Assembly (NCBI GenBank): GCA_021775555.1
Contig: JAJFHP010000075.1
Location: 1-35,778, forward strand
Direction of reading: 5' to 3'
From: Hyphomicrobiales bacterium
GTDB lineage: Bacteria > Pseudomonadota > Alphaproteobacteria > Rhizobiales > Methyloligellaceae
Length of the DNA stretch: 35,778 bases
The position numbers and the translations under genes are program-made. The notes beneath the pieces are model-generated. The model was given only the letters and a program-made list of their open reading frames with translations, did no database searches and was not told where the DNA came from. Below are positions 1 through 35,778 of the stretch, one piece after another; the stretch's first letter is position 1, and each line of letters starts with the position of its first letter.

Positions 1-141
1 GGTGAATTCTTCCGCGAGCCACATCCAGACCATCCGCTCAATATTGGCTGGTTCACCGCCGGCATCGCCTATTCCCTACCCATGATCGCCATCGGCGCCT
101 TTGTCATCTGGCGCGCACGCAAGAACGCGGCGGCCGCCTGA
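1..141 (+). CDS. lgt: Prolipoprotein diacylglyceryl transferase, C-terminal end (partial)
   Basis: This is the last 46 codons of a gene that begins before the window. Lgt is an inner-membrane enzyme that transfers diacylglycerol from phosphatidylglycerol to the lipobox cysteine of prolipoproteins. The visible part contains EFFREPHPDHP, then GWFTAGIAYSLPMIAIG, which matches the family's conserved FREPD segment and the last transmembrane helix (a G-x-x-x-S-x-PM pattern). It ends in a short basic/alanine tail (RARKNAAAA). The stop is three bases before the next gene, so the two are probably co-transcribed. A probable Lgt substrate, the lipoprotein at 2219-3199, lies close by. The catalytic N-terminal part is outside the window, so completeness cannot be judged. 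Confidence 0.88.
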   Translation, partial: GEFFREPHPDHPLNIGWFTAGIAYSLPMIAIGAFVIWRARKNAAAA

Positions 142-144
142 CCC

Positions 145-1284
145 ATGCTGGCCTCGCGGACCAGCGCGGATTCATCCGACACGCTTCTGGAAATTTTGAA
201 GCGCCGGGTTGCATCTGACGGTCCACTTACAATTGCCCAATATATGGACACCTGCCTGGGTGATCCCGATCATGGCTATTACACCACCCGTGACCCCTTT
301 GGTGCGGACGGAGATTTCATCACCGCGCCAGAGATCAGCCAGATTTTTGGTGAACTCATCGGCCTGTGGTGCGCGGTTGTCTGGCAGAATATGGGGGCGC
401 CGAAGCCTATCAAGCTGATCGAACTTGGCCCCGGACGCGGAACGCTCATGGCCGATGCACTCAGGGCAGCACTCCGCGTTCCTGACTTTATCGAAGCGGC
501 ACAGGTGCATCTGGTGGAGACGAGCCCGGTGCTGCGACAAATGCAGAGAGAGCGTCTTGAAACTTCTGGCAAAACGCCGCACTGGCACGGATCACTCGAC
601 GAGGTCCCAGAGGGCGCAGCGATTATCATCGCCAATGAATTTCTCGACGCCCTGCCGGTTCGCCAATACGAGCGGCGAGGTGAAGATTGGTTTGAGCGCT
701 GTGTGAGAGTCTCGAAAAAAGGGAAATTGGAATTTTGCTCTTCATCCAAGCCATTGAAGACGTCAGAAATCCTGCCCCAGACCATTCACGAAAATGCTCA
801 AGACGGCGACATGGTGGAAATCCGCCCCCATTCGGACAAGATTGCCGAGACGATTGCCGCACGCGCACAGGATACACCTACCGCCGCCTTGCTAATCGAC
901 TATGGACACGAAACAACTACGCCCGGTGAAACTCTTCAAGCCGTCATGGCGCATGGCTTTGTTGACCCGCTGGAGAAGCCGGGTGAGGCCGACCTCACGG
1001 CCCATGTGGACTTCGCCCAGCTTGGCGACAGTGCGAGGAGACATGGCTTGCAGGTTCATGGCTCCCTGCCCCAGGGTGAATTTCTGCTGGCGCTCGGCCT
1101 GAAGGAGCGCTGTGAAAGGCTTATTGCGGATACAGACAATGACACGCGTGAAAAAATATCTTCGGGTGCGATGCGGCTTGCAGACCCTGCGCAGATGGGC
1201 GACCTTTTCAAGGTGATGGCGCTCACCAGTAATGGGCTGACCCCGCCTCCTTTCACCAGCACTTTGGCATCGGAGCAGGATTGA
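145..1284 (+). CDS. MidA/NDUFAF7-family SAM-dependent methyltransferase (COG1565)
   Basis: A 379-residue class I methyltransferase of the DUF185/COG1565 family. The mitochondrial relative NDUFAF7 (MidA) methylates an arginine of a complex I subunit, but the substrate of bacterial members is generally not established. The signature GDFITAPEISQIFGELIG lies at residues 56-73. The SAM-binding motif ELGPGRGTL lies at about 93-101. A conserved IIIANEFLDALPVRQY block follows in the middle of the protein. Length is normal for the family. The ATG lies three bases after the lgt stop, with no strong ribosome site of its own, which suggests translational coupling. The order lgt, midA-like, pgeF is one I know from many alphaproteobacteria. 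Family assignment is secure; the cellular substrate is not. Confidence 0.9.
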   Translation: MLASRTSADSSDTLLEILKRRVASDGPLTIAQYMDTCLGDPDHGYYTTRDPFGADGDFITAPEISQIFGELIGLWCAVVWQNMGAPKPIKLIELGPGRGTLMADALRAALRVPDFIEAAQVHLVETSPVLRQMQRERLETSGKTPHWHGSLDEVPEGAAIIIANEFLDALPVRQYERRGEDWFERCVRVSKKGKLEFCSSSKPLKTSEILPQTIHENAQDGDMVEIRPHSDKIAETIAARAQDTPTAALLIDYGHETTTPGETLQAVMAHGFVDPLEKPGEADLTAHVDFAQLGDSARRHGLQVHGSLPQGEFLLALGLKERCERLIADTDNDTREKISSGAMRLADPAQMGDLFKVMALTSNGLTPPPFTSTLASEQD

Positions 1285-2051
1285 TGATCGTACAGAGTGA
1301 GACACTTCGTGCATTGCCGGGCGTTGCCCACGGCTTCGGCACCCGTGAAGGTGGCGTCTCGACCGGTATTTATGCATCGCTCAATTGCGGTGCCGGATCG
1401 AAAGACAATCAGGACCATGTTGCCGAGAACCGTATCCGCTTCGCAGGCCACCTCGGTGCAACTCCGCAAGCTCTGGTGACACCCTTTCAAATCCATTCAG
1501 CCGACGCGGTTGTCGTCGAAGAGCCATGGGCGCGAGCAGACGCACCGAAGGCAGATGCTGTGGTAACCGCACGCCCCGATGTTGCTATTGCCATATCGAC
1601 GGCGGATTGTGTACCGGTACTGTTTGCCGATCATGAGGCCAAGGTCGTGGGCGCGGCCCATGCAGGCTGGCGAGGCGCGCTTTCAGGCGTTCTGGATGCC
1701 ACCCTTGACGCCATGGAGCGTCTTGGCGCGGAGCGCTCACGCATCTCTGCCTGCATCGGCCCCGCAATTTCACAAATATCATATGAAGTCGGTGATGAAT
1801 TCAAACAGACATTTTTGAAACAGGATGAGGCAAGTGCACGCTTTTTCCAGCAGGACGGCGGCCAGGAACGCCCCCATTTTGACCTGACAGGTTATGTTGC
1901 GGCGCGCTTGCAGACAGCAGGTGCCGGGAGCGTGGAAGACTTGCAAATATGTACCTATCGTGAAACGACACGTTTTTTCAGCTACCGGCGTTCGTGCCAT
2001 CAGAATGAGGCAGACTATGGCCGTCAAATCTCTGCCATTATGATCAAGTGA
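1284..2051 (+). CDS. pgeF: Laccase-domain (PgeF/YfiH-type) protein
   Basis: A 255-residue multicopper-oxidase-like (DUF152) protein. Members are described as peptidoglycan editing factor PgeF and also as purine nucleoside phosphorylase/adenosine deaminase-type enzymes. The metal-binding residues are all in place: His71 in FQIHSADAV, Cys109 in ISTADCVPVLF and His126 in GAAHAGWRGALSGV. I chose the ATG at 1284, which overlaps the upstream stop by one base (TGATG). A TTG three bases earlier is possible but less likely. The gene is co-directional and coupled with the methyltransferase. The C-terminal CTYRE...FFSYRR segment is also typical of the family. Which of the proposed activities applies here cannot be decided from sequence. 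Confidence 0.9.
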   Translation: MIVQSETLRALPGVAHGFGTREGGVSTGIYASLNCGAGSKDNQDHVAENRIRFAGHLGATPQALVTPFQIHSADAVVVEEPWARADAPKADAVVTARPDVAIAISTADCVPVLFADHEAKVVGAAHAGWRGALSGVLDATLDAMERLGAERSRISACIGPAISQISYEVGDEFKQTFLKQDEASARFFQQDGGQERPHFDLTGYVAARLQTAGAGSVEDLQICTYRETTRFFSYRRSCHQNEADYGRQISAIMIK

Positions 2052-2218
2052 TACTGCAGCCTGAGGGCTGTTTACCCTCTTTGGCGCATGGCGCCTTGAC
2101 CGCTGGACGCATTCGCCCAGACGGAGTACAAATTAAGGAAGAATTACTGCCAGGTTCGAGCTAAACTATTGAATTCATAGGCGAACCTTGGATTTATAAC
2201 AGAGCGGAGTCAGAACGA

Positions 2219-3199
2219 GTGTTAATCATGCGTACGGCGGCGGCGGGGCGCATACATAACGGATGGGCGGTGTTGGCATTATTGATGGTGCTTGCAGCGT
2301 CCCTGTCAGGTTGTGCCGGTGGCACGTTGAGCGGTGTGTTCAGCGGGTCCGGTAGCAGTGCATCCTCCAACAACCTGGCGCCGGTTTCCTTTGCCCCCAT
2401 CATCGGACCCCCCGCAGCGATCGGGGATCAACTCACTGCCCAGCTGGTCACAGCCGCGCAGCAGAAAAGCATTCCCGTTGTGACCGACAAGAGCAAGTCC
2501 TCGACCTACACGGTCAAGGGCTACCTGGCGCAGTCCAACGAGCGTAAGGCGGAAAAATTCTCCTACATCCTGGATGTCACCGACAAATCGGGAAAACGCG
2601 TACACCGCATTCTCGGCGAAGAAGCCGTGCCCTCCAAACCGGGCGCCAAGCCGTGGACATCCATCAATCAGACCGCAATGCAGAAGATTGCCACCAAGAC
2701 AGCAACTGATCTTGCCACCTGGCTTCCGACACAAGGCAGAGGAGGAGCGAGAACCGCCACACCGGTCAGCGCTCCTGCTTCACGAAAGCCACCACCCGGC
2801 ACCACATCTCGGCGCACCGCATCGACCAGCAGCAGCAATACACGCATCGCAGCACTGGTTCCTCCGGTGTCGGGCGCACCAGGTGATGGCAGAACATCGC
2901 TGACCAATGCTCTTCGCAAGAGGCTGGGCGCCAGGGGTGTGCAAATTGCCAGTACGAGCGGAAAGGGCGTGTACAAAATCAACGGCAAGGTGAAAATGGG
3001 TCCCGCTCCCGGCGGCAATCAAAGGGTCAAGATCGAATGGCGGCTTTTGAGCCCAACGGGCAAGGATCTCGGAGCCGTAACGCAGCAAAGCGATGTCCCC
3101 AAGGGGTCGTTGGACAAGGTCTGGGGCCCGGCTGCACTGTCTGCCGGTGACGCGGCGGCAAGTGAAATTCTGAAGCTCATCAAGAAGAACCAGAGCTGA
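2219..3199 (+). CDS. Predicted lipoprotein with two similar domains, function unknown
   Basis: A 326-residue predicted lipoprotein. The N-terminus has a hydrophobic helix (about residues 16-30) ending in the lipobox LSGC, with lipidated Cys32. After a Ser/Gly-rich stretch, a first domain (about 56-170) and a second (about 208-323) share the same pattern. Each has a (T/V)Y-x-(V/I)-(K/N)G strand, a strand ending in a Gly-Lys turn (DKSGK, SPTGK), a VP-(S/K) segment followed by a Trp, and a closing alanine-rich helix. They are joined by a Ser/Thr/Pro/Arg linker (about 172-205). The start is GTG, favoured over an ATG nine bases on because GGAG at 2206-2209 sits nine bases before the GTG. No enzyme motif is visible. 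I do not recognise a characterised family. Confidence 0.8.
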   Translation: MLIMRTAAAGRIHNGWAVLALLMVLAASLSGCAGGTLSGVFSGSGSSASSNNLAPVSFAPIIGPPAAIGDQLTAQLVTAAQQKSIPVVTDKSKSSTYTVKGYLAQSNERKAEKFSYILDVTDKSGKRVHRILGEEAVPSKPGAKPWTSINQTAMQKIATKTATDLATWLPTQGRGGARTATPVSAPASRKPPPGTTSRRTASTSSSNTRIAALVPPVSGAPGDGRTSLTNALRKRLGARGVQIASTSGKGVYKINGKVKMGPAPGGNQRVKIEWRLLSPTGKDLGAVTQQSDVPKGSLDKVWGPAALSAGDAAASEILKLIKKNQS

Positions 3200-3323
3200 C
3201 CGCATACCTTGCCCACAAGCATCTGACCGATCCGGTTTACACACCTTATACGCGTTGCTACAACCTGCCCTCGCGTGGGTACTGGATGTGCCTGGGACCA
3301 CACGATAGACTGGGGAACAACAC

Positions 3324-4256
3324 ATGAAACTGGTCGCGGGCAATTCCAATCGGCCTCTGGCAGAGGCCATTGCGGCCTATCTCAATATCCCTCTGGCGAA
3401 ATGCTCCGTGCGCCGCTTCGCGGACATGGAAATTTTCGTCGAAATTCTTGAAAATGTGCGCGGCGAGGACGTCTTCGTCATCCAGTCCACATCTTACCCG
3501 GCCAATGATCACCTGATGGAACTGCTCATCATGATCGATGCGCTGCGCCGGGCATCTGCCAAGCGGATCACCGCCGTGGTCCCCTATTTCGGCTATGCCC
3601 GTCAGGATCGCAAGGCGGGGCCTCGCACGCCGATTTCCGCGAAGCTCGTCGCCAATATCATCGAACAGGCGGGTGCTGACCGGGTTCTTACCGTTGATTT
3701 ACATGCTGGCCAAATCCAGGGCTTTTTCGATATTCCGACCGACAATCTTTATGCCCAGCCGGTGATGGTCGAGGACATCAAGAAAAATTTCAAAATCGAC
3801 AAGCTGATGGTTGTATCGCCCGATGTCGGCGGCGTGGTGCGCGCACGCGGGCTGGCAAAACGCTTCGACGCCCCGCTCGCCATTATTGACAAGCGCCGCG
3901 AACGCGCCGGCGAGTCAGAGGTGATGAATGTGATCGGCGAGGTCGAGGGTTATTCCTGTATCCTGGTGGATGACATAGTGGATAGCGGCGGAACCCTGTG
4001 CAACGCGGTGGATGCCCTGCTCAAGGGAGGCGCGACCGATGTGAGCGCCTATATCACCCACGGGGTACTTTCAGGAGGCGCGGTCGCCCGTATTTCATCG
4101 TCAGAAATGAATTCTCTCGTCATTACGGACTCCCTCCTGCCCACCGAAGCGGTACGCGTGGCGCAGAATGTCCGTGTCCTGACCATTGCGCCCTTGCTCG
4201 GTGAAGCCATCGCGCGTACCAGCGGAGAGAAATCTGTATCGAGTTTGTTTGACTAG
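3324..4256 (+). CDS. prs: Ribose-phosphate pyrophosphokinase
   Basis: A 310-residue PRPP synthetase, which transfers pyrophosphate from ATP to ribose 5-phosphate. PRPP feeds purine, pyrimidine, NAD, histidine and tryptophan synthesis, and also the Apt reaction encoded at 9496-10032. Family motifs are intact: [16 protein letters not shown] near the N-terminus, [18 protein letters not shown] in the ATP-binding flexible loop region, [14 protein letters not shown], and the PRPP loop [18 protein letters not shown] ribosome site lies at 3312-3316, eight bases before the ATG. Length is standard for class I enzymes. The gene stands alone between the lipoprotein gene and rplY, with 124 and 146 bases of non-coding DNA on either side. 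Confidence 0.97.
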
Positions 4257-4402
4257 GCGCGCGCATCCAGCCATTGCCAGCGGGGCCTGTGAGCGCTATA
4301 AGCGCGCCAGAAATCTACGCACCGCAGCTAAAGAGCAATCCTGGCGCGGGCAGGAACAGCGGGCCGGACATGGCCCTGATCTGAAAAATCTGGAGGATTG
4401 AG

Positions 4403-5089
4403 ATGGCCGAGGTCAGCGAGATCAAAGCTGCGGCACGTAATGAATTTGGCAAGGGTTCGGCCCGTGCCACGCGTCGTGAAGGCCGCGTTCCCTGTATCAT
4501 CTATGGTGAAAAGGACGACCCGCAGGCCATTACCGTGGAGGATAAGGAACTGTGGATGCATGTCCGTAAGGGCCAGTTCCTGAATACCATTTACACGCTT
4601 GACATAGACGGCAAAGCGCAACGCGTGATCCCGCGCGAAATCCAGCTTCATCCGGTGCGCGATGTACCCCTCCACGTAGACTTCTTGCGCCTTGGAGAAG
4701 GCGCCACCGTCACCGTTGAAGTGCCGGTTAATTTCCTCAATGAAGAGGAATCTCCAGGTCTGAAGCGTGGTGGTGTGCTGAACATCGTGCGTCACACTAT
4801 TGAATTGCGATGCCTCGCCGAAGCCATTCCTGAAGGCCTCAGTGCCGACCTTGCCGGTCTCGATATTGGTGACTCACTTCACGTGTCGGCGATTTCATTT
4901 CCGGATGGTGTTGAGCTGACCATTGCCGACCGTGACTTCACCGTTGCGACAGTCGTGGGCCGCATGGCCGAGGTTGTCGATGAGGTCGAGGAAGAAGACC
5001 TTGAGGGTGAAGAGCTTGAAGGCGAAGAGGGTGAAGACGTCGAGGGCGAAGGCGAAGACGGTGACGAAAAAACCGAGGCCGACGAGTAG
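4403..5089 (+). CDS. rplY: 50S ribosomal protein L25/general stress protein Ctc
   Basis: A 228-residue long-form L25 (TL5/Ctc), which binds 5S rRNA in the large ribosomal subunit. The N-terminal L25 domain (about 1-95) has the typical ARNEFGKGSARATRREG start and RVIPREIQLHPVRDVPLHVD core. The C-terminal Ctc domain (about 96-190) follows, with ESPGLKRGGVLNIVRH. The last 35 or so residues are an extremely acidic Glu/Asp/Gly tail, commonly seen in alphaproteobacterial L25 proteins. GGAGG at 4391-4395 sits seven bases before the ATG. The neighbouring pth gene is a usual partner of rplY. Confidence 0.96.
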   Translation: MAEVSEIKAAARNEFGKGSARATRREGRVPCIIYGEKDDPQAITVEDKELWMHVRKGQFLNTIYTLDIDGKAQRVIPREIQLHPVRDVPLHVDFLRLGEGATVTVEVPVNFLNEEESPGLKRGGVLNIVRHTIELRCLAEAIPEGLSADLAGLDIGDSLHVSAISFPDGVELTIADRDFTVATVVGRMAEVVDEVEEEDLEGEELEGEEGEDVEGEGEDGDEKTEADE

Positions 5090-5128
5090 GCTCATTTCGT
5101 CTCCGGGCCAGATAAGGCCTTGGCTCGT

Positions 5129-5839
5129 ATGAAATTGATTATTGGACTTGGCAATCCCGGCGCGGACCATGCGCGCAACCGGCACAATATCGGCTTCATG
5201 GTACTCGATGCCATCGCCGAGACCCATGGTTTCGGACCCTGGCGCAACAAGTTCCAGGGTCAGATTGCCGAGGGCCGGCTGGGGGCCGAGAAGTGCCTTC
5301 TGCTGAAGCCTTCCACTTATATGAACGAGTCCGGGCGCGCCGCCAACGAAGCGGTGCGTTTCTATAAGCTCGACCTTGATGATGTGATCGTTCTGCATGA
5401 CGAGATCGACCTTGCACCCGCCAAGATCCGCGTGAAAACGGGTGGTGGGGTCGCCGGGCACAATGGTCTCAAATCATTAACGCGCCATATCGGCAATGAC
5501 TATGTGCGCGTGCGCATCGGCATCGGACACCCTGGTGAAAAGTCGAAAGTCCACGACCATGTGCTGAAAGATTTCTCAAAGACCGAACTGACGTGGGCAA
5601 ACCCACTGATCGACGCCATTGCCGCTTCTGCGCCGCTACTGGCGACAAATGACGCTGCAAATTTCATGAATGACATAGCGCGCGTCGTGAATGGTGACAC
5701 GCCAGACATGAAGTCAAAAACCAATACGCCCGCGAAGAAACCGGTCATAAGTAAAAAGACGCCTAAGCCGGAAGACGTTCAGCCACAAAGCGGACCCTTC
5801 GCGCGGTTGCGTTCTTTGTTCGGGACAGAAAAAGAATAA
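5129..5839 (+). CDS. pth: Peptidyl-tRNA hydrolase
   Basis: A 236-residue Pth, which recycles tRNA by hydrolysing prematurely released peptidyl-tRNA. The family start MKLIIGLGNPG and the catalytic histidine context ARNRHNIGFMVLD are clear. So are KPSTYMNESG, the acidic catalytic site in LHDEIDLAPAKIR, and GGGVAGHNGLKS. I chose the ATG at 5129 rather than the in-frame TTG at 5120, because AAGG at 5114-5117 is correctly spaced only for the ATG and the family begins at this Met. The last 45 or so residues (from about 190) form a Lys/Pro-rich extension beyond the usual 190-residue enzyme. It starts 39 bases after rplY and is probably in the same transcript. Confidence 0.96.
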   Translation: MKLIIGLGNPGADHARNRHNIGFMVLDAIAETHGFGPWRNKFQGQIAEGRLGAEKCLLLKPSTYMNESGRAANEAVRFYKLDLDDVIVLHDEIDLAPAKIRVKTGGGVAGHNGLKSLTRHIGNDYVRVRIGIGHPGEKSKVHDHVLKDFSKTELTWANPLIDAIAASAPLLATNDAANFMNDIARVVNGDTPDMKSKTNTPAKKPVISKKTPKPEDVQPQSGPFARLRSLFGTEKE

Positions 5840-5860
5840 CAATCGGGATGCTTCAAACTC

Positions 5861-6988
5861 ATGGGCTTTAAATGCGGGATTGTCGGACTACCCAATGTGG
5901 GCAAATCCACCTTGTTCAACGCGCTGACGCAAACGGCCGCCGCCGAGGCAGCCAACTACCCTTTTTGCACCATCGAGCCCAATGTAGGCGAAGTGCAGGT
6001 GCCCGACCCCCGGCTTGATAAAATTTCAGCAATCGTCAAACCCCAGGCGACCATCCCGACACGTCTCACCTTCGTGGATATTGCCGGGCTGGTGAAAGGC
6101 GCATCAAAGGGAGAGGGACTCGGCAACAAGTTCCTGGCACATATCCGCGAGGTTGACGCCATCGCTTATGTACTGCGCTGTTTCGATGACCCTGACGTCA
6201 CCCATGTTGACGGGCGTATCGACCCGCTGGCGGATGCGGAGACCGTTGAGACGGAATTGATGCTCGCCGATATGGAAAGCCTGGAGAAACGCATTGAGCC
6301 ACTGGAAAAGAAAATCCGGGGTCAGGACAAGGAGGCGAAGAAAACTCTTGAACTGGTGACATCAGCGCTTGAATTGCTGCATGAGGGAAAACCGGCACGG
6401 ACCGCATTGGTGGCTGAAGAAGACCGGCGACTGTTCCAGGCGCTCAACCTGCTCACGTCCAAACGCGTGCTCTATGTCTGCAATGTCGACGAGGCATCTG
6501 CAGCGACTGGCAACGCCTACTCGAAACAGGTGGAAGAAAAGGTCGCTGAAACAACAAAAGCCGCAAGCGGTTCAGACCCCAAACCAGCCGAAGTGGTTGT
6601 AATTTCCGCCAGGATCGAGGCCGAACTGGCCCAGTTGGACCATGAAGAACGCACAGAATATCTGAGTGAGCTCGGGCTTTCAGAAGCAGGGCTCGACCGG
6701 CTCATTCGTACAGGCTTTCACCTGCTCGATCTCATTACCTATTTCACTGCCGGTGAAAAGGAAGTCCGGGCCTGGACGGTGCCGCTAGGCACCCCTGCCC
6801 CAAGGGCTGCTGCCGTCATCCACACGGATTTCGAAAAAGGATTTATCCGTGCGGAAACCATTTCCTATGACGACTTCATCACGCTCGGCGGCGAACAGGC
6901 GGCGAAGGAAGCCGGCAAGATGCGGCTGGAGGGCAAGGAATATATCGTCAAGGATGGCGACCTGCTGCATTTCCGTTTTGCCACCTGA
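5861..6988 (+). CDS. ychF: Redox-regulated ATPase YchF (Obg-family P-loop protein)
   Basis: A 375-residue YchF/OLA1 protein. This universal translation-associated P-loop NTPase prefers ATP to GTP. The P-loop GLPNVGKST is at the N-terminus and [19 protein letters not shown] is the switch II (G3) region. The nucleotide-specificity site reads NVDE instead of the GTP-specific NKxD, as expected for YchF. A coiled-coil stretch ([17 protein letters not shown]) lies mid-protein. The C-terminal TGS domain begins near [18 protein letters not shown]. It is slightly longer than the usual 363 residues. It is 21 bases downstream of pth, completing an rplY-pth-ychF cluster. Its stop overlaps the next start by one base. 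Confidence 0.96.
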
Positions 6989-7233
6989 TGACCGGGAAGC
7001 TTCCAGAGAAAAACAGGGTCCTCCGCTCAATCGAAACACCGGACGGCGGGCGCTGCGTCGATTTCTTCATCCGCCCTGACGACACTTTCGGCTTTGAGGA
7101 ATACCGGCGTGACCTTGAAGACGGGCGTGGCTGGTTTCCAATCGGATTTCACATCGAGGAAATTTACCAGAACGAGAAAGAGGCAGAAGCCAAAGCGCTT
7201 CAACACGTCACCTGGCTCAGGGATGTTATTTAA
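6988..7233 (+). CDS. Small conserved-type protein coupled to ychF, function unknown
   Basis: An 81-residue soluble protein with no signal peptide, membrane segment or cysteine pair. Its core reads IETPDGGRCVDFFIRPD, then FGFEEYRRDLEDGRGWFPIG, suggesting a small beta-rich fold. I recall similar short proteins from other alphaproteobacteria, but none with a known job. Its ATG overlaps the ychF stop by one base (TGATG), so it is almost certainly translated from the ychF message. Its TAA overlaps the stop of the opposing aldolase gene in the four bases TTAA (7230-7233), so the two convergent genes leave no space for a terminator between them. Confidence 0.72.
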   Translation: MTGKLPEKNRVLRSIETPDGGRCVDFFIRPDDTFGFEEYRRDLEDGRGWFPIGFHIEEIYQNEKEAEAKALQHVTWLRDVI

Positions 7234-7889
7234 GGCTGTTCCTGCTGACCATAGCTCTCGAAGCGACTCAGAACTCTTTCCATCTCTTCCTTATCCAGAA
7301 TATACGGCTTGCCGATTTGCAGTGCAGCCACATATTGCGCCGCCAGATTTTCAACCTCGTGCGCCAGATCAAGCGCCGCTTCGAGACTGTCCGCGCAGGC
7401 AATCTGTCCGTGGTTGGCCATCAGGCAGGCTTTGCGGTTTTTAAGTGCGGACGCAACACTGTCAGCCAAATCTGATGTGCCAAAGGTGGCATAATCTGCC
7501 AGCGGAATGTCATTGCCGCCCGCCACCGCCACCATATAGTGGAAGGCGGGGATGGGTTTGTGGGTGCAGGCAAGCGCGGTCGCGAAACGCGAATGGGTGT
7601 GGACGATGGCCTTTGCACTGCTTCGTGCAGCATAAGCGGAAAGATGAAAACGCCATTCGCTTGAGGGCTTGCGACTGTCTTCTGCCGGAACACCCTTATC
7701 ATCAATGAAAACAATATCTTCGGGAATAAGATCATTATAGGTCATGCCCGTCGGTGTAATGAGCATTCCTCCGCCCAGCCGCGCCGATACATTTCCTGAC
7801 GTGCCAGGCGAAAGCCCTTCACCCGACATGGCAAGTGCCGTATCAATGACCTCCTGCCGAAGCCAAAGCTCGTCGGTGTCACTCGTCAT
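7230..7889 (-). CDS. ald2: Class II aldolase, FucA-like; probable 5-methylthioribulose-1-phosphate aldolase
   Basis: A 219-residue zinc-dependent class II aldolase. It follows L-fuculose-1-phosphate aldolase closely: PSSEWRFH carries catalytic Glu78, AIVHTHSRFA gives zinc ligands His97 and His99, and MANHGQIA gives His160. The E-H-H-H spacing is exactly that of E. coli FucA (73, 92, 94, 155). The acidic catalytic residue argues for an aldolase rather than an MtnB dehydratase. Context decides the substrate: it is last in an operon with mtnP, apt and mtnA and overlaps the mtnA end by 11 bases. Known MtnP/MtnA/Ald2 sets cleave methylthioribulose 1-phosphate to DHAP and methylthioacetaldehyde. 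The fold and mechanism are secure; the substrate is inferred. Confidence 0.85.
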   Translation of the reverse strand: MTSDTDELWLRQEVIDTALAMSGEGLSPGTSGNVSARLGGGMLITPTGMTYNDLIPEDIVFIDDKGVPAEDSRKPSSEWRFHLSAYAARSSAKAIVHTHSRFATALACTHKPIPAFHYMVAVAGGNDIPLADYATFGTSDLADSVASALKNRKACLMANHGQIACADSLEAALDLAHEVENLAAQYVAALQIGKPYILDKEEMERVLSRFESYGQQEQP

Positions 7890-8976
7890 CGATCATTTCC
7901 GGATACAGCCCAAGTAATCCATCGAGGCTCGCCTCGCACAAACCGCGCTCGGTGATAAGGCCGGTTACAAGGCGCGCAGGAGAGACATCAAAAGCCGGGT
8001 TGGCAGCAGCGCTGCCCGGAGCAGCAATGTCCACGGTAATTACCTCGCCCTCGCTCGTGCGCCCTGTCATTTGTGTCACCTCTTCAGCGCCCCTCTCCTC
8101 GATCGGGATTTCAAACCCGTTCTGAAGTGTCCAGTCGATGGTGGTATGCGGAAGGGCCACGTAGAAGGGTATCTCGTTGTCTGCGGCCGCGAGCGCCTTG
8201 AGATAAGTGCCTATCTTGTTGGCGACATCGCCATTGGCTGCCGTGCGGTCCGTACCGGTTATCACCAGGTCAACCTCACCGCGCTGCATAAGGTGGCCGC
8301 CCGCATTGTCGGCGATGATGGTGTGTGGAATTTCTTCATGGCCTAACTCATACGCCGTGAGCGCAGCGCCCTGGTTGCGGGGCCGCGTTTCATCCACCCA
8401 CACATGAATGGGAATACCTGCTTCATGGGCCTGGTAAAGGGGTGATGTGGCGGTGCCCCAATCAACCGTCGCCAGCCAGCCCGCATTGCAATGGGTCAGC
8501 ACGTTGAGTGGTTTGCCTTTCTTGCTCCTGGCCAATTCCTTGATGAGCTTGAGACCGTGTACGCCGATCATGCGGCACATTTCCACGTCCTCATCGCAAA
8601 TTTCCGCCGCGCGCGCATAAGCCGCAATCACTCGCTTCTTGCGTGGCAGGTTGCGCACCGTGTGCAGCATTTCATCAATCGCCCAGCGCAGATTGACCGC
8701 CGTTGGCCGAGTGGCCAGCAACATGTTTGATGCGGCTTCAAGATTTTCGTCCGACGCGTCTTCCCGCAGCGCGAGACAAATGCCGTAAGCCGCCGTCGCG
8801 CCGATCAACGGTGCGCCGCGCACCAGCATCTCTTTTATTGCATAGGCCGCGTCGGAAGCGGACTTTAACCCTCTGGTTTCAAATGCATGAGGGAGTTTGG
8901 TTTGATCGATAATCCCGACCGTCCAGCCGTCATCATCGACCCAGATGGTACGGAAATGTTTGCCGTCGATTTTCAA
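7879..8976 (-). CDS. mtnA: S-methyl-5-thioribose-1-phosphate isomerase
   Basis: A 365-residue MtnA, which isomerises 5-methylthioribose 1-phosphate to the ribulose form in methylthioadenosine salvage. The eIF2B-like fold motifs are clear: MLVRGAPLIGATAAYG near residues 50-65, catalytic Cys163 in THCNAGWLATVDWGTA, and catalytic Asp243 in TGTDRTAANGDVANKIGTY. The start appears to be TTG at 8976, two bases after the stop of the GIY-YIG gene, with a GGA six to ten bases upstream. It overlaps the downstream aldolase by 11 bases, so the two are translationally coupled. The separation from apt by the GIY-YIG gene is unusual. Confidence 0.95.
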   Translation of the reverse strand: MKIDGKHFRTIWVDDDGWTVGIIDQTKLPHAFETRGLKSASDAAYAIKEMLVRGAPLIGATAAYGICLALREDASDENLEAASNMLLATRPTAVNLRWAIDEMLHTVRNLPRKKRVIAAYARAAEICDEDVEMCRMIGVHGLKLIKELARSKKGKPLNVLTHCNAGWLATVDWGTATSPLYQAHEAGIPIHVWVDETRPRNQGAALTAYELGHEEIPHTIIADNAGGHLMQRGEVDLVITGTDRTAANGDVANKIGTYLKALAAADNEIPFYVALPHTTIDWTLQNGFEIPIEERGAEEVTQMTGRTSEGEVITVDIAAPGSAAANPAFDVSPARLVTGLITERGLCEASLDGLLGLYPEMIDDE

Positions 8977-8977
8977 A

Positions 8978-9481
8978 TTAGTCGAGTCCTATCATTTTTC
9001 TAAAGTCAGTTGCTGCCTTTGGTCGACGCCCCTGTCCTGCGCGCTCGACACCTTTAATCCACCAATTTAGGCCCTTAGTTTTTTGAATATTTAGAATATC
9101 TGGATTTTCCAAACGAGCCCAATGGATGACAACTGTCTCTATTTCATCGATTGCCGTTTTGTGGGGACGACCACGGCCCGGTTGAGCGATTGTCCAAATT
9201 TGTAACTTTCGTTTGGCTTGGTCGTTTAGCCACGCATGAACACTTTTTATATTACGTGAATTAAATGCCTCATTTTTAATCGTCTGCTTTTCAGCCTTTC
9301 CTACATATATTGGTGTTGATCCTCGACCACTCTTACGAGAAAAAACATAGCATCCGCATTTTCCAAAACTTTGACATTGAGCAGCTAATTCATCCAAAGC
9401 TGATTCATCGATTGCTATCATTCCCGACCTACGTCTGATTAACGGAATGTCATATGGTCCATTAATTATGAACTCTGCCAT
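8978..9481 (-). CDS. GIY-YIG domain protein, AT-rich gene inside the MTA salvage operon
   Basis: A 167-residue protein with a GIY-YIG-like core: GCYVF at 43-47 and PIYVGKAEKQ at 57-66. A basic NSRNIKSVHAWL segment may hold the catalytic Arg, and IDEIETVVIH the metal-binding Glu (113 or 115). The C-terminal part (about 100-167) is basic, with paired tryptophans (LNWWIKG). I chose the ATG at 9481, with AAAAGGGA upstream, over a TTG at 9499. Base composition is visibly more AT-rich than both neighbours. It sits between apt and mtnA, leaving 14 and one base. This looks like a transferred gene that slipped in without breaking the operon. Nuclease activity is inferred from the fold; the biological role is unknown. 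Confidence 0.75.
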   Translation of the reverse strand: MAEFIINGPYDIPLIRRRSGMIAIDESALDELAAQCQSFGKCGCYVFSRKSGRGSTPIYVGKAEKQTIKNEAFNSRNIKSVHAWLNDQAKRKLQIWTIAQPGRGRPHKTAIDEIETVVIHWARLENPDILNIQKTKGLNWWIKGVERAGQGRRPKAATDFRKMIGLD

Positions 9482-9495
9482 CACATAATCCCTTT

Positions 9496-10032
9496 TCAAT
9501 CCCCTTCGAACTCAATCAGCGTATGGCACTCAATACCAAGCGCCTCAACCCGTTCGCGGCCTTTCAGGTCCGGCAGATCGATCACGAAAGCGGCCGCGAC
9601 GATTTCCGCATCCAGTTTACGCAAAAGCTTCACTGCCGCTTCCGCCGTGCCACCCGTGGCAATGAGATCATCGACAAGCAGAATACGTTCACCTTTGGCA
9701 ATACCGTCCTCGTGGACCTCGATGACATCGACGCCATATTCGAGCTCATAGTCCTGACCGATGGCCTTGCCCGGCAGCTTGCCCTTCTTGCGAATGGGGA
9801 CGAAGCCGCACCCCAGCCGGTCGGCAATAGCGCCCCCTAAAATAAATCCACGCGCTTCTATGCCTGCAACCGCGTCTATATTCTTGTCAGCATATGGCGC
9901 GGCCAACTGCTGCACGCATGCGGTCAGACCCGCAGCATCACCCAGCAACGTGGTGATGTCACGGAACATGATCCCGGGCTTGGGATAGTCTGGAATGGTG
10001 CGCACGAGCGCCCGGATATCGGTTTCAGGCAT
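9496..10032 (-). CDS. apt: Adenine phosphoribosyltransferase
   Basis: A 178-residue Apt, converting adenine and PRPP to AMP. Here it would recover the adenine released by MtnP. The N-terminus IRTIP-type segment (VRTIPDYPKPGIMFRDITTLL) is typical, AGIEARGFILGGAIA marks the adenine site, and LLVDDLIATGGTAEAAVKLL carries the PRPP-binding loop. Length and end (LIEFEGD) match the family. It starts 14 bases after mtnP, in the same operon. The PRPP donor is made by Prs, encoded at 3324-4256. Confidence 0.96.
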   Translation of the reverse strand: MPETDIRALVRTIPDYPKPGIMFRDITTLLGDAAGLTACVQQLAAPYADKNIDAVAGIEARGFILGGAIADRLGCGFVPIRKKGKLPGKAIGQDYELEYGVDVIEVHEDGIAKGERILLVDDLIATGGTAEAAVKLLRKLDAEIVAAAFVIDLPDLKGRERVEALGIECHTLIEFEGD

Positions 10033-10046
10033 ATCTGCTTTTTCCT

Positions 10047-10916
<870 letters not shown>

Positions 10917-10940
10917 GCCTTCTGCCCCCTGCCTCAAGCG

Positions 10941-11522
10941 CTACTTCTTGACCTCAATATAGAACAGCGCCCACGGCCAGCCATGCTCTTCTTCTTCGGG
11001 AACCTTTACCGCTGAAGGTGTGTGTATCATCCATACGGGGCCCTTGTCGCCAATCCCAAACGGCTTGCCATCCACACGGGTTGCCAGAATCCAGTCTTTT
11101 GCGGCTATTTGCTCAGCCGTCAAATCAACCGGAAAACCATCAAGTGCGCGAGTCTGTATCGAAGCCCCCTCTGCGCCAAGCGCTTTGAGGACATCACGCA
11201 ACAGCGGCCCCTGAAGTGTTACCGGAGTGGAATATTGCGGCGGCTGGCATTTTATTTCCGTGATGGGAAAATCTTCAAGCATGGTGATGTCGAAAGAAAA
11301 GGCGCGTTTGAACTCGATCTCGTGAAACGCCATGAACCCGTCGCGTTTCGGGTCTGATGCGCCGCGGTTTGTCCGGGAAATATCGCCGGCGAAGGTCAGG
11401 ATTACAGCGCCTTTGGGCTTGCCCGCCCCACCGGCGGCATGAACTTGGCTGCCAAGCGCCAGTGAAAGGGCTGAAGCGCCCATCGACGTCAGAAGGGACC
11501 GCCTGGACCAGGAAAACAACAT
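10941..11522 (-). CDS. Tat-exported SUOX-fold (molybdopterin-binding-domain-like) protein
   Basis: A 193-residue periplasmic protein. The leader SWSRRSLLTSMGASALSLALG has a twin-arginine motif at residues 6-11 and a probable cut after VHA (about residue 29). The mature part resembles the short oxidoreductase molybdopterin-binding domain seen in COG3915-type proteins: a FDITMLEDFP segment, VTLQGPLLRDVLKALGA, and a C-terminal WMIHTPSAV...HGWPWALFYIEV. Cys92 (EIKCQPPQYSTPV) falls near where the molybdenum-ligating Cys lies in YedY/MsrP-type enzymes, but the protein is much shorter. A GGTGAGG ribosome site precedes the ATG. It is the first gene of the mtn operon. Whether it binds a cofactor or is catalytic is unknown. 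Confidence 0.7.
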   Translation of the reverse strand: MLFSWSRRSLLTSMGASALSLALGSQVHAAGGAGKPKGAVILTFAGDISRTNRGASDPKRDGFMAFHEIEFKRAFSFDITMLEDFPITEIKCQPPQYSTPVTLQGPLLRDVLKALGAEGASIQTRALDGFPVDLTAEQIAAKDWILATRVDGKPFGIGDKGPVWMIHTPSAVKVPEEEEHGWPWALFYIEVKK

Positions 11523-11707
11523 GACCTCACCTTACTGATTAATCTGAACTGAATGACCTGGAATCGCCTTTTCAGCGTGAGACTAGCCGCCAGCACAAAC
11601 CATCAAAAGGAAAATCTTCTGCCCGAGATGCGCTGGTCGCAAGGCGCGGGGAATGGTAGCTGTAGGATCAACCCGCACACACATCCCCCTCATCCGGAGA
11701 ACTCGCC

Positions 11708-12307
11708 ATGACGCAGATCGATTACTATTTCACGCTCAATTCGCCCTGGTCCTATATGGGCGGGGAACGCCTGGCAAAAATGGCAAAAGAGCATGGCGCC
11801 ACCGTCAATACCAAGCCGGCCCAGATGGGTGTGATTTTTGCGCAAACCGGTGGACTGCCACTCCCCAAGCGCGCCCCTGCGCGCCAGGCCTATCGTCTGG
11901 TCGACATGAGGCGCTGGGTGGAACACCTCGACATTCCCTTTGTACAGGAGCCTGAGTTTTTCCCTCATGATGAAACCGAGGGAGTGCGGCTGGTTATTGC
12001 TGCCCAGGAAACCGGTGGAAATGCGCTTGCGCTCGCCACCGAGATTGGCCGCTCGCTATGGGAGTTGAACCAGGACCCAGCAGACGCCAGTGTTCAGAAT
12101 GAAGCCGCTGCCCGCGCCGGTCTCGATACGGAAGTGCTGCGCGGTGCATTGTCGCTCGAAGACGCTGCTGGCATCTGGACGAAAAACACCGAGGAAGCCC
12201 TGGCTCGAGGCTCCTTCGGAGCGCCATCATATGTTATCGACGGTGAGGTTTTCTGGGGCCAGGACCGTTTGGATTTTGTCGAGCGTAAGCTCGCCGGGCA
12301 AAGCTAA
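11708..12307 (+). CDS. 2-hydroxychromene-2-carboxylate isomerase-like DsbA-family protein
   Basis: A 199-residue thioredoxin-fold protein of the DsbA/GST-kappa group. The active-site region NSPWSY (residues 11-16) has Ser12 in place of the DsbA cysteine, as in glutathione-dependent 2-hydroxychromene-2-carboxylate isomerases. A helical insert (about 60-140) follows. The cis-proline region is FGAPSYVIDG, ending in the usual FWGQDRLDFVE. It has no signal peptide, so it is cytoplasmic. The start ATG has GGAGA about seven bases upstream. Bacterial genomes often hold several such genes without a naphthalene pathway, so the physiological substrate is open. A paralogue lies at 30326-30976. Confidence 0.88.
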   Translation: MTQIDYYFTLNSPWSYMGGERLAKMAKEHGATVNTKPAQMGVIFAQTGGLPLPKRAPARQAYRLVDMRRWVEHLDIPFVQEPEFFPHDETEGVRLVIAAQETGGNALALATEIGRSLWELNQDPADASVQNEAAARAGLDTEVLRGALSLEDAAGIWTKNTEEALARGSFGAPSYVIDGEVFWGQDRLDFVERKLAGQS

Positions 12308-12380
12308 CGCATCCAAAATCTCATGGGCGTCGTTACTGGAAGGCATAGAAGCGATTCAAACGCCTTTTCAGGAGGAACTT

Positions 12381-12710
12381 ATGTCAAAACGCACACTTAC
12401 TCTTTCGGTTCTCGCTGCCTCACTCATGCTGGCTGGACCTTCTTTCGCCATGGACAAGAAAAAAGACGCCATGATGAAAGAGGAGATGATGAAAAAAGAA
12501 GCCATGATGAAACATGACGCCATGGTGAAGGACTGCGCCGCCATGAAAAAAGACGCCATGATGAAAAAAGATGCCATGAAAAAAGACACCATGATGTCGA
12601 AAGATGACAAGATGAAACATGATGCCATGGTGAAGGATTGCGCCGCCATGGAAAAAGCCGCCATGATGAAGGATGGCATGAAAAAAGACACCATGATGAA
12701 GAAGAACTGA
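12381..12710 (+). CDS. Exported methionine-rich MxKDx pentapeptide-repeat protein
   Basis: A 109-residue secreted protein starting at the ATG at 12381, preceded by AGGAGG at 12370-12375. A signal peptide (residues 1-23, cut after SFA) leaves an 86-residue mature chain built from imperfect MxKDx pentapeptides. Twenty-two of the 86 residues are methionine, and most others are Lys, Asp, Ala or Glu. A longer unit is duplicated: MKHDAMVKDCAAM occurs at 43-55 and 78-90, each copy with one Cys (52 and 87). This matches the known MxKDx repeat family (TIGR02953), whose function is unassigned. Exported MsrB and MsrA genes follow directly, suggesting the methionines are a reversible oxidant sink. Copper binding is the main alternative. 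Confidence 0.88.
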   Translation: MSKRTLTLSVLAASLMLAGPSFAMDKKKDAMMKEEMMKKEAMMKHDAMVKDCAAMKKDAMMKKDAMKKDTMMSKDDKMKHDAMVKDCAAMEKAAMMKDGMKKDTMMKKN

Positions 12711-12768
12711 CCCGAGCTCCCTGAGACGCTGGCGGGCTGGTTTTAAACTGAGGCGGCCGGCCAGCACC

Positions 12769-12800
12769 AAGGCCCCGCCCCGGCGGGGCCTTTTCATTTT
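12769..12800 (+). terminator. Rho-independent terminator after the MxKDx gene
   Basis: A very GC-rich inverted repeat, AAGGCCCCGCC at 12769-12779 with GGCGGGGCCTT at 12782-12792, runs into TTTTCATTTT (12791-12800). The arms leave almost no loop, so the inner pairs must open. It lies 58 bases after the MxKDx stop and 114 bases before msrB, so the methionine-rich gene can be transcribed separately from the Msr pair, with some read-through possible. Confidence 0.8.
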
Positions 12801-12913
12801 CGGCCAAGCTGGGCCATACTCCCCCCAACCATACATGCATCCAAAGTCTTCTCCCGTGCGTTTCTGTTTGTAGAAGACAATGATCGGCCCCGACCCCCAG
12901 GAGGACTTTAGGC

Positions 12914-13420
12914 ATGGATCAGACAAAGAGACATTTTTTGCACTTACTTGGCGCTGGCGCCGTGCTTGCAATGGCAGGAGCCAGCAGCCTCATGACAGGA
13001 GCAGGCAACGTGATGGCCGCAACCATTACCAAACTCAAATTGAGCGATGCTGAGTGGCGCAAGCGCCTAAGCCCTGCGCGCTATAACATCCTGCGCAAGG
13101 AAGGCACAGAGCGTGCTTTTTCCAGCCCCCTGGATAAAGAGAAGCGTGTCGGGACTTTTCACTGTGCGGGATGCGACCTGGCGCTGTTTGACAGCGAGAC
13201 AAAATTTGACAGCCGCACCGGCTGGCCGAGCTTTTTCCAGGCTCTCTCAGGGCACGTTGAAACCAAGACGGATTTCAAACTCATTTTTCCGCGCACTGAG
13301 TATCACTGCGCGCGCTGCGGCGGGCATCAGGGCCACATCTTCAACGATGGACCCAAGCCCACCGGCAAACGCTATTGCAACAATGGCCTTGCGCTGACCT
13401 TCAAGCCAAAATCGGCCTGA
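12914..13420 (+). CDS. msrB: Exported peptide-methionine (R)-S-oxide reductase
   Basis: A 168-residue MsrB, reducing the R epimer of methionine sulfoxide in proteins. The N-terminus (about 1-35) is an export signal. TKRHFLHLLGAGAVLAMAG resembles a Tat leader with KR in place of RR, and a cut near NVMA is likely. The domain is complete: zinc site CAGC at 84-87 and CARC at 132-135, GWPSF at 103-107, GGHQGH, and catalytic Cys155 in KRYCNNGLAL. Most MsrB proteins read RYCxN-S here, so the Asn-Asn-Gly is slightly divergent. GGAGGA at 12899-12904 precedes the ATG. It is followed at 53 bases by an exported MsrA. Confidence 0.93.
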   Translation: MDQTKRHFLHLLGAGAVLAMAGASSLMTGAGNVMAATITKLKLSDAEWRKRLSPARYNILRKEGTERAFSSPLDKEKRVGTFHCAGCDLALFDSETKFDSRTGWPSFFQALSGHVETKTDFKLIFPRTEYHCARCGGHQGHIFNDGPKPTGKRYCNNGLALTFKPKSA

Positions 13421-13473
13421 ACGGAAAGCGCGAGCATCAGATCAATCACGATAAAACGGACTGGAGTCCCCCC

Positions 13474-14097
13474 ATGCCCCGTTCACTGTATATGACTATT
13501 ACCGCCTTGATGGCGGTCCTGTTTACCGGATTTGCAGCCCCGACTTATGTGGAAGCGAAAAGCAAGGTTGCGGTCTTTGCCGGTGGCTGTTTCTGGTGCG
13601 TAGAATCAGATTTCGACAAAGTGCCCGGTGTCCTCAGTACAACCTCCGGCTATATCGGTGGCAGCGCCAAGACCGCGAGCTACAAAACAGTGTCGGGTGG
13701 CGGTACGGGACATTATGAGGCGGTGAAAATCGTCTACAACCCGGACAAGGTGAGCTATGACCGGCTGCTGCACGTGTTCTGGCGCAGCGTCGACCCGACT
13801 GATGCGGGCGGTCAGTTCTGTGACCGGGGCGCCAGCTATAAAACAGGTGTGTTTGTCGCCAACGATGCCGAGCGGAAAATTGCACTGGCATCAAAGAAGA
13901 AGGCCTCGTCCGCCCTGGGAAAAACCATCGTCACACCGATCGTCAAAGCGGGTGCTTTCTATAAGGCGGAAGGCTATCACCAGAATTACTACACTCGAAA
14001 TCCTGTCCGCTACAAAGTCTACCGGTATGGCTGCGGGCGTGATGCAAAAATCAAATCCTTATGGGGCAGCCAAGCTCACGCCGGCATCAAGCACTGA
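13474..14097 (+). CDS. msrA: Exported peptide-methionine (S)-S-oxide reductase
   Basis: A 207-residue MsrA, reducing the S epimer of methionine sulfoxide. I chose the ATG at 13474, with GGAG at 13463-13466 seven bases upstream. The resulting N-terminus (MPRSLYMTITALMAVLFTGF and on to VEA at 28) is a clear signal peptide, which longer upstream starts would spoil. The catalytic motif GGCFWC is at 37-42 (Cys39), and a likely resolving Cys187 sits in YGCGRD. TGHYEAVKIVYNP, FWRSVDPTDAGGQFCDRG and KAEGYHQNYY are all conserved. Together with msrB it covers both sulfoxide epimers outside the cytoplasm. How reducing power reaches the pair is not encoded here. Confidence 0.94.
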   Translation: MPRSLYMTITALMAVLFTGFAAPTYVEAKSKVAVFAGGCFWCVESDFDKVPGVLSTTSGYIGGSAKTASYKTVSGGGTGHYEAVKIVYNPDKVSYDRLLHVFWRSVDPTDAGGQFCDRGASYKTGVFVANDAERKIALASKKKASSALGKTIVTPIVKAGAFYKAEGYHQNYYTRNPVRYKVYRYGCGRDAKIKSLWGSQAHAGIKH

Positions 14098-14117
14098 TCA
14101 CCTTTCTGACATTCAAC

Positions 14118-14171
14118 GAGCCACCTGTTATGCCCGGGAACACAATCCGGTGAGACAGGTGGTTCAATTTT
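14118..14171 (+). terminator. Long hairpin followed by a T-rich run after msrA
   Basis: GAGCCACCTGT (14118-14128) pairs with ACAGGTGGTTC (14155-14165), 11 pairs including one G-T wobble. Inside the 26-base loop, CCGG at 14134-14137 can pair with CCGG at 14147-14150. AATTTTC follows the outer stem. This is probably the terminator of msrBA, although its size would also suit a structured RNA element. It begins 20 bases after the msrA stop. Confidence 0.55.
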
Positions 14172-14242
14172 CGCATTTGCTGTAACTTCGCCCTGGCTTT
14201 CATCCGCCAACAAGACGAGCCTCCGTCCGGTGAAGATTTTCA

Positions 14243-14650
14243 ATGACCCTGAATGAGCACATCGCCAACGGTCCTGCCTGGGTATATGCTTGGGTCATGT
14301 GGATGGGTGTCATCAATATGGCTGCCATTCTGTTTCTTGTGCGCTGGAAAGATAAAAAGCTCCGCTTTGGCTATATCGAAGCCGCAGCCATTCTTGCCGT
14401 CCTTGTACCAATGGCGTTGTTTATGGAGTGGCTGTTCGCAAAAGTCGGGTATGTCCGGCTGCTTGGTTTGCCTCATGTCCTGTTCTGGACGCCGCTGGCG
14501 ATTTATTTGTGGACGCGTCTCAAGCATCACCCGCAAAAATCAATCTTTGGCATCTATTTGAGGGTCATTCTTGCGACAATCGTCATATCTCTTCTCATCG
14601 ATTACACAGATGTCGTGCGGCACCTGATGGGTGACGGCGCTCTAAGTTAG
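14243..14650 (+). CDS. Small four-helix membrane protein, function unknown
   Basis: A 135-residue protein with four likely transmembrane helices at about 12-34, 44-65, 73-92 and 101-123, separated by short basic loops (RWKDKK, RLKHHPQK). No heme-binding histidine pairs, CxxC pair or transporter signature is obvious. I do not recognise the family. A GGTGAAG ribosome site lies just upstream of the ATG. The gene stands after the msrBA hairpin and ends 73 bases before the convergent end of petC. It could supply electrons or anchor proteins for the periplasmic Msr system, but this is only suggested by position. Confidence 0.7.
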   Translation: MTLNEHIANGPAWVYAWVMWMGVINMAAILFLVRWKDKKLRFGYIEAAAILAVLVPMALFMEWLFAKVGYVRLLGLPHVLFWTPLAIYLWTRLKHHPQKSIFGIYLRVILATIVISLLIDYTDVVRHLMGDGALS

Positions 14651-14667
14651 CGTCGCAACGCCTCGCG

Positions 14668-14696
14668 AAAAAAAGGCCCTTCAAACGAAGGGCCTT
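14668..14696 (-). terminator. Terminator of the petABC operon (possibly bidirectional)
   Basis: A perfect 10-base stem, AAGGCCCTTC (14673-14682) with GAAGGGCCTT (14687-14696), has a four-base loop. Seven A residues at 14668-14674 become the U-run on the minus strand, so the element ends petC transcripts well. On the plus strand the run after the stem is only weakly T-rich, so termination of the membrane-protein gene there is less certain. Confidence 0.85.
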
Positions 14697-14723
14697 GAAT
14701 GTTTCTGCGGTTCTACCGAAAGC

Positions 14724-15527
14724 CTAGTGTTTTAACCTGCTCCAGATCCGGCGCTTGGCAAGATAGAGAAGCACTGAGAGAATCAACAGGTAGATCATGA
14801 AGCGAAAGCCCAGCTTATGGCGCTCTTCCAGCTTGGGTTCCGCGGCCCACATCAGGAATGCGGAAACGTCCTTGGCGTGATTTTCAAGGGTTGGCTTGGT
14901 ACCATCGGTATATTCCACGGACTCCTCGCTGAGCGGCGCGGCCATGGCAATCTGATGACCAGGGAAGACGTCATTGTAGCTCATGTCCTCAGACATTTTC
15001 ATGCTTGATGGCGGCTCTTTGTAGCCGACCATCAGGCCGTAGATGTAATCCGGACCTCCCACGCGCGCCTTGGCCATGAGCGAAAGGTCTGGCGGATTAG
15101 CGCCATTGTTGGCGGCACGAGCTGCATTCTCGTTCGGGAAAGGCGATACAAAAGCGTCTGACGGTTTGCCGGGACGGTCAAACATTTCCCCCTCGTCATT
15201 GGGGCCATCCTTGACTTCGACCTCGGCTGCCAGGGCTTTCACTTCCGCCTCGCTGAACTCGGGGCCTCCCGGCTCACCGAGATTGCGGAAATGCAACTGG
15301 CGCAACCCGTGACACCCCGCGCAGACTTCCTTGTAAACCTTGAAGCCGCGTTGAAGCTGGCCCCGGTCAAAGGTGCCAAAGGGGCCTGAAAAGGTCCAAC
15401 TCTGGGCCTTGATTTCTGGCAAGTCACCGGCCGCTTGTGCGGGCGAGGTGCCAAGCGTGACGCCAAGCAGCATAGCGCCCGCAATCATTGCGGCGTGTTT
15501 CGCGAATGGTGATGCGATCATCTTCAT
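14724..15527 (-). CDS. petC: Cytochrome c1 of the bc1 complex
   Basis: A 267-residue cytochrome c1, the heme c subunit that takes electrons from the Rieske centre and passes them to cytochrome c. It has a cleavable signal peptide (about 1-32, ending SPAQA) and the heme site CAGCH at 69-73. The axial methionine region is PGHQIAMAAPL, and a C-terminal membrane anchor ends in RRIWSRLKH. I favour the ATG at 15527, which has GGGAG upstream and gives a clean signal peptide. An ATG at 15551 overlaps the petB stop (ATGA) and would add eight residues. It is the last gene of petABC and is followed by a strong hairpin. Confidence 0.95.
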   Translation of the reverse strand: MKMIASPFAKHAAMIAGAMLLGVTLGTSPAQAAGDLPEIKAQSWTFSGPFGTFDRGQLQRGFKVYKEVCAGCHGLRQLHFRNLGEPGGPEFSEAEVKALAAEVEVKDGPNDEGEMFDRPGKPSDAFVSPFPNENAARAANNGANPPDLSLMAKARVGGPDYIYGLMVGYKEPPSSMKMSEDMSYNDVFPGHQIAMAAPLSEESVEYTDGTKPTLENHAKDVSAFLMWAAEPKLEERHKLGFRFMIYLLILSVLLYLAKRRIWSRLKH

Positions 15528-15547
15528 GGCTCTATCTCCCATCACCG

Positions 15548-16798
15548 TCATTTGGCGCCTGCCGGTTTCTTGCCAAGCACATCATCGGTAATGCTACCCG
15601 GCATGGCTGAGGGCTTCTCAATCCATCCCAGCAATGGCAGGACCAGCAGGAGATGTGCGAAATAGTAAGCCGTGGCCAGGCGCCCGATGATCAGATACCA
15701 GCCCTCCGGCGGCTTCGCGCCCAGATAGCCCAGAACCACGACATCGATCATGAAGAGCGCAAAGAACCATTTGTATATAGGCCGGTAGCGCGTTGATCTC
15801 ACCTTTGACGTATCAAGCCAGGGCAGGAACAACAACAGGGAGATCGAGCCGGCAAAGGCAATGACACCGAACAACTTGTCGGGAATTGCCCGCAGGATCG
15901 CGTAGTAGGGCAGGAAATACCATTCCGGCACGATATGGGGCGGCGTCGCCAGCGGATTGGCCTCGACATAATTGTCCGGATGCCCGAGATAATTTGGCGC
16001 GTAGAACACGAATGCCGCGAACAGCATCACGAAGACGCACATCGCGAAACCATCCTTCACCGTGTAGTAGGGTGTGAAGGGAATTGAGTCCGACTTGGTT
16101 TTTATGTCGATGCCGGTCGGGTTGTTGCTGCCGGGTATGTGCAACGCCCAGATATGCAGCACCACGAGGCCACAAATCACGAATGGCAACAGATAGTGCA
16201 GCGAATAGAGCCGGTTCAAGGTCGGGTTGCCGACAGAGAATCCGCCCCAGATCCATTGCACAATGGTCGTGCCAAGGCCATCAATGATGGAATCGAGCGA
16301 TGAGAACAGGTTGGTAATCACAGTAACCGCCCAGAAGCTCATCTGACCCCAGACCAGCGAGTAGCCCATGAAGGCAGTCGCCATCATGACGACGAAAATC
16401 AGCACACCGAGGATCCACAGGATTTCGCGCGGCGCTTTGTAAGAGCCGTAATACATGCCGCGCGCGATATGGATATAGGCGGCGAGGAAGAACATGGAAG
16501 CGCCGTTGGCATGCATGTAGCGCATCAGCCAGCCCCAGTTCACATCCCGCATAATGTGTTCAACGCTGTCGAAGGCCATCGTCTCGTGCGGCACAAAATG
16601 CATGGCCAGCACGATGCCGGTCAGGAGCTGTACGACGAGAAAAAAGGTAAGGATGCCGCCAAAGGTCCACAGATAGTTCAAGTTGCGCGGCATCGGGAAA
16701 ACACCGAACTGGTCGTGCATCATCCGCTCGATAGGCAGACGGTCATCGAACCACTTCGACAGTCTGTTTCCGGGCGTAAAGGTCGATTCGTGCGCCAT
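15548..16798 (-). CDS. petB: Cytochrome b of the bc1 complex
   Basis: A 416-residue cytochrome b, the membrane core of ubiquinol:cytochrome c reductase. It carries the two b hemes and both quinone sites. Eight hydrophobic helices are visible. The heme-ligand histidines lie in LAMHFVPH and [20 protein letters not shown] (helix B), and in [21 protein letters not shown] (helix D, given here in two overlapping parts: LHYLLPF and VLHIWALH). The Qo-site PEWY motif is in [16 protein letters not shown]. Length suits alphaproteobacterial enzymes. The gene begins nine bases after petA. Confidence 0.97.
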
Positions 16799-16807
16799 GA
16801 TCTTCCC

Positions 16808-17380
16808 CTAGCCGATCTTGATCTTGGTATCGGAAACAAATTCGAATGTAGGAACATCGAGGTTCCTCGGCGCCGGACCTTTGCGGATACGCCCGGCGGT
16901 ATCGTAGTGCGATCCGTGGCAGGGGCAGAACCAGCCGCCATATTCCCCCTTAGCGTCACCAATTCTCTGGCCCTTCGGGATGCAGCCCAGATGGGTGCAG
17001 ATTCCGACCAGAACCAGCCATTTTTCGTTCTTGTCTTTAACCCGGTTGATATCGGTTGCGGGTGTGTCGTCCTTGAGATTTTCGTTGCGGGCATCGGGAT
17101 CGGGAAGATCTTCCATCTTCACGCCCTTGGCTTCCTCGATTTCTTTCCCCGTACGATGACGGATGAAAACCGGCTTGCCGCGCCATGACACGGTGATGGA
17201 CTGCCCTTCCTCGATTGGCGCAAGATCAACCTCGATAGTAGCGAGCGATAGCGCCGAGGCGTCAGGGTTCATCTGATCGATAAACGGCCATATTGAGGCT
17301 GCGCCGCCGACGGCCGCGAACGATGCCGCGGCAATGGTCATGAAATCCCGGCGGTTAGGTTCGGTAGGTTTCTTGGCCAC
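16808..17380 (-). CDS. petA: Rieske iron-sulfur subunit of the bc1 complex
   Basis: A 190-residue Rieske protein. The N-terminus EPNRRDFMTIAAASFAAVG is a twin-arginine leader that stays as membrane anchor, typical of proteobacterial Rieske proteins. The 2Fe-2S cluster motifs are CTHLGC at 128-133 and CPCHGSH at 152-158. The start is GTG, preceded by a strong AAGGAGG nine bases upstream. This is the first gene of the petABC operon, so its upstream region (17381-17690) should hold the promoter. Electrons go from ubiquinol through this centre to cytochrome c1. Confidence 0.97.
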   Translation of the reverse strand: MAKKPTEPNRRDFMTIAAASFAAVGGAASIWPFIDQMNPDASALSLATIEVDLAPIEEGQSITVSWRGKPVFIRHRTGKEIEEAKGVKMEDLPDPDARNENLKDDTPATDINRVKDKNEKWLVLVGICTHLGCIPKGQRIGDAKGEYGGWFCPCHGSHYDTAGRIRKGPAPRNLDVPTFEFVSDTKIKIG

Positions 17381-17690
17381 AGCGCCGATCCTCCTTAAAA
17401 GACCAAAGTTTCAAGGGTGTGAGGTGATACACTCAAGGCAATCTATGGCTGCCGCTCACCGGACTGGCTCCATCACGTGATGGGCCGCTACCCCCCAAAT
17501 TGATTCCATCCCGACGCAAACTCTCAGGCTACATGATGTGGTCCGGATGGTCCCGATTCACAACCTTTTTGCACCCTTGCGCGCGAAAGTCTAGACACGG
17601 GTTAAGTAAATTTATTCCATTGCGACGATGGGTCTCGCGGTGCAGGCGGCAAACTGTGCGATCCGGTATCATCGATCACAGGAAACACCG
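17381..17690. promoter_or_regulatory. 310-base divergent intergenic region between petA and trmL
   Basis: No credible gene lies here. It must contain the petABC promoter (minus strand) and the trmL start region (plus strand). The two firm sequence features are the AAGGAGG ribosome site of petA at its left edge and the perfect palindrome at 17470-17483. An AT-rich tract at about 17604-17618 (TTAAGTAAATTTATT), some 75-85 bases before trmL, could be a plus-strand promoter element. Confidence 0.5.
17470..17483. promoter_or_regulatory. Perfect 14-base palindrome upstream of petA, candidate operator
   Basis: CCATCACGTGATGG is a perfect inverted repeat with a CACGTG core, centred about 96 bases upstream of the petA start codon. 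Dimeric regulators bind sites of this kind. I cannot assign it to a named regulator; it does not match the FNR/FnrL consensus TTGAT-N4-ATCAA. Confidence 0.4.
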
Positions 17691-18152
17691 ATGCATCTCG
17701 CGCTCTACCAACCGGATATTCCACAAAATACGGGCGCTATTCTGCGCCTCGCCGCCTGTCTCGATGTGACTGTTCATATCATTGAACCGACAGGCTTCGA
17801 TGTCAGCGACCGGGCGCTTCGGCGTGCGGGCCTCGACTATGTCGAACATGCGAGCATCATCCGCCACGCATCTTTCGATGCATTTGAGAGCTGGCGCGCG
17901 GAAAAAGGACAACGTCTTATATTGCTGACGACAAAGGCCTTATCTCCATTCACGATGCTCGAATACAGGGATGACGATATACTGCTGCTGGGACGCGAAA
18001 GCGCAGGCGTGCCGGACGATGTTCAGGACATTGCCGATGAGCGCGTCCTGGTGCCCATGGCGCAGGGACGCCGCTCTCTCAATCTCGTGACGGCAGCTGC
18101 CATGGTTCTGGGCGAAGGCTTGCGGCAAACGGGTGGATTTCCCGATAACTAA
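17691..18152 (+). CDS. trmL: tRNA (cytidine(34)-2'-O)-methyltransferase
   Basis: A 153-residue SPOUT methyltransferase of the TrmL type, which 2'-O-methylates the wobble base of certain leucine tRNAs. The start MHLALYQPDIPQNTGAILRL matches the family, so I chose the ATG at 17691, with AGGAAA about eight bases upstream. Longer in-frame starts add unrelated residues. The trefoil-knot SAM site is visible in LLLGRESAGVPDDV and in RSLNLVTAAAMVLGE, with the knot's Asn-Leu pair intact. The gene stands alone, divergent from petABC and convergent with the pxpA-like gene 29 bases downstream. Confidence 0.93.
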   Translation: MHLALYQPDIPQNTGAILRLAACLDVTVHIIEPTGFDVSDRALRRAGLDYVEHASIIRHASFDAFESWRAEKGQRLILLTTKALSPFTMLEYRDDDILLLGRESAGVPDDVQDIADERVLVPMAQGRRSLNLVTAAAMVLGEGLRQTGGFPDN

Positions 18153-18181
18153 TCAGCTCAATATCAATCAAGCTATTTGAT

Positions 18182-18895
18182 TTACGTCAGCGCCTCGCGA
18201 ACGGCTTTCGCCACTTCGATTGCGTTAGGCGTGTCTGAATGCACACAGATGCTGTCTGCCCGTACTGGCACATCTTTTCCGTTGATGGACTTGGTCTTGC
18301 CTTCCTCGACCGCCCGTACAGCTCTGGCTGCGGCGTCTTCCGTGTCGACCGGATCATGCTGGCGCGTGATGATCAATCTACCATCATCGCCGTAGAACAG
18401 GTCAGCGTAATACTCAGCGACCAGCTCGTGGCCGCGTTCGAGATAGATCTTTTCGTGAAGCGAGTTGATCATGCCAAACAGCGGCACATTGTAAGTGTCA
18501 TTGGCATCACAGACCGCATGGGCCACATGTTCCTGGCGCGCCGCCATGGAGTACAGAGAACCATGAGGTTTGATATGGTTCAGCTCCATCCCTTCCGCAT
18601 CCAGGAAAGCCTTCAAGGCACCGACCTGATAAAGGATCAAGGCTGACAATTCATCGCGTTCGATCTTCATCTCGCGCCTGCCAAAGCCCTGCAAATCCGG
18701 CAATGAGGGATGCGCACCAACTTTCACACCATGCTCTTTGGCAAGGCGCACGGTCTTGCGCATCTGGGTGGGATCAGAGCCGTGAAATCCGCATGCCACA
18801 TTGGCAATAGAAATCAGCGGCATCATGCCCTCGTCATCTCCCATCTTGTAGAGAGAGAAACTTTCCCCCATGTCGCAATTGATCGATATGGTCAT
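18182..18895 (-). CDS. pxpA: LamB/YcsF family protein, PxpA-type 5-oxoprolinase subunit A
   Basis: A 237-residue TIM-barrel-like protein of the LamB/YcsF family. In bacteria PxpA works with PxpB and PxpC in ATP-dependent opening of 5-oxoproline to glutamate. Motifs are clear: ISINCDMGESFSLYKMGDD at the N-terminus, ANVACGFHGSDP, GAHPSLPDLQGFGRR, IKPHGSLYSM and CVHSDTPNA near the end. The family is certain. No pxpB or pxpC gene lies in this window, so the partners may be elsewhere, or this protein may have another role. It is followed at 53 bases upstream by an ABC transporter gene on the same strand, but they need not be one operon. Confidence 0.85.
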   Translation of the reverse strand: MTISINCDMGESFSLYKMGDDEGMMPLISIANVACGFHGSDPTQMRKTVRLAKEHGVKVGAHPSLPDLQGFGRREMKIERDELSALILYQVGALKAFLDAEGMELNHIKPHGSLYSMAARQEHVAHAVCDANDTYNVPLFGMINSLHEKIYLERGHELVAEYYADLFYGDDGRLIITRQHDPVDTEDAAARAVRAVEEGKTKSINGKDVPVRADSICVHSDTPNAIEVAKAVREALT

Positions 18896-18948
18896 TGCTT
18901 ACCCCCTTCACCTGATGACTTATGGTGACGCCTCTATGAGTCTGTATT

Positions 18949-20790
18949 CTAGGCCACTTGCTCCTCGAGCAGAAATCCACCCGACTGCCGCTCCCAGAGC
19001 TGGGCATATAATCCGCCGGACTTTATGAGCACGTCGTGGTTGCCCTGCTCAATAACGCGGCCTTCGTCCATAATCACCAACCGATCCATGGCAGCGATTG
19101 TCGAGAGCCTGTGAGCAATGGCAATCACGGTCTTGCCCTTCATCAGGTTAACGAGCTGCTCCTGGATTGCCGCCTCGACTTCGGAATCGAGCGCAGACGT
19201 TGCCTCGTCCAGAATGAGAAGCGGCGCGTTCTTCAAGAGCACGCGGGCGATGGCAATGCGCTGGCGCTGACCGCCCGAAAGCTGCACCCCGCGCTCTCCC
19301 ACATGGGCCTCGTAACCCTTATGGCCGGACTGGTCCTCAAGACCCAAAATAAACTCATGCGCATGGGCTTTCCTGGCAGCCGCAATGACTGCTGCTTCAT
19401 CCGCATCCTCGGAGCCATACAGGACATTGTCGAGCACGGAACGGTGTAGCAGTGAGGCGTCTTGCGTCACCATGCCGATCTGCGCCCTCAAGCTGTCCTG
19501 TGTCACCTGCGCAATGTCTTGCCCGTCAATGGTGATGCGCCCCTTCTCCAGGTCGTAAAAGCGCAACAGGAGATTGACGAGAGTTGATTTACCCGCGCCT
19601 GAACGACCCACCAGACCGACCTTCTCTCCCGGTTTTATGGTGAGTGTCAGGTTATCGATGACGCCTGCGTCCTTGCCGTAATGAAAGCGGATGTTCTCAA
19701 AGTGGATTTCACCCTTATTCACTTCGAGCGCTTTGGCTTCGGCATGATCAACGATAGCGTGTGGTTTTGAGATCGTACCAAGGCCTTCCTGCACTGTACC
19801 GATATTCTCAAACACGCTCGTGATGACGAACATGACCCAGCCGGCCATGTTGTTGATGCGGATTACGAGACCCATCACAAGGGCGATTGCGCCGATGGTG
19901 ATCACCCCCTGGCTCCATAGCCAGAGAGCCAGTGCGCAGGTGCCCACGATGAGAAAGCCATTCAGCGTCCAGACGCAGATTTCCATCACCGTGATCAGGC
20001 GTATTTCATCCCGGAATTTGTCAGTCTGCTCGGCGATGGCCTCGCGCGCATAGTCGTCTTCTCTGTCTGCATGCGCGAACAGCTTTACGGTGAGAATGTT
20101 CGTATAGCTGTCCACGATGCGGCCCGTGAGCGCCGAGCGCGCTTCCGACATGATCGTGGCGCGCTGCTTGATGCGCGGCACGAAATAGGCCAACACCCCG
20201 ACAAAACCGAGCACCCAAAGGGCAAGCGGCACCATCAAGCGTATATCAGCTTGAAAGAACAGCACCAGGGCGATGACCGTGTAGATCGCCACAAACCATA
20301 CCGTGTCGATAAGCTCGACCACAGACTCGCGCAGGCTTGGCGCCGTCTGCATGATCTTGTTGGCGATCCGCCCGGCAAAATCCCCCTGAAAGAAAGCAAG
20401 ACTCTGGCGCAGCACATATCGATGGGTCTGCCAGCGGATCAGGCTGGTAAAGTTGGGGATGATCGCAAGATTGGCCAGGGTCGTATGAATGGCGAACAGT
20501 ATTGGCCTCACGACCATTGCTACAAACGCCATCCACGCGAGCAACTGCCCGTGATCCGAGAAGAACGCGCTCGCGTCTTTCGCGTTTTTCACAAGGTCTA
20601 CGATTTCACCAAGATAGGAAAACAGCGCGACCTCAATCACGGCCGCGAGAAATCCCGTCACCATCACGGCAGCGAATACAGGCCAATACTGGCGCAGGAA
20701 ATGCCAGTAGAATGGCATCAATTCCGTCGGCGGACGTTCTACGTCCGTCTCGCGGAAGGGATCAATCAGGTTTTCAAGTCGGGACAACAT
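18949..20790 (-). CDS. ABC transporter, fused permease-ATPase (exporter type)
   Basis: A 613-residue half-transporter of the MsbA/multidrug type, expected to work as a homodimer in the inner membrane. The first 330 or so residues form a six-helix ABC membrane domain. The ATPase domain has Walker A GLVGRSGAGKST, the Q-loop in GMVTQDASLLHRS, signature LSGGQRQRIAIARV, Walker B LLILDEATSALDSE and the switch histidine in AIAHRLSTIAAMD. I chose the ATG at 20790, which has GGAG nine bases upstream, over a GTG six codons earlier. The substrate cannot be read from the sequence; lipid, drug or metabolite export are all possible. Confidence 0.92.
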   Translation of the reverse strand: MLSRLENLIDPFRETDVERPPTELMPFYWHFLRQYWPVFAAVMVTGFLAAVIEVALFSYLGEIVDLVKNAKDASAFFSDHGQLLAWMAFVAMVVRPILFAIHTTLANLAIIPNFTSLIRWQTHRYVLRQSLAFFQGDFAGRIANKIMQTAPSLRESVVELIDTVWFVAIYTVIALVLFFQADIRLMVPLALWVLGFVGVLAYFVPRIKQRATIMSEARSALTGRIVDSYTNILTVKLFAHADREDDYAREAIAEQTDKFRDEIRLITVMEICVWTLNGFLIVGTCALALWLWSQGVITIGAIALVMGLVIRINNMAGWVMFVITSVFENIGTVQEGLGTISKPHAIVDHAEAKALEVNKGEIHFENIRFHYGKDAGVIDNLTLTIKPGEKVGLVGRSGAGKSTLVNLLLRFYDLEKGRITIDGQDIAQVTQDSLRAQIGMVTQDASLLHRSVLDNVLYGSEDADEAAVIAAARKAHAHEFILGLEDQSGHKGYEAHVGERGVQLSGGQRQRIAIARVLLKNAPLLILDEATSALDSEVEAAIQEQLVNLMKGKTVIAIAHRLSTIAAMDRLVIMDEGRVIEQGNHDVLIKSGGLYAQLWERQSGGFLLEEQVA

Positions 20791-21028
20791 GGGCTTCGCT
20801 CCTGCCACACAAATAATAATCGAGTGAAAAATCGATGTGTGCGGCCAGGGCGGAGCTCGAAGATGAGGCTTCGCTTCTTTGTAGGGGTGTTTCGGACTAC
20901 AGGCCGCGGATCAGACGATGGGTATAGAGATGGCGGTCATGCAGACCTCCTGTTCAATCGCTTGAGTTCAGATGCTAACGCCTGCTCCCTACCTCCAGAT
21001 TTGGACGGAAACGTGGCGGCGCAAACCG

Positions 21029-21823
21029 TCAACTTCCGGGATACCAACTCGGTTTCCTCTTCTCCAGGAAACTCTTCACACCCTCGGCCGCCTCATCGGT
21101 TCCTCTGCGGGCGGCATGGGCGTGAGCCATGTCTTCAAATTCTTCCTCGCTGAATTCGAGACCGGCAAACCGCAACGCATCCGCCTTGATTGCAGATAGC
21201 GCCACCGGTGGACAATGAAGCAGGGCATCCAGGATGGGCTCAACCGCTTCATCCAGTTTTCCCTCACCGCAAACTTCGTCAACAAAGCCAATGTCAAATC
21301 CCCGTTTGGCATCAAAGCGTTCACAGGTCATGGCATACCGGCGCAAGCGTGCGGGACCAAGTCGGGAAAGCAGTTGCGGCATGATGGGAGTTGGCACAAG
21401 GCCCCAGCGCGCCTCGGTGATGGCGAAGATAGCGCTCTCCTCAGCCACGATCATATCGCATGATGCGGCGATTCCCGTGCCGCCGCCAAAGCAGCCGCCA
21501 TGTATGAGCGCAATGGTCGGTTTTGGACAGGCCACCAGCCCCCAGAAAGCCTTGCCCGTTGCCCGCGAGGTGACGAGGTTTTCCTCATGGGTTGCGGTCA
21601 CGCTCTCCTGAACCCAGTTGAGATCGGCACCCGCCTGAAAATGGCGGCCATTCCCACGCAGAAGGATCACGCGAACTGTATCATCAGCTCCCAAAATCTC
21701 CACGCGCTCAACAAGCGCCGCAATCATTTCACCGTTATAGGCGTTGTTCACTTTAGGTCGGTTGAGGCGCAGCGTGGCAATGCCACGAGCATCTATTTCC
21801 GTCTCAATCACTGTTTCGCTCAT
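21029..21823 (-). CDS. Enoyl-CoA hydratase/isomerase family protein (LiuC/CaiD-like)
   Basis: A 264-residue crotonase. The oxyanion-hole segments are RHFQAGADLNWVQ (about 61-72) and GGCFGGGTGIAASCD (109-123). FAITEARWGLVP carries the likely acidic Glu137. The AGADLNW and TEARWGLVPTPI patterns resemble methylglutaconyl-CoA hydratases more than straight-chain enzymes. I chose the ATG at 21823; sequence before it does not fit the family. It begins four bases after the CoA-transferase stop and is the last gene of a five-gene acyl-CoA operon. Substrate is not determined. Confidence 0.9.
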   Translation of the reverse strand: MSETVIETEIDARGIATLRLNRPKVNNAYNGEMIAALVERVEILGADDTVRVILLRGNGRHFQAGADLNWVQESVTATHEENLVTSRATGKAFWGLVACPKPTIALIHGGCFGGGTGIAASCDMIVAEESAIFAITEARWGLVPTPIMPQLLSRLGPARLRRYAMTCERFDAKRGFDIGFVDEVCGEGKLDEAVEPILDALLHCPPVALSAIKADALRFAGLEFSEEEFEDMAHAHAARRGTDEAAEGVKSFLEKRKPSWYPGS

Positions 21824-21827
21824 GGCT

Positions 21828-23024
21828 TCAAATAACCTTTGCCTTGCGCAGCGTTTCCAGTTGATCAGCAGTGTAACCAATAGCGCTGAGCACTTCTTCC
21901 GTATGTTGCCCAAGCTTGGGTGCCGGGTTGGCTGGAACCTCGGAACCACCAGAGAGCACTGGCGATGCCAGCATGCGATAGTCGCCATGACCTTCAAGGG
22001 TCAGCGTCTGGATACCGGCCCGTTCAGCCACAAAAGGATTCTCCAGAGCATCCGCAATGCCATTGATGGGTGATGCAGGAACGCGTCCGGCAAAAAGTTT
22101 GAGCCACTCTGCAGTGGTTTTCTGTTCAAGTTCGCCATCCAGCAACTCCTGGATAAGGACACGATGTTCCAGCCGATCTTTGAAGCGGGCAAAGCGTGCA
22201 TCGCCCACCCATTCCTGTTTCCCGAGTGCCTCGCACAGGGCCGGCCAGAATTTCTCCTTGTTGCACATGAGGAAAATCCAGCCGTCCTTCGTGGTGTAAA
22301 GCTGGCATGGCGTCAGCGACGGGTGTGCTGAACGGGGCAAACGCTCCTGAACATGCCCCTCATTCAGATACCAGATCGCGGGGTAAGCGGTGTTGCACAT
22401 GGCAATGTCAAACAGGCTGACATCCATATCGCGCCCCACACCGCTCGCTCTCGCTCCTGTCAAGCCGGCAAGCAATGCATAGGCGAGCGCCAGGCCGGTC
22501 ATCTGATCGACAACCGACAGGCCAAATCGTGTAGGCGGCGTATCGGGCTCGCCCGTGAGGGCAAAATATCCTGCTTCCGCCTGCATCAGGTAATCAAAGC
22601 CCGGCCAGCTGGCCCGCGACCCCTCTCGACCATAGGCAGAGAGATGGGCGCAGATGATTTTCGGGTTGGCGCCTTTGAGTGCCTCGTAAGTAAGGCCGAG
22701 TTTTCCCGCCACGTCTCCGCGCAAGTTCGAGGCCACCGCATCAGCACTTTTCACCAGATTGTGGAAAACTTCCACACTCTCGGGCCCGGAGAGATCGAGG
22801 CTCACGCTCTTCTTGTTGCGATTGTAGGCATGGAAGAATTCAGAATCCTCAGGCGTGAAAAAATAAGGGCCAACATCCCTGGCAAAATCACCGCCCATAT
22901 TCGGGTTCTCGATCTTGATGACATCCGCACCCTGGTCGGCCAGGAACATTGTGCCAAAGGGCCCGGCGCCATACTGCTCAACGGCCAGAATTCGCACACC
23001 ATCAAGAGGAAGAGGATTGCTCAT
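21828..23024 (-). CDS. Class III CoA-transferase (CaiB/BaiF family)
   Basis: A 398-residue CoA-transferase, which moves CoA between carboxylates through a covalent aspartyl intermediate. The N-terminus LPLDGVRILAVEQYGAGPFG and LADQGADVIKIENP is typical. NRNKKSVSLDL and the catalytic Asp173 in SVVDQMTGLALAY follow. The C-terminal ASPINGIADALENPFVAERA is also a family hallmark. It would activate the free acid for the acyl-CoA dehydrogenase encoded just upstream, two bases away. Family members use many acids (formate, carnitine, bile acids, succinate, itaconate), so the specificity cannot be read. Confidence 0.93.
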   Translation of the reverse strand: MSNPLPLDGVRILAVEQYGAGPFGTMFLADQGADVIKIENPNMGGDFARDVGPYFFTPEDSEFFHAYNRNKKSVSLDLSGPESVEVFHNLVKSADAVASNLRGDVAGKLGLTYEALKGANPKIICAHLSAYGREGSRASWPGFDYLMQAEAGYFALTGEPDTPPTRFGLSVVDQMTGLALAYALLAGLTGARASGVGRDMDVSLFDIAMCNTAYPAIWYLNEGHVQERLPRSAHPSLTPCQLYTTKDGWIFLMCNKEKFWPALCEALGKQEWVGDARFARFKDRLEHRVLIQELLDGELEQKTTAEWLKLFAGRVPASPINGIADALENPFVAERAGIQTLTLEGHGDYRMLASPVLSGGSEVPANPAPKLGQHTEEVLSAIGYTADQLETLRKAKVI

Positions 23025-23026
23025 GT

Positions 23027-24190
23027 CTAGACAGGAAATTTCTTGATCAGCTGGCGGGCAATGACGATGCGTTGCAGCTCGTTTGTACCCTCGCCAATCG
23101 CCAACAGCGGCGCATCACGATAATAACGCTCGATATTGAATTCCTTGGAATAGCCGTAAGCACCATGCAGGCGCATGGCTTCGGCTGCATTTTCCATTGC
23201 CGCCTCGGTGGCGAACAGCTTGGCCATTCCAGCCTCCAGGTCGGCGCGATGGCCTTCATCATAAGCGAGCGCGGCCCGCTCGGTCAGCAGCCGCGCGGCC
23301 TCAACCCGCGTTGCCATATCCGCAAGCTTGATCTGGATGGACTGGTGCTCGCAAATCGGCTTGCCGAAGGTCTTGCGGGTTTGCGAGTAGGCAATCGACT
23401 CTTCCAGGCAGACCCGGGACAGGCCAACACCCCGCGCCGCCACATTGATCCGCCCCTGTTCCAGCCCGTTGAGGATCTGCTGCAGGCCTTTCCCCTCTTC
23501 CCCGCCGATGAGATTTTTTTGAGGAACCCTCACATCGGAAAACTCGATGCCACCGGTATCAACGCCGCGATAGCCGAGCTTTTCCAGCTTGGAGGGAACA
23601 TAACCCGCCTCGCGAGGCACCATCAGGAGGCTCATGCCCCTGTAGGCCGGCTCGGCCTTGGGGTCGGTCTTTACCAGAACAGCGAGGATGTTCCCTTTGA
23701 CCGAGTTGGTGATCCACATCTTTGAGCCGTTGATGACATAGTCGTCGCCATCCTTGTCGGCACGGGTGCGGATGCCCTGCAAATCGGTCCCGGCATCAGG
23801 CTCGGTGAGGCCAATGCCGCCGCGCAATTCCCCGGTTGCGAATTTGGGCAAATACTCCTGCTTCATGTCTTCCGAGCCAAAATGCTCAACCGCGCGCGCC
23901 ATGACGAGATGCGCGCCGATAATGCCACCAACGGACATCCAGACGCTGGAAATCTCTTCCATGATCTTGGCAAAAGTAACGCTGGACAGGCCCAATCCGC
24001 CATATTCGGAAGAGATCGTGGTGCCGAACAGCCCGAGCTCGGCCATCTTGTCGGCGATCTCCTGCGGATATTCATCGCGCGCCTCGAGATCATGGGCAAA
24101 TGGAGCGACGTCTCGCTTGAGAAACTCCCGTACACTATCGAGAATCAGCGCCTCGTCTTCTTCCGATGTGATGTTTCGCCGTTGATCCAT
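23027..24190 (-). CDS. Acyl-CoA dehydrogenase
   Basis: A 387-residue FAD-dependent acyl-CoA dehydrogenase that introduces a 2,3-double bond and passes electrons to ETF. Signatures are visible: GGIGLTEPDAGTDLQGIRTR, WITNSVKGNILAVLV, and the flavin/substrate segment IERYYRDAPLLAIGEGTNEL. The catalytic base is likely Glu367 in GEGT. Normal length. It starts four bases after the MaoC gene and ends two bases before the CoA-transferase gene. The gene order dehydrogenase, CoA-transferase, hydratase recalls caiA, caiB, caiD of carnitine metabolism, but that is an analogy only. Confidence 0.94.
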   Translation of the reverse strand: MDQRRNITSEEDEALILDSVREFLKRDVAPFAHDLEARDEYPQEIADKMAELGLFGTTISSEYGGLGLSSVTFAKIMEEISSVWMSVGGIIGAHLVMARAVEHFGSEDMKQEYLPKFATGELRGGIGLTEPDAGTDLQGIRTRADKDGDDYVINGSKMWITNSVKGNILAVLVKTDPKAEPAYRGMSLLMVPREAGYVPSKLEKLGYRGVDTGGIEFSDVRVPQKNLIGGEEGKGLQQILNGLEQGRINVAARGVGLSRVCLEESIAYSQTRKTFGKPICEHQSIQIKLADMATRVEAARLLTERAALAYDEGHRADLEAGMAKLFATEAAMENAAEAMRLHGAYGYSKEFNIERYYRDAPLLAIGEGTNELQRIVIARQLIKKFPV

Positions 24191-24194
24191 TGGA

Positions 24195-24713
24195 TTAATA
24201 ATCCGCCTTGTCGTCTATCGCATGGCCGCGTTTGGGAATCAGCATGGAGCGCTCATAGGACATGAACTCGGTGCCATCTGCCTTTTTGCCTGTTGTTTTA
24301 ACCGTGACGATTCCTTGTGTTGGCCTGGACTTGGATTCGCGCTTGGCGAGCACTTCGGATTCCGCATAGAGCGTATCTCCGATGAAGACAGGCGATGTGA
24401 GCTTGATCTTGTCCCAGCCCAGATTGGCGATTGTTTTCTGGCTTATATCCGAAACGCTCATGCCCGCGACGATGGAGAGCGTGAGGCAGGAATTCACCAG
24501 CGGCTTGCCGAATTCACTCTTCTTTGCGTACTCGAAATCGAAATGCAGCGGATGCTGGTTCATGGTCAGCAGGGTGAACCATGTGTTGTCCGCTTCAGAG
24601 ATAGTGCGCCCCGGGCGGTGCTCGTAAATATCGCCGACCTCGAACTGCTCGAAATACCGGCCATAGGATTCACGTGTACGGCCTTTGCCGACTTCTCTTG
24701 CTTCAGCAACCAT
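24195..24713 (-). CDS. MaoC-family (hot-dog fold) acyl-CoA hydratase/dehydratase
   Basis: A 172-residue hot-dog protein. GRYFEQFEVGDIYEHRPGRT opens the domain, and TMNQHPLHFDFEYAKKSEFG (about 50-69) is the active-site helix. It has His57, with Asn52 where (R)-specific enoyl-CoA hydratases often have Asp. The Asn form is common in a MaoC subgroup linked to CoA-transferase and CitE-like genes. NLGWDKIKLTSPVFIGDTLY is a family hallmark. I chose the ATG at 24713, one codon after a TTG; it starts four bases after the PrpD-family stop. It probably hydrates the enoyl-CoA made by the dehydrogenase. Two hydratase folds in one operon may mean two hydration steps or opposite stereochemistry. Confidence 0.88.
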   Translation of the reverse strand: MVAEAREVGKGRTRESYGRYFEQFEVGDIYEHRPGRTISEADNTWFTLLTMNQHPLHFDFEYAKKSEFGKPLVNSCLTLSIVAGMSVSDISQKTIANLGWDKIKLTSPVFIGDTLYAESEVLAKRESKSRPTQGIVTVKTTGKKADGTEFMSYERSMLIPKRGHAIDDKADY

Positions 24714-24717
24714 CAAT

Positions 24718-26100
24718 TCACGCCCCCCCTCCCTGACTGAGCGCCATGACGGCTGATACGGAGTTGGCCTGCTCCAGCGCCAGCAGCTGGTCCGCCAGGT
24801 TGCGTGCCCGTCGCTCCCCTAGATACGGCGCGCACAGACCGTCGAATTTCTCACGGAACTCGTCGTCGGCCAGGAAATTGTCCGGCTCTCCCTTGGGCAC
24901 GGCAACAAAAGTTTCGAACTTCCCCTTGGATGTCATAATGCGCGTAACGCCGCTCATATTGTCCGGAAATTCGGCTTCTGCACGTTGATCAACGACTGCT
25001 GTGACTTTTTGTGTCAGAGCGCGTGTTGTCTCATCATTGAGATGCTTTTTATAGTCATCCCAGACAAGACCGCCTTCACGGAGCGCAACGGCTGCACAGA
25101 AGGGCATGGAAAACTGGCCATCTACGATACTTTGCGGATTGGTCTTGTCACCGGGTCCGCCAATGATCTTCCAGCCTGTCTCCGGCAAACCAATTTCGAC
25201 TTCCTCGACATCGCCTGCATCAAACCCGTGTTCCTTCATTAGCGAAACAATCCCCTCGATGGCCGCATGACTGTAGCGGCAGGAGGGATATGGTTTGACC
25301 GCGAGCCGCATGGTCTCCCACGTATCGCCCAAACCAGCGATGGCCTTGTCCGGGTCCGAACTTGGAGAATAGGCATGCAGGAACCCGGCCCTGCCCTCAA
25401 ATGCGTTCAAAGGGCCCTTGAACCCCTCGCCCGCCATCACCGCGCAGATCAGACCGTTCTGTGCCGCCTGCCCCACGTGAGAGCGCTTGGTCCACGCGCC
25501 TTCGGTGAGAAACTCCATGGAGCCCGCCGCCTGGCTGAGTGCTATACCGAAGGCGCTTTGGATGCCATCCTTGTCCATACCGAGCAATTTGCCCGCGGCA
25601 GCAGCCGCGCCAAACACGCCGCAAGTTGCGGTTGGATGAAACCCCTGATCGTAATGGGCAGTTGGATTGAGTGCGAGGGACAGCCTGATCTGAAGCTCAT
25701 ACCCGGCAACAACAGCCGTGATGAGCTCCTTGCCCGAGGCATCATTCATTTCAGCAGCTGCCAGGGCTGCGGGAACGATGGGGGCCGAGGAATGGATTGA
25801 ACCGGCTGCGTGGGTATCATCGAAATCAAGCGAATGGGCCAGCGTACCATTGATGAGCGCGGCGGCTGTCGGGGCATAGCTACGGTCATCGCCCATAACA
25901 GAGCATTGGCCTTCCACCAGCCCCAGTTTCTCGACAGCGGAAATCAGGCTTGGAGTCGACTCCGCGTCATTGCGTGCGCGGATGATGATGCCCGTGAGAT
26001 CGAGTATCAGCCGTTTAGCGCGCTCGGTTACATCCGGCGGCAAATCCTCATAGCGCAGTTCGGCCACGAATGTTGCCAGCTGTCTCGTAATATCTGTCAT
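24718..26100 (-). CDS. MmgE/PrpD family protein
   Basis: A 460-residue protein of the MmgE/PrpD family, which includes 2-methylcitrate dehydratase and cis-aconitate decarboxylase. Family blocks are clear: SLDFDDTHAAGSIHSSAPIVPAALA (first part SLDFDDTHAAGSIHSS), FHPTATCGVFGAAAAAGKLL, AFGIALSQAAGSMEFL and VKPYPSCRYSHAAIEGI. No methylcitrate synthase or lyase accompanies it, so ordinary propionate metabolism is unlikely. It heads the acyl-CoA operon and is divergent from the D-aminoacylase gene at 26315. It may form or consume the branched or tricarboxylic acid handled by the rest of the operon. Family certain, substrate unknown. Confidence 0.9.
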   Translation of the reverse strand: MTDITRQLATFVAELRYEDLPPDVTERAKRLILDLTGIIIRARNDAESTPSLISAVEKLGLVEGQCSVMGDDRSYAPTAAALINGTLAHSLDFDDTHAAGSIHSSAPIVPAALAAAEMNDASGKELITAVVAGYELQIRLSLALNPTAHYDQGFHPTATCGVFGAAAAAGKLLGMDKDGIQSAFGIALSQAAGSMEFLTEGAWTKRSHVGQAAQNGLICAVMAGEGFKGPLNAFEGRAGFLHAYSPSSDPDKAIAGLGDTWETMRLAVKPYPSCRYSHAAIEGIVSLMKEHGFDAGDVEEVEIGLPETGWKIIGGPGDKTNPQSIVDGQFSMPFCAAVALREGGLVWDDYKKHLNDETTRALTQKVTAVVDQRAEAEFPDNMSGVTRIMTSKGKFETFVAVPKGEPDNFLADDEFREKFDGLCAPYLGERRARNLADQLLALEQANSVSAVMALSQGGGA

Positions 26101-26314
26101 GTGGCATCCTCACTCATTAGACCCATCATTTAATCGGTTTGTTCTGGAGAGACTATAATGTTCCCGAAAGCGAATGTGGACAACTGGTGTTTGAGTTTTC
26201 ACTCTTTCCACAATCATATTTGACCAGCGCTGGGTCAATTTGGTTGTTGCTCTTTTGAGATATTGAGATCATTTGTCTGGCCAATATTCATCCAGCATCG
26301 GGGCGCATTAAGAT
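26101..26314. promoter_or_regulatory. Divergent promoter region with an inverted repeat
   Basis: This 214-base gap lies between two divergently transcribed operons and is visibly more AT-rich than the flanking genes. It contains the inverted repeat TTGACC-N7-GGTCAA at 26220-26238, whose spacer itself contains the palindrome AGCGCT. This is a good candidate for a shared operator controlling both the acyl-CoA operon and the D-aminoacylase-hemF unit. No regulator gene lies next to it. Confidence 0.5.
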
Positions 26315-27787
26315 ATGGCATCAGAGACTGCGGACATTATTATTCGCAACGCCACATTGATCGACGGAACAGGCAGCAAAGCCATATCCGGTGATCTGGC
26401 CGTTACGGGCGAGAAGATTTCGGCTCTCGGTGCTACCCTCGATATCGAGGCTGTTGAGGAAATCGATGCAGACGGAATGGCGCTCGCACCAGGATTCATT
26501 GATGCCCACACCCACGATGACCGCATCGTGCTTACCGACCCCACCATGACATGCAAGATCTCTCAGGGGGTGACTACGGTGGTGACCGGTAATTGCGGAA
26601 TTTCAATCGCACCGGTCACAATCAACTCGCGCCCACCTGGCCCTCTGGACCTCATATGCCCGGCGGCTTCCGATTTTTTCCCGACCTTCGCGGAGTATTT
26701 CTCGGCACTGGAGCGTGCGCCAGCGGCGGTGAATGTGGTTGCGCAAGTCGGCCACGCTTCGCTGCGAGTGAATACAATGGACAGTTTTGAGCGGGCGGCC
26801 ACATCAGACGAGATCGAAGACATGAAATCCCTGCTGCGGCAAGCCTTACGGGATGGCGCTGCCGGCCTTTCAACCGGGCTCTACTATCCGCCAGCGAACA
26901 AGGCGCCGACTGAAGAAATTGAGGCGCTTGCGCAAGTCGTGCATGAAGAAGGGGGTTTTCATTCGACACACATGCGCGATGAGGCTGATGGCGTGGTCGA
27001 TTCACTTGAAGAAACATTCCGCATCGGCCGCACGGCTCAGGTCCCTGTCATCATCTCGCACCATAAATGCGTAGGACTTGCCAATCACGGCCGCTCAACA
27101 GAGACATTGAAGATTATTGATGCAGCGCGGGCACAACAGCCTATCGGGCTTGACGTCTATCCTTATGTGGCGTCCTCCACGATTCTGAGGAAAGACCGGG
27201 TTGCACTTTCTGCGCAAATCCTCATCACCTGGTCCGACAAGTTTGAAGGACTTGAGGGCCGCGACCTTAAGGAAATTGCCGCCGAAATGGGCCTTGGAAT
27301 ATATGAAACCATCGACGCCATCTCGCCCGCAGGTGCGATTTATTTCATGATGGATGAAGAGGATGTACGAGCGATCATGTCTTACCCGGCGACAATGATA
27401 GGGTCTGACGGCCTCCCCCATGACCGCCACCCGCATCCCAGACTGTGGGGAACCTTCCCGAGGGTCCTGGGACATTATGCCCGTGATGAGCAATTATTCC
27501 CGCTTGAAACAGCCGTGCACAAAATGACCGGGCTTACGGCGCGGACATTCGGGTTGAAGGACCGGGGTGTGCTCGTTGAAGGTGCCTTTGCAGACCTTGT
27601 ACTGTTCGATCCGGACACCGTTATTGACACGGCATCATTCGAGCACCCCCAGACACCAGCTGCCGGTATCTTGCGTGTCATCGTCAATGGAACCACTGTA
27701 TGGCACGACCAGATCGCCACCAAAGCCAGGCCCGGCAAGACACTTCGCGGTGATAAATATCTCACTCACTCAATTATGGCGCACTAG
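26315..27787 (+). CDS. N-acyl-D-amino-acid deacylase (amidohydrolase superfamily)
   Basis: A 490-residue D-aminoacylase-type amidohydrolase, which releases a D-amino acid (or an N-carbamoyl/N-acyl relative) and an acid. The metal-binding start GFIDAHTHDDR is at about 60-70, and TVVTGNCGISIAP carries the conserved Cys94. STHMRDEADGVVDSLEE, PVIISHHKCVGLANHGRS and the catalytic Asp region MIGSDGLPHDRHPHPRLWG complete the site. The last blocks, TGLTARTFGLKDRGVL and GAFADLVLFDP, are typical. No signal peptide is seen. It is divergent from the acyl-CoA operon and followed six bases on by hemF. The exact substrate is not known. Confidence 0.92.
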   Translation: MASETADIIIRNATLIDGTGSKAISGDLAVTGEKISALGATLDIEAVEEIDADGMALAPGFIDAHTHDDRIVLTDPTMTCKISQGVTTVVTGNCGISIAPVTINSRPPGPLDLICPAASDFFPTFAEYFSALERAPAAVNVVAQVGHASLRVNTMDSFERAATSDEIEDMKSLLRQALRDGAAGLSTGLYYPPANKAPTEEIEALAQVVHEEGGFHSTHMRDEADGVVDSLEETFRIGRTAQVPVIISHHKCVGLANHGRSTETLKIIDAARAQQPIGLDVYPYVASSTILRKDRVALSAQILITWSDKFEGLEGRDLKEIAAEMGLGIYETIDAISPAGAIYFMMDEEDVRAIMSYPATMIGSDGLPHDRHPHPRLWGTFPRVLGHYARDEQLFPLETAVHKMTGLTARTFGLKDRGVLVEGAFADLVLFDPDTVIDTASFEHPQTPAAGILRVIVNGTTVWHDQIATKARPGKTLRGDKYLTHSIMAH

Positions 27788-27793
27788 GAAAAT

Positions 27794-28729
27794 ATGAACA
27801 AAGCGGCGGAACTTCCCGAGCACACCCCGGTAGACCTGGCGAACCTTGATGGACGCAAGTCGACTGCGCGCGCCTGGTTCGAGAAGTTGCGCGACACGAT
27901 CTGCACCAAATTTGAGGAAATCGAACGCGAACAAAATAAGGGACCCCTGTCCGAGCGCAAGCCAGGTGCCTTCGTCCGCACGCCCTGGGAGCGCACAGAC
28001 CATACGGGCTCCAGGGGCGGCGGTGGCGTGATGTCCATGATGGAAGGGCGTGTATTTGAGAAGGTCGGCGTGCATACCTCGAGCGTACACGGAGAATTTG
28101 CACCTGAATTCAGATCGCAGATCCCCGGCGCAGAGGAGGATCCGCATTTCTGGGCAAGCGGTATTTCCCTCATCGCCCATTTGCACAATCCGAACGTACC
28201 GGCCGTGCATATGAACACCCGCTTCGTCGTCACTTCAAAAAGCTGGTTCGGCGGCGGTGCCGACCTGACCCCGGTACTTGACGCGCGCCGTACGCAGGTT
28301 GACCAGGACACGAAGGATTTTCACGCCGCCATGAAGGCCGCCTGCACGCGCCACAAGATTGCCGACTACGATCATTTCAAGGACTGGTGCGATGAGTATT
28401 TCTTTCTCAAGCACAGGAACGAGATGCGTGGCATTGGCGGCATTTTTTATGACTATCTGCATTCAGGTGAGGACCAGGGCGGCTGGGAAGCGGATTTCGC
28501 CTTCACACAGGATGTGGGGCGTGCATTTGCAGAGATTTATCCCGAGCTCGTTCGGCGCAATATGAATACGCTCTGGAGCGAGAAAGAGCGCGAAGAACAG
28601 CTTGTGCGGCGCGGCCGCTATGTGGAGTTTAACCTGCTCTATGACCGCGGCACCGTGTTCGGTCTCAAGACCGGTGGCAATGTGGACTCGATCCTCTCAT
28701 CCATGCCCCCGATCGTCAAATGGCCCTGA
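27794..28729 (+). CDS. hemF: Oxygen-dependent coproporphyrinogen III oxidase
   Basis: A 311-residue HemF, which uses O2 to decarboxylate coproporphyrinogen III to protoporphyrinogen IX in heme synthesis. The family signature appears as [18 protein letters not shown] and [16 protein letters not shown]. Also conserved are [36 protein letters not shown] and the C-terminal [19 protein letters not shown]. An oxygen-using enzyme fits an aerobe with a bc1 complex. It starts six bases after the D-aminoacylase stop with only GGAAAAT as ribosome site, so it depends, at least in part, on that upstream gene. This pairing is odd functionally. Confidence 0.96.
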
Positions 28730-28772
28730 GTTAATAAGCGCTACCGCTACGCTATTTGAGCTAATAAGCGCT
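28727..28772. repeat. Short direct repeat spanning the hemF stop codon
   Basis: TGAG-N-TAATAAGCGCT occurs at 28727-28742 and again at 28757-28772, a 30-base period. The first copy includes the hemF TGA. Each copy contains the palindrome AGCGCT. It looks like a small local tandem duplication at the 3' end of hemF; a protein-binding role is possible but unsupported. Confidence 0.6.
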
Positions 28773-28811
28773 CCGTTTCGTCACTGGAATGCCGTGTTGC
28801 GAATAAAGAAA

Positions 28812-28833
28812 GGCCCGCGCGTCAGCACGGGCC
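28812..28833. terminator. Hairpin between convergent hemF and bactofilin genes
   Basis: GGCCCG (28812-28817) pairs with CGGGCC (28828-28833), and the inner bases GC (28819-28820) pair with GC (28825-28826), leaving a short loop. On the minus strand the stem is followed by TTTCTTTATT, so it probably ends transcription of the bactofilin gene at 28888-29343. On the plus strand the tail is poor, so termination of hemF is less certain. Confidence 0.6.
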
Positions 28834-28887
28834 CCTCATGAAATGCATCGTAATTAAATTCTCGGCCTCAAACGCCGGTACTTTTAA

Positions 28888-29343
28888 CTAGTGACCTGCG
28901 CTGGCGCTTGAACTCGCGCTCGCCGCAAGCGGCTGAAGCTTCTCGCCTGAGTCCTTGTCAGACTTGCCGTTTCCGTTGTTGCTTGACTTGGAAACGCCCG
29001 CATTGGCCGGCTTGCTTTCCCCCTGGCCCAGAGGGTCGTTGACACGCTGGGATGTGCCATCGAAATAAGCTTCCTCATCAACCGAAAGTGCCTTGCAAAC
29101 CAACTCGCCCTTGACCTTCGCCGACGATGTCAACGTCACCCTGATACCATTGATTTGTCCATCCACGGCCCCGCGCACGACAACTTTCTCTGCTGTCGCC
29201 GTGCCTTCGACCCTGGCGTCCTCGGCAATGAGCAATGTCCGACAGGTGACCTCGCCTACCAGAGTGCCCTTGAGTTCAATGTCACCCAGAGTGGTGACCT
29301 CACCCTTGATGTGCAGATCGTCCGCAATTACTGATTCCGACAT
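28888..29343 (-). CDS. Bactofilin (polymer-forming cytoskeletal protein)
   Basis: A 151-residue bactofilin. The central right-handed beta-helix domain (about 10-105) has the repeating short-strand pattern: IADDLHIKGEVTTLGDIELK, GTLVGEVTCRTLLIAEDARV, EGTATAEKVVVRGAVDGQI and FDGTSQR at its end. The unstructured tail (about 110-151) is rich in Ser, Gly, Asn and Lys. Bactofilins form nucleotide-free filaments used in cell shape, stalk or peptidoglycan placement. I chose the ATG at 29343, preceded by GGGAG; an ATG five codons earlier lacks a ribosome site. It is divergent from a second bactofilin at 29777, which shares the DPL(G/A)Q motif just after the core. Confidence 0.9.
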   Translation of the reverse strand: MSESVIADDLHIKGEVTTLGDIELKGTLVGEVTCRTLLIAEDARVEGTATAEKVVVRGAVDGQINGIRVTLTSSAKVKGELVCKALSVDEEAYFDGTSQRVNDPLGQGESKPANAGVSKSSNNGNGKSDKDSGEKLQPLAASASSSASAGH

Positions 29344-29776
29344 ACCTTTAGCTCCCATTGATACGCTGCTTGGCCTCCCTATCCTTACGCAACGCTGGGG
29401 AAGTCAACTTGAGACATGCCTACAAGACTTAAACGGCGATACACCACACCAGTAACAGAACAAACGCCGAATCCTGCCGCTGGGTCATGATAGCTGTGCG
29501 CGTGCTGTACAGCCACTGATACCGACACCGCCGGACCCTATTGAGGAATATTGTGGAAAAGTCTGGGGATAAGTCGCGGTGAAACCCGGCCAAATACACT
29601 TTTCCAGACCTTAAAAAACCGCCACATCGTCCCGGAACGGAACGCATGTTTACGGTTCATTAACCACACTTAACACAATCTGAAATCAACGATTCGGCTG
29701 CTTGGGACGAACTCGTGAGCACACGGAAATTGTCGGGGGACAATTGACCATACTGAAACCAGAAGGATCAGGCATT
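29344..29776. promoter_or_regulatory. 433-base divergent region between two bactofilin genes
   Basis: No credible gene is seen. It must hold promoters for both bactofilins. Short motifs include TGTGGAAAA (29552-29560, fits the DnaA-box pattern TGTGNAWAA) and TGGGGATAA (29564-29572, one mismatch). TTAA-N6-TTAAC at 29660-29674 is close to the CtrA pattern TTAA-N7-TTAAC. ATTGTC-GGGG-GACAAT at 29729-29744 is an inverted repeat 33 bases before the second bactofilin ATG. Each is short enough to arise by chance; their clustering in one long gap is what makes them worth noting. Confidence 0.4.
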
Positions 29777-30187
29777 ATGGCTCCATCTATCATAGGCGAA
29801 GACCTTACTATTACAGGTAATATTATCTCCAAGGGGGAAGTTCAGATCGAAGGTGACGTACAGGGCGACGTGTTTTGCGCCACACTTATCGTCGGCGATC
29901 GCGGGCGTGTGACAGGCGGCATCGTCGCCGAGGATGTGACCATCCACGGCCGCATTGCGGGCTCCATCAACGCCCTTCATGTGACGCTTGAGTCCAACTC
30001 CCACGTCGAAGGTGATATCTGCCACCAGGCTCTCAAGCTTGAGCATGGCGGCTACTTCGAGGGCCAGTCGCGGCGCTCGGATGACCCACTTGCACAGGCT
30101 TCATCGAATGTTGATACATTCAGGACCGCCACGACGGCAACCGGCAGCGGCAAGCTGCGTGCCGCCAAGATCGAACGCGCAGCCTAG
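29777..30187 (+). CDS. Bactofilin (polymer-forming cytoskeletal protein), second copy
   Basis: A 136-residue bactofilin. The beta-helix core (about 5-95) reads IIGEDLTITGNIISKGEVQI, EGDVQGDVFCATLIVGDRGR, VTGGIVAEDVTIHGRIAGSI, HVEGDICHQALKLEHGGYFE. A short basic tail with DPLAQ follows. I chose the ATG at 29777 with AAGGA nine bases upstream. An upstream in-frame TTG at 29702 would add 25 residues and cross the 29729-29744 inverted repeat. It differs clearly from the 28888-29343 copy, so the two are probably specialised paralogues that may co-polymerise. A strong terminator follows. Confidence 0.9.
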   Translation: MAPSIIGEDLTITGNIISKGEVQIEGDVQGDVFCATLIVGDRGRVTGGIVAEDVTIHGRIAGSINALHVTLESNSHVEGDICHQALKLEHGGYFEGQSRRSDDPLAQASSNVDTFRTATTATGSGKLRAAKIERAA

Positions 30188-30222
30188 CCTCACGCATGGA
30201 TCCTGCAAAATCATTTATTGCC

Positions 30223-30254
30223 AAGGCCCGCCACCAAAGGCGGGCCTTTTTTTT
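30223..30254 (+). terminator. Strong rho-independent terminator after the second bactofilin
   Basis: A perfect 10-base stem, AAGGCCCGCC (30223-30232) with GGCGGGCCTT (30239-30248), has a six-base loop. It is followed by an uninterrupted T-run from 30247 to 30254. It starts 36 bases after the bactofilin stop and isolates that gene from the isomerase-like gene downstream. Confidence 0.95.
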
Positions 30255-30325
30255 GCAAATCCTTGTACTTCCTGTGATTTGTTACGGCTCGCCTTGGCAG
30301 TGTCGGCGGGGCTACACTTGAATCC

Positions 30326-30976
30326 ATGACATTGACATTTGATCTTTACTGGTCGATGCGCAGCCCGTTCTGTTACCTCGCGCTCGACCGTGTGCTTGCG
30401 CTGCGCGCCCACTACGACCTCCTGGTCAATCTTCGCGTGGTGTACCCCATGGCAATCCGCAATCCGGAGTTCTTCAGGAACGCTCCTAAACACTATCGCT
30501 CCTATCATTTGCGAGATTCAAACCGGGTCGCGGAATTCTTAGGGATTCCCTATCGCCGCCCGATTCCCGACCCCATTGTCCAGGACATGGACAGCAATGC
30601 TATTGCCCTTGAGCAGCCCTATATCCATATGCTCACCCGCCTGGCGCAGGCCGCAGCGGAAGCTGGTCAGGGGCTTGAATTCCAGGACCAGGCGATGCGG
30701 CTGCTGTGGGACGGAAGAACGGACAATTGGGATCAGGGCGCCCATTTGTCTTCAGCGATCACCCGTGCCGGGCTGAACCCTGAAGGTCTCAGGCGTGCCG
30801 TCACTCTGGACCCGGAGCACTATGACACTGCGATTGCAGAAAATCAGGCCGCCCATGCAGCTGCAGGGCATAACGGGGTACCGCTGTTCGTCTTTCAGGG
30901 CGAACCTTTTTTTGGCCAGGACCGGCTGGACCTTCTTGTATGGCGTATGCAGCAATGCGGACTTTTACACAGATAG
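30326..30976 (+). CDS. 2-hydroxychromene-2-carboxylate isomerase-like DsbA-family protein, second copy
   Basis: A 216-residue DsbA/GST-kappa-fold protein. The active site reads RSPFCY (residues 12-17), with Ser13 at the position of the DsbA nucleophile and Cys16 at the position of the resolving cysteine. The first copy at 11708 has SPWSY and no cysteine there. The cis-proline region is NGVPLFVFQGEPFFGQDRLD. There is no signal peptide. The upstream half is more divergent (YPMAIRNPEFFRNAPKHYRS) than in the first copy, so different substrates are likely. It stands alone between two gaps. A glutathione-linked isomerase or oxidoreductase is the best guess. Confidence 0.82.
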   Translation: MTLTFDLYWSMRSPFCYLALDRVLALRAHYDLLVNLRVVYPMAIRNPEFFRNAPKHYRSYHLRDSNRVAEFLGIPYRRPIPDPIVQDMDSNAIALEQPYIHMLTRLAQAAAEAGQGLEFQDQAMRLLWDGRTDNWDQGAHLSSAITRAGLNPEGLRRAVTLDPEHYDTAIAENQAAHAAAGHNGVPLFVFQGEPFFGQDRLDLLVWRMQQCGLLHR

Positions 30977-31076
30977 GCGGGACAAGTGGCCGCACAATGC
31001 GGTTGGAAATTGATCAAAACGGAAAGAGCGCGCATAATTGGGTCATTGTTGGACTGAGCAACATATTTGGCTTGAG

Positions 31077-31097
31077 CCGGGGCTTGTTGTACCCCGG
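31077..31097 (+). promoter_or_regulatory. GC-rich hairpin in the desaturase leader
   Basis: CCGGGG (31077-31082) pairs with CCCCGG (31092-31097) around a nine-base loop, ending 25 bases before the desaturase ATG. There is no T-run, so it is not a terminator. It would sit in the 5' untranslated region close to the ribosome site and could affect translation or message stability. Confidence 0.3.
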
Positions 31098-31122
31098 TGT
31101 GTAATAGACGGGGCGCGTATCA

Positions 31123-31998
31123 ATGACGGCCGCAGCGATAAAAGCTGATCGCGAAGCACAGAGAATCATCAAGCCATATCTCGGCATGGTGGCCTGGCCA
31201 AGCGTGCTGCTCGCCTTTGCCATCGTCGGATCCTTTGCACTGGTGTGCACCCTGGGTGCCAAGGGTACCATTCCGCTGTGGGTTGGGCTGGTACTCAATT
31301 CCCTGTTACTCTACGCCATCCAGACCCCTCTTCATGAGGCCTGCCACGGAAACATCGCCGGGCGCGACAGCCGCTGGATGTGGCTTAACCATTTGATAGG
31401 CATGATTTGTGGCGCGATTTTACTCCATGAATACAAGGCCTTCCGGCATATGCACCTGATGCATCACCGCGAAACAAATGACGACGACCTGGACCCTGAC
31501 CACTGGGTCAAGGTGTCCAACCCGTTTGTTGTGCTGTTCCGCTGTTTCACCATCGTGCCCTACTACCACTACTTCTTTTTCAAGAAGATTGCGCTAAATC
31601 CCAAAGACCCGGCGAACTTCAAGGTCACAGCGCATGTGCTCGCCGTTTACTGGGTTCTCTATTCCATCTCTTTCTGGCTTTGCGTAACCGGATATACCCG
31701 CGAGGTTATGGCCTTGTGGCTCGGCCCCCACTGGATCGGCAGTGCGATCATTATATATTTCTTCGCCTACCTGCCGCACAAACCCCATGACACCAAGAAC
31801 AGATGGAAAGCCACCAATATTGTCAAAATCTCAGGCCCGATGGCGAAAATCGTGAATTGGGTCTATCTGTTCCAGAATTATCACCTAATCCATCACCTGT
31901 ATCCGCGCATTCCGTTTTACCTCTATCCAGAAGCATTCCGGGACCTAAGACCGGTACTGGATAAGCAGGGATCGCGTATTTACGAATACGGACATTAG
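31123..31998 (+). CDS. Membrane fatty acid desaturase-family di-iron enzyme
   Basis: A 291-residue integral membrane protein of the FA_desaturase superfamily. Three histidine boxes bind the di-iron centre: HEACH at 71-75, HMHLMHH at 109-115 and HLIHH at 254-258. Hydrophobic helices lie at about 22-45, 50-68, 86-102, and two between about 165 and 215. Both ends look cytoplasmic. The superfamily covers acyl desaturases, carotenoid hydroxylases and ketolases, and alkane hydroxylases, and I cannot choose among them. No ferredoxin or cytochrome b5 domain is fused and no carotenoid gene is nearby. The BLUF photosensor gene follows 79 bases downstream on the same strand. Confidence 0.85.
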   Translation: MTAAAIKADREAQRIIKPYLGMVAWPSVLLAFAIVGSFALVCTLGAKGTIPLWVGLVLNSLLLYAIQTPLHEACHGNIAGRDSRWMWLNHLIGMICGAILLHEYKAFRHMHLMHHRETNDDDLDPDHWVKVSNPFVVLFRCFTIVPYYHYFFFKKIALNPKDPANFKVTAHVLAVYWVLYSISFWLCVTGYTREVMALWLGPHWIGSAIIIYFFAYLPHKPHDTKNRWKATNIVKISGPMAKIVNWVYLFQNYHLIHHLYPRIPFYLYPEAFRDLRPVLDKQGSRIYEYGH

Positions 31999-32077
31999 AC
32001 CCCTTCCCGCAACTTCGACGTTAACTTCATTTACATATGCGAAATGCTAATTTCCGCCCCAGGAAAGGTGCGGATAC

Positions 32078-32620
32078 ATGTATCTGTTTCGTCTGATCTA
32101 TTACTCAAAGAATGTAGCCGCCCATTCGGAAGATCCGAAATTGCGCGCGGACCTGAAGAACATACTGGAATCCGCCAAGCGCAATAATATGGCCAGTGGT
32201 GTGACAGGTGCGCTGCTGTTCAATCAAACCTATTTCGCTCAAGTGCTGGAAGGCGACCGTAAAGCCGTGACCGAAACTTTCTGCCGTATCGTGAAAGATC
32301 CGCGCCATAGCGACCACGTCATCCTGGATGCATGCGCCATTGAACAAAGACGCTTCGCTGACTGGTCCATGTGCTTCGTTGGTCAACCAGTTTCAGAGGA
32401 AGTTCAGCGGCGCTACTGCACATCGAATGAATTTCTGCCGATGAAAATGACGGCGGACAGCCTGCTAGGCTTCGTGGAAGAATTGATTGACGTCACCCCA
32501 GCGGCCGTACGCACGAACCGACCCGGTGACGACACTGGAAACGGGGCAGGTCCGAAACGCGTTTTCGGAGAAAGGGCCCTCAACCGTGATAAGATTTTAC
32601 AGGAACGCGCAGCAAGGTAA
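32078..32620 (+). CDS. BLUF-domain blue-light sensor
   Basis: A 180-residue protein with an N-terminal BLUF domain (about 1-100), which binds FAD and senses blue light. The photoactive residues are present: Tyr8 in LIYYSK, Asn36/Asn37 in KRNNMASGVTGALL, Gln55 in YFAQVLEG, and Trp96 and Met98 in FADWSMCFVG. The remaining 80 residues hold two predicted helices (EEVQRRY and SLLGFVEELIDV) and a polar, probably disordered tail. No EAL, cyclase or DNA-binding domain is attached, so it is a short-type BLUF that must act through a partner. AGGAAAGG at 32061-32068 precedes the ATG. Confidence 0.93.
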   Translation: MYLFRLIYYSKNVAAHSEDPKLRADLKNILESAKRNNMASGVTGALLFNQTYFAQVLEGDRKAVTETFCRIVKDPRHSDHVILDACAIEQRRFADWSMCFVGQPVSEEVQRRYCTSNEFLPMKMTADSLLGFVEELIDVTPAAVRTNRPGDDTGNGAGPKRVFGERALNRDKILQERAAR

Positions 32621-32659
32621 GGCTCTCAACCACCTCTGAAAACATACTCTGAAAATTGC

Positions 32660-34912
32660 TCAAGTTTGCTCCCTGAACAGGTATACCGGGCTGGACCATG
32701 CACGATGTCCGTCTTCCTGTGTGACGCGAACAAAGAGGCGCGTATCCCCTTGTGATCTCACCTTGGCCTCTATGCTATGACGTACATGTGCTTGGGTCAT
32801 CTGTTCTGGAAGACGCTGCAATTCAATCGCCCGCTCCAGTCCCCCGCCATCAATACGGATGGGGTCAGAGACAATATCTGCGACATCGATTGCCGTAGTG
32901 ACCGGACCGGTTTTGATCTCCAACCGCCCGGCATCCGCGTCCTTGAGCTGAAAATCGATACCGCCGAAATTGCCCGTCGTGACAGCCTTCCAGCTTGCCT
33001 TGCCGGGTGTGTCCAGGATCACACCCCGGTCAAGATTCCAGTTGTTGATCATCGAGGCGCTTTCAATTTCATTTCCCGCCACCGACATGGTCCCGTCCCA
33101 GATCGTGGTTCGCGCCCGGCCGCGATATTCCGCACCCTCATAAAGCATGCGAATTCGGGAACTGCCTGCACTGTCTTGATGAGGGCGATGTGTTTCAATC
33201 AACTCCGGTCCGTCAAATATTTCGATCTTTTCAATGGGAGCCGAGCCATTGACTTCGATGTCCACGGTCACCGCGTCATCATTCACCCGGGCAATATCAC
33301 CCATCATGAGCGAGACAGCCTGCTCGCTGTCAGCGGGTCCAAGTGCGGGGTCGCGCAGAAAAAGTTGGCAAGACGACGGGGGCGTTACCTTCACATTGAG
33401 AAACATCCGGTTACCCGTCGTGCCGTAATGATGCCGGCGGCGCTGAGCCTCGAAAATCGCATCGCGGTCCAGACGGTCGGCGAGAAAGCAGGTAAAACCC
33501 CCAAGAGCGCCGAAAAATCCAGCACCAGGATAACTAGCCCCGACGCGGCCCTTGTGCCCATCTGAGTTGCAGACAATGCCAATACGGTAGTTTTTCGAAA
33601 ACGCATCCTGCAACAGCCAGTCAAACGTGCCCCAGGCTGAATGAATTTCGATCGAGGTCTCGAGGCGTCCGTCATGGGCAAATGTGATATCCGCATAACG
33701 CCCGCCGCAATGGCAATACATGACACAGTCTTCGTCTTTCAGTTTTTCAAACAGTTCATGGGCGTCATGGGCGTCAAGATCTACATCGCTCCTGTCTTCA
33801 ATTTGCGCATGAGAGGAGCGGTAGATGGGACGACCCTCCTCACGGTAGAACACGTTACGATCCCCACCGATGGCAGTATTTGCTGACCATTCATAACCCG
33901 GGAAGCAGACATAGCGTCCCGGTTCATCCAGGCGTTTGGTGAGCGCGTTTAAATCCTCCCAGAACTCTTTCGTCATCTGGAAGTCGTTGCCCTGATGCGA
34001 GCAGACGTCCAGGAAGGCACGGTCGCGGCCAAACAGGAAATAGTCTTCAGCTGTGTTCGTGCCCAATGTCTCGTTGCTCTGGCCGTGCAGATCGCCCCAG
34101 AAATGCAACAGGTCTGGAGAGTCAGAAGCCCTTACCGGATTGGTAACGGCAAGCTCAACGCCCTCCTCATCAAGCACCCGAAAAGATACATCACCAGGCG
34201 CTTTGAGGCTTAATCCCTCCACAATGCAGGCGAAGGCTCCCTTCTCGAAGGTCACCTGCTTCGGCAAGCCCTCAACAGGCCCGCTCGCAACAAGTTTCAA
34301 TGCCCGGTCTACCAGGTCGCTCGGGTTGCCCCATTGGTCATTGGCCTTGATGGAAAGCCGGAACGGATCACCAGTCCTGACGAGTGTCGGAACAGCCGCC
34401 AGCCACTCATTCGGCACACCTGCACCTATCTCGATATGCGGCGAGTCCGGAAGCATCACATAGTCATAAGTCGCGATCGGATCGACAAAGACCTTGAACT
34501 CAAAATTCTTCTCGCAATATGTCTGCAGCCTGACACCGCGTGAACCTTGGCGCTGATCGCCAAACCGGATTGTGATGGTGTCACCTTCGGCCAGAAAATG
34601 CTTGACGATACCGATATAGAGCGACCGGCTCCAGGGCCGGATATTGCGCTTGAATTCCCAACGGCAATTGAGGGTTGCTCCGTTCGAGGCTTCCACGCTG
34701 GTGTAACCCGGCGCCTTGGGATCATCGAACTGAACAGGACCGAAATCTGTTGCGAAGCGGAAGGCGATCTTCAGGCTGCCGGTGTCGTCTATTCCAAACG
34801 CTCCCGCCGTATAAACAAGCGTAAAACTCTGCCACGACCCGGCATCAAACCGGCCCACCGGTAACAAGTTAGCCGAACCCATCAAGTCTGGCCGGTAATC
34901 TGAATATGGCAT
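32660..34912 (-). CDS. Large DUF3604 (PHP-like metal-dependent) protein
   Basis: A 750-residue protein. A beta-rich N-terminal region (about 1-265) is followed by a PHP-like metallohydrolase domain: FWGDLHGQS at 271-279, CSHQGND at 304-310, GYEWS at 339-343, HCGGRYAD at 401-408, EIHSAWG at 422-428 and CNSDGHKGR at 448-456. Together they give His/Asp residues suited to a multi-metal site. The C-terminal 200 or so residues are again beta-rich. This arrangement matches DUF3604 proteins, whose substrates are unknown. No signal peptide is visible, so a cytoplasmic location is likely. It is divergent from a secreted chagasin-like gene. No neighbour hints at a pathway. Confidence 0.87.
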   Translation of the reverse strand: MPYSDYRPDLMGSANLLPVGRFDAGSWQSFTLVYTAGAFGIDDTGSLKIAFRFATDFGPVQFDDPKAPGYTSVEASNGATLNCRWEFKRNIRPWSRSLYIGIVKHFLAEGDTITIRFGDQRQGSRGVRLQTYCEKNFEFKVFVDPIATYDYVMLPDSPHIEIGAGVPNEWLAAVPTLVRTGDPFRLSIKANDQWGNPSDLVDRALKLVASGPVEGLPKQVTFEKGAFACIVEGLSLKAPGDVSFRVLDEEGVELAVTNPVRASDSPDLLHFWGDLHGQSNETLGTNTAEDYFLFGRDRAFLDVCSHQGNDFQMTKEFWEDLNALTKRLDEPGRYVCFPGYEWSANTAIGGDRNVFYREEGRPIYRSSHAQIEDRSDVDLDAHDAHELFEKLKDEDCVMYCHCGGRYADITFAHDGRLETSIEIHSAWGTFDWLLQDAFSKNYRIGIVCNSDGHKGRVGASYPGAGFFGALGGFTCFLADRLDRDAIFEAQRRRHHYGTTGNRMFLNVKVTPPSSCQLFLRDPALGPADSEQAVSLMMGDIARVNDDAVTVDIEVNGSAPIEKIEIFDGPELIETHRPHQDSAGSSRIRMLYEGAEYRGRARTTIWDGTMSVAGNEIESASMINNWNLDRGVILDTPGKASWKAVTTGNFGGIDFQLKDADAGRLEIKTGPVTTAIDVADIVSDPIRIDGGGLERAIELQRLPEQMTQAHVRHSIEAKVRSQGDTRLFVRVTQEDGHRAWSSPVYLFREQT

Positions 34913-35037
34913 GTTTCCCCCCTGAGTTCGCTGTGGCCGCCATCATTCCCATCTGGCTGCGCGACGCAAGACTTTACCGACTGCTAACCTTCTTAGTTTA
35001 TTCTATCGCAATGATAAGAGTGCCGAAGGTGAAGGTT

Positions 35038-35445
35038 ATGCACCGACTGTTTGTTATCGCTGCCATGCTCATGCTGGTGTCCGGACCCGTTCCTGCAAAG
35101 GCCGCGAAAGAGCTCAAGCTCATACAAACATCGGAAACAAAAGTCGGTGATGTGGTCTTCCTCAAGCTGCCCGGCAACCCCAAAGCCGGCTACAAATGGC
35201 GGCTCAACAAAGACCTGAGCAAGGGACTTGATCTTGTTTCTGTAGATCAGATCGGTTGGCTAATTGCGCCCAAGGGAAAGTCCATGTTCTTTCAGTCGCA
35301 AAGCGTGCTGAACGTCTCGGTGAAGGCCAAGGCTTCCGGTCAGGCCGATCTGGCGTTCGACTATTTTCGCCGCATCAGCGGGAGCACTTTTGTCAAGACA
35401 TCCCTGGTGCGAGTGATCATCAAGCCGACGCTGGCGAGCCAATAG
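35038..35445 (+). CDS. Exported chagasin-like (I42 family) protease inhibitor
   Basis: A 135-residue secreted protein. A signal peptide (about 1-22, HRLFVIAAMLMLVSGPVPAK then A) precedes a small immunoglobulin-like domain. The I42 inhibitor loop is recognisable in GNPKAGYKWRL (46-56), matching the NPxxGY-W motif of chagasin. The terminal strand GQADLAFDYFRR fits the family's G-x-x-x-L-x-F-x-Y-x-R pattern. Chagasins block papain-type cysteine proteases. I chose the ATG at 35038, with GAAGG upstream, because longer in-frame starts add a stretch that overlaps the opposing gene. The bacterial target is unknown, but a periplasmic or external protease is expected. Confidence 0.83.
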   Translation: MHRLFVIAAMLMLVSGPVPAKAAKELKLIQTSETKVGDVVFLKLPGNPKAGYKWRLNKDLSKGLDLVSVDQIGWLIAPKGKSMFFQSQSVLNVSVKAKASGQADLAFDYFRRISGSTFVKTSLVRVIIKPTLASQ

Positions 35446-35465
35446 GCACACGCCGTATACATCTT

Positions 35466-35735
35466 TCAATTCAGACGTAATTCACCGTCCAAAAACCTGA
35501 TCTCGGTCGGGACGAGCAATTGCTTGTGCGCGACACGGATCCTGTAAAGCGGACCATCAAGACTTGAGGCCCAGAATTTGAGGAAATTGTTGAGCTTGGG
35601 GAACCGGGGTGCGAGATCATAATCCTGCCAGAGATAAGACTGGATGAGTGCGGGATGATCCGGCAACCGGTACAGAATTTCTGCCGTGGTCAGGCTGTGC
35701 CCCTGTAACTGGCTGAGAAAATCCCTGTCTGCCAT
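35466..35735 (-). CDS. usg: Usg-family protein
   Basis: An 89-residue protein of the alphaproteobacterial Usg family. Diagnostic segments are LTTAEILYRLPDHPALIQSY, WQDYDLAPRFPKLNNFLKFW, GPLYRIRVAHKQLL and FLDGELRLN at the end. Its function is not established; the name comes from a gene found upstream of another in early work on this group. No signal peptide or membrane segment is present. It converges with the chagasin-like gene, leaving 20 bases between stops. The full gene is in the window. Confidence 0.9.
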   Translation of the reverse strand: MADRDFLSQLQGHSLTTAEILYRLPDHPALIQSYLWQDYDLAPRFPKLNNFLKFWASSLDGPLYRIRVAHKQLLVPTEIRFLDGELRLN

Positions 35736-35778
35736 ATCGGACCCACCCTTTCCGTTGACTTGAGCTCAAGACAGGCGA

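Follow-up and report, generated by a model that had tools for sequence, protein, structure and literature searches.

The locus at 12381-14097 of the window (the whole stretch of 35,778 nucleotides of Hyphomicrobiales DNA analyzed here) probably encodes an MrpX-like methionine-redox shield of the periplasm, in which thiol-dependent MsrB and MsrA stand in place of MsrP/YedY and the genes for an MxKDx repeat protein, MsrB-MsrA, and a DUF1223 protein belong to one stress regulon. This reading is built on gene identities, a common upstream motif, and a recurring gene neighborhood, all of which can be read directly from the DNA. The window's genome is an assembly of 76 contigs (3.54 Mb, 97.5% complete).

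Genes and signals of the locus

The locus and its immediate setting contain the following features:

10941-11522, minus strand: exported protein; the profile of its orthologues resembles small pterin-binding proteins
11708-12307, plus strand: DsbA-family gene (PF01323)
12309..12334, plus strand: promoter-like motif GCATCC-N16-CGTT, 46 nt 5' of the MxKDx start codon
12381-12710, plus strand: MxKDx repeat protein (109 amino acids; TIGR02953), Met-rich and predicted to be exported; proposed methionine sink (MrpX-like)
12769-12792, plus strand: predicted intrinsic terminator between the MxKDx gene and msrB (10-bp stem, -20.3 kcal/mol, T-rich tail)
12837..12862, plus strand: second copy of GCATCC-N16-CGTT, 51 nt 5' of the msrB start codon
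12914-13420, plus strand: msrB, peptide-methionine (R)-S-oxide reductase, predicted to be exported by a Tat-like KR signal (TIGR00357, PF01641)
13474-14097, plus strand: msrA, peptide-methionine (S)-S-oxide reductase, predicted to be exported by a Sec-like signal (TIGR00401, PF01625)
14243-14650, plus strand: small membrane protein P0004 (135 amino acids) with no Pfam or NCBIfam match

The initial annotation had described an exported MxKDx protein followed by a terminator and by MsrB and MsrA with export signals, and the profile scores, the hairpin, and the N-termini bear this out. The export signals of all three proteins were judged by our own hydrophobicity scoring and by eye rather than with a trained predictor. 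If cleaved after SFA, the mature MxKDx protein would have 86 amino acids, with 22 Met, 24 Lys, and 17 Asp/Glu. TIGR02953 (penta_MxKDx) scored 45.7 bits against the annotated protein, above the cutoff of 41; the same gene reached only 32.5 bits in a six-frame search of the genome. The statement that this family lacks an assigned function is contradicted by the link between Brucella bcrX and HOCl resistance (PMC8315932) and by an MrpX homologue described in an MsrPQ-like locus of uropathogenic Escherichia coli (PMC8550376).

MsrB matched TIGR00357 with 143.9 bits (cutoff, 113.05) and PF01641 with 151.2 bits, and MsrA matched TIGR00401 with 178.2 bits (cutoff, 108.1) and PF01625 with 190.3 bits. 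The MsrA active-site motif GGCFWC is invariant in 7 of 7 aligned sequences. MsrB has five cysteines in all (C84, C87, C132, C135, and C155), all of them conserved without exception in the 8 orthologues aligned; we take the four in the two CxxC motifs to be of the zinc type and the remaining one to be catalytic, and with one catalytic cysteine, reduction would need a thiol from outside. The N-terminus of MsrA appears Sec-type. That of MsrB, TKRHFLHLLGAG (from 12914-12940), was compared with the Tat consensus, which carries RR, and looks Tat-like with KR in its place; all 8 aligned orthologues, which come from the genus and from G012, a genome of another genus in the same family, have K5, R6, and F8. 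KR-x-F thus recurs in the MsrB signals of these genomes, and RR is found in MxKDx-linked MsrB proteins of other families. The gap between msrB and msrA is 53 nt, and the two genes are probably transcribed together. Elsewhere, the genome encodes one more MsrB (C21) and one more MsrA (C4), both with N-termini that are not signal-like, so that the exported pair is additional.

Among the genes of the window, none encoding an MsrP/YedY molybdoenzyme with its membrane heme protein adjoins the MxKDx gene. The genome does carry an MsrP-like gene on another contig that could do the repair, the sole PF00174 match above the cutoff. The protein encoded at 10941-11522 was considered as a YedY-type reductase and rejected: its Pfam matches lay below the cutoff, and a profile of five orthologues matched small pterin-binding proteins of a periplasmic type (7kos, E = 2.5e-18; also 7rkb, 7kom, and 7kp2) and not a full molybdoenzyme, so it was not counted as MsrP. 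A single-sequence structure model of this protein (pLDDT 31) was useless. Its orthologues adjoin the locus in G002, G004, G005, and G012. P0004 was likewise dropped as a component of the system, as it recurs only in G005 among the compared loci.

A motif common to MxKDx, msrB, and a DUF1223 gene

Eight genomes of the genus were compared, together with G012. The MxKDx gene and msrB-msrA occur together in G000, G001, G004, G005, G006, and G012, and also in G002, whose MxKDx gene is broken by a run of N. G007 (97% complete) has kept the MxKDx gene and the motif with no msrBA adjoining, and the one MsrB-like match in that genome belongs to the cytoplasmic type; G003 (80% complete) has msrBA with no MxKDx gene adjoining. 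These two decoupled genomes indicate that the link is not obligatory. Flanking gene order, judged by eye, is largely conserved in the genus, and synteny there is by itself weak evidence.

The motif GCATCY-N16-CGTT was derived from aligned upstream regions of the MxKDx genes and afterwards found 5' of msrB. The window holds exactly 2 copies, compared to a mean of 0.17 in shuffled sequences, of which 0 of 100 had two or more. An exact copy precedes the MxKDx gene in 7 of the 7 genus genomes in which its start is seen (G000, G001, G002, and G004 to G007) and precedes msrB in 4 of the 7 with an exported MsrB (G000, G003, G005, and G006), being absent there in G001, G002, and G004. In G012, the motif 5' of the MxKDx gene is altered, as we read the alignment. 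G005 and G006 have a near-identical terminator hairpin in the same position, the hairpins of G001 and G012 are only weak, and G004 has none. A terminator and a second motif thus go together in G000, G005, and G006. In G001 and G004, there is no clear terminator and only the one motif, as expected if msrB is transcribed from the MxKDx promoter there. The initial annotation had proposed that the terminator allows separate expression levels; the two units are not uncoupled by it, given that the motif of the MxKDx gene is repeated 5' of msrB.

The motif is bipartite, with a spacer of about 16 nt and a CGT-type -10 element; it resembles ECF promoters, recurs in the genus, and by its form may be an ECF-type promoter. 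The window's genome has 20 exact sites, compared to 5 for the reversed pattern, and most of the 20 are not 5' of a plausible gene start. Besides the MxKDx gene and msrB, the sole convincing upstream site belongs to a distant gene for an exported DUF1223 protein, which is preceded by the motif in 4 of the 8 genus genomes (G000, G003, G005, and G007). The extended pattern GCATCY-N16-CGTTNYY has 39 sites in the genus, compared to 5 for the reversed-pattern control: 7 before MxKDx genes, 4 before msrB, 4 before DUF1223 genes, and 24 elsewhere. Thirty of the 39 were inspected through their loci, and two more (msrB of G000 and MxKDx of G001) were already known; among the 24 sites elsewhere, 17 were inspected, and 14 of these fall within frames of more than 200 codons. 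Among the exact sites of the window's genome, two others (L302 and L303) lie within 100 nt of an open frame and were not counted as regulon sites. The common motif before MxKDx, msrB, and DUF1223 suggests that these genes are probably coregulated as a small stress regulon.

No regulator gene was seen at any of the 20 exact sites in the window's genome. SigF/NrsF was rejected as the regulator, as the genome has no NrsF and the motif differs from GTAAC-N16-CGAA. EcfG-type promoters, found at 2 of the 98 MxKDx loci described below and in 13 of 2,561 control windows, showed no enrichment worth following, and a sigma-70 scan returned one promoter-like site, inside msrA, with 1.4 expected.

The DUF1223 protein matches PF06764 with 238.5 bits (cutoff, 30.7), is predicted to be exported, and carries a CxxC motif (CSSC). 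We know of no function for DUF1223, for which a structure (2axo) has been solved; the protein matches that structure with an E value of 2.1e-47. The fold class of DUF1223 is described as thioredoxin-like (PMC3091736).

MxKDx neighborhoods beyond the genus

TIGR02953 matches were collected from 69 of 397 genomes of the order (E values up to 1e-3) and from 11 of 385 genomes of the class and 37 of 398 of the phylum (E values up to 1e-6). Leaving out the window's own, this gave 98 distinct matches, taken with 12-kb stretches (shorter at contig ends) that total 1.13 Mb from 94 genomes and, by our own count, 34 families. Many of the weak matches are doubtful as MxKDx proteins and were kept in the denominator of 98.

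MsrA and/or MsrB lies near 19 of the 98 matches, always within 3.2 kb, in 11 of the 34 families (L084, L092, L093, L097 to L101, L103, L107, L109, L110, L118, L120, L125, L147, L158, L169, and L172). The test of a conserved neighborhood, set in advance with the initial annotation, therefore did not refute the proposal. The functional link that had been drawn from gene order alone gains from this recurrence and from the motif before both transcription units, and it is tempered by the 79 of 98 loci with no MsrA or MsrB neighbor. From the density of MsrB in 101 relatives (0.41 per Mb), 0.49 of the 98 loci would be expected to have an MsrB gene, and 15 were observed, 3 of them from the window's genus (12 without it); as the loci are not independent, we place the weight on the spread over families. 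Twenty 20-kb controls, drawn from 20 of these genomes, contained neither Msr nor DUF1223 genes, a weak bound, as they total only 400 kb.

The linked loci take several forms. L099, L109, and L110 have the arrangement of the window, and L120 and L125 pair the MxKDx gene with msrA. L084, L097, L103, and L158 combine the MxKDx gene with a response regulator, a sensor kinase, and an exported MsrA-MsrB fusion, and the fusions were confirmed. Six loci of family f16 carry MxKDx, cytochrome b, molybdoenzyme, and MsrA genes with a convergent MsrB gene. L169 has ECF and NrsF genes, an MxKDx gene, a FecR-like gene (below the cutoff), MsrB, a DsbD_TM/thioredoxin-like gene, and MsrA; the DsbD_TM and thioredoxin-like protein, encoded at 2835-4538 on the minus strand between the exported MsrB and MsrA, would be a ready-made electron path. 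L147 is a weaker case, with MsrB 2.4 kb away on the opposite strand. So is L118, where a protein of 311 residues that looks exported and bears a Met-rich tail (near 6001-6105) is closely followed by an exported MsrA; sinks may also take the form of such tails on larger proteins. By our own scoring, the linked Msr proteins have signal-like N-termini except for the MsrA of L092, for which our script found no start and whose gene call has a hydrophobic N-terminus. A cytochrome b/molybdoenzyme set of the MsrPQ kind had no match in 12 of the 19 Msr-linked loci. Across all 98, an MsrPQ-like set is present in 35, and neither Msr nor an MsrPQ-like set is present in 51.

On a quick MsrB tree (64 of 118 rows kept, with two of every three genome-contig rows left out), linked MsrB proteins fall in at least three separate places defined by well-supported branches. 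Parsimony gave seven changes, three of them forced by such branches; seven is an upper limit, as G002 (L129) was labeled unlinked despite its MxKDx start being present. From the side of MsrB, a Met-rich neighbor was found at 0 of the 80 closest GTDB MsrB loci (many of them short, most cyanobacterial) and at 2 of 20 exported-MsrB loci of the order, both in the window's own family, so that exported MsrA and MsrB clearly have other tasks as well, and MxKDx loci recruit them. The MsrB of L169 was also run as a query against plasmid records (226 records).

DUF1223 genes lie near 10 of the 98 MxKDx matches in five families, nine of them at 0.9 kb or less and the tenth at 4.5 kb, and the order DUF1223-MxKDx-MsrA was seen twice. 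L096, L108, L114, and L178 hold DUF1223-MxKDx pairs with Msr genes not nearby. A SigF-like motif (GTAAC-N15-17-CGAA) lies upstream of 19 of the 98 MxKDx matches, compared to 9 of 2,561 control windows, which ties the wider family to published regulation.

Proposed function, alternatives, and known systems

In the reading we favor, the Lys/Asp/Met protein would be exported and its methionines would take up an oxidant, for example HOCl or chloramines. Exported MsrA would then reduce the S sulfoxides and exported MsrB the R sulfoxides of this protein. Both transcription units and the DUF1223 gene would probably make up one small stress regulon under a putative ECF-type sigma factor. Cytoplasmic thioredoxin would supply the electrons by way of a DsbD/CcdA-type membrane protein (the window's genome encodes two, neither in the window), with DUF1223 as a possible carrier. 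A narrower version, in which MxKDx, exported MsrB/MsrA, and DUF1223 form a molybdenum-free shield in one ECF regulon and DUF1223 is the periplasmic thiol partner of MsrB, is possible and is put forward only tentatively.

The alternative with the most in its favor is that exported MsrA and MsrB serve general envelope repair, with the MxKDx protein acting as an oxidant sink of its own within the same regulon rather than as their dedicated substrate. Many genomes encode an exported MsrB with no MxKDx gene nearby, G003 and G007 each have one without the other at the locus, and in Neisseria and Haemophilus, an MsrAB of the periplasm or outer membrane is described as repairing envelope proteins in general (PMC3526765, PMC9404787). 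We nevertheless consider this rather unlikely, as Msr genes are enriched at MxKDx loci in 11 of 34 families as fusions, singles, and pairs, and as the linked MsrB proteins are not one lineage.

Methionine-rich stretches of other proteins bind Cu(I) and Ag(I), and the Met/Lys/Asp protein could accordingly be a copper or silver buffer, with the Msr genes repairing metal-driven methionine oxidation. The weakest TIGR02953 matches do include stretches in larger proteins, of which L175 looks multicopper oxidase-like by eye. Yet the recurrent partners in the linked loci that we looked through are Msr, MsrP-like, ECF/NrsF, two-component, and DUF1223 proteins, and the homologous Brucella operon is HOCl induced (PMC8315932), which makes a metal buffer very unlikely. 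It is less likely still, to the point of being hardly credible, that a single family happens to have inherited this gene order and that the motif is fortuitous. Conserved flanking genes in the genus and the exact motif sites away from plausible gene starts would fit such an origin, but the same association appears in families of other orders and classes, the motif stands before both units with 0 mismatches at a similar distance in several genomes, and the reversed pattern is far rarer in the genus. The MrpX-like shield with MsrB and MsrA as its repair enzymes thus remains our preferred reading.

If it is correct, the use of sacrificial methionines does not depend on the molybdoenzyme MsrP, and thiol-driven MsrA and MsrB have been taken up repeatedly, single, paired, or fused, and with at least three modes of control (the GCATCY-N16-CGTT motif, SigF/NrsF, and two-component systems). 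MxKDx proteins would then be markers for periplasmic methionine redox systems, exported Msr enzymes would gain a likely natural substrate, and a testable role could be proposed for DUF1223.

The principle is already published, both for MxKDx/MrpX-type peptides with MsrPQ and for exported MsrA/MsrB in two perchlorate islands. As far as our searches reach, the MxKDx-Msr locus without a molybdoenzyme, the two-component/MsrAB-fusion arrangement, and DUF1223 as a candidate thiol partner are new; a search that most subscription papers lay outside turned up no account of the motif, of an MsrAB fusion with MxKDx, or of DUF1223 in such a setting.

The locus, with its proposed exported, Met-rich sacrificial sink and the periplasmic methionine sulfoxide reductases that would restore it, resembles Azospira suillum MrpX with YedY1/YedZ1, but in A. 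suillum the enzyme is a molybdoenzyme that draws on the quinone pool under the control of SigF/NrsF, whereas the window has MsrA and MsrB in a genome without NrsF (PMC8315932, PMC4623255, PMC8550376). The set sigF/nrsF, yedYZ, and mrpX is described as a methionine-cycling system, and msrA and msrB, both predicted to be exported, are reported from the perchlorate islands of P. militaris MP and D. hydrogenophilus LT-1 (PMC4623255). Those islands share predicted periplasmic MsrA and MsrB with the window; according to the same account, the Msr genes there are additional to a stress set that includes sigF/nrsF, yedYZ, and mrpX, whereas the window locus has no YedYZ. A further known system is BcrXQP of Brucella melitensis with BcrS/AbcS, which has an MXKDX repeat protein (BcrX), a methionine sulfoxide reductase, and an ECF-form promoter (GTAACC-N16-CGAA for BcrS); bcrX and bcrQP are induced by HOCl and contribute to HOCl resistance, and BcrX was proposed to be a sink re-reduced by BcrPQ (PMC8315932). 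It differs in its MsrPQ-type reductase and in the letters of the -35 and -10 elements. The C3564-C3568 genes of uropathogenic E. coli, with a two-component system, MsrPQ-like genes, and an MrpX homologue, share with L084, L097, L103, and L158 the combination of two-component system, Met-rich protein, and methionine sulfoxide reductase, which in our loci is an MsrA-MsrB fusion instead of an MsrPQ-like enzyme (PMC8550376). Neisseria MsrAB/PilB with DsbD and TlpA is likewise a thiol-type Msr outside the cytoplasm; it is fed through DsbD, its gene is under the control of an ECF factor according to a title in the reference list of that report, and, unlike at our locus, no Met-rich sink protein is described there (PMC3526765).
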